From assembly GCA_037974965.1 (NCBI GenBank), contig JBBPFI010000001.1, positions 1,364,001 to 1,428,000 on the forward strand: 64,000 nucleotides of DNA, in the 5' to 3' direction. Shown one piece after another: positions 1 to 64,000 of this stretch. The stretch's first letter is position 1. Each line of letters begins with the position of its first letter. A program made the position numbers and the translations under genes. The stretch comes from Dacryopinax spathularia (taxonomy: Eukaryota > Basidiomycota > Dacrymycetes > Dacrymycetales > Dacrymycetaceae). The notes under the pieces are model-generated. The model worked only from the letters and a program-made list of their open reading frames with translations. It made no database searches and was not told the origin of the DNA.

Positions 1-85
1 CGTTCCGGGAAGAAGAGTGCGTCCTCCTCCCTTTCTTCCTTCTTTCATGCGCATATAGCTGACCTACTGGTGCTGCACTGTGTAG

Positions 86-1500
86 TTATGACGTCGAGCT
101 GCCGCTCGAACTAGACGACGAACAACTGGACAACCTCCAGTTCGGCCGCAAAGTCGAAGAAGGCGAATGCATCCGCATGGCCGCCTGGGTCTACCGACTC
201 CGTCTCCTTCAGATCTGCAGCCGCGCCCTCTCGACGCTCTACGCCGCGCGAAACACCCAACGACCCGACCTGGCAGAATGGGAGCGCGTGATCCTGATCA
301 ATCTGAGCTCGAGTCTGAATAGCTTGAGCGAGCTCCAGCCGGAGAAGTTGAAGTTTGACCCGGATGTGGCGGATAATGAGGTGTATTTGCATACTGCGCT
401 CGTGAATCTGCAGTATCAGCTTACGCAGGTGCGCATACATCCACCGTCCTTCTCCCACCTCCACTCCGTCCTGACACATGCACAAGATCCTCGTCTACCG
501 CCCGTTCCTCCATCCCGCTAAATTGGCATTGCACGAAGACGTCCCCTCCTCCGCCGTCTGTTCCGGCGCCGCGCGCGCAATAGCACACACGATCCACGGC
601 CTCTACACCCGTCAGCTCCTGAACGGCCGCACGCTCGAAACGGGCCTCTCATCCTTCGCGGCCGGCACACTCCTGCTAATGGACATGTGGCAACGCCAAG
701 AAGCGGACAGCATAGACGAAGTCGAGAAATGCCTCGAAGCTCTCAGTTATCTGGAGCAAACATGGCAGATGGGAGGCATGGTCCGGGATATCCTTACGGG
801 TTTATTGCAGCTGACGAAGACGGCGATGTATCGGACGGGGAAGAGACGCAGGACGGGGGATGTGTTGCCGCATAAGGAGCCTCCTTCCGGCAGCAGCAGC
901 AGTAGCGCCGTGCCCACCCCTGCGGCTCCTACGCGGCCTCAGACGTCACGCCAGGCGACAGCCCAGCAGCAACCGCAGCAACAACAACAGCAGCAGCAGC
1001 AGTTACAATACCAGCAGCAACAACAGCCAACCCTCCAACAACAACAACAACAAAACTCCTGGCCCGTCCCCGACCAACCAGCCTTCCTCTCCGCACCCCC
1101 AACGCTCCCAGCAGACCAAACGATGTTCGACCCGACGATTCCCTTCACCCTCGAGCCCCAATCCGACCCGGGATCCGGCAGCGGCGGCGGGCCCGACTTC
1201 CTCGCTCAGATCTTTGGCGGCCCGCCCGGAGGAAGCGGGGACGACCAGATGGGCGGACCAGGGCAGTTCCCATTCATGGGTGGAGACCTGTTTGACGAGT
1301 TCCTCTCTGCTATGCTTGGTGCCAGCCAAGGCCCGTTGTTGCCTGGTGAGGGGGCTGGTGCGGGGGGGTCGTTTGTCGGGACTGGGGGGGTCGTTAGTCC
1401 CGTTCCGTCGTCACAGGCCTCGGGGGACGGGTTCACGCCCCTGGCGGATGCGCAGAATGTGGTGCTGAATTCGTATCAAGGCAACTACGGTTTGTTCTGA
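86..1500 (+). CDS. Fungal-specific transcription factor, C-terminal part (5' end outside window)
   Basis: This is the C-terminal part of a Zn2Cys6-type regulator. Exons seen are 86-428 and 487-1500, joined by a 58-nt intron in phase 0; bases 1-85 look like the end of an upstream intron finishing in TGTAG. The first exon opens with YDVELPLELDDE, a hallmark of the middle homology region of fungal regulators (Fungal_trans family), followed by helices typical of that domain. After about residue 225 of the visible part the protein becomes low-complexity: a Ser/Pro stretch, then a long glutamine run encoded by mixed CAG/CAA codons, then Gly/Pro-rich sequence to the stop. The DNA-binding cluster must lie to the left and is not visible, so the class rests on the middle region. 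Target genes cannot be inferred. Confidence 0.8.
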
Positions 1501-1907
1501 TGTTCTGATATCTCTGTTATGACGGATGTATGAAAGCGTGCTGGAGATACGGGGAGGGGGGGAGGTGCATGCCCCTAGAATGCGTGTGTACAAAAGTATG
1601 TTGGGCCGAGTCCTTGTTTCTTGATTCGGGTTCTGTTACGTCTTTGTTGTTTTCTTTCATCTTTTGATCTAGACACGAGCGTGTGTGTTTATCTTAATTT
1701 TGTGCTATGTAGCTCATATAATGCGTGTTTCATTTGATTCTGTTTGTCTTGACTGCGTATTGTCGTTCCGATAGATCTGGTGCAGAAGCTCCACAAATCA
1801 CCTGTCTAGCCTTCTTCCTTCCGCTCCCTCGCCCCGAATATCTCCCGAGCTGGACCCTCTGCGAATGCGTACTCCGCACACCTGATACGAATCTCCGCGC
1901 CTGATCT
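1501..1907. other. Convergent intergenic region
   Basis: This holds the 3' flanks of two converging genes, the transcription factor and the SET protein. It is T-rich just after the first stop, as expected for fungal 3' UTRs. I see no further gene in it. Confidence 0.6.
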
Positions 1908-3497
1908 CTACCCTTCCTCCTCCGGCTCGCTGGCCTCGAACATGTCCTCGCTTACCTCCACCCCCTCCGCACGTGCCTTCTCTATAGCCTCCTGCTGCAT
2001 ACGCTGGCAGAACTGGTAGATATCATGCAGAATGTCCCGTTGTCCTAGCAACATCCGACATCAGCATCAGCCTCATACCTCAAGCCGCCGGTCGGCACGG
2101 CTCATATCCGCATCAGGAGCGGCAGAAGAGAAGAAAGACGTACCATCCATGTAGTTCTTCACGTATCCCCTGACAAGCGGTCTCACCCGCTCCATATCTA
2201 TTTCGTCCTCTACGACCTCGTGCGCGTCCAGTTTAGCAATAAGCATATCAGATAATGCTTGTGCGGTGTCCATCGTATTCTGCCAGTCGGTATCATCGGG
2301 CGGAATATGCAGGCGCTCGCGGATCTCGTGCCAGAGCGGCAGGATACCGGAGGCGCCTCGGCCGATCTCGTGCGGTTGGCCCTTGGGGAGGGCGAGCATG
2401 GTCGTGTCGTCTGGATTGTCCGGCAGGGTAAAGCCATACCCGAGAAGGAATTCGGCATTCCCCTTCGGTCCATACTACATACAACGGAGTCAATAATCTC
2501 GGATTAGGAATCAGTGATGCATCCCACTCACGTTGTTGAAAACCTGCCAGCCGGCGTCCAGCGGGGGATGGTGGACGAGATTTACGTACGGTCCCCTATC
2601 GGTGACATCGCTTGACTGTGCTACGGGCAGAAGGTTTTGGGACGTCAGCCACGTAACGGGGTGGGCTCGCTTGTGATTGAGGCAATCGATAACAGGAAGG
2701 AGGACCGGCACAGAGTCGGGCGAGTTCGCGTTTGGATTGTTTGTAGACAACAGAGAAGATGGGAAAGCTCGGGAAGATATCCAGGTATTTGCCTTCTCCC
2801 AATAAGCTCTACAAACGTGTCAAGCCCCACAGTCGGATATGTGGCGACAGGCACCGTACCCTGTGAAAACTAGATGTGCTCCATAAATCCGCTGAAATAC
2901 CGGCCATGCTGAATTTAGCTCTCTCCGCCAGTGCTCCTCCCTCTTCTTCGCTTCCAAGGCGACGTTACTTGATCCAAGTAGTTTCCGTTCTTCATCGTTG
3001 TAGAAGATAGGGGTGAGAAGCTGTGACTTGCTAGGTAAGGTGCGAATGTAAGGACCGTGTTTGAAGTAATGAGGGCTGTGAATCAGATATTTGAGATGAT
3101 TTTTTCTAGGGCGATTGAGTCAAATAACCCACTCATGGTTAAGAAAATGCATCAGAATGTATGCGACCATGAGTTGCCGCTCGTTCAGCTGCTCTAGCCG
3201 CGTATCCAAGAGATCGCCGAACGCCCCTTTGAGTGCCCACTTCGAGGACTGCGGAGTGATGACGAGATCGAACGGGCAAGACAGCACAGGAGTGTCTTTA
3301 TCAAGATGGTCCGTCGTTACTACGGACATGCCCGAGTCGTCTATAAGTTTTCGGTTAGTTCGCCAAATCCGCTCCAGCTGAAACTGGTCGACCAAACCTG
3401 CTACGAAACGAAGCGCAGGGTGTATCCACGCTCCATGATGCTTGGCCCATTCTCTAAACGGAGTAATACACTCCGGCTCTTGGATATCGGTCGACAT
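1908..3497 (-). CDS. SET-domain protein lysine methyltransferase (Rubisco-LSMT/SETD3/RKM type)
   Basis: Likely a cytosolic or nuclear protein-lysine (or histidine) methyltransferase of about 422 residues using S-adenosylmethionine. Six exons keep frame: 3398-3497, 3133-3340, 2860-3075, 2532-2808, 2144-2474, 1908-2044. The N-terminus has FREWAKHHGAWIHPALRF, followed after splicing by the GMSVVTT stretch of a split SET domain. SSRAFPS and IDCLNHKRAHP (about residue 214) match the SAM/substrate-binding NH motif of the LSMT-type family. The C-terminal helices resemble a Rubs-subs-bind region and end in an acidic tail. The first intron (57 nt) is frame-neutral and stop-free, so it was recognised only by its GTTTGG donor, ACTAAC branch point and by the family alignment. 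An in-frame start 57 nt upstream is possible. Known members modify ribosomal proteins, elongation factors or actin; the substrate here cannot be told. Confidence 0.85.
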
Positions 3498-3722
3498 GGG
3501 TGGTATCAAGGTAAGATGCGGGCTTCCGCTCAACCTCCGCGCCTTGCGGCGCAATAGGCTTTCTGTCGGTGTTAGCCGAAGAAGGTCGTTGAAAGGAAAG
3601 GTCGGTCTTCGGTATGTGGCGATGCAGAATCATTGCGCGTGTCAGGGCGCACCTGAACCGTGCCCCGGGCCCTTGCGCATCGACCACGTTAATTACCACG
3701 AGCTGTATTTAAGCATCCAAGC
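3498..3722. promoter_or_regulatory. Divergent promoter region, SET methyltransferase / VPS52
   Basis: About 225 bp separate the two divergent start codons, so both promoters and 5' UTRs must lie here. I recognise no specific factor site. Confidence 0.45.
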
Positions 3723-5963
3723 ATGGCCGAAGTATCGCAGTACGTGGAATGACTCTCTCGCGAATGAGATTGACTCATCCAAACTTTAGAGAGAATTCGG
3801 ACGATGGGTTCTGTAGGTTCACATCTCGAAATATGACCTACCAGTACTGAGCTCCCCATAGTCGTGGACAAAACTAAGGAGTATCTCGAGCTTCATGAAC
3901 AAGTCGAGGTACAGTCTGGCACCGCGTCCTATTTTGGAGATTCTCATCTCTCGTAGACAAGCACGAACCTTCTCGGAGAGCTGGAAACATTCCTGTCTAC
4001 GTTTCAAACGGATCTCTCGGCTGTTTCCGGCCAAATCGCCGACCTCCAGGCGCGAAGCAATGATTTCGATGCTAAGCTCAAGGGCAGAAGAGTACACTGA
4101 GATAGCTGAAATTTCTAGAATATGTGCTGACGAATGGTACAGAAAATCGAAAAACCTTTGTCGCAACTTCTGGCCGCCCTCGCGATACCCCCAGAGCTTG
4201 CTCTGCTCATTCTGGATAGTTCAGTCAGCGAAGCGTGGATTCCCGCCATCGAGGAATTCGAAGTCAAGTTGGTCACAATCGAGCAGCGAACACGTGTGAA
4301 AGCTGCAAAAGACTTGGCACAGGTCGCAGAAGGTCTTCGTATTGTGGTATACCTGGTTTGTCACACCTCGCCCACCAAGTTGCTCACCAGTCTTAGGCTG
4401 CGACGAAGCTTCGACTCTTCTTCCTCCGCCTGATGCAACCTATCCGGGCGACCGTCAGCACAAACATGCAGATCATACAAACATCAGTGTTGCTGAAGTT
4501 CAAGTCTTTATTTGGCTTTTTGCAGCGCCGGGCACCCAAAGTTGCGGCAGAAGTACAACGAGCGTACGTCGGTGCAGCACGATCCTACTATGAAACAGCC
4601 TTTCGGCGATATGCTAGAAGCATCGGCTACATTCTCGTAAGTATCTCCACAGAGACATGCAGTCGTCCTAAGGGCAGATCAGGCCCGGGATCCTCCGAAA
4701 TCACAGCTTATCACGGCCTCGCCGGCGGATCCTAGCAAAGGTGAATTCCTCCCACCGTCGTTTCGCCCTTGGCTGATCTTGTCCCTTTTAGAGAAGGAAG
4801 GATACGATTGGAGCCGTCTGGAATATGCTCAAATAGAAGGCCCTCCGGTGACCTTGGCATACATGGCTGATGATAAGACATATGTAAGAAGGTCTTTATA
4901 TTTTGGTTTCAGTCATTCTAATACCATGCCCAGAAACAACCCGTTGAAGCACTATTCCGCTCACTCATGCTGGTCCTCATGGACAACGCGACTGCAGAAT
5001 ACAACTTCATCAACAACTTCTTTGACCAAGGATCGATGCCTATCCCTTCGCCAGGAGCCGCCGTGATGAGCCCCTCGTTCGATGATCGACGCACAGAAAT
5101 CGGTTCAATCCTTGAGGTTCCCATGTCACCAACGAGGAGCCGTCCTATTATGTCCCTTGAAGAACAGCAGGCTGCTATGAAGGAAAACAAAGCAGCTCTG
5201 GATCTCATATGGAAGCAAGTCATGGAGACCGCGTTGGAATATTGCAAGACTACGGCGCTTTCGTGCTGGCAACCGAATCCTCCAGAAATCATCCCCCTGC
5301 TCACGATGATGCGATTCAACGAGAACCTGTTGACGGAGGTTCAGAGGCGCGCATGTGCCCCTCTTGAAACTTTCGTTGTCGAGCTGCGTCTCTCCATGTG
5401 GCCTATCTTCCAGAAAGAGATGAGCGCGCAGGTAGAAAGCCTCAAAAAGCTGTTGGAAGGCGCCGGGGGCGGTCTACTTACGAAAAGCACCCTGAAAGAC
5501 TCGGTCGTGGAGCGAGTACGTCTTTGAACACGAGCTTGAATTCTTAGAATCTGACGTCCAGCAGGTCTCCCGAGCCTATGGGACACTTTTCGCGGCTTTC
5601 ATCTCATTGAGTGAACCAAGTGAAGAAGCAATGTTATTCTCTAAGTGGGTAGTATGCCGATTGTCCCTTGCTGTTTCTGAGTTTTGGCAGTCTGGGTCGA
5701 ATGCGTCCCGAAATCGCCCAAATTATCGTAACTCATGGTAACAAAATCAAAGACAGCCGCCAACAAGCGGTGTATTTGTCGAGCGCATACGAAACTGTTC
5801 TGCACTCCGCGATGGTACGCAGTCCTATTTCCTTCCTTCAGCTTTTCTGACCGTTCTGCAGTCTGGACCGTTCTCAAACTCGCAACCAAGGGCTCAAGCT
5901 GAAATCGAATTCTGGCGGGAGAAAGAAGAGAACGCCAGGAAGCGCATCGGCATGCGATCCTGA
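3723..5963 (+). CDS. VPS52: Vps52, GARP/EARP tethering complex subunit
   Basis: Vps52/Sac2 is a core subunit of the GARP complex, which tethers endosome-derived vesicles at the trans-Golgi. The conserved segment DLSAVSGQIADLQARS, then RRKIEKPLSQLLAALAIPP, and later QPIRATVSTNMQIIQTSVLL are family hallmarks. Exons from the well-supported part are 3957-4091, 4143-4346, 4397-4636, 4683-4883, 4934-5515, 5565-5644, 5691-5814 and 5862-5963; all junctions keep frame and introns are 46-51 nt. The N-terminus is less sure: an exon ending at 3908 is clear, but the first ATG exon (3723-3739) can join through a 21-nt exon (3792-3812, followed by an unusually short 32-nt intron) or through one 105-nt intron to 3845. 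The predicted length of about 589 residues is slightly short for the family. Expected to be a coiled-coil-rich peripheral membrane protein. Confidence 0.85.
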
Positions 5964-6051
5964 GCGGAGGGCATATGTATATTACACATGAGATGGCATT
6001 AACACGGTTGTAAGTAATGGGGTATCAGAGTATACATGGGAATGGAGCGTC

Positions 6052-9000
6052 TCATGACCGGTAAGGCGGTACCAAGACGTTCGATTTTGTCTCAGCCTCT
6101 GAGCGCTCCGGGATGGAGAATGGGGATTTCAATAAACCATTTGACTGGCCTGGCTTGCCGATACCCAACTTGTTGAGCGTTTCTCGAACATCTGAGGGCG
6201 AGGTTTTCAATGCGCGCTCTCGGCCGGCTGAAGCCGGTCGGGATGTTGGCACAAGCAACGAACCGTGTCCGCCTTGCGATGATATCCGATCAAAGGTTGT
6301 CACAGAGGCCGACGTTCCCAGGTTCCTCCCCTCTAGTGCTTCTCTCAATGTATCCACACCGCCACCCTTGCCACTTCTTGCAACACTTGCTAGTGATATG
6401 TTGTCGATGTGCATGAGCGCGGGTGAGATCTTGCGCAATGTAGAAGCGCCTTCGCCGCGCAAAACGTCTGGATGGTGCTGAGCTTCCATAGCTAGGAATG
6501 GATCAGACGGCGCCATTAGACGAAAGAGGGGTGCTGCTCACAATCATGCAGTGCAGACTCCTCAGTCCAGTCCAGCACCAACCGCTTCAGAACACCTTGC
6601 CTATCAAGACCAAGGACAGCCTGTACCCGCTCATTGCTCGCGAGTGCAGTAACAAGTCTTTCGGCATTGAGGAAAGGGAACTTGCTCTTGTCTTCGCCAG
6701 GTTTAGGGAAGGGGACAGGGTCTTCGACAAGGTTACCCGTGCCTAAAGGAGGCGTATTCGGATCTGCGAGCGGAGACGATTTCGGCAGAGTGCTCAGTGC
6801 CTGCCATAGTTCCATTAGGACGAGCAGCGAATTAACGTAGAAACCACTGTACCTCTCGTGCATGCTGCCGGATCTCATCGCACGCCCATATCTCCCCAAT
6901 CTCTTCCCATACACGGCCCAATAGCTCTTTCACAGCAAGCGCTCTGCCCTGCGTGACCTCATCACCTTCGCGGAATGCAGAAGAGGCCGTGTTATCCATA
7001 GCCACCAACATGGGAACACCAGTGAGAAGGCCACGACCCGGTAATCTTCGGTGGATGGTGATGAGAATATTTAGAAGATTGGCGTAGTCGGAGAAAGTGG
7101 CTGTTACGGCTCGGTCTACGGCAGGAGTGTTGACGAGCGCGGTCAATGCTCTTGATAGCCGTCGTCGTGCTGGTGAAAGTCGATTTGGCTGATCCTTCAA
7201 TTCGATCTCCCCGAACCTGTTTGATGAGACGTCCGGTGTAGGCGGATCAACGTGGATGTTCTGCCCGTCCTCCGATGCTTCTGATGGTGCACCCGAGCGG
7301 AACCCAAGGGACGGGGCCATAGCAAGGTGGAACGCAGCTGCATGTGCTGCGTTCAGCAAGCGGGTGATCGCGTCGGGCACCGTGAGTGGTCGTCCGGGCG
7401 GGGGTAGCCTAACACCCTTCCCATCTTCTCGGTTCGCAATTGTCGGATCGACCGCGTACGGTTCTCGCGGTACCTCCGCGTGCAAGAACGTGAGCAGCGC
7501 CTGCGCATAGCTCGATCGTACGGCAAAGTCGGTCTCGCAAAGTACGGCGATCGTCTCCTGCCACAGCTCGGGCGAGATGTTGTTTTTTCGAGGGTTTGGA
7601 GAGTAGTCTTCCCTCAGTATGCCCGAAGAGTCGTGTCGCTCCATCACAGCCTCAATAGGCTCAGTTACCATTCGGGAGCTTTCACCAAGGACGCTGGAAC
7701 TGAGGTTGCGCTTCAGCCCTGCTTGGCGGTTTGACGTCTCGATCAGGCCCTTCAAGCAGAGTACCAGGCAGCGGATGGATGTCGCTCGTGTCCGATCCAT
7801 TCCAGAGGGTCCGCGGTCGTTGATCCCGTTAAGCTGGATGTTGACTAGGCGCGAGATGATCTCTTCTGCAAGATCTTGGATCTGGTCCGCATAGTAGACA
7901 TGCGTGCCCAAAGATGAGATGCACTGCACCAAGGCTGGCAATAGTCCATCTTCCGGGTCGAGCGCCACGCGACGTAATAGTACCGTGATCAAATTCGTCA
8001 GAACATCGGATGTCGAGAAGTTGACGAGCGATATCGGTGAGGTGAAGACGGTTGTCAGCATAGCCATGAGGCTCATCAGCCTTGCCGTCGGAACCGGAGT
8101 GTCTTGACTAGCAAGCAGAAGCTCTACCAATTTCGTGGGGACGGCAAATCGGTACTGATATTGACTCCACACGAGAGCCTTGTCCGCCAGCCAGCAGCAA
8201 AACTCGACATTGCTCCATGAATCGCTTGAATCAAGGCTATCCACTATTGCTCCCATAGTTCGAGCAACATGTGCGGCATTCCCTTGCTGGAAGACGGTCT
8301 TGAGCGCTCGTAGTGCCGCCTCCGCCACGTCGAGCACTGATGGACCTTTCTCGCCGTCGATATGAACGTGTATGGACGCTGCGCGTCGTTGTGATAGTGG
8401 AGGCCGCTGCTGGATCTCGGCGAGGTACGGCGATGTAGGCTGCGGCTGGGACTCGATTGTCGCACATACGTCGTTGAGCGTGTTGATCGGCATATCGGCA
8501 ACATTGTGTATCAGTGCGGGCGTCAATACTGGTATTTGCACCTGGAACTCCCGGAGTGAGGCGTAGAGCGCATCGGACGCGACGACCCCGGATATGGCGG
8601 CGAGACCTAGTAGGCGCGAGCGATTTCGAAGCTCTGGGTCTTTGTCGTTGTCGAGCACGGACAGTCGACTGAAATGTCGACATACTGCCAGGTAGGCTTT
8701 TGTCAACTGATCATCCACTCCAATCAGTCCTCCATCGGTGTAGGTTGTCCAAGCGGTGAACTAGGCAAGATGAGACGCAGTGAATATGAGGCATAACAAA
8801 CGTGCGTACCACGCTCGCTGCACGCGCGGCAACCTCGATGTCGTTCGGCAAAGAGGTGACCGCGACATTGATCACAACGATGACGGTGCGAGCAAACACT
8901 GGCAGTTCTCTCCGGCACTCCACCGTCAATGCGCGAAATATTGCGAGAGTAATGAGCAGCGACCTAATATCCCGTCAGTTTCGCCATGAGACCATGTTTA

Positions 9001-9247
9001 CAGCGACAACGCACGCTTTCTGCTTCGCATTCCCGTACTTCGCCTTGTTCGCCTCGTTCTTCGCCCGCTTCTCAAGGTAGCTCGTAATTTTTGGTAGCTT
9101 CCCTGGCCTGTTGCTGGCGTAATAGGTCAAGCGAGACAGCTCCTGCGAGTTTGGTCGATAGTCCGGAGCCGTCGCGAGCAGCGCGCTGTGGTGGGGATAG
9201 CAGGAATCGATGAGCCGAACATGGTTCGGCTTCATAGGGATGCACAT
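6052..9247 (-). CDS. EFR3: EFR3, plasma-membrane anchor of the PI4-kinase complex
   Basis: EFR3 recruits phosphatidylinositol 4-kinase (Stt4/PI4KIIIalpha with Ypp1/TTC7) to the plasma membrane. Exons are 9015-9247, 8810-8963, 6853-8760, 6542-6800 and 6052-6491, giving about 997 residues with consistent phases. The N-terminus carries the typical basic/Cys sequence (CIPMKPNHVRLIDSCYP) followed by ELSRLTYYASNRPGKLPK and a YLEKRA helix, diagnostic of the family; the second residue, a cysteine, could be acylated. The rest is helical-repeat sequence, with a Ser/Pro-rich C-terminal tail in the last exon (for example the SNGLLKSPF stretch) that looks disordered and phosphorylatable. The gene converges on VPS52, whose stop is only about 90 bp away. 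Confidence 0.88.
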
Positions 9248-9721
9248 CGTTGTTGGACGTGCTGGCCACCACGCAGCGATGAAGATGAAGATAAAGAGGA
9301 TGGGGAGAGAGATGAAAAGGAGTGTGACAGGCCTGACAGGAGCGGCTTTTTGGTTCTGAAGTAAAGTTGTTGATGTTGGTATGAATGGGGTAAAGTAGGA
9401 GGGGACCCTAGAGAAGAACGGCTGCGCGGCGTGGTGTGCATCGATGACGTGAATCGAGGGTCAGCGCGTTCTCAGCTGCGGCGAACTCCCATCATACCTT
9501 GCACCGTATCCAACGTTTTTTCTTCTCTCACACTTATAAAGTTGTACTAGAAAAGTTAACTGGCAGCAAGTAACGTTTCCGAACAACTTTTTCCCAAAAG
9601 AGGTAGAGACCTTCCGCACGACTTGAGCTGTAGAGATCGACAATATGTCAACTTTCGGATATTCCTTCCGTCCAAACGCCTTTACAAGAGCAACTGAAAT
9701 ACGTTAAAATCGAAAATCCCG
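9248..9721. other. Intergenic region upstream of EFR3
   Basis: This holds the EFR3 promoter and the 3' flank of the alpha/beta hydrolase. Both genes run on the minus strand. I see no further gene. Confidence 0.5.
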
Positions 9722-10561
9722 TCAGAGACCATTTTTCTCCAGCGCCTCAATCAGCACCTTCGCGAACGGCTCCGCCACATAAACGTAAGCAACATGTCCT
9801 CCCGGCAGATCAACAATCGGCAACCCAAGCTTCTCCGCAAGCCGTTCGATCGGGAAATGCGGGAACTGACCCCTCGAGCCCTCCCCAGCCGCAAGGATCA
9901 GCTTATCCTTATGCTTCTCCAACGCATCAACATCGATCTTGACGGGCGGATACTGCCTGAGCTCATGCTCGAACCAGTATGCCTGATTCTTCGCCGTCGG
10001 GCTGGTAGTGTCCTTCTTTTGCTCCTCGGTAAGCATCTGCTGCCGCTGCTTGAACATCTGCAGTTCCATCCCGCCCGAGATCTTGTCCATGAACATGTTG
10101 AATGCGGCTTGGACGCCATCGGCCTTGTAGGTGTCGTAGCACGCGTAGTTGAACTTGAGCCAGTCTTCCTTGTCGGGGAGGAGGTCGATTGCGGGAGGCT
10201 CGTGTGGGATGAGCGCGCGGATCGACTCCGGGTAAGTGAGAAGCAGGAAGAGGGAGACGATCGCGCCCGAGCTGGAACCGAACACTACGGCCGTCCCGTC
10301 GGAGGAAAGATGCTTGATCAACGCGTGCGCATCATCCACATCGGTTTGCAGACGGACAGAATAGTCTTGTTCTCCGTTCAGAGTCGAGCGAGAGAATCCG
10401 CGTCTGTCGTATGTGACGACGGTATACTTGGCAGAAAGATGGCCTGCCACGGCCTGGTAGGAATCGCCACTTCCTCCACCGCCGGGAATGAGGAGAAAGA
10501 GCGGGCCACTACCGCGCGTTTCGTAGAACAGGGAGGCACCCGGAACTTCAAGGTTCGGCAT
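9722..10561 (-). CDS. Alpha/beta hydrolase fold protein
   Basis: A single-exon 279-residue hydrolase. An N-terminal strand ends in a glycine-rich oxyanion loop (LIPGGGGSGDSY), then YDRRGFSRS, the nucleophile elbow FGSSSGA (Ser near residue 97) and a C-terminal PGGHVAY holding the likely catalytic histidine. This is the layout of small soluble esterase/epoxide-hydrolase-like proteins. No signal peptide is seen. The substrate is unknown. A short upstream ATG at 10701 with a possible splice site (GTACGT) could form a 5' leader, but it is not in frame with this start under any simple splice, so I kept the start at 10561. An antisense frame of similar length exists but lacks any recognisable domain. 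Confidence 0.85.
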   Translation of the reverse strand: MPNLEVPGASLFYETRGSGPLFLLIPGGGGSGDSYQAVAGHLSAKYTVVTYDRRGFSRSTLNGEQDYSVRLQTDVDDAHALIKHLSSDGTAVVFGSSSGAIVSLFLLLTYPESIRALIPHEPPAIDLLPDKEDWLKFNYACYDTYKADGVQAAFNMFMDKISGGMELQMFKQRQQMLTEEQKKDTTSPTAKNQAYWFEHELRQYPPVKIDVDALEKHKDKLILAAGEGSRGQFPHFPIERLAEKLGLPIVDLPGGHVAYVYVAEPFAKVLIEALEKNGL

Positions 10562-11278
10562 TGGAGCTATCTGAGACCGAGAGATCGGTTCTCCTGTAAG
10601 TCCAATGATGCATCAATACAACAATCGCAAACGTGTGGTCAGAATGATACGTACGTGAAATAGGAGGAATACCCAAGGCCTGATGTTGAGGTCTCAGCCA
10701 TGGTGATGGTACCTTTATACGCCTCACATTCCGCTCTTGGCAGGCTGCGGCACCCGCTGACGCTAACCTTCGGCGAGGGTCTCGTCACTCCCCTTTACGG
10801 ACGGAGGTGCATCTGATGATATGGACGCGATGACTCCTCGTACAACGTGTGCGGAATGTGCGGCCCGTACCTTGCACGTATCAGAGGAAGACCTCTTCCA
10901 GCACGATCGAGAGAATGCGTCCCTGAGGAGAGGAGGGCGAGTGGTATCGCGGCTCACAACTTCCAATCCTACTGGTGTTCGTGTTAGGGTGGATCATGTA
11001 GGGCGAAGGCATGGAGCAGTGTTCCCAGCTGCGCATGCTGCATTCAGTGATCGCGCAGCCAGGCATTCTCTGACGAACAGAGACTGCATCATTCGACGCG
11101 CAAGAGAAAACACACTTGGTGAATTGCATGATTACTACAGAATGGTACCGGCAAAAGTTGGCATGGTAAGGATCGAGGTCAGACATTAAGGACAGGAGTC
11201 GCAAGGATCGGAAGCCACCGCGGAATGCCATAGAAACAGAAGGTTCAGAACACTTCGGATACACGCATACAGCATAAT
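10562..11278. other. Intergenic region between hydrolase and PEP4
   Basis: About 720 bp lie between two minus-strand genes and hold the hydrolase promoter and the PEP4 3' flank. Open frames of up to about 125 codons exist on both strands here but show no domain, no intron pattern and no conserved motif. Confidence 0.5.
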
Positions 11279-12628
<1,350 letters not shown>

Positions 12629-13216
12629 TTTGTGCGAGATGTAGGCACTCGGCGGCAAGCAACCACTTGAATGGTTGAGGGGAGGGGAAGAGAGGAGGTT
12701 GTTTTGATGAGCGATCGAGGTCGAGCAATAAAAGGGAGAGTTGAGAGGAGAGGGAAGTTGAGTGCGCCTGGACAGGAGGCTGGGGGCCCGGATCTGTATG
12801 CGTATGCGTTGGGCTGAGGGGCTGTGCAAGCGACGACGTCAGCCCTTTGGGTCTCAGATGGCGGGTCTGACCTAATTTAGTACAGCCTCCCCGCAACCGC
12901 CGGGACCAGACCCAAGCGATCATGAACGTGATCGCGCGTAGGCCCAAGCCATCGGAGTCGCGGGGTTATGAGGCTAGATTATGGTAACTAATGAGTTAAT
13001 GTAACAAGTAATCTAGACATAGTATTACAGAACAACCACCGACTCTGAACAGGACTCAATATTGTCCAACCCTCCTCCAGCTTTGAATTACACTCACCAG
13101 AACTCCTTGGTTGATCCGCCTAAGCAAGAGTCACAGTCCCCTAGACGCGCACCTTCTTGCCACTCTATACCCACGACCACCCAGGTGCTCGTCCCACATT
13201 ACACACATTAGACCCA
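12629..13216. promoter_or_regulatory. Divergent promoter region, PEP4 / PUB-domain gene
   Basis: About 590 bp hold the 5' flanks of two divergent genes. The PEP4 side shows CT-rich blocks common in fungal core promoters. No named factor site is assigned. Confidence 0.45.
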
Positions 13217-14470
13217 ATGTCCGCCCCGTCATCCTCATCCGCTGCTGAAGCACTCGCAGCTGCTGCGCAGGCTCGTGCTGAAGCTGCTAGGAGAGATGCG
13301 GCTCTCAACCCGGCTTACGGAGAAGATAACCATGAGATGCGCCAGCGGTTTCGGAGGCTCATCGATCCGGGGATCATGAAGCACAATGACAAGAAGTCGG
13401 CTGGGGAGTGCTTCAATGTGTGCATCTCCCTTTTTATCGTAGGATAATCGGATACTCAACTGCGCGGTAGACCCTCCTGACGCTGGCCGACAACCTGGCG
13501 AAAGATCCGAACAATCCTAAGTTCCAGACATTCAAGACTACCAACAAGCTTATCAAGCGAACCCTACTAGATGTGAAAGGAGGATTGGAGTATGTGGTCG
13601 AGGTATGCTCCACCTGTGATGGACTTATCTACACAAGTTACTGACCATCGCCGCAGCTCGGCTTCCGCCTGGACGTCCAAGACCTGCAACCCGTTTACGT
13701 ATTCCACCCCACTCCTGCTCGGCTCACAAGCCTTCGTGTAGGAGCAGAAGTAATACGGGAGGTTACGGCTGCGAGAGCGATACAAGAAGCTCGCGAAGCA
13801 GAAGCTGCAAAAGCCGCTAAAGCAGCCAAGGAAGCGGCCGTCAAGAAGGTATGTTCCGCTACTGCCCTCCTGTCTGGTCGGTACTTATTCATTCATGTAA
13901 TTGCAGGCAATGTTGGCATACGAAGAAGACCGACAAGCCGTGCGTCGCCGAAACGAGCGGGAGCATGCCGCGCGGGAAGCGGCCGCTGCCCGAGCTGCTG
14001 CTGATGCCGCAGTTGCCTCGCCTACGTCCCGATCCTCACCGATGCCTATCTCACCCCGCGCTGCTGCACCATTCCTCCAGTCTTTGCCTGAAGTCCCTCA
14101 CCAGCCGGCACCTTCGACGAGGATGCCGGGGGAGATGACGACCCAGGACGAGATACAGGAGCATAACGAGTACGGGTTGGACGAAGAGATGGACCAGGAG
14201 GCCGAGGAGGAAGATGCCGATGATGCTGAGGGGGACGAGGACTATATCCCGCCGCAACAGCAACAGCCGGCAACTCGATCCCGTAGAAATCGCCGGAGGT
14301 TCCCTGGTGGTGGGAACTCGCTTGCGGGGAATGGGGAGGGTGATGCTGCTGAGTCGGATAGTACGGCTGTGCAGGGCGAGGAGGCTGAGGAGGATATGCC
14401 GCCTCCTTATGGTGCACATCAGAGGCCTAGCAGGGCTTATCCTGGTGCGGGAAGGAGACTTGGGGACTGA
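13217..14470 (+). CDS. PUB-domain protein with Ala-rich coiled coil and acidic tail
   Basis: Exons 13217-13417, 13471-13602, 13657-13848 and 13907-14470 encode about 362 residues. The PUB/PUG fold spans roughly residues 60-125: NTLLTLADNLAKDPNNPKF, NKLIKRTLLDVKGGLEYVV and LGFRLDV follow the pattern of domains that bind the C-terminus of Cdc48/p97. After it comes a very alanine-rich charged helix, probably coiled coil (AAKAAKAAKEAAVKKA), then Pro/Ser-rich linkers, a strongly acidic block and a basic RSRRNRRR patch. Known PUB proteins (peptide N-glycanase, UBXN6, HOIP) work with p97 in ubiquitin-dependent quality control; no peptidase, UBX or RING domain is seen here, so this looks like an adaptor. 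It is a named domain but not a named gene. Confidence 0.8.
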
Positions 14471-14710
14471 GGTGGTTTGTCAAGCATGCAGGTAGCGTCC
14501 AGTCATGCGTCGTCTCGTGATTGTGGCATTCTGGCACGGACATACATACATGCCGGCGTGTTCGACGGACAACTCTTTTGCTTCGAAGATGCTCCTGCAT
14601 GCAGAGCACCTGGGAACACGAGGACCGGCATGGTACTTCTAACCAAATGCATTATACTGTATGCATGTCTTGTCTTGTACAGTGAGTATTCTTGTAATGT
14701 CATGATATCA

Positions 14711-16142
14711 TCAAGCATTGACGACGAGGTCGTCCTCGCCATCCTCCTCCTCCTCGCCATCATCCGGGTTCTCCTCTTCTACAGACTCTTCCTGCGCACT
14801 CTCCTCCGCAGGCTCTTCTTCCTCTTCACTCTCCTCAAAGGTCAGCGGTATAAACTCTGGCTCATCAGCAAATGAGGCATTGGCATCACCGTCAACCTTT
14901 TGCTTCTTTGCATCATGAGGCTCATCCATGTCCTCATCCGGGTCGGCCTTCCGCTTGCCAGTAGAAACGGGCTTGCCAGCCGACTCAGGATCTACTGAAA
15001 GCTTCTCCGCCTGCTTTGCTTTCGCCGCATGCTTCGCACGGATAACATGCGGCAACTTGCAGCGGCGGTTCTTGCAGACACCAGTCTCGGCAAAATCCGG
15101 ACATTCCCGAACATGCTTCTTGTCGCAGTCCGCACCTTTCTCGCAGTAGCCCAGAACAGCAAAGTCTCTGCATACCCCAACATTGGCACCCAGATGCACA
15201 TGCGGATAGATGCACGAGTCTCCGTTCTTGCAACGACCAGCGTTGGCGAAGTGCACACAGAAGGGCATACGCTGTGGTGTTGGCTCATGAGATAGGGGGC
15301 AGCCGTCGCCGTTGGGACAGTCGCCTTTCAGAAACTTTGGGCAGATAGCCACCTTCTCGGGATCGTGCTGATATGGGCAGGTGCGACCACGTGTGCATAT
15401 ACCTAGAAAACGAGCAATGTGAGCCCTGCATAAGGGAAGTGAAGGAAAATTAAGACGGGACAAACCGGTCCTGGTGAAGAAGGGACATTGTTTCTTCGCT
15501 TTGGCAGCTTTCGCTGTTGATGGTTGGCGGCGACGATACCTAGATCTCCTATCGTATGCATTCACATGAGAGCGAAGACGTACTGACCGCTGGGTTTGGG
15601 CGTTGTTCAGGATAAGGGTTAAATTGTTCAGACGTGTCCGCTTCGCAGTCAGGTCCCCCTGAGCGAGCTTAGACTTCTTCACGTCGCCCCCATCCAAGTT
15701 TAGCGATACATAGTCCGAGCCTATGGATGACGATGGTGCGCCAGATCCTGCTGTCGAGGCGGGCTTCGTTGCTGGCCGATCCAAAACTGACGTACGATAA
15801 GACAATTTGAAAAAGGCTGGTGAAGGGTGGTACGCACCATCTTTCCTGGTCAACTTCTTTCCATCCGTAACATAGGTTACACCTCCTATTTCGACCTCCT
15901 TTTGTTCGACTGGAGCAGGTCGTGGTGCTGTATACGGAGGCCTGTATGAACCCCTATACGCACCACGGGTGGCAAAGCGCCCTCTGCTTGGGTATCCTCG
16001 TGTTGGCAAAGGGTTCTCTTGTTTCGTCTTGTGTTGACTGATTGCACCTGCTCATTTATTAGTCCGAGCATGCTTGAGAAGAATCAGTATACATACCCTT
16101 AAGTTTCGCTATTTCTGCAAGTAAAGCAGCATCTGAAGACAT
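14711..16142 (-). CDS. CCCH zinc-finger protein, ZC3H3/Red5 type
   Basis: Five tandem CCCH fingers mark this as the fungal counterpart of ZC3H3 and fission-yeast Red5, which act in poly(A) RNA processing, export and nuclear RNA elimination. Exons are 16097-16142, 15838-16047, 15588-15786, 15466-15539 and 14711-15402 (about 406 residues). The N-terminal part is Arg/Gly-rich (RGRFATRGAYRGSYR). Finger 1 is completed only by splicing: CPFFTRT joins GICTRGRTCPYQH to give C-x8-C-x5-C-x3-H. Fingers 2-5 follow in the last exon (for example CPKFLKGDCPNGDGCPLSH). The tail is acidic after a Lys-rich segment. Introns 2, 3 and 4 are 51, 48 and 63 nt, all multiples of three without stops, so the unspliced transcript also stays open across them. 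Confidence 0.88.
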
Positions 16143-16374
16143 GATGGTGGTCGGCGATGACTAACAATTCGTGGGCCTCGCATCGCGCGCAAGCGCTCAT
16201 AACGGCGAATTCTGCTTCCGAGGCCACCAAACACCACCCAAACAAAACACTCTAGCACGACACACAATCACACAAGGTCATAAATCATAAAAGGTAATCG
16301 TTTAAAGAGAAGAGTGATAGGTATATGTATGTAAAAGGCATCATGGAAGGCGTTTCAAAGGCAATGCAAGTCGT

Positions 16375-18087
16375 TTAGTATTCACCCTCCTCGTCAACGT
16401 CGTTCGAATCAATCGCAACCTCCTCATAGTCCTTCTCCAGGGCAGCAAGGTCCTCACGTGCCTCTGAGAATTCACCCTCCTCCATACCCTCACCGACATA
16501 CCAGTGAACGAAAGCACGCTTGGAGTACAGGAGGTCGAACTTGTGGTCAAGGCGGGACCAGGCGGAGGCGATAGCCGTTGTGCTACAGCATTTCGTCAGT
16601 CTCTGTGGTATTGGCGAAGACGAAGCACATACTTCGAAAGCATGCACAAGGAGCGAGAGCACTTCGCAAGGTCACCACCGGGGACGTATGCCGGAGGCTC
16701 ATTGCAGACGCCAAGCTTGAAACCGGTCGGGCACCAGTCGACGAACTGGATCGTCCGCTTGGTCTTGATGGTGGCAATAGCCACATTGGCGTCTTTGGGC
16801 ACGACATCACCACGGTACAGCAGACAGCAGGCCACTGAGAGGCGTCAGAAAGAGATGCGGGATAGATCCCCACCGTAACTTACTGTACTTCCCGTCCTTG
16901 GGATCGCACTTCACCATCTGGTTGCCGCTCTCGAAGCATGAGGTGGTCATCTCAGCCACCGAGTTCTGCTCGTGTGTGGCCTTCTCTGCAGAGATAATGG
17001 GAGCGTACGTAGCCAGAGGGAAGTGGATACGAGGGAAGGGAACAAGGTTAGTCTGGAACTCGTTGAGATCGACGTTGAGGCTGCCATCGAACCGGAGAGA
17101 CGCCGTGATGCTGGAGACGACCTGAGCGATGAGCCTGTTCAGGTTGGTGTAGCTAGGTGCTTGAACGCCGAGGTTCTTGCGGCAGATGTCGTAGATGGCC
17201 TCGTTGTCCACCTGTACTTCACTGTCAGCGGGCTTTCGCTACGTGGGGAGTCAACTCACCATGAACGAGCAGTCGGAGTGCTCCAGAGTGGTGTGGGTCG
17301 TGAGAACCGAGTTGTATGGCTCAACGACGGAGGTGGCCATCTTCGGTGCAGGGTATACGCAGAACTCCAGCTTGGACTTCTTGCCATAGTCGGTGGACAG
17401 GCGCTCGAGGAGCAGAGCACCAAAACCGGAGCCAGTGCCGCCACCGAAAGAGTGGAAGACGAAGAAGCCTTGGAGACCACTGCAATTATCCGCAAGGCGG
17501 CGAACCTTCTCCAGTACAGTGTCGACGAGCTCCTTGCCGACGGTGTAGTGACCACGAGCATCTACAGGTGAGTCAGCCCAGTGCTCCCCGCATACAAACA
17601 GGTGCTTGGGGACGCACAGTTGTTGGCCGCATCCTCCTTGCCATTTACAAGCGTCTCCGGGTGAAACAGAGTCCTGTATGTGCCCGTTCGCACATCATCG
17701 ATAACATTCGGCTCGAGGTCGACATAAAGACTGCGCGGTACGTGCTTGCCGGACCCCGTCTCCGAAAAGAAGGTCGTGAAGCCATTGTCGTTCAGTGACG
17801 GGGACTTTGGCTGGAGGCGACCATCCGGCTGAAGAGTATATTTCAGCATACCGGTCAACATGCTGCCAGGGTTCACGCACTGAGAGGCCGTGCTCGAGGA
17901 GGTACAGCTCCCAGCATGCATTTCCTATCCGACACACATCAATCTGCATTCCAGTTCAAATTCCAATAGTACGCACCAATCTACATGCGGGCGTCAGCAC
18001 ATGCGTGTAACATATACTCGATGTATTGTAGACTGGGCTCACCTGCACACCGGCCTGACCAACGTGGAGCGAGATCACTTCTCTCAT
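16375..18087 (-). CDS. TUB1: Alpha-tubulin
   Basis: Alpha subunit of the microtubule heterodimer, 447 residues. Exons are 18043-18087, 17977-17980, 17881-17924, 17618-17828, 17260-17561, 16884-17211, 16633-16834 and 16375-16582, all in phase. The start [13 protein letters not shown], the GTP-binding GGGTGSGFG loop and the C-terminal EEGEY with terminal tyrosine are diagnostic. The second exon is only 4 nt: it supplies ATT G between CAG and GA AAT, restoring the invariant VQIGNACWE. Introns cluster in the first 150 coding bases, as in many fungal tubulin genes. The ZC3H3-type gene lies upstream of the poly(A) side on the same strand with only 232 bp between. Confidence 0.97.
17977..17980 (-). 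other. TUB1: 4-nt microexon of alpha-tubulin
   Basis: The four bases ATTG are flanked by an upstream acceptor (ATGTAG) and a downstream donor (GTGCGT). Introns of 62 and 52 nt lie on either side. Inclusion gives the invariant residues Q-I-G-N; skipping would shift the frame. This is a seen splice pattern supported by universal conservation of the protein. Confidence 0.85.
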
Positions 18088-18440
18088 GATGATGATCGGT
18101 CAAGACTGAGATGAGGAGGAAGCGCAGACAATCACAGCAAATCGCAGTCAGCCTATGACTCTCAGGGCTTGAAGACACGTCGGGAGCGCGTCTTTAACGA
18201 TACTCACAAAGTCCAAGAGAAAGAAAGACGGACAGACGAGAGAAATGAGGCAAAAGAACCACGGTTTAGAAGGGGTCTGCCCGGCGGAAGTATTAGGGGT
18301 ACGCGCTTCGCGCGCACGGACACCGTTCTGCGGAGAACCGACAACCCATTGATTGTATTATCGACTATTTCTCTACAATGACGTACCCTGAAAGGCGATA
18401 GCGACGTGTAAACGAGAAAGGAGATCCCGGTGCATCGTGT
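18088..18440. other. TUB1: Alpha-tubulin upstream region
   Basis: About 350 bp between the tubulin start and the glutaminyl-tRNA synthetase stop, both on the minus strand. It must hold the tubulin promoter. No further gene is seen. Confidence 0.45.
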
Positions 18441-21138
18441 CTAAACAGCTTTCTTCGCGGAGTCCTCCTTCAGGCTGACGATGCGGTTAAGGATAACCAC
18501 ATCGCCAGGACGCGCGCCAGGCGGCGTCGCGTCGTCCTCAGTGAGACATCCCAACCGCGCGTCCTTGTCAACCGCGAAATACCCAACCCGGAGACCCTGG
18601 AACCGAATGACCTCGTTCCCCACCAACTGCTCAACGCTCGCAACGGGTTCAGTGTGCGTGCCGTGCGAGTCGTCCCCGCTCGTTGGTGCATCCTTCACAG
18701 GTTCGCTGCCGGCGGTAGCAGCCGTCTTTAACCGCTTCTCGCTGTCTTTCCGCGCATCCACATATGCCTTCTTGGCGAGTGACCAGAAACCGACTTCCAG
18801 CAAAGCACCCTTGACGACCTCCAAGCTGTTCGGGTTGAGATCTGCGATGAAATCCTCAGTGGCGGCAGGATCGTCGCTCTTGAATAGCTGGTGGAAGACG
18901 CGCGTCTCATCCACCTTCACGGGACTGCCAGAAGCAGGATGCTCAGCGACCCACTGGATGAACGCCTTGGGCTTCTTCGCGGTAGAGTTGCTTTCCTCGA
19001 GGTTGCAGAACAGTTCGACCACCTCGCCCGTAGCAGGATCCGTGCGGTATCTTTTGCACGTGATGGGAGCGGGTGCCTGGAATAGGCCGACGGTCTTGCC
19101 TGGCGCGAGGCGGAAGTAGTCTTTCGAGTCTTCGAGACGGAAGTCGTCGGCATCGATGTAGAGCGTTCTTGTGAAGGGGACAATGCTGGTTCCTAGTTCT
19201 GGGACCTTCGGGTGGAGGGGCTTCTCGATCATGACGACGCGGTCTTCGGGCACGTTCTCCAGCGTGACCTTAAGAGGCTTGAGGACCATCATTAACCGCG
19301 GAGCGGTGTTCTCGAGATACTGGCGGACAGCCTGCTCGAAACGCGCTGTCTGGATGTTCGAAGGCGACGTCGACACGCCCAGTCCGCTAACGAAGGAAAT
19401 GATAGCGCCAGGCGGAACACCACGTCGACGGAGGGCGATGAGGGTATATAGCCTTGGGTCGTCCCAGCCGTTCACGTGCTTCTCTTTGACCAGCTTGAGG
19501 ATCTTCCGTTTTGACATGACGGTGCCCTGCAGATTCAAGCGGCCATATTCGGACTGCTTGGGCTTGTAGACCTCCAACGCGTCGCAGAGCCACTCATATG
19601 ACTGGCGGGAGAGGATGAACTCGGTTGTACATAGCGAATGTCTGTGATATTAGTCAGCATCTGCCGTCTCAGAAAGCAAAACAGTGGGCGTACGAGATAT
19701 TCTCAAAACTATCGCACAAACAGTGCGTGAAATCGTATGTCGGGTATATGCGCCACGTCGTCCCAGTACGATGATGCGGCGCGTTCAAGACTCGGTAAGC
19801 GACGATATCCCACATCATGGGGTTTCCGTCCTCCAGATCCTGCTTCATCCGTAGGATAGCCTCGCCAGGCTTGTATTTCCCGTCCCGCATGCCTTCGAAT
19901 TCTGCGATAGACTCTGCGATAGGGCGATTCCGGTGCTCGCATGCCCGTCGTGGGCCGCGCTCCTCCCCCCCACGGTCCGCAAAGATCTTCTCAGCTACAA
20001 CGACTCATGAGCATCGTGTCAAGCAAGTAAGGGGAAAAGGCGCACCAGAGCAATGACAAACATACGCCTTATCCCTCCTAATCAGCTCGACCGCCAACTC
20101 GTACAGCCTCGGAAAATAATCGCTCGAATAAGTGATCTTCCACGGCTCGTAGCCCAACCACCTAACCATCGCCAGAATACTATCAAAATACTGCTGTTCC
20201 TCCGCCTCGGGGTTCGTATCGTCATACCGGAGATAACACCTCCCATGGTGGTGCGCCGCATATCCGAAATTGACGAAGATGGCCTTGGAGTGCCCAATGT
20301 GCAGGAACCCATTGGGCTCAGGCGGGAACCGGGTCCAGACTTGGCCTCCGGTGGCCTTGAGGTGTTCTTCCCGCAGACGAGGGTGGATCTGCGGGTTCTC
20401 TCCGGGCTTGTGCAGTTTCCCCAGGAAACCCTCCTCGAACACGCTCCTCTCTGCCACCGGCACCGGTGCGCTGGAACTCGATTCGCCCGTACTAGCAGGG
20501 GCGACCTTCGGTGCCCCTGCAGAAGCAGAAGCAGAGCCAGAGGGCTTCTTAGCCTCCTTGGGGTTCACAGCGACCTTCGGACCGAATTTCTCCAGGAAGG
20601 CCTTCTCCGTCGAGTTCTTTATATCGAGCGTCGAAGCCCATCTCAGCTCAGGCGTAGCCTTAAGCTTCATAAGCGCCCCACTGAATGCAGCCCAGCCGTC
20701 TATCTCCTGAGCGTTCGAAGCGAGGTACAGCAGGACAAGGCGGTTCACTTCCTCCGGTGTGACGACCACGCCCACTCCGCATTCCCTTTCGAACTCTGCG
20801 TCGTCCACTGCCCCGCGATGGAGTTCGAGGTACTTGATCCCCGCTGCTAGTTGCTCGTTCCTCTCCAGCTTGCCCTCTTCGATCTTCCGAACGAGATACG
20901 TCCGCTCATCCTGACTCAGCTTCCCGCCCTGGGCCGCAAGAGCCGCTATCAAGCTAGCCTGTTTCTCAGGTAGGCGCTTGCCTTCTAGTCCGTGGGCGAG
21001 GATGAAATCACGGAGGGCGGAAGCTTGCTTTGAGGAACGAGCAGTCTCGATCGCTTTTGAAGAAGAGAGCCCGAGGGCCTCGAATGATGCTATGAGGGGG
21101 GCGACGGCCGGGTCTTTAGGGTCGAACTTGGGTGGCAT
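18441..21138 (-). CDS. GLN4: Glutaminyl-tRNA synthetase
   Basis: Class I aminoacyl-tRNA synthetase that charges tRNA-Gln. Exons 20046-21138, 19694-19994 and 18441-19641 give about 864 residues. Residues about 1-165 form the appended N-terminal domain of eukaryotic GlnRS. A Ser/Ala-rich linker follows, then the catalytic core with the HIGH motif in [15 protein letters not shown] near residue 280 and the KMSKS-type loop VMSKRKI in the third exon. The C-terminal beta-barrels show [17 protein letters not shown] and the usual anticodon-binding layout. [12 protein letters not shown] and [11 protein letters not shown] are conserved in the family. No mitochondrial leader is seen, so this is the cytosolic enzyme. 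Confidence 0.96.
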
Positions 21139-21825
21139 GGCCGGCGGCGCGTACTTCGGCTTTCGACTTTCGTATTCTTATACTTCTATTCCACTGGCGA
21201 TAGGTGCCGGATGAGTTGTTCTTGATGCGATGGGTTTCTGGACGTTGGGTGTGCAGTGGTTGTTGTGGTGAGACGACGAGAAATGCGAAATCAAAAAGGC
21301 GCCCTCACACCACTTCAGACTTTTGAGCGCGCGTCAACTCGTCTCCTCAAACAGGGACCACGCCAAGGCTGACTCAGTCTGCTTCACTGACCATCTTATC
21401 AACCTCCTTACCTACTATCGCATCGCCCATCATTCGACTTATCGTCCAACTGTCCATCAAAATAAGGGATGTTGTTGCGGAGGTTTGAGGTCTGATACTG
21501 GAATAAGGAGATAATATGATAGTCATTTCCGAATCCGCGTGTACAAGTATGATAAGGTCTCGCTAGATTAGAGGAGTAATGTGCAAGTAAGGTGAAGAAA
21601 ATGCAAGAGGGTATTGTATGACGTGAAGTGAAATAGGAGTGAAGGGAAATGATGGTGTACAGTGTGAGATGTACAGTCTTTAGCAAGAGGTCGGCCTGCC
21701 AGCGAAATCTTCTTTCCTATCCACCAGGAAGGAGAAGCAGAAGAAGACAGAGACGAGGAAGAAGGAAGATCAGCAGAGGAAAAGGGAAAGATCGGCGGAG
21801 GAGGGGGACAGAGCGTGGAAGTGGC
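21139..21825. other. Glutaminyl-tRNA synthetase upstream region
   Basis: About 690 bp between two minus-strand genes, holding the synthetase promoter and the PAF-acetylhydrolase 3' flank. Short open frames occur but none has a recognisable domain. Confidence 0.5.
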
Positions 21826-23496
21826 CTAATAATGCCACACCACCCCTCCCTTCGGCACCCCCAACCTCGCCTTCCCCCTCCTCTTCCTAATCCTAGGCTG
21901 GATAACCCTCATCTCCCACCTCTCCTCCTTCCCAAACTCCTCCTCCAGCCGATCTTGCAGGAACGCGAGAGAAATACGTTGGATGACGTTATGCAGCAGC
22001 CGGCCGCGCGGGTGGGAGTAGGGGATTATGAGCGGGAAGTCGGAGAAGGAGTCGTGTCTGCATCGGGCTGCGTGAGAGCGTCAATAGGTCTGTCTGCCCC
22101 AGAGAAAGAGAGACGAGGGCATGCAGGAGGCAGGAGAGGAGATAGGATGCGGAGGAATGAGAGAGGAAGACGCACAAATAGTCAACAACCAACTCCCCGC
22201 CCCCTTCTCCCCCCTCCACCTCCCCACCAAATCCTCCATCCTCCCAAAATGTGTTTTCCACAACGTAAACCTCTCCGAATTGATCACGCACAACTTCGGT
22301 CTCCTGGGCCCCGCACGCGGTTCCGGGCCGGGGGAGGGGAGTGGGTCCAACCACGGGTCCAGGGCTAGCGTTTTGGAGATCGGCAAGTCGGAGAAGTCCT
22401 CGGGAGGAGCGGTGGAAAGGATATGGAATGCGGTCGCGCCGCCGAACGAGTGTCCGCTGAGGATTATATCTTCCTCACACCGGACCGAGCCGACGAACAT
22501 CCCCCAGTCTAAGGGGGAGCCGTCGATCGTTTGCAAGTTGCCGTGCGCGCTGTCACCTGCTACGAGAGCGGAAAAGGCGCGGAAGGCGGCGTAGATCTCG
22601 TATTTGCGGAAATCGAGCTGCTGTCTCCTGAAATGCAGCGGCAAGTCCTTGGGATCTACTTCTCCGCACCTACATCACACTCTCATCAGTATACACCCCT
22701 TCATATATGCGAGGGAAAGGGAAGGGAAGACGTACTCCACTTCGTCTGTTTGGGAGTAGGGCTTGGCGTATACGACCCCGTTCCGATCACGAGGATAGAC
22801 CATCGGCCCCGTCCCGTCCCTATGCTCCAGGGCGAGCACTACATACCCTTGGCTAGCAAGGCGACCGCAGAACGTGCTGTACGTCGTGCGCCCGCCGGCT
22901 AAGCCATGGGAGAAGATTACGAGTGGCCATTGGCCGGTCTTCTCCTCTGAGTTCAGAAGAGTTTCTTGGCTGTCGGCAGGTGAGTAGTCGGGTGAGTTGT
23001 CGGGCTCGTTGGATTTGAGAGGAGCGTTGGCGAAGACTGGCATCTGCGCAGACGATCAACATAGGGCCGAGCAAGATCCGGTACAGCACGTACCTTCGCA
23101 AAGGCTCCTAGCAGGAAGAAGAGCGGTGCTAGCACCAGAGTCAGCGAAGCGGATCTCCAGCAAACTCAAAGTAGGCGTACCGAGTAGCCACTTTGAGAAC
23201 CCCACAAACTTCGAATACCCCTCCACAGTCAAGGAGAACGGTCTACCCAACCCAGCCTATTAGCATCTTCATATGACGAAAATAAGGCAAACAACGCACC
23301 GGATCAACCAATGCACCCCCCTCTTCCTCCTATTCACCGGCCTAGCAGGGTAAAACACATTGAACGCTATTTCGTCCATCTGCAGCGCTGGCTCGCCCCT
23401 TATCCGACATTTGCCGAATGATTTGGAGGGGCGGAGGGGGAGGACGAGCGTTGTTAGGCCTACGTCGTGTGGGCCTCTGTACCGGGGGAGGGACAT
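21826..23496 (-). CDS. Platelet-activating factor acetylhydrolase-like phospholipase
   Basis: Serine hydrolase of the PAF-AH group VII/II type, which removes short or oxidised acyl chains from phospholipids. Exons 23300-23496, 23181-23242, 23094-23128, 22736-23043, 22176-22669 and 21826-22067 encode about 445 residues. The core shows WPLVIFSHGLAGGRTTYS, VVLALEHRDGTGP, and the nucleophile elbow LSGHSFGGAT; the catalytic aspartate is probably in ALDPWLDPL and the histidine in CRHDSFSDFP. A hydrophobic segment (WLLAPLFFLLGAF), assembled by splicing a 35-nt exon, could anchor the N-terminal part to a membrane. The last intron (108 nt) is longer than usual here, and its acceptor is the least certain junction. 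Confidence 0.87.
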
Positions 23497-24302
23497 TATC
23501 GGTTGTTTGGGTTCGGTCGCAGTGGTCGTTGAGGCGAAGCCGGCGACGCAGGGAGAGGGAGTTGGTAGGTAGTCGTAGGGAGGCTGGCGGCGCGGACTAG
23601 GAGGATAACAGGATGAACAAAGAGCGGGTGGTTGTAAGCTAGCAGTAAGAGAGCAGTTACAGGCGGATTAAAGAGTTCCAAGGGGTACACAGCTATAAGG
23701 CCGGTCACACGCCCATCGCACTAATTGAAGGTCGTGTGCACTGATTTGATGGTGTTGCACATTTGCGATGACGGGTTACATAGGGATGGGCGCCACACAG
23801 CTACACTAGTAGAGGGCGACGAGCAGCAAACCTCGCCTATGCTATGAAACGGTTTGGTGGCGGTGCTGAAGAGTTTCACGTGAATACTAAGAAGGGAGGC
23901 GTATGATACGTCATCGCCTTCTTTGCGCGCGTTGCAGTAACCGGTGCCATCGGCGCGGTTTGCGTTTGCGTTTGGGCTGAAGCAGTCAAGCAGCAGCGGG
24001 CAGGTGATGGGATTGTCAGAAACTTGAACGGGAACGCCGATGCTCAGCTTGGCGCGTTCTCTGCGAGGTTGGCTTGTCACCTGACGCTGGACTTGTTTGG
24101 GCGATACTTCAACGATGCTGCCAGCTGACGGCCGATCATCAGGAACGTCTGTTTCCTCCTTGGGCGATCGCCCTCTGCTCGCAGGACGCCGATCGATCGT
24201 GAACTGGACTGGCTCAGCGCATCTGCTTGCCTGCGCTCAAGTGCTGCTCCTCCTCATGTAGTCCATCGCTCAACCTGACGACCTCCTGATCCCACCTACC
24301 CA
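23497..24302. promoter_or_regulatory. Divergent promoter region, PAF-AH / NDUFA9-like
   Basis: About 800 bp between divergent start codons. It must hold both promoters. No gene and no assigned factor site were recognised. Confidence 0.45.
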
Positions 24303-25461
24303 ATGTCGCTCCCAACAACAGGCCGGCGCAAGATCGTCCTCTGCGGCGCAGGCTTCCTAGCCTCGCACATAGCGCACACACTCGCCTCCTCCCCCAAATC
24401 CCAAAACCTGATCCAACTCGTATCCCGCTCTCCTGCTCGTCTCCAGAATGCACTGCTCGCATCACCCTCATTCCCTATGAGCGCGCTCCTGGACCCAATA
24501 GAAGCGGACATAACCCGCCCCGCAACTCTAGGAAAAGCGTTCGAAGGCGCCAGCCTGGTCGTCCTCCTCGTCGGACTCCTAAATGCCACGCCGGAGCAGT
24601 TCGAACGCGTCCAGCACCTCGGCGCGCGAAACGTAGCCCGCGCCGCCCATTCAGCCGGCGCCTCCCTACTCCATTTCTCCGCTATCGGCGCCTCACCCTC
24701 CTCCCCACTCCCCTACTGGCGTACCAAAGCCCTCGCCGAGTCTTCCATCCTCTCCACACTCGGGGAGAAAGCGACCATATTCCGCCCAAGCCTAGTCTTC
24801 GGCCCCGGAGACGGCTTCTTCGCGCGTTTCGAGAGACTCGCGAGGGTCTTGCCGGTCTTGCCGGTTTTTGGAGGAGGGGGGACGAAGTTCCAGCCTGTTT
24901 TTGTGGGTGATTTGGGGAGGGCGGTGGAGGTTGTTTCGAGGCGTGAGAGCGACCGAGCTGTTGATGAGGCGGTTGGGGGGAAGATGTTCGAGGCTGGGGG
25001 GCCGGATGGTACGCCTCTCCCCTTTTCTCCGCACGTGGGATGTTGGGCTGAGGATGTTCCGGGGGTAGTGTTGACCTATAGACAACTGATGGAGCTCGTA
25101 CTCCAATACTCCGGCAAAAAGCGGCCTATCGTCAGCCTTCCCTATTCGCTCGGCAAAGTACAAGGCGCCCTCCTAGAAAAGCTCCCAGAAAACATACTCA
25201 CCATCACCCAAGATCAAGTACGTCCGTTCTCCTTCTCCCTTGGCACCGGGGCAATAGCTTGGATCGGGATACGGGATACGGTATGCTGATGCTTGGTGCG
25301 TGTAGGTCGAGCAGCTTAAGTATGATAATGTCGTTTCGCCCCCCAAGGAGGGGGAGATGAGCTTCGAGCAGCTGTTGAGGCGGTTTTCGCCACATGGGGA
25401 GACGGAAGGAGGGGGGTTGACGAGCGTGCATGCGGTTTTGCCGACTTATTTGGGCAAATAA
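24303..25461 (+). CDS. NDUFA9-like atypical short-chain dehydrogenase
   Basis: An NAD(P)-binding protein of the atypical SDR branch that includes complex I subunit NDUFA9 and related COQ11-like proteins. Exons 24303-25008, 25069-25217 and 25306-25461 give about 336 residues. The Rossmann fingerprint is GAGFLASHIA near residue 15; LLHFSAIGAS, YWRTKALAE (active-site-like Tyr/Lys region), IFRPSLVFGPGD and FQPVFVGDLGRAV follow the family order. The C-terminus DQVEQLKYDNVV and VLPTYLGK is typical of the group. The N-terminus starts directly at the Rossmann fold, with no clear mitochondrial leader, so import into mitochondria is not supported by the visible sequence. It could therefore be a complex I subunit or a related coenzyme Q-linked SDR. 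Confidence 0.75.
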
Positions 25462-25829
25462 CACTGCTCACCCGCTCCAGAATCGGGACTTCTCAGTCGT
25501 GCCATCCAGCGAAATAGGTAATTGATCCGAGCAATGCGCACATGTGCTGTTATAGCAGGCTGAAGGGAGCTTAGTGCGAGATTGTACAGTGAACGAATGT
25601 ATTACGACGATTCTAGTGTGTATGATTTGTGAGGTGTGACTAAACACGAGGGAAAACGATCAGTGCAAAGATTGTACAACCATGACGAACGCATGTCGAA
25701 GAAAAAGACGCAGAGCCAGAAACTATTTGGTAAACCCTCAAAAACGCGGGGTAAAGATCGCGAGCCGGCATAAAACGAGAAGAATAGAACGGAGAAGAGG
25801 AGTGTTCATAAGGGCAGGCGGGGTGGGCC
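25462..25829. other. Convergent intergenic region
   Basis: About 370 bp hold the 3' flanks of the NDUFA9-like gene and KAP120. It is AT-rich in parts, consistent with 3' UTRs. No gene is seen. Confidence 0.55.
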
Positions 25830-28800
25830 TCAGCCGACGATCCCGAGGTACCGATAGAGCTGGCTGGTGACGAGCGGGTTCGCGTTGATTATATATGTGC
25901 TCTGGAACACGCTTGGGCCGCCCGGGCACGCTTGGGCGGCGTGGTCGAGTTGCTGTTTGATGAATGGGCCGAGGCGCTCGGTCGTCACTGGGTCTGTTGC
26001 GTTCAGCTGTGCAACGGTGTCAGCAGGTGCCGGATAAGGCGGAGGCGCGAGGAGGAGGACGTACGTGATCCCGCCTGGCTTGCTCGAGCGTGCCTTCGCA
26101 ACCTTCGGGCATGTCGATGCAAGCCCATTCACGGCCGCCTTCGCGGATGTACAAGGGGTGTTGCCTGTTGCAGCTGTGTTAGACGTACCATGTTACCGAA
26201 CGAGCGGGACTTACACGTCGAGCTCATCGTTCTTCCATGCTTCCTCAAGCTCGCCAAGAACGCTCAACCAGATGTCGTAGATGTCGCCGGTCAAGCGCCT
26301 GAGGATGACGGGCTGCCCAGTTGCGACGAGGCATGCGGTACCCATTGCCAGCAGCTTGCGGTTGTTCGCCTCGGAAACAGTGTCAAACTGCACGCAGCGT
26401 TAGTATCAGGACAAAGGACACCGAAGGGGAGCTCGCCTTCTCCCACCACTGTTTCAGGAGGTCATCATACAGCTGCTCAGTGCTCATGTGGTGCTCATTA
26501 GCAGACGCTTCCATCAGCATCGAGAACGCGTTTGTGTTCACCAGTGCCAAGCGAGCAAGAAGGAAGAGGTACTGATTCAAGATAGCAGCTTTCGCCTGGA
26601 TCACGTGTGAGTAAATGGTCGAAGCGCGGAAGTTGTCACAACCTCTACCTTGCTGGCTAGGAAGTCCTGTAGGATGTTCCAGAAGAAGCCAGTTGTATGA
26701 AGTGATCCGGCCCAGAGGTCGGGGGGAGCGACGCGGATCATCAGTTGTACGGTCAGGACCAGGTCTTTGACATTCGTCTGGATGGCCGTCTTGAACACCT
26801 TGTTGAAGCTCTCAATGATGCCGAGACCACTTGTCTATGAACGTGAAAATCACTGTTAGAACATAGAGAGCAGCGGATGAGTACAACGAACCTGAAGAAC
26901 GCTCACAGCGTCCACTAGGAGATAAGCGTCGAGAACATGAAGGATTCGGCCGAGCAAGTCCAGATTATCGAGCAGCAGGTTCTGCAATAACGGGAGGAGT
27001 TCCAGCAGGTTTGGCGGAGAGCCTTGTGGATCCCTGAGAGAGTTGGTCCATCTCAGCGCATGGACCCAAAGGTCCAAAGCGTCTTCGTCGAGCTGAGCTG
27101 CGGCCTAAAGATGACCAAAAGTCAGCTAACACCCTGAGGGCAGCTCGCAGCCCTTAGCGTACACCAGGCTGGAAGCCCATCTGAATGAGAGGGACCACAA
27201 TAGGCCAAAGATACATGGAGTTGGCCTTAGTAGCCTGGCCATAGCGTATCAGTGGTGGAAATTGCCAATCACGTGAAAAAACGAACCCCAACAAGTTTCG
27301 TTGCGATGGTGATGAGGTCCGCTTTGAGCAGGCTGTTCTGCTCTTCATCGGCGCTCGCCCCTGATAACTCAACTCAAGGCTATGACAAGTTTTGATGCAG
27401 ATAGACTTACACATAGATGGGATCGTATCACACAACTCCTTCGCATAGTTCATGATCTGGCAAATTCCATCAGAAGTCGCCGAAATGATGTGAAAGCTAC
27501 CCATACCAGATCATCGGCACATTCAATCACGATCGCAAGCGTCCTCGTTGCATATCGCTTGCTCTCCATGTTGTCGCACTCATTGAATAGGTTGACAAGG
27601 CCAGCAAGGATATCCCGCAGGTACGGCGCGAAGATCTCCTTGTTGAAGCCCAACGTCTGCACCTCTGGCTGAGTCATATCGAATATGCGTGTGCCTCGTT
27701 TGCTCACATCGGTGCACTGCCGAATGGAACCAGCCGCCGTAAGCCGCACAATGATGGAAGCAGTCTGGTCTTGGAGAAGTTGGAGAAGGATTTGCCAGAC
27801 TAGAGGCGTTGGAGCAGGGACAGCGTCCTCGTAGATCCATTTGCCGATGATGACAGCGATCGCACGCTTAATCACGCTATATCTATGCGGGAGTTCAGAA
27901 AGTGCACCGTGGCAGGAAGCAAAATGACATACGCAGGATCAGTAACTTGAACATCTGCCACGAAGCTTCCAAGCATCTCTTCAAAGTTCACATGTTCCTT
28001 GAGTTGATGAACAGAGCGGTTGATAGCGCAGTAGACAGACTCCTTGTGCAGGATTGTCGGAAGATCCGTATTGTGGTTCGATGCGACTTGCTGATACAAG
28101 CGCAGCAACTCGGGCTTGGCCACATCGGCAAAGTTGGAGACGAAGATCATCAGGACTCGCTCAGCACTTCCCTGCAAATGATGGTCAAGCACCAGCTGCA
28201 GCGTGGAGGTCACCGCATACCCTCAGCTCATATTCCCATTGCTCGGATTCCCCTTCTTGCGCGATAAACCACTCTTCCGGCCCCGTTTCCCACTTCTGGA
28301 GGTCTTCCGGCCGGAGGGGTATCAGCTGATTGATGAGCAAGTCTATAGACTTTAGGACGTTGGCGGCTCCGAGGATCTCTGCGAAACATGAATTGGCCGT
28401 ACACTATCAATAGCGCATATACGTACCTCGCAACTCCGGAGAGATCGGGGAAGTGGGGGAAGCGAGCAGCTCTTGGAGGTTTTCGACCTTGTGGCGTTTC
28501 GCCAGGAGAGACCAATCTTGCATGAATTCTCGGAAGAGGAAAAGTGCTTGTACAAGGAGACGAAGGGGATATAGTGCGAAGGGTGAATCTGCAATGATTT
28601 AGCTGATGTGCTAAGCGCGGCCAGGTTGACATACCGATTACAGTGGGTAGTTGAGCGGCATTCGTGACTAGAGTCCAGTAAAAAGTGATTAATGATGGAG
28701 CAGATGGGTGGAGAACGAAAGCATCGCGCTTGAGCTGGCACAGGCGGCGGAAGACCTTGCCAAAGACCATGACATGGCGAGTAAGGAGCGTTAGAGTGTC

Positions 28801-29987
28801 CGCCACAGCAGGGTTGCTGCAGTGCGTGTTGTTGGGACCGACCAGAATGGGAGGTGTAGTGTGAGCAACAGCCGAGATGAGGTGCATTCGCATATTGCAG
28901 AGAACTTGGAATTGCTCGACTGAAATGCGCATAGCTTCTGCGAGCTGCAAAACCGAGATGAGTATTCTGCATATCTGGCACGGACATTGCTACACTCACC
29001 CTGTCCTCCCAGCCCGCGTTCTGTGCGGCTGGACGATTCCATCTCCAGACGAAGATCTTCGAATAGCCCTTGAAAGCCAGATGCGCAATTTCCAGATCGC
29101 TGGCAAGTACCGGGTTGGCAAGATTGGACGGCTCGAGCTGTGTGCGGAAGTAGGAAGAAAATTGGCTCCATAGATCCATGAACGGCTGGAAAAGGCTGTT
29201 CGTCATATCTTCCATGATCTTGATCTGGCTCGGAAGCTTCATTGACGAGAACTCCTTGATGACTCCGTGCAGGGCTCGAAGCGATCGGCGTAGAATAAGG
29301 GTAGCATGAGGATCGGCCGCACCAGACGTTGAGCGAGCACTGGTGCTATTGCTGATCAGTTGGATCAAGTCGCTGACGAGAGTCGGCCTGGGACCAGTCA
29401 GCATATATGCTGCGCGGGGCAAGTCGGGGCATAGCGTACCATTTGTTCGGAAAGTCGAAACGTGCTATCTTTGTGAGCACTATGGCGTTCAGCTTGAAGA
29501 GCTGGATACGCATCAGCATATATGTATGTATGCATGGGATGGGACGCACCGAATCCACTGGCTCGTCCATGAAGGTCATCGCCAACTGGCGACATTCCGT
29601 CCGTTGCTGGTCGGTGAGCAGCCTTTGCCACGATCAGCTGACGAAATGCCTCTGTGAATTGCGCACTCACACTCGACTCCTCCAGTGCGCAGTCAACTCA
29701 TTCTTCAACCTGATCATGGCGATCTCCCGAACTGGCAAAGGTACGCTCTTCTCCGCGCCAATCTGATACATGGCATGGAATGCGCCGGGCTCCTTCTCAA
29801 GCTTGGGCAGCCTTTCGGAAGCCGGCATCATGCGGCCTGGATCCTGAGAACAGGCATCAGAGAGGACCTGATAGAGATCCTGCTGAAGGTTGGGATTGCC
29901 GGAGACTTCCATTGGTGTGAACTTTGGTAATTGGGGAGGTGGTGCTCTGCCCGGTGAGACGTTGATGTGAGAGAGGGGATTATCCAT
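25830..29987 (-). CDS. KAP120: Karyopherin-beta, KAP120/importin-11 type
   Basis: A nuclear import receptor of the importin-beta superfamily, about 1094 residues. Eighteen exons all keep phase: 29671-29987, 29550-29622, 29440-29501, 29000-29387, 28635-28944, 28427-28588, 28221-28378, 27933-28171, 27507-27882, 27411-27456, 27287-27360, 27163-27234, 26892-27104, 26649-26834, 26437-26595, 26215-26387, 26065-26164, 25830-26006. The N-terminus has the importin-beta N domain (QIGAEKSVPLPVREIAMIRLKNE written here in part: VPLPVREIAMIRLKNELTAHW), followed by IARFDFPNKWP, a Ran-binding-region signature. The rest is HEAT-repeat sequence. Fifteen or more introns are 46-58 nt. The intron after exon 15 begins with GC rather than GT. 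In yeast KAP120 serves ribosome-biogenesis cargo. Confidence 0.88.
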
Positions 29988-30435
29988 TGTGGCGGGGGCA
30001 GAACGCCTCTTATATGCGCCTGATCAGCGCCCTCAATAAGCAAGGAAAACCTGTCCAGAATTGTGGCGAGAGGTGCCAGTGATGGTCGTCGTCGCCTTCG
30101 ACCCACACCTGGCCGCCGTCTTTTTCTCAATTGGTTACGCCGAGTAACATCGGTCCGGCATAGGGTCCCCGATATTAGAACGGAACCATTACTGCCTGTG
30201 ATCATGTCGTCAGACGCGTTCGACGCGTCTTCTTCTTCTCCTCCCTTCCCCGTCTCCGTGTTGACCTTCACCCGCGGCTCTCATCCCGCTTTCTTTGACC
30301 TTTTCTAGTCTGGCTCTCCTGGGCCATGTTCGACTGCGATACCACATACCCTGCTTGACTCACTCTGTCTTGGCTCGCCATTCCCTCACATTCGCTACAG
30401 TTCGACGTCTGTCCTATGTCCCTCCTTGGGAAAGG
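29988..30435. promoter_or_regulatory. Divergent promoter region, KAP120 / SLX4
   Basis: About 450 bp between divergent start codons. T- and C-rich tracts lie near the SLX4 side. No factor site is assigned. Confidence 0.45.
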
Positions 30436-32544
30436 ATGCATAATCTCGCTCCGCGGCGGACCCCTATTTTCCTAAACGAGAAGGAAAACATGGCTCCTAT
30501 CATCACTGCGTCAAACGCCAAGGATGCTCCTTCTGACGAACTAATCGAGGACTCTGAACCAGAGAGAGAGGAGCGTCGGCGAAAGCTGAAGGCGGTCCGG
30601 AAGGCTGCCGAGTCTGCCAAATCGCCTGTGCTAGCTGACGTGCCTGTCAATAAAACAAGTCGACCTGAATCGGCTTCCGAAATCGATGGTCGGTAGATCT
30701 TCCTTATATGTATCGTCTCATATCTCAATAGGAATCCCACAGAATGTCCCATGATATTGGACGACCCCTCCCCTTCTGTAGTGCTGCATATAGTCGAAGA
30801 TCTGTCAGCATCGACCACCACCCTACCTTCGCTTGATGCCATCCTCCCACCTGATCTTCCCGATCCATCCCCTGCCACCCTGCCTTCCGCCAACGGCGGC
30901 GGTGGCGGAGCGGGCGAAGACAGTGTCGTCGTCATTGAGCCAGAACGCGCCCTAGATCTTGCACAATTTGCGTACAAAGCACCCTCCGGCCTGAGCATCG
31001 GTCGCGCCATATCTCCTATCTCCGTGACTTCTTCGGCATCTTCTATTGCTTCGATACAGGCACAATCGCTCTCTACATTAGCAACATCTTCGAAACGGTT
31101 ACAATGTCCCTTACCAGAGGCGGCGTTGAAGAAGATCAGCAAATGCCCGTGTTGCGATCTCGCATGGACAACACGGAAGTCCACTGAAGCAAAATGGGAA
31201 CATATCGCAAGGTGTGCGAAGAAGAACGCCTATTCCGCCGAGACATTGCAGACGAAGTTGGAGCAGCAGCTTGAGTCATCTGCTGCTGCGGATGCGGAAG
31301 CTAAGCCGAAGAAACGGAAAGCCAAAGCTGTCACTGAGAAGGAGGAGCCGCCTAAACCGGACACCCTTCTAGAACGGGTTGCTCATCAAGCCGATCCTCC
31401 GAGACGCACAAAGAAGCAACAAGTTCCCGCTACCGTCCAGAGCATACCAGAAGCTCAGCAACTCATCGCCGAGAAGGCTCGGAATATCCTGGAGGAAGAG
31501 ATCGTTCCTCTTGCGCCAAGCATACCCATTCCGGAACTAGAGCTACAAGCGAATATGCCACCGATGACTCAAGCATTTGTACCGAGCAAGTTCGGCGGTG
31601 GAGCGCGCAGAGCACTTCTGGCGGGTGACGCACCTCTGAGCAAGCCCGCATCAGCGAGCGTCAGTAAATTCTTCCTGCGTCAACTCGGTTCTGAAACTTT
31701 GCAGGTCCCCGTCTCTGATCCGCCCTCCGTTAACCCTATCTCCATCCCTGTAAGCAGTGTAAAAGACCGTCCGACCCCTACAGCCCAGGACGGTCAAGCA
31801 AACGTTTCTGCCACTACTCTTGATCTCGCCTCGACACCTACTACCGCTTCCCGGAAGAGACGCAATCCATCGCCCAAGAAACGACTGTCATTGCGCCAGA
31901 TCGTGAGGCAGGGAGAGAGCCTCCAGGACAGCGACAGTGATAGTGCGTCGTCACAAGACAACGAATGGGAAGATGAGGGAAATTGGGGTGCAGACGCGGT
32001 GTTGCAATGGGATGGAGAGGCGAGTGACGGGTCTGCTTCGTCTTCGTCTGTCGCCCTGTCCAAAGTGGTTGGGAAGACGAAGAGCAAGGCCAAGGGCAAG
32101 GAGAAGGCCGCCGAATTGGTTGACGAAATAGTGGAGAAACAGCCAAGGAAGCGCAGGCGAAAGAAGAAAGATGCTGCGGAAGAAGAGAAAGCACCGAAAA
32201 TGACTGAAGAGGAAACCGTTGAGATGGTTGAGAGGGAGCTGAGGGCGATGATCGAGGAAGACGAGGAGCTCTATCTCCGAATACTGCGATACGAAGTAGG
32301 AGGCTTTCGTTGTCTTCAGAGGCTCAAGCTGATGTGATATATGCAGCCTATAAAATTTGACTATTTGCTGAAGCGCGCTCTTGATCGTGGATTACCGGAG
32401 AGGAAACTGAAGTATCGGCTGCGGATCTTCCTAGATAAGCAGGTTAGCATCCTTTGGCGATCTCTCCTCACAGCATTGCTAACAGGTCGCTAGTGTATCA
32501 ACTTTTACACCGCTGAACCCACTGGGCCGCGCAGACGCCACTGA
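30436..32544 (+). CDS. SLX4: SLX4, structure-specific endonuclease scaffold
   Basis: SLX4 holds nucleases such as SLX1 and MUS81/XPF for resolving branched DNA. Exons 30436-30688, 30743-32295, 32347-32442 and 32494-32544 give about 650 residues. The C-terminus is the family signature: LYLRILRYE joins PIKFDYLLKRALDRGLP and ends in LRIFLDKQCINFY, the SLX1-binding SAP-like region, which exists only after the third intron is removed. Near residue 219 a C-x2-C-x15-H-x3-C zinc finger (CPCCDLAW ... HIARC) resembles the UBZ4 ubiquitin-binding fingers of animal SLX4. The middle is disordered, with Ser/Asp-rich and Lys-rich blocks. An ATG at 30490 is an alternative start. It converges on the BRCT gene. 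Confidence 0.85.
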
Positions 32545-32698
32545 GGCTAACACGTGCTTGAACACCGACATTTGTATACTATCCTGCATTTGTTTATTCG
32601 CCATGTACTAGTCATTCCAGTACAACAACATGTAGTCCTTGTGATGATGATGCGGGTATCCTTGGAGTAAATGACGGGTGAGTTGGGAAAAAGTATCA

Positions 32699-33627
32699 TT
32701 AATCCTCAGTCAGATCAACAGCGAAATTCTCCTTGCTCGCAAACGCCACCAGCGAGGCTTGCAGCTTGTTCTCCACGATATTGTACTTCCACTCCGGCTG
32801 TCTCTTCCCTTGCTTGACGCTATCCATGATCCATTCTGGCGTGACGATGTGCACCTTCCGGCCGTTCGAGTTGAGATGCTTCTCGGTCTTCGACCCACTT
32901 AAAGGCATGCTCGTAATAACGTGGGTCGTGTCACCGCCAGCGATGTACCTGCGAGCTTTCTCAGCCTCACAGAATACAACATGCTTCCTCAGACATACCT
33001 GACCTTTCCTCCGCCCAAGCCAACAATCCTCTTAACCTCCAAATCCGTCGTCCCCTTCATATACCCATTCACATAAACCACGCATCCCTTAAAAACATCA
33101 TTCTCCTTCCCTCTCTCCAGCACCTGGTCGCGGAGCTTCGAGTTCCGACTCTTGAAATACAGCTGGCTTCTCCTCCCATCTGCGCGCTGATGCCCAGTAG
33201 CGACCGACGAAGTGGGCTCGCATCGCTCGTAGGCCGTACTGTGCGTTATGGGGTTCTTGTCCGAACTGAGGGTATTGAGGATATGGTTCCTTAACGGTTT
33301 CTGCAAAGGTGCGGCAGACGGTCCAGGTGGGTTGAGCGACGCCGGTTCCTGCGGCTTCGAGCTCCCAGCAGCAGCAGCCCGAACAGGAGCCAAAAGCCTA
33401 AAGAAGCGATAATGAGCACAGTCACGTAGGAGTCACCTCTGAGACACGACGTACTTGTCCGCTCGAGCTTTACCCTGCGCCGCTTCACGACGACGTTCTT
33501 TGTCGGTTTTCGCACCGATAGGAGGAGCGAAGGGGTTGAACCGTAGTGCTTGACGTTTCTCGCCGATGTTGCTGTTGAAGGCGCCGCGTGCGCCGCCGGG
33601 TTTGGTTCGATAGAGGTATTGGTCCAT
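32699..33627 (-). CDS. Small BRCT-domain protein with a Rev1-type BRCT
   Basis: Exons 33455-33627, 32999-33397 and 32699-32948 encode about 273 residues. A single BRCT fold spans roughly residues 165-255: FKGCVVYVNGYMKG, LEVKRIVGLGGGKVRYIAGG, TTHVITSMPL and HIVTPEWIMDSVKQGKR. This pattern (VNGY, GG before the splice, TPEWI) is closest to the N-terminal BRCT of DNA polymerase Rev1, but no polymerase domain follows: the protein stops about 20 residues after the fold. The N-terminal half is basic and looks disordered. It may be a standalone phosphopeptide- or DNA-end-binding repair factor. The stop lies 154 bp from that of SLX4, another genome-maintenance gene. Confidence 0.8.
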
Positions 33628-34128
33628 CGATATACTTGTTGGACTGGATCGAAATTAGGCGAGAGCAGGGAAAAGACCGTGTGTGAAAAGATTAGAGGGA
33701 TGAAACCAGGTTCTAGCAAGGAGAATGTACACCGAGAAACATATACGGGTGGTGAGTGGTGGTGGATGTTGACCACGATCTACATGTGTGCTGGCTGAGC
33801 GTCGTGTGCCACACGGTGTCGGATCGAACTCGACGCGAGCGGCGACTTGACGAGGCGTGTCTGATTTATTTCTCACATAAGCATCTTAGCTAAGCAACGT
33901 CATCGAAAGGCTAAACTGCTTCTCCGAAGACAAGAAACCCTAAGAACTTGAACGTTCTGCTGGCGCGCGAAGCTCATTCACTTACTCTGGTGCTCGGGAA
34001 AGTTCTTGCACAAGTATTCTTGACGGATATCATCGTCCTGCCCTCCTGCGGAGACGATGCACATGCATCTCGGCGGAGGCGAAATCTCACTCATAACCAG
34101 GATTACATAAGGAGCTCTTGCCCTGCTC
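33628..34128. promoter_or_regulatory. Divergent promoter region, BRCT gene / FPGS
   Basis: About 500 bp between divergent start codons. No gene or named site was recognised. Confidence 0.45.
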
Positions 34129-36069
34129 ATGTTTCTTCGTCTCCCATCCCTTGTCAGGCGACACACACCTCGGCTGCTTCTCTTTTCTACCTGCCGATAT
34201 AGGATGTACTCGAGAACCTACGCGGTATGTGGCTTGAGTTGGAGAAAAGTCAAATGGCTTGATGGTCCGGCAGGACGCCGTCGAGAAACTAAATTCATTA
34301 CAATCAAATGCCGCGACGATAGAAGCGATAAGAGCTTCCGGCAAGCCTAATAACGATGCGACCGTTACTGAGATGATCGAGTATCTGAAGCGCATCGGAT
34401 ACCAGGTATGAATGCCATGAGAGAGGTGCTTCTGGGCTCAGGTTCTGATCTCATTTAGCCTGAAGATCTGAACAAACTCAACGTCATTCACATCACGGGA
34501 ACAAAGGGAAAGGGTTCTACGTGCGCTTTCGTTGACTCTCTGCTCCGACACACCAAGCCAAATTGGAAGATCGGTAAGAACGGCCATTCTCCGATGAACT
34601 TCTCGCTCAGCCCCCACAGGTCTGTATACTTCTCCGCATCTGGTTGCCGTGCGGGAACGCATTCGAATCAATGGACTCCCGATCTCGGAAGAAGAGTTCG
34701 CCAAATACTTCTTCGAAGTCTGGGACAGATTGGAGGCCAATCCAGAGGTAGAGCAAGCTTATTCATGATTGATCAAGCTGACCGTTGGAGTAGAGGGCAA
34801 ATCCGGTAACATCGCCCAAGCCAATGTACTTCCGATATATGACCTTGATGGCGTTCCATACTTTCATCTCCCTCGGGGTACGATACAGCTCGCCTCCGTG
34901 TGATTCGATCGCGTACTCATGGGAATCAGGTTGACGCCACCATCCTGGAAGTCGGCATCGGCGGTCTCTACGACTGCACCAACGTAGTTCCCAAACCGCT
35001 CGCCACCGGCGTGGCCTCTCTGGGGATCGACCACGTCTTCATCCTAGGCAACACGATCGGCCAAATCGCCTACCAAAAGGGGGGCATCTTCAAAGAAGGT
35101 GTTCCGGCATTCACAGTCCCCCAACCGGAAGAAGGGATGGAGTCCCTCCAAAAACAAGCCGTGGACCGGAAAGCTTCTTCCCTCACGGTTGTACCCGTTA
35201 TCCCTGAGGTAGCGGAGCTCAAGCTTGGCTTGTCTGGCGTGCATCAGAAACAGAACGCGAGCTTGGCGCTGAATCTTGCTCAGGCTGCTATTGAAGGGAC
35301 TGGGGATAAGGAGACGGATTTGTTGAAGGTTCCGTTGTCGGATGTCGTCAAGACTGCGCTGGAGAAGGCGAAGTGGCCTGGAAGGTGCCAGGAGGTGCCG
35401 GATCCCAGGGACGCGAAGACGAAGTGGTTCCTGGATGGAGCACATACAGTGGAGAGCTTGACCGCTTGCATGCAGTGGTATGCCGATGCTGGTGTCGGCC
35501 TGAGGCAGTAAGGAAGTTCACGCCAGTTCTCTTCTATGAACTGACACAAAGACAGCTCCAAACCGCTGCGAATTCTGATCTTCAACTGCACGAATGGTCG
35601 ATCCGGGCAAACGCTGCTCGGTGCACTTCTTTCGACGGCTGATAGCCAGCTCAAGAAGCTTCAGCGGGCCGATGTAGAGCCCACATTGAAGGACGGATTC
35701 TTCGACCATGTCATCTTCTGCACGAATGTTACGTATACCGACGGGCACTTCAAAGGCGGTGAGTCACACTACCAACGACTGTCTCCCGATTCTGACGCCG
35801 GTGCAGACCTGACATCCAAGGTCCTCACTGAGACAGACCTATCAGCACTCAAGACGCAACACGAGCTCGCCGACGCATGGAAGTCGCTCGTCCCCTCTTT
35901 CCCAGAAGAGAACATCCACATCCTCCCCTCAATCCAGCACGCAGTCGACCTCGCCCGTTCCCTCGAGAGTCCAGAGGGCGAGAAAGACATCGTCGTAGCT
36001 GGCAGTCTGCACCTCGTAGGCGGTGCGATCGAGGTAGCCGGTCTGTCGGAGACGGTGTTTAGCGTTTGA
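34129..36069 (+). CDS. MET7: Folylpolyglutamate synthase (mitochondrial and cytosolic forms likely)
   Basis: Adds glutamate residues to folates with ATP, retaining them in cytosol and mitochondria. Exons 34129-34224, 34274-34405, 34459-34573, 34620-34747, 34821-34877, 34930-35507, 35556-35758 and 35807-36069 keep phase (523 residues). The P-loop is HITGTKGKGSTCAF near residue 88, followed by LYTSPHLVAVRERIRING, DATILEVGIGGLYDCTN and the C-terminal LDGAHT and FNCTNGRSGQTLL. The first ATG (34129) gives an Arg-rich, acid-free leader (MFLRLPSLVRRHTPRLLLF) like a mitochondrial presequence; a second in-frame ATG at 34204 in the same exon would give a cytosolic form of 498 residues. Animal FPGS is known to use this dual-start logic. 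Acceptors before exons 5 and 7 (CCCAAG, AAGACAG) are the weakest. Confidence 0.92.
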
Positions 36070-36322
36070 ACGCTGGTTATGTGGATGGGAATGCGGTTTG
36101 ATGAGGTGATGGGAATGGGCGAGTGGTGAGTGGGCGTCGCGGCATTTCCACATACCCGGGCGACGATCTAGATACCTGAGAGGGCTCAACCCCGTCTCGG
36201 TACATGTTATGAAGCATCTATCCATTAGACTTAGTAATACTGAACCTCGCATTATCATTATCAGGCACGCAAGGCGCGCACCGTCCCAGTCAACCCGATA
36301 TCGCACATGTACAGGTATATGC

Positions 36323-37594
36323 TCATTCCACCGGAGCGGGCGCGACAGCATCCGGATCACCCAAATCCTCTTCATCGCCCTCTCCCTCCCCCTCCTCTGA
36401 ATCATCAACCTTCAACCTCGCCGCGCTCCTCACGACCTCCCCACACCTCAGACACTTCCATCCTTCCTCGCCCTCATCGGCAGCAGCAAGCATCTGCTCC
36501 GCAATACATATGTAGCAGTACGTGTGCCCGCAGCTCGTCACGTAGGGCGTTTGGACGGGATAGGTGGGTACGGACGCGCCGACTATGGCTGATGTGGATG
36601 ATAGCTGATTTGCGAGTGGGTAGGGGAGGTTGGGCAGGGCGGCACGGCGGGCACAGATTGCACATTCGCTTGCTGGTAACGTGGCGTATGGCCCACTTTG
36701 GCTTGTCGTGCTGCTGCTTGACGAGCCATCCTTGTCAAGCAGAGATTTCACAGGTGCGGGTAGGTAGGACGACTTGCGTAATGAAACCAGGTATTGTCGT
36801 ATCCGCCGTCGGAGAGAAACAACATCCACGAGAGGAACAAGAAAAAGGAGGAATTCCTAATACGCCGTGAAGCCACGCCAGGCAAGAGGAGGAGTGGCAA
36901 GACGTACGGTCATAGCGTGCCAGACGATCTGGCGGTTCATATACTCGTAGCTGACGACTCTGTCCATTCTCCTACTCGGCACTAGCCTCAATCCCAGCAA
37001 TCGGTCGGTCAGCGTCCTGTACTTCCCATTCCATAGGAAGCTTGCGAATCCCAGGAGGGCAACAACAGCGTGCGCGTTCTCAGCCGTTGTGAGCCATTCC
37101 CATGCTCTCCGCCTCCGATCCGCTGTCGGCGCATCTGGCCATGCTCGAGAGAGTGCGTAGCCTCGTATTCGTGCGTGCAGGTACGGTATACCCAGCGTCA
37201 ACAACGCATGCAACACCAGCTTCCTCCTTCCTATCCTCGTTTGCTGACCCATCCCCTGCCCCGCCCGAACGTCAACTAGTTTCAACCCCTGCAACGACGC
37301 CCCATAGCTCGCCGCATTATCCCATATCGAGAACTTATACAGTATCAACCGGATCAGCAGCCCCAGCTCGAGGTTGAAGATCCCTCGCCAGGAACTGCGT
37401 ACTCCTTCGAACGCTTTGGCGAGCGGCTCTTGGAGGACTTGGGCGAGCTCTTCGTCCAGGAGTTCGGCGTCGAGTTGCCCGATGCGGGGGATGTGGGATG
37501 GAAAGGAGCGGAAGGAGCCGAGGATGGATTGGATGCCTTGAAGTTTAGGGAAATGGGAGGACCAGGAGGACTCCCAATTTGAGGGGTAGGCCAT
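36323..37594 (-). CDS. PEX2: Peroxin 2, RING ubiquitin ligase of the peroxisomal importer
   Basis: PEX2 forms, with PEX10 and PEX12, the membrane ligase that ubiquitinates the import receptor PEX5. Two exons (36908-37594 and 36323-36856) encode 406 residues. The N-terminal Pex2/Pex12 domain has IGQLDAELLDEEL and several hydrophobic helices (for example LLIRLILYKFSIWDN, VALLGFASFLW). The C-terminal RING begins near residue 291: ECAICARRAALPN, VTSCGHTYCYICIAEQM and WKCLRCGEVV give the expected C3HC4 ligands. The protein ends in an acidic, Pro/Ala tail. The intron (51 nt) restores the membrane region to EFLLFLVPLVD. Confidence 0.92.
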
Positions 37595-37785
37595 GTCCCA
37601 GGACAGAGGTTGACAAGAACGTCGTCGCTGACGAGTGGGGCCTGGTCGAGGACGATCCCTGATAGGTCCCTGCCGGCGAATAACCGGTCTGAGACATCCT
37701 GCTAACTAACCATTGCTGCGTGCATAATGATGCTTCAGAATGTCCAATTCATTTCACTAAATCACCCCCCTACACTAACAGCAGC

Positions 37786-40700
37786 CTACAGCTCATCATG
37801 CCCCCCCACAACCTGCGCATCCGCATCCTCCCGGAAAGGCCTCTTCGGCAACTCATAATCAAACGCGCCCGGCTCAAACGGGTCCGTAAACTCGATCTGC
37901 GGCTCCTCCTCCCCGGCAGCGGGGTTCACAGGGCCCTCCTCGACAGGCGGAGCGGGCTTGACGTCCACTTCTGGCTGTGCTGTCTCTGATACACCCAAAG
38001 AACGGCGGAGGACAGTGTCGACTCGAGCGAAGAACGTGTTAGGATCGGAGACTTCGAAGCCGCTTCGGACTAGAGCTCCGTCCAACAAGATCTGGGCGAC
38101 TTCCTTCAGCTCAAGCTCGGCTTGTGTGAGTTCTCGCGGGGGCTTGTCGGTTTCTTCGGAGGAGGAGGAGGAGGACTCGGGGTCCCAGTCGAGCCCTTCG
38201 ACTACGCGGAGCATACCCTCGATGAGGGGGGACTTGGGGTTGATCTCCAGTGAGCGTTGTTTGCGCGCGAATTCGGTCATCCAGTCTTGCGAGCTGTCCT
38301 TGGCGGTGCGTTGTTGTGCAGCTGAACGCGTATCAATATCGTCCTCGTAGAAATATGGGTGTGAAGCTTACCCATCAAGCGCTCCATATTCGCCGAATAC
38401 CCATACTTATCAGCCACGATCGCACAAGGACTCGTCACCAGCCGGTTCGAAATGACCACTACCCAAAATCATCATCAGCCTCTTCCTCATATTATAGGAC
38501 TGGGGAGGATGAGGGACGTACCATCCATAACAGTACCCTTGTACTCGTTCTTCAGCCAGCTGAGGAGGGGCGCAAACCGCTCTGCAAGGGCAGCTTGTTC
38601 GGCTTTGTCCGCTTCTGCGTCGAGGTCTTCGTCGCCGTATTGCAGGCCTTTCTTGGCTACGTCTTGGAATGTCATCCCCCTGCACCACCATCAGCATCTC
38701 TTTCCGGCCTTAAATGGGGACGCAAGTAGGCAAGCAGGCAAGGAGCCAGAGTGGAAGAGGCAGAAGACGTACCCCCAGCGTTGCAGCGTATTCAACAGTA
38801 TTTCGTCCATCGGCTCGGTCAAGAGTAACACCTCATACCCCCTCGCATGCAGTTTCTCGATAAACACCGACTTCGCCAGATCTTCCGCTTTCTGGCCCAC
38901 ACCCGCAAGGTAGAAGATCTGTTTCTGGCCTTTCTTGCGGTTCGACACATACTATCGGCCTCGCGGTCAGTATGCGCTCCGGAAAAGGGAGAAGGGAGCG
39001 AAAGAGGATAGAAGAGGGAAGAAGAGGGACGTACATCGTCGAGCCCCACGAAATCCCGCACATTAGTCTTCCACCTCGTCAATCCCGCCAGCTTATTCTT
39101 CTGCCCCGCGCTCCCCTCCATAGCGCCCAGCTTGATCGCGCTCCCAATCGCGTCCCACACCTTCCTATACTTCGCCTGCCCTCCCTCTTCTACTTCCTCG
39201 TTGCCGGGATCGGAGGAGTTGATAGTCTCGGGCGCGGAGGCCAGTTTTTGAAGGAGGGAGATGGTGCGTTTTATGAGGATGGACTTGATTTGGGAGAGGA
39301 ATTTGGTCGATTGGAGTTGTTCGCGGGAGACGTTGAGGGGGAGGTCGTCCGCTGCGCGCACACGCGTCAGTACAATCCAATCCTTCCCATAGTTATGCAG
39401 TCGTGGGAAGCAGACGCGGGCTCACCGTCCACGATAGCCCTCAACCAGCTGATCCACTTCGGTAACGCCTCCTCCCCCAGATCATTCGTAATAAACACCC
39501 TCTTGACCATCAACCTAACCCCGTCCACCCTCGCCTGCTGACTGCTCCAAAAATCCCCGGGCAGCTCCGAAGGGATAAACAAGATGCTCTTAAAGCTCAC
39601 ACTTGAGCCCGAGTCGCCCGAGAAATGAAGGTACGCGAGGGGCGGGTGGGGGTCTTTGAATGTCGATGTGTAGAAGGAGGCGTATTCGGAGGGAGAGAGG
39701 GACTTGGGATCGCGTGTCCAGAGAGGCGGTTGGTCGTTCAGCTGCTCGATGAGCTCGCGCGTGACGTTCTTCATTATTGGGACTGGAGCGGGCTTCGGGG
39801 AGGTGTCCTCGAGGTCTTCCACGATGGCTTCTTCGGCGTCGGCGTCGGCTTTGGGAGAGGTGTCGAGCGCGTCTTGTTCGAGCGGGTCGGTGACGGGGAG
39901 GGGGGAGGCGTCCTCGTCAGGCACTTCTTCAGTCTTCAATGTGTACAAGTAGATGGGGTACGAAGTCGAGAATGAGGAATGTTTTGCACTGCCCTTCCAT
40001 TAGCTTTTCCGCTTGAGAGATGAAATGTATGCGCGGTACGTACACCAGCTCCTTGACCTTAACAGGATTCAAGAACTCCCTCGCATCATCCCTCAAAACC
40101 AACGTAATCTCCGTCCCATGCCGGATCGTCCGTCCCCTCGGATCCGGATAAACCTCAAACGCCTGATCATCCGCCCCGCTCGCGAATACCCACTGTTCCA
40201 CCTCCTGCCCTTGGGGGACAGCAGGAACAGAGGCGACATACACCTGGTCCGCGACGAGGAAGGAGGAGTAGAAGCCCAGGCCGAATTGACCGATCAGGTT
40301 TCCTTGCTGTTGGGCAGAGCTGGCACTTTCGGCCTGGACGAGGAAATCGCTCGTCCCCGACTTGGCTAGTGTGCCCAGGTTCTTCGTCAGTTCATCAGGG
40401 GTCATCCCGATCCCCGTATCGGTAATGACGATCCTGCCCGGCCCATCGGGTGAAGAGCTGGGGAGGAGCTTGATAGTAATGTTCAGGGCTTCGTCTGGCT
40501 CGAGCAGGCCTTTCTGGGTTAGGGAGGTAATGCGGAGTTTTTCGAGTGCGTCGTTGGCGTTGCTTATGAGCTCGCGGAGGAAGACGTCGCGGTGGGAGTA
40601 GAGCGAATTGATGACGATCTTGCGGAGACGGGCGACGTCCGACTGCACGTTGATGCGTTAGCATGAGTGACGAGGGAGCGAGAGGGAGGGAAGGAGGATG

Positions 40701-40823
40701 ATGGGGTGGTTTGGCGGGTGAGTGTACCTGGTACTCATGTTTCTGCTTCTGGACCGTACTCTCCTGCCCCAGAGCACTCGCGACCCAAGGCAAGGCGAGC
40801 AGAGCAGCCTTCCAGAGGCGCAT
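37786..40823 (-). CDS. ER-type Hsp90 chaperone (GRP94/endoplasmin-like) with HDEL
   Basis: An ATP-dependent chaperone of the Hsp90 family, placed in the ER by a signal peptide ([19 protein letters not shown]) and a C-terminal HDEL retrieval signal. Eight exons keep phase: 40728-40823, 40044-40642, 39426-39988, 39035-39351, 38773-38951, 38522-38679, 38372-38458, 37786-38321 (about 844 residues). The GHKL ATPase shows [23 protein letters not shown] and [15 protein letters not shown]. The middle domain has [20 protein letters not shown] and [13 protein letters not shown]. The C-terminal domain ends in an acidic, Pro-rich tail. Introns are longer than elsewhere here (50-93 nt). It is divergent from EMC10, another ER gene, 322 bp away. 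Budding yeast lacks this paralogue. Confidence 0.94.
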
Positions 40824-41145
40824 TTTTACCGTACCCCAGAACAAGCAATAACAAACCAAAGCGAGCGAGATAGTCAGGCGAGGAGAGAGACAGAAGAGAG
40901 AGAGTAGAGAGAGTGAGAGACGTGGCTTTGCTCTTTGTGTATGCTGCGAATGATCTCGAAATGGACCGTGTCGTTGGCGGAGGAATGTTGCGACGTGGAA
41001 CCCTCTCTCTCTCTCACCCTCCGTCGCTCCGGGGAAAGAAAGTCAAGCGCGTGCACCACGTGAATCCACCAACGGGCGCTCGTGCAGCCCTCACTCAATC
41101 TCACTTCTCCTTGCTGCTCGTCTTAGTACTGCTTAGGGGGACAAG
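40824..41145. promoter_or_regulatory. Bidirectional promoter, ER Hsp90 / EMC10
   Basis: About 320 bp between two divergent ER-protein genes. It holds GA/CT microsatellites (near 40890-40920 and 41001-41015) and two ACGTG cores: GACGTGG at 40992-40998 and ACCACGTGA near 41055-41063. ACGTG cores are the core of unfolded-protein-response elements, but also of many bZIP and bHLH sites, so this is only suggestive. Confidence 0.4.
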
Positions 41146-42002
41146 ATGCGATCGCTATTATTCGCAGCTTGCGCATTGCCACTACATCTAGCAGTGGCAC
41201 TGGAGATCTATCACCGCCTTATCACCCCTTCCTCCTCAGCCTCTTCATGGCAACTCCGAGGCACGATAGATCTCACAACCCTGCCAGCCTCATACAGCCC
41301 CTCATCGGATGTAGCGCTCGTCCTAGCAAACTCAGCCTCAGCGGGGAAAGATGCGATCTACCAGATCGCACTAGCAAGTGAAGGCGTAGGGGAGGATGAA
41401 TGGTCCTATGCTGGTGTCCGAGCCGTACGCACTTTTTCTCCTATAGATGGTGATGTGTGATGCTGATTGCATCGGGGGGGATAGTGTTTCGCCGCCTCTG
41501 CGCTCTCCGATACAATAATATTACGCTCCACCGCCTCAGGAGAGCCATATACGCTCTCCTACGCCATCGACCCCGCACCTACATCCCCTCGCTGCCCCGA
41601 CATCTCCCTCCCCTCCTCCCACCTATTCAGAAACACCTCCATCCACGTCCGCTTACCCGATAAGATCCCTCCGTACGTCTTTCTCCTCCGCCTCCCTCCT
41701 CTTCTCCTCCATGGAAGATGGACGATGGGAGAGAGTATGCGGATGATGCTGATCGGTTTGTACTCTAGACTGGCGCTTAAGACCCCTCCCCAGCTTGATG
41801 AGTCGGGGGAGACGGTCAAGCCCGAGCCGGAGAAGTCGTTTATCCAAAAGTATTGGATGTATTTGTTGCCTGTTATGCTCCTTCTACGTACGTCTATATG
41901 ATACGAACCCGCGTTCGTCTGCTTACTGACTCTGTTTGGGCAGTCGTGGCGCCCGGCGGGGACGAGGGACAGGGTGGTGGAGGCGGTGGCGGAGGGAGGT
42001 AG
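41146..42002 (+). CDS. EMC10: ER membrane protein complex subunit 10
   Basis: EMC10 is the lumenal/membrane subunit of the EMC insertase, which inserts tail-anchored and multispan proteins into the ER membrane. Exons 41146-41424, 41485-41672, 41769-41887 and 41944-42002 give about 214 residues. An N-terminal signal peptide (MRSLLFAACALPLHLAVA) precedes the beta-sandwich domain (EWSYAGVRACFAAS, YTLSYAIDPAPTSPRC). Near the C-terminus EPEKSFIQKYWMYLLPVMLLLL forms the family's transmembrane helix, followed by a short Gly-rich tail. The transmembrane helix is split by the last intron. Confidence 0.82.
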
Positions 42003-42169
42003 AAGTAGCGAAGGTAGCGAAGATGTCAGAGGTACTGTACTCAGAGCGAGCTCAGCTCAGAGGAGCGGACGATGTATACCACCAATAAAATGGGCATCCT
42101 AAACCTTCTACGCATATGTCTTCGACTGTCCCAACGCCAACGCCCCACCGGGGCATACATATCTTCTGA

Positions 42170-43679
42170 TCATCTCCTCTTCCTGTCCCCTGTAACCTGA
42201 CCCCTCTTCCCCTCGTAAAACTCCAAAAAGCCCCTCTTATCCTCCCACCCCATCCCCGCCCTCCTGAGTCTCCCAACCTGGGCGATAAGCGCCGCGCAGC
42301 ACTCGCTCAGCTGATCTTTTACGGTGGCGGTCACGTACTGCGATGCTATGAAGGTTTGAGAGGAGGGGGATTCGGAGCCGTTCAGGAGTCTTAGGTGCAC
42401 CGGCTGGGGTGGTGCGAGGGATAGGAGGAGGGGGAGGAGCGTGGATGTTAGGGACGAAGGAGTTGGGTGGGTGAGCGTAGGTTGCAAGTTAGTTGGAGGC
42501 TCATATCTACCTTGCTTGTCAGTCGCTCTGTACTAGGATGTGGATATGGAGGGAGAAGGAGAATGGAGAACGCACTTCACACAAGCCAACCAAACATGCC
42601 ACCCCTTCGGAGGAACCTCATTCGCCCCAAACACCTCCGCAAACCTCAACACCGCCCTCCCATTACTCGTCGTACATTCCGGCAACACCAGTACCGGCCC
42701 CTTCGCGCGCTTCCTAATCTGCTCAATGCTCTCCCCTTCCCCTTGCTGAGGGAAAAAAGGCGGTGTCTGACCGACACGCGAGAGGATCTGGAAGAGCGAG
42801 ACCTGACGGAAGCCCAGGATGGGAGAACGGGGCTGGGAGGAGACGGGCGGAGGGAGGGAGATGGCCGCTGAGCCCGTACCCGTTCGGCGGCCGGTGGAGG
42901 ATATGGGGCTTGCTTGGGCTGATGATGCGGGGGGAGGGGGTGGGGAAGCGAGCGGGAGGACGAATGTTGCGCGGTACCTTGTTGATGTTAGTTGTGTGTA
43001 GCGGGACGCGGAGGGGAAGGGGGGGAGGGGGAAGGGAGAGGGGGGAAGAGGCGTACTTGACGGCAAACCAGACGATTTCGATCCATGATACCCAATTCGA
43101 CACTATCAGGTCTCCCGTCCTAGGGGTCCAGCGTGCATGCTGCAGGTCTTTTACTTTCCTGCATTTCTGTCAGTGGCATTCTCAAACCGCACGGAGGGTA
43201 GGGGGAGGGGACGTACGACCGGTTGATGGCTACTATCTCTTCCGAGACGTAGAATCCCAGGATGAGGAATGATGATTGTGCTAGTGTCGTATCAAGTCCT
43301 CTAGCTAGCCTTGAATATATGGGCGGGATAGGTATCTGAGAGGCAGGTCAGCTCGTTTCGGCTTGAGCAAGGGGTACGCACGAGGAGTAGGGAGAGTAGT
43401 CGGAGGGCGGCCCATATAAGTCCTAGGGCTAGGAGAAGTACAACTCGCAGAGCAGCTAGGACTGCTCGGATTGGTAGGAGTGCTGTATGTAGAGCTGTAG
43501 GAGGGGTGGGCGCCGTTGGAGGTAGGAAGGGCTGCGAAACCCATCAGCCCTGCTGCCCTGGAATGAGTGCATCCGGAGACGTACGTGGATGCCTGTTCCA
43601 GGATCCTATGCGCTGATCAGTATTGTATGATGGGGAAATGAGCGTGACTACGCACTCTGTATGCACTGAACTTCTCCAT
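42170..43679 (-). CDS. LOA1/VPS66-like lysophosphatidic acid acyltransferase
   Basis: A PlsC-type acyltransferase of the ER or lipid droplets. Seven exons: 43656-43679, 43585-43605, 43382-43531, 43217-43335, 43057-43158, 42576-42977, 42170-42506 (about 384 residues). The first two exons are 24 and 21 nt. A hydrophobic segment ([20 protein letters not shown]) lies near the N-terminus. The acyl-acceptor region reads GDLIVSNWVSWIEIVWFA, so the classical H-x4-D is not present in usual form; yeast LOA1-type enzymes also vary there. GPVLVLPECTTSNGRAVLRF (near residue 243) is the P-E-G/C-T-T-S-N-G-R motif of this branch. Function as LPA acyltransferase is inferred from family, not shown. Confidence 0.8.
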
Positions 43680-46422
43680 CTCCTCCTCAAGCCCGATGTT
43701 TCCCAAATTGTCAGTCGAGAAATCTCAGTACGAGCGAGGAGAGCAAAGGGTTCAGCGTCATTGGAATGCGGACGGGTCACGTGAGCGACCTCTCAACGAT
43801 GCGGTCCACATCGCCGTCTGAGCTTTGCAGCTCGATCTTCCTTCTCATCGCTATATATATACATTCCCTCTGAGCCTATAGCGCCGAGAGCTACCAACTT
43901 GTGGCATGCACGACCCCATCCGGTTGAGCATTGCTTCTGTGGCGCTTCGTACTACGTGCTCTCCACACCTTCGAATGGTGCTTTTCTGGAACCTGTGTCT
44001 GCGTTGAGCCCTTCGCATGAATTGGCTGGGAGGAAGGCGGATCATCTACCGTCCGCCTTCTCCCGTATCGCCTTGCTCGCCGCCATGGACGGTGACTCAA
44101 ACCAGACGCCCGTCTAAGTCATCATCACATAATCGGTCTTTGACGCAGTCACCGCCCCCTAACAAAACACATGTAATATCTGACTACCTTCTCCGAACGT
44201 AACTCCCTAACCCCGAGATTCCCATTGTAAATAACCTCGCAAAGTACACAGCCCACGTTGCGCCATATATATGCCGAGCCAGCCCTCGGTACCAGCGATC
44301 CAGCATTCCATTCTCCTAAGAACCCAACGCTATGTTCGATCCCTGATAAGTACAGGGATCCTACAGGCTCCACTGATTGACAGTCCGTGCGAGATGGCAG
44401 CATCGGCGGAGATGCCACACCTTAAACCCGTTGGGACGGATTCAGAAAGCCTACGACGCAAACGGACTGAAACGTGCCCAGGATCCAACCTCCCGGGTAG
44501 CTCGGCCCAGCGTCTGCAGTAGCTTCTGAAACGGCAGATGGAGAGCAGCTGAAGAGGAAATTTTCGCGCTCCGAATAAAAACGTTCTGTACTGACATGAA
44601 CCCCACTACGCGCGGATCCGGCACGTCAAGCTTCTCTCGAGCCGTGAGGCTTTGACGCGTTAATTAACGGGGCATATGATAAATGACGAACGGGGGGAGG
44701 GTTGGAGGAAGAAGATCTTGGGCGAGCGAAAGAATGGAAGTCTCGGAATGTTCTGCGCCGCGCTTCCGTCGTTATGTAATTCAGGCAAGTCTACCTCCCA
44801 AAATGGTAAGGTAAAAGGCCGGAACGGGATCCGGACCATCTGCAAGGCATTCGCTCGCAAATATGATACGGAGCTGGGGATCAGCGGAACCGGTATTGCT
44901 ATTCGGGGCTGTGGGGCTTCAGAAGCGCTTGATATTTGGTAGTGCACTCGCCCGTGTATTTGGTTTGGAATGATGATCTGCGAGGAACACGTTCGGGCGG
45001 GGCGGCGTTAGCGAGTGCTCTGGTAAGAGCGGATCGGACACGCTGAGGGATCGCACCGTGACGTCCGTGGAGGTCGGAGGTCGGGCGAGCGCGAATGCGA
45101 TGAATGATTGAGTCAACTAGCAAGGGATACAACAAAAAGCCTTTCGCGAAACGCAGCGAGTCAAATGACCAAGAGACGAGGGATGAGGCATTCTGGCTGA
45201 CCGAGCCCGCAAACCATAGCAAACTCGTATCAACGCCTCCATCGATCGCATCGCCCCGCTTTTCACGCGGACCGATCGGCGGGCTCCGACGGGCTTCCGG
45301 CGGCATTTGCTGGCCAGAGCAGGAGGAGGCCTGGACCCTGAGCTCTGAAGGGGCCGCTTTGTCTCCATCTGCCGGGCACACAGCAAACGACGGGGGGCAC
45401 GGCGACGGCAAGGGATGATGGGTGATGCGAGCCAAGCCGTGGCGGCTTTCTTCCGTTGCATTCTGGTCTGGACTGGTTCATGAAGCCTGGATGGCTCCGC
45501 GTCTGGGCTTGAACGGCATAGAATGGAATGAGGGTCGTTGTCGGTTTCTTGCTGTCCCCCTTCCGTCGATGCGACCAGCCCGCCCTTGGAGCTGGAGCTG
45601 GAACTGTCTAGACCAGGGATGAGCGCTTACCACCACCCTCTTACGCACTAAACTGCTGGCGTTTCGCCCATCCATCCATCCAATCGAACGCACCCTATTC
45701 CCATCGGCTCTTCTTCGCCTCCCCCTCCTCAAGTGCTCCAGCTCGGGCTCGGCACGGACGATCGATCCCCTATCCTTCCAAATCGGGGCAGATCAGTGTC
45801 TTCTCGCGGGGCCGCCACATCAGATTCATTGCGTGATGAGGTGAGCTGCTACGAGGAAGCCCGCTGCTGTTTGCTGCGCGTTTTCTCGCCCTCTTTCTGC
45901 ACCCTTGATCTTTGATCACTATCATCTTAGGCGGAGGTGGAATGGGAAGGGCAGAGATGGCACGGCCTGCCGGGGACGTGGGCCCGGGGTTGCCGCGGAC
46001 TGTAGCGGCGCTAAAGGGGACTTGGGGTGGCCTCAGAAGCACGAGTTGGTTGTGGGAGGGTTCATAAGCACCCACCGCAAGGCGATGGGTCGCCTCCCCC
46101 TAAACTCCCTCCCTTCCCTGCTCCCCTCCCCCCTGCTCCTGCTGTCCCTTGCCCCTGCCCGCTGGTGATTCGTGTGGTGGTACGATACCCTTCCTGCCCA
46201 GATATATGCGCCTTCTGACCGTCGTTTCGTAGTGCGGTTGTTGGCTTCTGGTGTTGACGCGGCCGGGACCGGCCGTGTGGTGAACTAGGCTCGCGGTCGA
46301 AAGAGTCATCGCCTCGTCCATACATATAAGGGAGGATCGTCGCCGCATACATCGACCTCGCGGCATATATCTACACGCGCATATACCCCACCTGGACAGT
46401 CGTGTACCAGCAAGGCAGCACC
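43680..46422. other. Gene-poor 2.7-kb stretch
   Basis: This is by far the longest gene-free interval in a window that averages one gene per 2 kb. Open frames up to about 180 codons exist on both strands but have no domain or intron pattern. It contains a perfect 8-bp inverted repeat with a 7-nt loop at 44338-44360, several short tetranucleotide-like stretches (near 45668), and C/T-rich runs just before the next gene (46100-46150). I see no transposon ends, no tRNA internal promoter boxes and no coding family. It may hold long promoters or an unrecognised non-coding transcript. Confidence 0.5.
44338..44360. repeat. Perfect inverted repeat, 8-bp arms, 7-nt loop
   Basis: GATCCCTG and CAGGGATC flank ATAAGTA. 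It could form a hairpin. It lies in the gene-poor stretch with no poly-T run after it, so its role is unknown. Confidence 0.6.
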
Positions 46423-47016
46423 ATGTCTCTTCCCCCTCCTCCCATCGTACCCACCGGTGACTTCCCCGCCTTCCCCAGGCTCGCCACCACCACGCCGGCC
46501 TCGACAGCCCGCACTCTCTCCCCCACCCCGCCTTCCCTCCTCGCGTCCCTCTCCCCTCAAGCAGCCGGCTCGTCCCTCTCTCCTCCTCCACCCCTTACGC
46601 CCGCAACCGCCACCACCTCCTTTCCCCCACCGAAGGACAGCGGACGCGCGCCCAGCATTGCGCCATACCTCGAGTTCTACGAACAAGCGAACGAATGGAT
46701 CGTCCGCTGCTCTGAGCGGATGTCGCCTCCCCCGCCTCCTCCCGCTCTAACCAGCCCACCACCTCCTCACTCGTCAAGGCGTAAACGTCGGCAGCAGCCC
46801 ACAGCCCTAGGCGTAATCATCAAAGCCGAACCTGTTGAGCCGTCCTTGGACGCTCCGGCTCCTGTTGCTGAGGAGGCCCCGGAACAGGAACTGCAGGGGT
46901 TGATGGCGAGGTATGCGGCTATGCTGCCCGAGAGGATTGAGGGTTGGAAGAGGCTCCAGGCGCTGCAGGAGGATGCGGATCGGCTTGCGAGGCGGGTCGG
47001 GGGTGGGTCGTGGTAG
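46423..47016 (+). CDS. Uncharacterised proline-rich protein with coiled-coil tail
   Basis: A single-exon frame of 197 residues starting at an ATG after a CT-rich leader. I do not recognise the family. The N-terminal half is Pro/Ser/Thr-rich. A more ordered block reads APSIAPYLEFYEQANEWIV, which looks like a short conserved motif. A basic patch (SRRKRRQQ) could be a nuclear signal and is followed by IIKAEPVEP, a good SUMO-attachment consensus (hydrophobic-Lys-x-Glu) with a proline context. The C-terminus (LMARYAAMLPERIEGWKRLQ) is helical, probably coiled coil. The combination suggests a nuclear regulatory protein, but this is inference. Confidence 0.55.
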   Translation: MSLPPPPIVPTGDFPAFPRLATTTPASTARTLSPTPPSLLASLSPQAAGSSLSPPPPLTPATATTSFPPPKDSGRAPSIAPYLEFYEQANEWIVRCSERMSPPPPPPALTSPPPPHSSRRKRRQQPTALGVIIKAEPVEPSLDAPAPVAEEAPEQELQGLMARYAAMLPERIEGWKRLQALQEDADRLARRVGGGSW

Positions 47017-47591
47017 CCCGACGCGGCTTTGCCCTGGACACGCCATATATGCGCATTCGCCGACACTATCAACCTCGGCTCTCACTTGCTCTTGGCGAAG
47101 GCGCATTATACGGTGCAAGGCGACCGGCAACTCTACCAACCTTCCCTATGCTCTTCCGGCTCTGCGGTACTATGTTCTTGCTCTGTTATTCACTCTCTCG
47201 GTCTTTCTCGCTCTCTGTCTCCCAATGCCCCCTCTGATCTCTCGACAACATCAACACAGTAACGATCCCCTCACACTGTACCACCACCCTCCACACTGTC
47301 AATACCGTTCATACTGTCTCAGTTTTACAGTACATCATCGATCTAAGACTCACACTAGCTTTCTGTCTGTCTCTTTCTGTCTTCCGATCTATCTTTCACT
47401 CGCTTTTCTGTCTTCTCCGCTCGTTTTATCGGGTTTAAGTCGGTCTTTTGAGTTGTTTTATGTACAGTACTTGTGCTCAGTCTTGAAATGCTTGGTGAAT
47501 CAACGAAGGTTTCCGAAGTCCATGTTGGTTACCCTCCTGCGGGCGCGGACGACGGTTGCGCTGGACGACTGTAAGGAGAGAATGGACCGTC
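47017..47591. other. Convergent intergenic region
   Basis: About 575 bp between two converging genes, rich in CT and T runs and therefore likely 3' UTR sequence. No gene seen. Confidence 0.5.
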
Positions 47592-48761
47592 TTACCAGTC
47601 GAACGGCGGATCCCACCTCTCTACCTTTACCCCTCGCAAGTCAAGATTTTTCTCGCCGATCACCTCGTCCTCCAGCGTCAAGCAGCGCTCCAACCTCAAC
47701 GACCCATAACCGACCCCCTCTACCTGAAGCCTACGATCGATGAACCCCTGGAGCACGTCGGCGGGCATCTGCATCGCATAGAGCGAGAGCGTCCGTAATC
47801 GGGGAAAGATGCTTTCGGGCGCGAGCAGGCGGATCATATCCGCCTGCGTCCATCTGTGATCCGCCTGCATCCATCCTCTTGACATCCAAGGATTGATCAA
47901 GTCCAGCTGCTCAACTTCGGGGAAAAAGGTGGGAAGACGGCGCATATGCTCCGGCGCAATTTCGCCACCTAGCACCAGGGTGCGAATGGGAAAGCGGCCG
48001 GTCTCGAGGACGGAGGGGATGATATCCCACACGAGCAGCTTGAGCTGCAGCTCGGCGAGGTTGGGCGCTTCGAGGTGCATCATAAAGCTCTCCACCATCT
48101 GTTCCGATCCGTGCGTTATCCTCAGCAGCCTGAGCTGGGGCAGCAGGACGGCGTCGACGACTCTGCCGGAAACGGACGGGATATAGTGCTCGTCAATCTT
48201 GAGTGTCCTGATGGTCGGGTGCCGCCGGAGGAACCCGAGCGCAGGTTGGAGCGACTGACTCGTTCCATGATCGTTCCTTGTTCCGAGCTGCAGGTGCTGA
48301 AGGTTGGGAAAGGTGTGCGGCTCCAGGGATGCAAAGCGGCTGCCGTGGTCCGTTCCTGTTACAAAGTGGAGCCGGGTCACTCGCATAAAGGCGTTGTATT
48401 GTGCCAGTTTGCCGAATATGTGATCGAGGGATGTCATGCCCGTGTCGTATATCGTCAGACAGCAATGTCCAGACCGCTGAAGCAGGAGATTGACCGGATG
48501 TCTCCGGAGCCGCCGGTTCCCGAAGGGCGAGACGATCGTGGTCCATATTCTTGGGGAGCTGAGCGCGACGGTTCGCCAGCGTTTGCAGACGAGGTTGAGT
48601 GCTGATAGGCCAACCGTGAGCGATTTGTGTAGGAGGTCCGGCTTCGTGTTGCGCGGGACGGGGATTTGCAACAGCGATTCTTCTGCTTCAGCCATGATTT
48701 CTTCAAATATCATCGACAAGACATCGTCTGGCAGGCAGTCCATAGAGGACGTATCCGCCAT
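47592..48761 (-). CDS. F-box protein
   Basis: A single-exon protein of 389 residues. The N-terminal F-box-like segment starts MDCLPDDVLSMIFEEIM and continues with LNLVCKRWRTVALSSPRIWTTI, the usual L-P-D-[ED] ... W-x-x ... P-x-[IL]-W pattern of SCF substrate adaptors in basidiomycetes. The rest has loosely repeated leucine-rich stretches (FPNLQHLQLG, LPQLRLLRITHGSE, FPRLRTLSLYAM) as in F-box/LRR families, which are expanded in Agaricomycetes. The substrate is unknown. The lack of introns contrasts with its neighbours and is common for this family. Confidence 0.82.
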   Translation of the reverse strand: MADTSSMDCLPDDVLSMIFEEIMAEAEESLLQIPVPRNTKPDLLHKSLTVGLSALNLVCKRWRTVALSSPRIWTTIVSPFGNRRLRRHPVNLLLQRSGHCCLTIYDTGMTSLDHIFGKLAQYNAFMRVTRLHFVTGTDHGSRFASLEPHTFPNLQHLQLGTRNDHGTSQSLQPALGFLRRHPTIRTLKIDEHYIPSVSGRVVDAVLLPQLRLLRITHGSEQMVESFMMHLEAPNLAELQLKLLVWDIIPSVLETGRFPIRTLVLGGEIAPEHMRRLPTFFPEVEQLDLINPWMSRGWMQADHRWTQADMIRLLAPESIFPRLRTLSLYAMQMPADVLQGFIDRRLQVEGVGYGSLRLERCLTLEDEVIGEKNLDLRGVKVERWDPPFDW

Positions 48762-49123
48762 GCTGGATTCGGGGCTGAGAGCAGCTGATCAGACAGGCAC
48801 TTAGAAGCAGTTAACCGGTCGAACAAAGACGCGCGCTGGAGAGACAACGCGGGATGAAACACAAACATGGATGACCCTTGTTGGACGACCCCCAAGGATG
48901 GTACGATTGACAGTACTAGTGCTAGTCAATCAACTATTTCTGGTTCATAGCACAGAGCCATTGATCCCTTTCCAATAAATACGATTCTCGCCATATAAGA
49001 AGAGCCTTGCGGTGACTCATGGTGAGAGTATAGCACTTCCTAGCACAGACAAGGGCTGGACCCCCATTGATGCGCAATGATATACATTGAAAGTGGAGCC
49101 GAGAAAAAACTATTACAGTCGCG
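48762..49123. other. F-box gene upstream region
   Basis: About 360 bp between two minus-strand genes; promoter of the F-box gene and EMP24 3' flank. Nothing else recognised. Confidence 0.5.
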
Positions 49124-49980
49124 CTATATAACCCTCTTGACTTCGAAGAAAGACTGTGACAGATTGTTCATGAGTAGAAGCCCGAAGGGAAGACAGCAAG
49201 TACGTACCTTGAGGTAATAGATCTGGAACCCGCAAACAAGGAAGAGCATGATCGTCTGAGCGACCGACCACCATTTTACGCGAGTATTCTGCATGCAAGA
49301 GTCAGCTATAATATAATATTATAGGTAGCAAAGAGTTGACGGACTGTAGACTCCGCAGTGTTCCGATGTACACGCTCTCGGATCACGATATACTCCTGCT
49401 CATCCTTGACCGCCTGCAGCCCAACAGCCAAATCCCGGATCTCCTTCTCGATAGGCGCGATAGTTCCATCGTCAGGGATATAAACCACTCCATGGACGTT
49501 GAAGCTGTTTCGAGAGTTAGTAACGGTCGCCATATGCGCGCGAATACGCGCATATACGTACCTGATGAGCTTGTCTGAAACGCTGCTCATCTCGTTCGAG
49601 AAGCAGTAGGTGTACCGCCCGTCCTTTTGCGCTGTCGTCTTCGCCGTTCCTGTCGACTGCTTGTGGTGCTTTGCAATCGGTATATTGTCCGGATCGGCAA
49701 GCTGATCGCCCGTTCAGCACATGTCGACAGAACGCGAGGCAAAGCGACGCACCCAGAAGTCAATGTCCAAGGACCCACCTTGGCCTACTTGGTATGTCAC
49801 GGTCATCTACTCGCGTATGTCAGCTCCAGTCCTTCTAGCAAACGCGGCAAGGCTTCACACCTGATCATTGACATGTAGATCCTCGAAGAAGCACGCCTTC
49901 GTTGATGCGGGTATATCGATCATATGCGCTCGCGATAGCGGCAAAAGACATAGTAGGAGGATAGACAGTGGTAATTGCAT
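49124..49980 (-). CDS. EMP24: p24 cargo receptor, EMP24/TMED2 type
   Basis: A p24-family protein cycling between ER and Golgi in COPII/COPI vesicles. Six exons keep phase: 49861-49980, 49753-49806, 49562-49701, 49345-49504, 49208-49288, 49124-49153 (194 residues). A signal peptide (MQLPLSILLLCLLPLSRA) precedes the GOLD domain (CFFEDLHVNDQ, MTVTYQVGQGGSLDIDFW, GRYTYCFSNEMS, SFNVHGVVYIPD). A heptad region and one membrane helix (QTIMLFLVCGFQIYYL) follow. The last 30-nt exon encodes the sorting tail SFFEVKRVI, with FF for COPII and basic residues for COPI binding. Intron 3 contains a perfect 9-bp inverted repeat. Confidence 0.93.
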
Positions 49981-50497
49981 GGTGAGATGCATTTTGGGCG
50001 AGGGCAAGAGGGCGATCGCGCTCGCCGTTGCGCAGAGTCTCTTTATGAAGGCTGAGATGCGGGTAAGATACCCCTGGAGTAAATATTGGACAAGGCTCTC
50101 TACACGTCCAGACTTGGCGAAAGGACAGCACTGCCACTAATCAGAGTTGCGTGGAAGGACCAGCACTTTGTCGCCGCACACTTCTCGATATTGACAGAAC
50201 ACAGGCACATTTGTCTACCTATATCCACATTCGGTAGGATGTATATATGCTAGAACTTTCGCTATTGGATGTATTCTGTGGTTTTGATTGAGGCCAGTAC
50301 TTATGCCAGTGCCCTAACTCGCGTCACCGCACGCGGTCGTGGTGCGGAAGAAGGGAGGCGCGCGGGAGCAAGTTTTGGGGAATGCGAACCTCGCGCTCTG
50401 AACGCCCTGCATTCCTCCACACCTTAAGTACCTACCATCACCATCGCTATCTCATATCTCTCTGCACGTCCTTCATTTTACACCTATAACCACTACA
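49981..50497. promoter_or_regulatory. Divergent promoter region, EMP24 / RanBP1
   Basis: About 520 bp between divergent start codons. The RanBP1 side ends in a C/T- and A-rich leader. No named site assigned. Confidence 0.45.
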
Positions 50498-51609
50498 ATG
50501 GCTGAGAACGTTCTGGACACCGCGACCAGGGTATGTCGTTTCTTCCTTTGGCTTGGAGCCATACGCGGCATAGTCTGGGCCACAAAGAGCGTGACTGCTT
50601 GCCTAGTCCGCTTACTCGTTCCTTTCGTTATATCGTCGAACACAACTGACTCAAAGTCGTGGTACAGGGCGAGGAGGAGAACGACCCTCATTTTGAGCCC
50701 GTCATCAAGCTCACCGAGAAGGTTGAGGTGAAGACGAACGAGGAGAACGAGGATGTCGTTTTGAAGATGTACGCATATGCATGACTCAACGCATGTCAGG
50801 GGAAAGTACTCATACGGATTTCAAGGCGGGCCAAGCTTTTCCGCTTCGATGGTGCTGCCTCTGAGTGGAAGGAACGTGGTACTGGCGACGTTAAGCTCCT
50901 CAAAGACCGCACCACCCAGAAGATTCGCCTAGTCATGAGGAGAGATAAGACGCTCAAGGTCTGCGCCAACCATGCTAGTACGTTCATTGCCAATGCATCC
51001 AATGATCATTCGCTGATATCCGCAACTCGCAGTCACTTCGGAGATCAGGCTTCAGCCAAACGTCGGTTCCGATCGCAGCTGGGTGTACAAGGTCTCTGCC
51101 GATGTGTCTGAAGGCGAGCCCACCGCCGAGACCCTTGCCATCCGTTTCGCGAACAAGGAGAGTACGTAAACCGTTCGTTCGAGGCAAGTCCATAGCTCAC
51201 AACATTTGCAGATGCGGACCAGTTCAAGTCTACCTTCGAAGAGGCTCAGGCCAGCAACGCCGCTATCGCGGCTGCTCCTCCTGCTGAGGCTCCAGCGGCC
51301 GCTGCTGAGCCCGAAAAGCCCGCTGAGGAAGCACCTGCTGCTGAAGCTGAGGCCGCGCCAGCAGCGGCAGAGGAGCCGGCGGCTGAGGAGCCCAAAGCGG
51401 AGGAGCCTGCGGCTGAGGAGCCCAAGGCTGAGGAGCCCAAGGCTGAGGAGGCTCCCGCTGCCGAGGAGACTAAGGCTGAGGAGGAGCCCAAAGCTGAAGA
51501 GACTCCCGCCGCTGAGGAGCCCAAGGCTGAAGAGTCTGCGGCCGAGAAGCTGGAGGGTGAGGAGAAGGTTGCTGCTGAAGAGGAGGCCAAAGAGACTTCG
51601 GCCGAATAA
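50498..51609 (+). CDS. YRB1: Ran-binding protein 1
   Basis: RanBP1 (yeast Yrb1) stimulates Ran GTP hydrolysis with RanGAP and releases export complexes in the cytosol. Exons 50498-50530, 50668-50768, 50826-50977, 51033-51161 and 51212-51609 give about 270 residues. The Ran-binding domain spans about residues 15-150: [60 protein letters not shown] and the downstream [14 protein letters not shown]. The remaining 110 residues are a highly repetitive acidic tail of AEEPKA-like units with GAG/GCT codons, much longer than in yeast. Intron 1 is 137 nt, the longest in this gene. Confidence 0.95.
51294..51560 (+). repeat. YRB1: Imperfect coding repeats in the RanBP1 tail
   Basis: Short tandem units encoding variants of A-E-E-P-K-A (GCT GAG GAG CCC AAG) are repeated about a dozen times. 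The repeat unit varies, so it looks old rather than a fresh slippage product, but it is a likely site of length variation between strains. Confidence 0.7.
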
Positions 51610-52303
51610 ACGAGTTCATCCCTGTTACACGAACGTAAACCCTCGGTGCATCTTATATCAGCTCCTCTGCACTCCTTCCGTAGACGAGCAAGCCTTTCAT
51701 GATGGTGTACCTTACTTGATCTCCTTGTTCAACCCCGAATTTCACGAGATTTCATGTTGATAAAAGCCGATTGATGTGGGGCAGACGCTCCAACTGTTAC
51801 GGAAATGCCGGCGCATGTTGAAACGTGACACACGTGATTCTGTGGTATAGATGCAGGACCTCAACAGTCTGCTCTGCCTGAGGCAGCCAGGAGTACCTTT
51901 CGCTGAGCCAAAACGGCGCTCTGTACCTGGAAAGAGTTTGGAGCCTCAGAGGCACCAGTGACATGCCGAAAGCAACGCGAAGAACTAGTCGCAGGCGGCG
52001 TAATCCAAGGTGGAGGACCGGATCTGCCCGTGGGTGCGATAATGCCTCTGTTATTTTCTATCACAACGCAGGAAAAATCCGCTCCTAGATTTGTAACTTT
52101 TTACGTTTCTAACCTGGGCTGTTTTGCTTAGTCTTTCAGATGCTTCTACTCGGATTTCTGACTTAGTTGCTGAGCGTGATGCCTAGCTGCCCCTCCATAA
52201 GAAGGTTCGGAACCGAAGATAACCCGTCGCCCCTGTGAGTCGCGCTCAATCGCAAGGTGGTGTGGCTAAGCGCTGCTCAAACCTCTGTCACCTCACCTCA
52301 ATA
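51610..52303. other. Intergenic region upstream of cactin
   Basis: About 690 bp between two plus-strand genes; RanBP1 3' flank and cactin promoter. A short palindrome (TTCGGAACCGAA near 52205) is present. No gene recognised. Confidence 0.5.
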
Positions 52304-54701
52304 ATGCCTCGAGACCGCTCACGAGAACGATACAGCGAGCGCGACAGAGAGTACGAGCACCGCTCTCGTGACAGGGATTATGACCGCGGCAGGGGTTATG
52401 ACCATCGCACACGAGATCATGACCGGGACTACGACCGGGACGACCGACGAGCAAGGAAGAGACGATCTCCCGACTATGGTGACGATGATAAAGAGCGCAA
52501 GCGGAGGAGACATAGTCGTGAACGAGATGAGAAAGATAGAAGGAGGGATGATGATGATAGATCTCACAGGAGACGGAGCGAGGATAGGGATGATGATCAT
52601 AAGGAGAAACGGTGAGTGTATGCTACCCATGAGTCCTCCCTTACGCTGACACGAGTCAGACGGAAACGGGACAAGTCGCCCGAGCACAAAGCAAAGTCAT
52701 TCAAGCACCGGGACGAGGACGACGATGCTGCACGCAAGCGTGCTGAGGAACTAAGCGCCTACAGCGCAACCGACAATCCGTTCAATGACGTAAACCTGGG
52801 CGAGAAGTTCAAATGGCACAAGAAGGCCGAAAAGGAAAAGAAGATGGGTATAAGCGCGGCGGAGGCAGCGCGGCGAGACGCTCTTCGGCGCCAAGAGGCG
52901 CAGGAAGAGCTTGAGCGTCTGAATAAGAGGCGAGCTGAGCGGGAGGCGGAGCAGAGACTGCGCGAAGAGGAAGAGCAACGCATGCAGCGCTTGGCTGAAA
53001 GCGCTCAGATGGACGAGTGGATCGCGAAGGAAGGCGATTTCCAACTGGAACAAGAGCGAAAACGTGCCGCTATACGACTGAAAGAAAAGCGAGCGAAGGC
53101 GATCGACTTCCTAGCGCTGAATCTGCGATACGCGGGTGGTGATCAAGTTGAAGACGACGAGTTCAACATGGACGAGGCAGGCATCGAGATTGACTTCGAC
53201 GAGCCGTACAAGATCTTCGATGTGAGTCCTATAGAAATCTATGATTGCCGGTCCGAGCTGAGAGTCATATAGAACCTCACATTGGAACAAACCGAAGAAC
53301 TACACGAGGATATCCTTAATTATCTGAACTTGGAGAAGAACGAGATCAACATTGAATACTGGACAGTGTGTACCTTCCCATCTTTTCTAAATATGTGCCT
53401 GATGTGCGCTTTAGAGCCTCATGGTGGTTTGCAAGGATCAATTGGGCAAGATGCAGCGTGAACGAGACCCGAATCGAGCCGTCGCCAAAATTGTCGAATC
53501 CGACATAGCAGCTCTACTATCTGGAAAGACATATGAGCAGTTAACGCAGCTCCAAAGGCAGATCCAAGCAAAACTGTCGAGTGGAGAGCCGATCGACACC
53601 GACTATTGGGAGTCTTTATTGGAGAGCCTCCTGGTTTACAAGGCAAAGGCAAAGCTCAGAGATATACATGCCACCGTCGTGAAGAACCGTTTAGAGGAGC
53701 TCAGACAAAGACAGCGGGATGAAGCCGTGCAGGCACAGAAAGACCTGTTGGCGGATGTTAATGTCGACAAGAATGCATGGGGCGATATGCGCGCTGAGGC
53801 TGCTGCAGTACCCGAGGTCAAGGTTGAGCCGGAGGAAGAGGAGAAACCGGAGCCGTACGACCGGTCGATGAGTCCCACTTTGGTCGATCCGAACAAGTTG
53901 AAGTATGAGGAGAGACAGATTCCAATCGTGGAAGAGAAGGAGGACAAGCAGCAATTGGTATGTTTGCGTCTTCACTGGATAAGTAGACGATCGCTAACCA
54001 GCTGGCAGTTTGCAAAGCGCCACGCCGTTACCGCTTCACAGTTCGTGGCGAAAGCTTCGCGTCCTGCTGCAACCGCAGCACCCGCAAGAGAGCAAGCCAG
54101 CACGGCCGATCTGGAGTCGGAAGCTCTCTATCGAGAAGCAGCTTCAAAGGAGCTCGACGAGGAGGAAGGCGAAGAAGAGTTCAACTGGGAGGAGATAATC
54201 GCTCTGCCAACCACGTACTCCTGGGAGGATAAATACCGACCTCGCAAGCCAAGGTATTTCAACCGTGTGCATACTGGATACGAGTGGAACAAGTACAACC
54301 AGACCCACTACGAGTACGTCAACCATACAAGCTGCATTGCTACTGAAGCTGACATTTGCTCAGCATTGACAACCCTCCGCCAAAAGTTGTCCAGGGCTAC
54401 AAGTTCAACATCTTTTACCCTGATCTCATTGACAAGTCGAAAGCGCCCACATACAAGATTGTCAAGGATCCAAAGGATGAGGATACTGTTCTGCTTGTCT
54501 TCCAGGCTGGTCCACCATACGAGGATATCGCATTCCGCATCGTCAACCGAGAGTGGGAATATTCCCATAAACGAGGCTTCCGAAGCAGCTTCGACCGTGG
54601 CTGTCTATCTCTCTGGTTCAGTTTCCGCCGGAATGTAAGTCTTCAACCATCGTTTTCCGCGCGCTCCGTACTCACAAGCACAACAGTTCTACCGGAAATA
54701 A
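52304..54701 (+). CDS. Cactin, splicing factor
   Basis: Cactin is a spliceosome-associated protein needed for splicing of a subset of introns and for telomere and sister-chromatid functions in other fungi and animals. Exons 52304-52611, 52660-53221, 53273-53365, 53415-53957, 54009-54313, 54364-54634 and 54687-54701 give about 698 residues. The N-terminus is an Arg/Asp/Ser-rich (RD/RS-like) region, followed by a charged coiled coil (RRQEAQEELERLNKRRAERE). The middle domain has NPFNDVNLGEKFKWHKK. The C-terminal domain has YRPRKPRYFNRVHTGYEWNK, QGYKFNIFYPDLIDKSK and YSHKRGFRSSFDRG, all family hallmarks. The last exon supplies only FYRK before the stop. Confidence 0.95.
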
Positions 54702-54869
54702 AATCACAGTACCTAACGCTACTGACGAAATACAAAACAACAATATTATGCATAGAGGCTTTCGCATCCGATCACGAGAGGGAGACAGGCATTTGTATAC
54801 CTATTATTACATCCAACGTACGAGAGAATCCTGCCGACCTTCATCCGCGTTCGATTTTGGTGGCCTACT

Positions 54870-57499
54870 TCACTGTAGGCCTTGAAGAACGTCCATGTTA
54901 CCGCCCAGCACGTCGTATCCGCTTGGGAAATGAGCATCAAAGACATTCTCGATGAGCGTATCGTTCCAGAACGAATCGGATACGTTTGACGGGCCGAGCA
55001 TATCCGAGATTGTGAATTGGGGCTCGCCAAGTACTTGCGCGGCCCATTGGTAGTCCGGCATGGGCTGATGCACGTTTTGGTGATATTCAATTGGGGGAGG
55101 TGGCGGAACATGGTCGGCTGGGATGGGCAAGCGGTTGTCAGGAGTAATGACCTGGGCAGACGGGGCGGAGCTGTCATCGGCTTGAGAAGCAGAGGAGTCC
55201 TCGTCGCTATCTGCTGGGCTGGGCTTGCGAGGAATATGGATTGAGGTGCCATAGAAGGGCAGATTGAGCGTTTCGCCATCGACAGCCCCGGGCGGGGGAG
55301 GCAAATTACGAGCAGCCATGCACCGTGTGCGCAAGATGTCGAGTCCCTTTACACCCTCCAGGGCGACCACATTCTCGCTGCCCATGTTAAGGAGAAGGTC
55401 GCGGGCCATCTCGACCCACTTGTCCAGGTCATCAGCTTGCGGGTCGGTCGGGTTTTGCAGAATAGCCGCGCATAGTGTGGCTGCGAGAGCATGTCAGCGC
55501 GTCCTCTGCTCAAGCAACAGAAAAGACATACCTGCAGGTTCGAAAGTCCTGAATGCCAACATGAACCACCTGAGCTGTGCCTTGGAAATAGTGCTTTGCA
55601 GCAGATGCTGAGCCGAAAGCAATTTCTTGCAGTTGAGGATGCAAGCAGCACGCGAAGTCTTGAAGAATTCGGCAGTGCGGACTGCATTCTGCTCGTCGTC
55701 CATGTCCATATCCTCATCTGGTGGGTTCCGCAGCAAGAATGGACGCTAGGAGGTGACGAGTCAGTAAATCACGGTATGCAGCAGAACTCGAAATGACTTA
55801 CATGCAGAGCAATCCTAGTCGACTGAAGGTTCATCATCATCATCTGGCTCTGGTACGCGAGGTACGGCCTCTCCAGCGCATCATTCGCGCTCTGGCTCCG
55901 GAAGTAATCCGGTAAATTGCGCTCAAACTCGTGCAGGGCGCTATCCAGCTCCAGCACGGTGCGATACGTCGGGGGCCGAACGCCAAAGCACTCATCCGCA
56001 ATCCTGCCGACGATCTTGCTGTAGTAGATGTTCAGGATCTGGTACGAGTAGTGCGTTGGGATCGAAAGTGGCTTGTCCTCCAGCTTGTCTGCGTCGACCA
56101 GCTCGTCATCGTCGATGTTGAGCGGGAACCGCACATCGCAGTGCTGGTCATGGATGACATACGGCCGGCCAAGAGTCATGTTCTGGCACCGGTCGTACGA
56201 GTATAACGCCCACCACATCCTTCGGCGAAGCTCGGCTTCGAGGGGCCTCATACCCCATTTGCCCTCCCCGTCCCTGTGCATGCCCATGCTCTGCGCAATC
56301 CGGATGGCAGCACCAATGATGCTGTAGTTGTCGGTTGCACTGCCCTCGTTCTTGCTATAGATGGCGACGAGGAGCATGGTCTGCAGCCGCTCTAGCGTGG
56401 GGTTTTGTTCATGCTCAGAGGTAGCGAGCGTCATGCGCGAGAAGTTGAACAACTTGGCTCGTAGAGTCTCACGATCGGTGCCCAGTTCTGGAGGTACATC
56501 AACCTATGCCATTGTCAGCTGCCGCACTCTGGGGAGACTTTTGCATAAACGCACCATGAACCTCTCCATCTCCGAATCAAGCAAGAACTGAAGTGCACTA
56601 GCGCACATAACCGCCAAAAGCGCCACGAAATCCAGGTTGTCTGGCTCATCTTTGGTCCAGAACTGGACATAGCTCCTATCGAACGTCGGCCGGTGGACAG
56701 TATCATACAGCCAGTTAAGCGTCGAATTTCCGAAGAAGTGGTTGACGAGGTAGTCGGTGACGTGCCGAGGCGGGAACTGGGGTCGCATGTCCGGCCTGCC
56801 GGAGTGATCGACATCTCCTGGCTTGGGGAATGGCGCATATACCGAGCCAACATGCGATTCGTTTGGCTGCTGAGGGAATCCAATCTTGTTCAGGAAATCC
56901 GCGACTGTGCCGGGCCCAAGGTAGCTCGTGCTGCCACCAGCGGCCGCGGCCGCCACGCTCGCCGCCGTCGGTGCATGGCCGTTCGCAGGAGAGTTGCCTG
57001 CGCTGCCGTTCGTCGGGTACGGTCCATCCCTACCCAACCTGGCCTTCTTCCGTCCTCTCACCCCTCCAGAAGGTACAGGTGCAGCAGGCTTGGTCTCCAT
57101 CACACACTTGTCCGCCATACCGCGCTTCACGCAACGAGAACATGGATTGCCTCGGTCGCACTGCTGTTTCCGCCTGTGGCATTCTGTGCATGAGAGTGTA
57201 ATTCGATTGCGCTTCTTCTTGGATGGCTGGCCACCACCTGGCGATAGTGTGTGCTTGGGGGCGCCCGTTGCACCATTGCTGTTGCCATTCGCGCCGAGAG
57301 CACCGGAACTCTCCGTGGGACCGGTGCCGTTCGAGGGAAGAGGCGGAGGATGCGACGGCGGGCCGCCTGACACAGACGCTGGTGTGATGGGCGAAACACC
57401 TGCACTAGCTGCCAGCGTTGACGCTGCGGACGGTGCGCTCGAAGGGTCAGACGGTGCCGCCGAGGGTAGGGCGGACACGGGCGAAACGAGGGCCGACAT
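54870..57499 (-). CDS. Zn2Cys6 transcription factor
   Basis: A fungal-specific regulator of about 823 residues with exons 56555-57499, 55802-56503, 55532-55745 and 54870-55480. The binuclear zinc cluster near residues 103-131 reads C-x2-C-x6-C-x5-C-x2-C-x8-C (CTECHRRKQQCDRGNPCSRC ...). The N-terminus is Pro/Ser/Ala-rich. The Fungal_trans middle region begins around residue 270 (FFGNSTLNWLYDTVHRPTFD) and has RMWWALYSYDRCQNMTLGRP and a DVRFPLNIDDDEL motif. The C-terminus is acidic, Pro-rich and could activate transcription. It lies immediately upstream on the same strand side of a carboxylesterase array and has the same orientation, so a regulatory link is possible but not shown. Confidence 0.92.
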
Positions 57500-57963
57500 C
57501 GGCGTTTAGAGTAGAGGTAGAGATATGGCGGAAAGCTTGTAGAGGTGCACAAGTAGCTTAGAACCGTCCGCCTTTGGCTCGTCAATTGCCGAGCAAGTAT
57601 ATGCGGTACAATCCAGCCGGCAGAGCGTACAAGATACTGAACGATGTGGTGGGGGCGCTGGTCGACGAGGATGAAGCGTTGAACGGCGACGAGGGTGTTC
57701 AAGCCGCTTACCAACGGCTCGACGGCGGCGAGCTCGGAGGGGCACTCGACGTTCCAAGATGGCTCACCTGATTGGTCAACAAATACATGGAAGCAGTTAT
57801 CACATAAGCTGATTTGATTCCGGTCCAATGGCCGACGACTTCGGTTGGCCGACGATACCGGGTATTTCCGGGCTGGTCGCCAGTTGTTGGAGGGGCAAGC
57901 GTCTCTCCTCTTCGGCGAACAACTTAGAACAACAAGATATAGATTCCGTATGGCTACGGTTGA
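57500..57963. other. Intergenic region upstream of the transcription factor
   Basis: About 460 bp between two minus-strand genes; holds the regulator's promoter and the 3' flank of the first carboxylesterase. No gene recognised. Confidence 0.5.
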
Positions 57964-60132
57964 CTAGTTGCGGATAACATCTGTCCTCGAATGCAGCCAA
58001 TCGCAACGATCGCTGACATCCCAGTCCTTCACCACACCGATCTGAGTGAAGTTGATCTGCATCGCGTTGAAACCGTCGAACCCGGCGCTAATGTTTGAGT
58101 ACTGCGGGAAGTAGGGCTTGCTCTGTCCCGAGTAGTTCTCCGCGTTCGGATCCAAGTGGACGGTGAAGGAAACGAACCAGTCACGGAGCGTAAGGCCGAT
58201 CGTGTGGTTGTACATGTACGTGCCTGATGAGTCGTTAACGAGGGAAAAGAGCGGCGAAAGAGACTCCATACCATAGTTATCTTGGAAGTAAACGTACGGC
58301 GAGGTCGCGCCATGTACCTCGCTACCGGCATAGAACAACACCTTCCACATCGGTAGACCAGCATCGGACACGGCCGACGCGAGCCAGTAAGTCGGGCACT
58401 CAACGATAGCATCGCCGAACACTTGGGCACGATGATAGAATGTGCTGTTGAAGGCATCGACGGGATACACTTCGTACATCCTGTTCCAGAAGGAAGGGCC
58501 TGCGTTAGGCCAGATCATGGAGAGATCGGCCATCTCCGCTTCCGTGCTATTGGCGATGGATGAGTTGGAGAACGGCACGCCTGTCCTTCTAGATCAATGC
58601 AAAACCCCGCAAGAGAGATTCGCGTGCATACCCTCTGTGACACATATAAGCTACAAGCTCAGGAACATGCGTGGAAGCGGGACATACCATATCCATCGCG
58701 ATCTGCGAGCACCGGGACTTTGGTAAAGTGACCAGCCTGGAATTCGTTGCTCGGCTATTTCCCCTCAGTATCGCCCATCGTCACACGATCACTCATACTC
58801 ACAAGATCCCGAATGATATTCCCATCCACAGCAGGTCCCAGCCAGTAGTCGCCATACCCATACCCGTCGGCGGCCTTGTATGCGTTCAGGAATGCCTTCT
58901 GTGTCGCAATGGCCAGGGAGGTCTCGTTCAGGCTGCGCAGGCAGGCAAGCGTGCTGCACCCAGCCGCGCTGTACAGGTACTTGAGCTGCGTCGAGAGGAC
59001 AGAGTCGTTCTTAAAGCTTTGCCACCCTGTTTATGTTGATCAGCACAACACAGGTGATGACTTTCAAATCACTGACATGGATATTCTAAAGGGGCGTGAG
59101 TTAAGGCATGGTGCATACATAGGCAAGAGCCTTACGAGTAATAACAGCGCGGAAAGGCGGGTTTGGCACCCCGCCGTACATGATCATCTGCCAAGCATTA
59201 GGGCTGATATCGCTTGCGGTATTTCAAGCACACCTGGGTCATGACAGCCCCTCCACCAGCAGAGCCTCCCAGAATGGTGATCTTAGAAGGATCTCCGCCA
59301 AACGAGGATGCATGCCTGCGACAATCTCAGCAAGCGCTCCCACACCCATCACGCAGAGACTTGCCTAGTCAACCAGTTCAGTGCTGCGCGCTGATCTAGC
59401 AGACCAGCATTGGCGGTGCCGTCCAACTGGATTTCGGGCCCGCTAAGGAAGCCATAGAAGCCCAGACGGTACTGAATTCCAACGAAGATGAAGGCGCCCT
59501 TGCTCTGGCTGATCATGACATCCCCGGAACCTTGGAAGGATTCGCCCTGTGCGAGCTGCTTAGGAGATATATGGACGTGGAGCAAGCATTGCACACCTCT
59601 GTATACCCGCCGCCGTGGATGAACACCATGATAGGCAGAGCCTGCGAAGCAGGGTGTGCGGGCACCTGGATGTTCAGCAGCAGACAGTCCTCCGCTCCGG
59701 TTGGGAGCGCGCTGATGTTCCCGGAGGTGGACCAGACTGGGACACCCTGCACGCATGTGGGCCTAACGTGGCATCAGCACAGATTTCTTGGTTCTTGGTA
59801 GGTACTCCGTACCCAAAGGCTGTGGCATTGATGATGCCTTGGCTTGCATAGTTGTTGTTCACCTCGATATCGACGGGAGGTTGCCAACGGAGGTTTCCGA
59901 CCGGCGCCTGGGCAAAGTAGATGCCATTGAAGTTGTTGATGCTGTATGAGGTCGCTTAAACCGGAAGCGAGACATGCAGACAAGCGACGTACTCATCCGT
60001 TGCATTGTACCAGCCCAAGTACTTTGCGTAGCCCAGGTCCAGTACAGGCCCGTTCGAGCTATTCGAAATAGTCGCTGAGACGCTCGTGACGGCAAGAGCT
60101 GCGCCAGCCAGCAAGCTAAGCAGGGATCTCAT
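57964..60132 (-). CDS. Secreted type-B carboxylesterase/lipase (array member 1)
   Basis: A cholinesterase-fold hydrolase of about 556 residues with a signal peptide (MRSLLSLLAGAALAVTSVSA). Exons: 59993-60132, 59813-59941, 59597-59762, 59365-59546, 59234-59315, 59136-59187, 59077-59085, 58803-59026, 58688-58754, 58632-58634, 57964-58580; all keep phase. Family signatures are EDCLLLNIQVP, VFIHGGGYTE, LDQRAALNWL and the nucleophile LGGSAGGGAVM. The catalytic glutamate lies in GYEGVPFSN, with E encoded across a 3-nt microexon; the histidine is probably in VHGATS. One exon is 9 nt. Intron 4 starts with GC. The cell-wall or external substrate is unknown. Two paralogues follow on the same strand. 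Confidence 0.88.
58632..58634 (-). other. 3-nt microexon of carboxylesterase 1
   Basis: The bases AGG lie between a GTCACAG acceptor and a GTATGC donor. The introns on either side are 53 and 51 nt, the usual size here, whereas skipping would need one 107-nt intron. With it the protein reads DGYEGV; without it DGYGV, lacking the glutamate. The neighbouring paralogue has a 4-nt exon at the same place, which supports inclusion. Confidence 0.7.
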
Positions 60133-61037
60133 TTTCGCGGACGTCCCAGTACACCAGCTTGTTCAGCAGCACCAGCACCAGCGTTCACTCTTTATGACCC
60201 AGGCATATTGCATTCATCCGGCCCCAGACGCCAGCAGCGTTCTCTATCCCCCTTTGGACAAGCGCAGAAATACGCAGAGAAAGTACGGGAGAAGAATCAG
60301 AGTGCAAACCGGAGCGAGCAGAAGCGGGGTAAAAGGGACACGCATCATGTGCCTGTTTGAACGAGAAGGACGCCCAGTAAATCGGGGAATGTCGGGAAGT
60401 TTAACAGACAGAAGGTGCCAACAGCAGCGAGAAGCACATATTTGGTGATCAGTAGTCCGAAAATAGGCCGAACAGAGCGACGGTCTTCCTCGGGACGGAA
60501 GACGAAGTGGACGCGCATTCGACCCTTTCTCAGCTCGGCAGCCAGTCTCTGTCGTCGAATCCATACCCCCAAAGATGGGTCTTGGAGCTATAATAGTAAG
60601 GGGAAACGCCGTGGACAGGTCAGCGGCTTAACATCCAGCGTGCCATGGCGAAAAGAAGCCATACGAGCACGCGATACCAGGACGCTGCTAATTTGTCCGA
60701 TGTGGGGAAGGTGATGAAGCCGGGGAAAAGGCCATTGATTTGTTTGTGGCTGTGACCGTAAGTTCCCCAAGGAGATTTAGGGGAAAGCCGATCGGGGAGT
60801 GACGTTCCTCCGCGTGCGCCGGTAAACAAAACAAGCCGAGTTGGCAAACGGTCGATCATTAATGCGAATCTCTCGCGCGTATCAGAGAGTGGGCACGAAC
60901 AGGTGCGCGGGCAATCAGCTGGAAGCGGCAACAGGACCGGGAATTTCCCACGCCAGAGTGATGCGTGCCGGAGACTAACGCTCAAACCAACGGCATTCCT
61001 ACATCACATACGACAAAATGGACGATCCGACAAGACC
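60133..61037. other. Intergenic region between carboxylesterases 1 and 2
   Basis: About 900 bp, holding the promoter of array member 1 and the 3' flank of member 2. Short open frames occur but no gene is recognised. It is the region to search for sites of the nearby Zn2Cys6 regulator. Confidence 0.5.
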
Positions 61038-63012
61038 TCAGTTCCGCACTACATAGCTATTGGCATTGAAGAAGTCGCACTGAGGACTGGCGTCAAAATC
61101 GGTGACGATGCCCATGGAGGCGTAAGTGACGTCCATTGCCAGGAAGCCGGATCCATCGTTGTAGGCGCTCCAATAAGGCTTGGGGATCTCCGTGAATGAG
61201 ATCTCGTTGGGGTTCAAGCAAATGGTGAAGGACAGGTACCAGTCCTTCATGATTGGGCCCGTATTGATGGCTTGCACCGAGTGAGAAAGGATGTAAACTG
61301 AAGCGAGGACGACTCACCGTCGTTGTGGGCACTGTATAAATACTGGCCAGTAGCACCATGCTCCTCCGTACCAGCGTAGAACAAGAGCTTGTAAGCGGGC
61401 AAGCCAGCATCGGCAACCGCCTTTGCCATGTAATACGCAGGGCAATCGATGATGAAGTCACCGAACCACTGAGCACGATGATAGAACGTGCTGTTGTAAG
61501 CAGACTCCGGATAAAGCTCATACAAGCGGTTGATGAATGACGTTCCGGCATATGGGAAGAGCTTCTTGAGATCGGCAAGTTCTTCGCTCTGCGTAGTCAT
61601 AGATCGGTTGGAGAAGACCACACCTATGGACGTGTCAGATGCGTCTGTATGCAAGGAGTGCGGCTCTGACCTTCCTGGAGAGGAGATGAGCATGCTTCTT
61701 CAATATGAGAGCGAGGTACTCACGTATCCATCCCGGTTTACCAACAACGGCACCTTGGTGAAATGGCCTTGCTTGAACTCATTCGAGGGAAGATCACGGA
61801 TTGTCACCAAGTCCACCGTCGGCCCGAAGTAGAAGTCGCCGTATGCATAGGATCCCGCCGCGTACGCATCAACATAGACCTGCTGGCTCGCAATAGCGAG
61901 GGCGGTCTCGTTCAATGCACGCAGACATGCGAGAGTGTCGCAGCCGGAAGTTGTCAAGAGTTGACGGAATTGAATCTCGGCCTGGGATTCGTTCTTGAAT
62001 GGCTGCCACCAGGGATATTCTGCACAAGCGCGAGAGTCAGAAGCAGATTCAGACAGGATGGAGGCGGAGCTACCGGCTATTGCGGCGCGGAATGGCGGGT
62101 TCGCCACACCACCGTATAAGATCATCTGGGATCACATAAGAACAGTTCACCACGCAAGATGCTATCTTGCCTGTGACATGACCGATCCACCGCCTGCACT
62201 TCCTCCGATGATCGTGATCTTGCTGCTATCACCACCGAACGAAGACGCGTATCGTGCTACCCACTCGATGGCTGCCCGTTGGTCGAGAAGCCCAGCATTG
62301 GCGACACCATTCTGCCTGATTTCGTAGCTCGACATGAAACCATATACGGAAAGACGATATTGAATAGCCACATAGATGATGTTGCCTTTGGATTGCTGGA
62401 TCAGATAATCTCCAGGGCTTCCGTCACCGTTGCCTTCGGTATATCCTGACAACCATATATGTCAAGAACCCCACAAATCAAAGAGGGATCTGCCTACCTC
62501 CTCCGTGAATCTGGAGAAGAATGGGCAGGGACGCGTGGGCGGGGTTCGCGGGAGCCTGAATGTTTAGCAGGAGACAGTCCTCAGAGCCAGCAGGCGGCAG
62601 AGCGTAGCTCCCGTTCCCCGCCCAAAAGGGTACACCTTGGGTACATTCAGGTCTGTTAGTTGCCGTAAGGTTTCTGGTTCGGCTTAGGACAGAGATCATT
62701 ACCCGACGACTCCAGCGTAGATAGCGCCTTGAGCTGAATAGTTGTTGTTTAGCTCAATGGCTTGAGGAGGCTGCCAACGCAAATTGCCAGTAGGCTGAGC
62801 CAATCGAATAAGAACGTCAACTTATACGTGATCGACTAGAGTGAACTCACTGCCTGGGCATACCGAATCCCGTACCAGGAATTAACGCCAGACGATGCGT
62901 TGTAGACACCTTCATACGTCGCATAGGGAAGGTTGAGGAGAGGTCCACCCCAAGCGCGAACGAGAGGCAGTCCAGCGACAACGGCCGTCAAGATGAGGTT
63001 TCCGATGCCCAT
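61038..63012 (-). CDS. Secreted type-B carboxylesterase/lipase (array member 2)
   Basis: A paralogue of the gene to its left, about 524 residues. Exons: 62851-63012, 62703-62794, 62498-62652, 62171-62445, 62074-62125, 61724-62019, 61671-61674, 61318-61623, 61038-61270. A start nine codons upstream (63039) is in frame, but the signal peptide reads best from MGIGNLILTAVVAGLPLVRA. Signatures: SEDCLLLNIQAP, LLQIHGGGYTEG, LDQRAAIEWVARYASSFGGD, IGGSAGGGSVMSQ (Ser nucleophile). The catalytic glutamate is in DGYEGVVFSN, its codon lying on a 4-nt exon (GAAG). The histidine is likely in EEHGATGQY. The intron after exon 4 begins with GC. It lacks three introns present in member 1 and has one that member 1 lacks. 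Confidence 0.88.
61671..61674 (-). other. 4-nt microexon of carboxylesterase 2
   Basis: The bases GAAG lie between CTCCAG and GTCAGA, with 49- and 47-nt introns on either side. Without it the flanking exons are out of frame with each other (TAC in phase 0 and GT GTG GTC). Its codon GAA gives the family's catalytic glutamate. Confidence 0.8.
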
Positions 63013-63673
63013 AATACACAATGTCGACGAGTGCTGCACAGTTCTGGCTCAAAGCGTGCAAGCCTGCCGATTGCGAGGCTGCCATGGCGGCCAGTTATAT
63101 ACCACTGGTCGAGGAAGATTCCAAGAGCCCGGGAAGACAGTTCAGACGGTCGGATATTCCAGCCGATAACCGCACATCCGAGAGGAAGTGACAAGCTCGC
63201 GTTCAGGGAAGAATGTGCTTAGCATGACAATCGTTGTAGAACCCATGATAGCACTAGCATCGGCACGACAAGGAAGGGACGGGAAGGGACAGTCGTCCTC
63301 CGCGTTCGCATTGAAACTGATTCCACGGATGCATCTAACGCGGAATGATGAGCTTCCTTGCTTCTCAAAGTTGACGGGCTTCCTCGACAGGGAGTGCTAG
63401 GCACCTCTGTCATTCTGGCTGTTGGTTCGCCCTGCAGGTCACGGGCACATCCATCCCGCTTTCTTCACTCCGAGTTGTGCCGCAAGTTTGAATGGAGAAG
63501 ATCACGAGGGGACCGGAGCCCCACCAAGGCTTCAAGGAGGTCGAGGCAAGGTCCTCAACGTAACCTTTGCCGGCTCGGCATACATGAGCGGCATATCCGC
63601 TCACTTCATTGTTAGATGTATTCATCGGGCGAGTTCGGGTGACAATGTTTGTCATTGTTGAGGAATATGACAA
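63013..63673. other. Intergenic region between carboxylesterases 2 and 3
   Basis: About 660 bp; promoter of array member 2 and 3' flank of member 3. No gene recognised. Confidence 0.5.
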
Positions 63674-63954
63674 TCAATTGAATACAGACAAACTTTGTCC
63701 ATGCCAGAAATCGCACTTCGGCGAGGCATCAAAATCCTCCACCACTCCGATCTCCGTATAGTTTACGTCCATGACATTGAAGTCGAAGTTGCCACTCATG
63801 TAAGCAGGCCAGTACGGCTTGCTCACATTTGACCATGATTGGACATTCGGGTCAAGATGGGTGGTGAACGAAAGCCACCAGTCTTTCATTGCGTTTCCAA
63901 GAGTGATGTTCGCGCCGGGTCCCGGTACGTTGTCTCCGGGAATAGTGGCAGACC
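63674..63954 (-). CDS. Type-B carboxylesterase (array member 3), last exon only
   Basis: Only the last exon is visible; the gene continues beyond the right window end through an intron whose acceptor (GTTTAG) lies at 63955-63960. The 93-residue segment aligns with the C-termini of members 1 and 2: AMKDWWLSFTTHLDPNVQSW, KPYWPAYMSGNF, DVNYTEIGVVEDFDASPKCD. The exon boundary near SATIPGDNV falls where member 2 also has its last intron but member 1 does not. No catalytic residue is in this part. Confidence 0.85.
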
Positions 63955-64000
63955 CTAAACGAGCAAGGTTAGTTCCTCTGAATACACAGTCGTATCTGAT

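Follow-up and report, generated by a model that had tools for sequence, protein, structure and literature searches.

The window analysed here, a 64,000-nucleotide stretch of Dacryopinax spathularia DNA, contained two carboxylesterase genes in tandem on the minus strand, designated copy 1 and copy 2, for which gene models were assembled by hand (Table 1). The copy 1 model had 11 introns of 41-53 nt each, one of them of the GC-AG type, and encoded an unbroken protein of 543 residues. The introns of both copies taken together ranged from 41 to 56 nt in length. The two predicted proteins shared 292 identical residues over 516 aligned positions (57%). A third tandem copy (63674-64000) was represented by its 3' part, cut off by the end of the window before the micro-exon region, and showed about 50% identity with copies 1 and 2 across some 76 residues. 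Downstream of copy 1, minus-strand frames at 55769-57505 contained a cysteine cluster, CTECHRRKQQCDRGNPCSRC, and presumably resemble a Zn2Cys6-type transcription factor.

Table 1. Carboxylesterase genes and the features surrounding their micro-exons (window coordinates).
Feature	Position	Strand	Description
Carboxylesterase copy 1	57964..60132	(-)	12 exons, 543 aa; hand-made gene model, Pfam and PDB matches
Copy 1 exons 1-6	60132-59993, 59941-59813, 59762-59597, 59555-59365, 59315-59234, 59187-59136	(-)	
Copy 1 exons 7-12	59085-59077, 59026-58803, 58754-58688, 58634-58632, 58580-58272, 58223-57964	(-)	
Copy 1 exon 7	59077..59085	(-)	9-nt micro-exon AATATCCAT; part of QYPWWQ
Copy 1 intron 9	58635..58687	(-)	53 nt, GTATGT...CACAG, phase 1; branch-like CTTAT 12 nt before 3' end
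Copy 1 exon 10	58632..58634	(-)	3-nt micro-exon AGG; Glu354 codon bases 2-3 and Gly355 base 1
Copy 1 intron 10	58581..58631	(-)	51 nt, GTATGC...GACAG, phase 1; branch-like TTGAT 13 nt before 3' end
Carboxylesterase copy 2	61038..63012	(-)	Tandem paralogue; 9 exons, 524 aa; hand-made gene model
Copy 2 intron 6	61675..61723	(-)	49 nt, GTGAGT...CCAG, phase 0; branch-like CTCAT 12 nt before 3' end
Copy 2 exon 7	61671..61674	(-)	4-nt micro-exon GAAG; entire Glu345 codon and Gly346 first base
Copy 2 intron 7	61624..61670	(-)	47 nt, GTCAGA...ATAG, phase 1; branch-like CTGAC 11 nt before 3' end

The copy 1 protein matched the Pfam COesterase profile (PF00135) over residues 42-485 with an E value of 8.2e-62 and a score of 210.2 bits (cut-off 27); the BD-FAE and Abhydrolase_3 profiles gave weaker matches. 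Comparison with the PDB yielded 165 distinct sequences at E <= 0.001, of which the best 60 were listed and 5 were aligned. The top match by sequence was 1ukc (E 2.4e-54), the structure of EstA, which we take to be an Aspergillus enzyme, and fungal lipases and esterases are presumably among the other high-ranking entries. Compared as proteins, copy 1, EstA and other COesterases belonged to the same Pfam family, and their catalytic serine and glutamate columns aligned. The nucleophile elbow, G-x-S-x-G, was present in copy 1 as GGSAGG with Ser227. Forty-nine bacterial loci, obtained from one scan of genome contigs, were used for residue columns only, being uninformative on introns, and all 47 that covered Ser227 had a serine there. 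The candidate for the catalytic histidine, His444 in the segment EVHGA, was kept in copy 2; the alignments of 9 of the 49 bacterial loci extended that far, and 3 of those 9 had a histidine at this column. Two scans of viral contigs for relatives returned 1 and 488 pattern matches, none of which was confirmed.

The glutamate of the D-x-x-E-G segment is the triad acid in the COesterase family, as the original prediction had assumed for the second triad residue, and the comparisons agreed with this identity. Glu354 of copy 1, in the segment DGYEGVPF, lay opposite a glutamate in all five PDB alignments displayed (165 matches in all). The EstA triad presumably includes Ser210 and Glu338, an assignment consistent with a constant offset between the residue numbers of copy 1 and 1ukc along their alignment. 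Among the bacterial relatives, 30 of the 38 loci that covered the Glu354 column had a glutamate; the other eight had Asp (3), Arg (3), Gln (1) or a gap (1). The Arg and Gln rows are likely to be misaligned, since a glutamate was found 2-4 columns away in each. Provided that the micro-exon is included, the copy 1 product is predicted to carry the catalytic glutamate in an intact D-x-x-E-G segment, and enzyme activity would presumably be lost without Glu354.

The codon for this residue was completed by a very short exon lying between canonical GT-AG introns. The minus strand of copy 1 read, in order, GATGGATATG, GTATGT...CACAG, AGG, GTATGC...GACAG and GCGTGCCGTTC; placing AGG between exons 9 and 11 gave DGYEGVPFSN in the protein. 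The 3-nt exon and its 53- and 51-nt flanking introns were thus located on the minus strand exactly where they had been proposed. Omission of AGG kept the frame and gave a 542-residue protein in which Glu was the only residue lost, as had also been anticipated, while retention of intron 9 or intron 10 gave truncated proteins of 362 and 366 residues, respectively. AGG is probably included in the mature copy 1 mRNA.

At the homologous place in copy 2, GGATAC was followed by GTGAGT...CCAG, GAAG, GTCAGA...ATAG and GTGTGG, which encoded DGYEGVVF. The micro-exon was, in other words, conserved in the one paralogue compared, with a length of 4 nt instead of 3. The 100-nt gap in copy 2 cannot be a single intron at its borders because the outer exon borders are in phases 0 and 1; omission of GAAG shifted the frame and the protein stopped at 352 residues. 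Protein alignment combined with the list of introns showed that five intron positions were common to both copies in place and phase. One of these was the intron downstream of the micro-exon, after residue 354 in copy 1 and 345 in copy 2, in phase 1. The upstream intron was displaced by 1 nt between the copies, being in phase 1 in copy 1 and in phase 0 in copy 2, and this shift of a single base in its border would account for the 3-nt and 4-nt exons with retention of Glu-Gly. The tiny exon looks both real and old, because copy 2 has a 4-nt exon at the same place as the 3-nt exon of the adjacent copy 1, and on this comparison the exon and the two introns flanking it most likely predate the duplication that gave rise to the two copies.

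The original prediction also held that the micro-exon is the only route to the glutamate. Single introns of at least 30 nt with GT or GC donors and AG acceptors were enumerated in a range around the gap. For copy 1, 88 donor/acceptor pairs were obtained, 9 of which were open in the right frame, and none of the 9 restored E-G; the corresponding numbers for copy 2 were 163 pairs, 15 open in the right frame and none with E-G. The claim was borne out, then, among the single introns enumerated. An alternative internal exon of 9 nt in copy 1, CTTATATGT, was in frame and was rejected: it yielded no Glu and its donor score was 0.7. The likelihood of a chance arrangement was assessed with 5000 dinucleotide shuffles of the gap per copy, with the ends fixed. 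An internal exon of 4 nt or less that restored DGYEG occurred in 15 of 5000 shuffles for copy 1 and in 0 of 5000 for copy 2. When any internal exon no longer than 30 nt that kept the frame was counted, with or without Glu, the numbers rose to 2228 of 5000 and 1373 of 5000 shuffles, respectively. Since in-frame internal exons are so common in shuffled sequence, the rarity lies in the restoration of Glu alone.

Splice sites were scored with a matrix built from the 15 other introns of the two hand-made models, a small set drawn from our own models. In the copy 1 stretch 58700-58570, the donors used were the top two GT sites (7.6 for intron 9 and 5.9 for intron 10), and the acceptor of the micro-exon, that of intron 9, was the highest-scoring AG (6.0). 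The intron 10 acceptor was weak (1.0); AGs 8 and 5 nt upstream, at 58588 and 58585, scored 3.4 and 2.2, and use of either in its place would shift the frame. In copy 2, the two acceptors used were the two best AGs (5.7 and 5.6) and the donors used scored 6.4 and 4.4, the latter belonging to the micro-exon itself; the top GT (6.9), with which exon 8 opens at 61623, was not among the sites used. A branch-like YTNAY was present 11-13 nt before the 3' end in all four introns flanking the micro-exons. At a distance of 10-14 nt, the same motif was carried by 9 of the 15 remaining introns and turned up in 7-13% of the sequences obtained by base-shuffling each flanking intron. Elsewhere in copy 2, the last intron (61317-61271) had an apparent 3' end of CAAG, not C/TAG, with the acceptor CAAG/CC and the next exon starting from 61270.

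The reading that we favour, with a probability of about 0.86, is that copy 1 represents an intact COesterase gene in which an old, constitutive 3-nt exon completes the codon of the catalytic Glu. Splice sites would pair across each of the roughly 50-nt introns, that is, by intron definition, and the two flanking introns would be removed one after the other. The three bases of the copy 1 micro-exon, AGG, and the last three of the copy 2 micro-exon, AAG, form the -3 to -1 part of the 5' splice site that follows, and this site would therefore have the same sequence whichever intron is removed first. Constitutive use, the order of splicing and intron definition in this species are all presumed here. 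It had been suggested that exons this small need unusual recognition. None appears to be required, since introns of 41-56 nt are short enough for pairing across the intron and the exon need not be recognised as a unit.

Related schemes have been put forward for other organisms. In the case of Arabidopsis APC11, with its exon of 1 nt, intron definition and sequential removal of the introns have been proposed (PMC4674806), a scheme that, by analogy, fits the copy 1 micro-exon. The text of the Ganoderma lucidum EST study infers intron definition from a comparison of 246 retained introns with 26 cassette exons (16 in its other count), and describes this cassette fraction as one of the higher fungal values (PMC3642047). 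Intron definition has also been argued for ascomycetes from stwintrons (PMC6616335). In Cryptococcus, alternative transcripts of 741 genes are reported, some of them produced by exon skipping (PMC3990503).

The strongest of the alternatives, unlikely in itself, is that processing is leaky: AGG would normally be included, and in a sizeable fraction of transcripts an intron would stay in or splicing would shift to the AGs at 58588 and 58585. The weak intron 10 acceptor with two higher-scoring AGs just upstream is consistent with such leakiness, as are the truncations that follow retention of either intron. On the other side, the branch-like TTGAT is separated by 5 nt from the nearer AG, which may be ignored on that account. 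The outcome would be non-productive mRNA and less enzyme, with no useful dead form. Leaky processing is compatible with a constitutive micro-exon and the two can hold together.

The original prediction had further proposed that splicing could switch the gene between an active and a dead enzyme, with AGG included or skipped according to conditions and the dead form one residue shorter. Several observations are in its favour, 1) skipping in copy 1 is frame-neutral and removes only Glu, 2) the outer donor is strong and an outer acceptor is present, 3) a glucose-dependent 20-nt microexon is described in Xlr2 of Trichoderma virens (PMC11121469) and 4) exon II of rtnA (15-nt and 33-nt) is described as skipped in Aspergillus niger and Neurospora crassa (PMC6616335). 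Xlr2 resembles the present case in that loss of a microexon deprives a fungal protein of a functional element, and differs in that it encodes a transcription factor, has a longer exon and is documented by carbon-source-dependent RNA evidence; no reads joining exons 1 and 3 were seen in that study, and hence it is not plain skipping (PMC11121469). Three points argue against the switch. With its 4 nt, the corresponding exon of copy 2 cannot be lost without truncation of the protein, so that frame-neutral skipping is confined to copy 1 and is not common to its relative; the micro-exon has the best acceptor in the copy 1 stretch; and retained introns far outnumber cassette exons in the Ganoderma ESTs (PMC3642047). 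The switch was not supported by the analysis and is very unlikely. Regulated skipping that yields a folded, catalytically dead esterase, for example one that only binds, is slightly more doubtful still, and would be open to copy 1 and not to copy 2 because the 3-nt exon alone can be skipped without a frameshift.

It is equally hard to credit that copy 1 has a single 107-nt intron and no micro-exon, and is a Glu-less or decayed enzyme. The segment 58687-58581 does have GT...AG ends and its removal keeps the frame. Nevertheless, an intron of 107 nt would be about twice as long as the longest of the remaining copy 1 introns, the frame of copy 2 cannot be maintained at the same borders without additional exon bases, the same GYEGV is restored in both copies and the rest of copy 1 is open. 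Least credible is a spliceosomal twin intron (stwintron), one intron nested in a splice signal of the other, occupying the entire gap: complex introns of this type occur in filamentous fungi (PMC6616335), but complete removal of the unit did not leave the coding sequence intact, since it shifted the frame of copy 2 and lost the Glu of copy 1. The single long intron and the stwintron were both rejected on these grounds, the frame of copy 2 and the Glu of copy 1.

If the constitutive 3-nt exon is accepted, it joins a known class. Micro-exons in conserved motifs of fungal genes are already known, down to 1 nt. A close parallel is the 1-nt exon of Fusarium CYP621A P450 genes, supported by 18 SRA reads and mentioned alongside an 8-nt Phanerochaete exon (Nelson and Syed 2026, PMC12940212). 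As in copy 1, an ultra-small exon with AG-exon-GT borders lies within a conserved motif of a fungal gene and was deduced from a phase mismatch and an over-long gap. The two cases differ in that the CYP621A exon is 1 nt long, lies in the P450 PKG motif and is shown by reads, whereas the esterase exons are of 3 and 4 nt, complete a catalytic Glu, were recognised from sequence and vary in size between paralogues (PMC12940212). The P450 genes of Phanerochaete chrysosporium likewise have introns of 45-55 bp, very short exons and clustered duplicated genes, with a shortest exon of 6 bp in a different family (PMC1184071). Among more distant systems, APC11 also has a tiny constitutive exon for which intron definition is favoured (PMC4674806), and microexons of 1-15 nt are reported in plants (PMC8831610); these are plant genes verified by experiment or RNA-seq (PMC4674806, PMC8831610). 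Micro-exon 8 of Drosophila homothorax is exactly 3 bp and in frame, and differs in being alternatively spliced from a 48-bp exon in a developmental regulator (PMC7392893). Among the matches listed in a search of open-access titles and abstracts, none described an esterase with a micro-exon at its catalytic Glu.

The significance of the arrangement is that a catalytic residue would depend on an exon whose small size will probably cause gene finders to overlook it, and related genes may consequently be annotated as Glu-less or frameshifted. The tandem paralogues with 3-nt and 4-nt exons also constitute a natural test of how exons of this size are spliced, and of a one-base move of an intron border with the protein motif unchanged.

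Exon 7 of copy 1 was a second very short exon, required for the segment QYPWWQ. Its omission also kept the frame and gave a protein of 540 residues. The matching segment of copy 2, EYPWWQ, was contained in a single exon that had no counterpart of the second intron bounding copy 1 exon 7, and an intron near QYPWWQ has accordingly either arisen in copy 1 or disappeared from copy 2. Each copy also had one GC-AG intron, at 59364-59316 in copy 1 (AG/GCAAGT) and at 62170-62126 in copy 2 (AG/GCAAGA), and the positions of these two introns differed.
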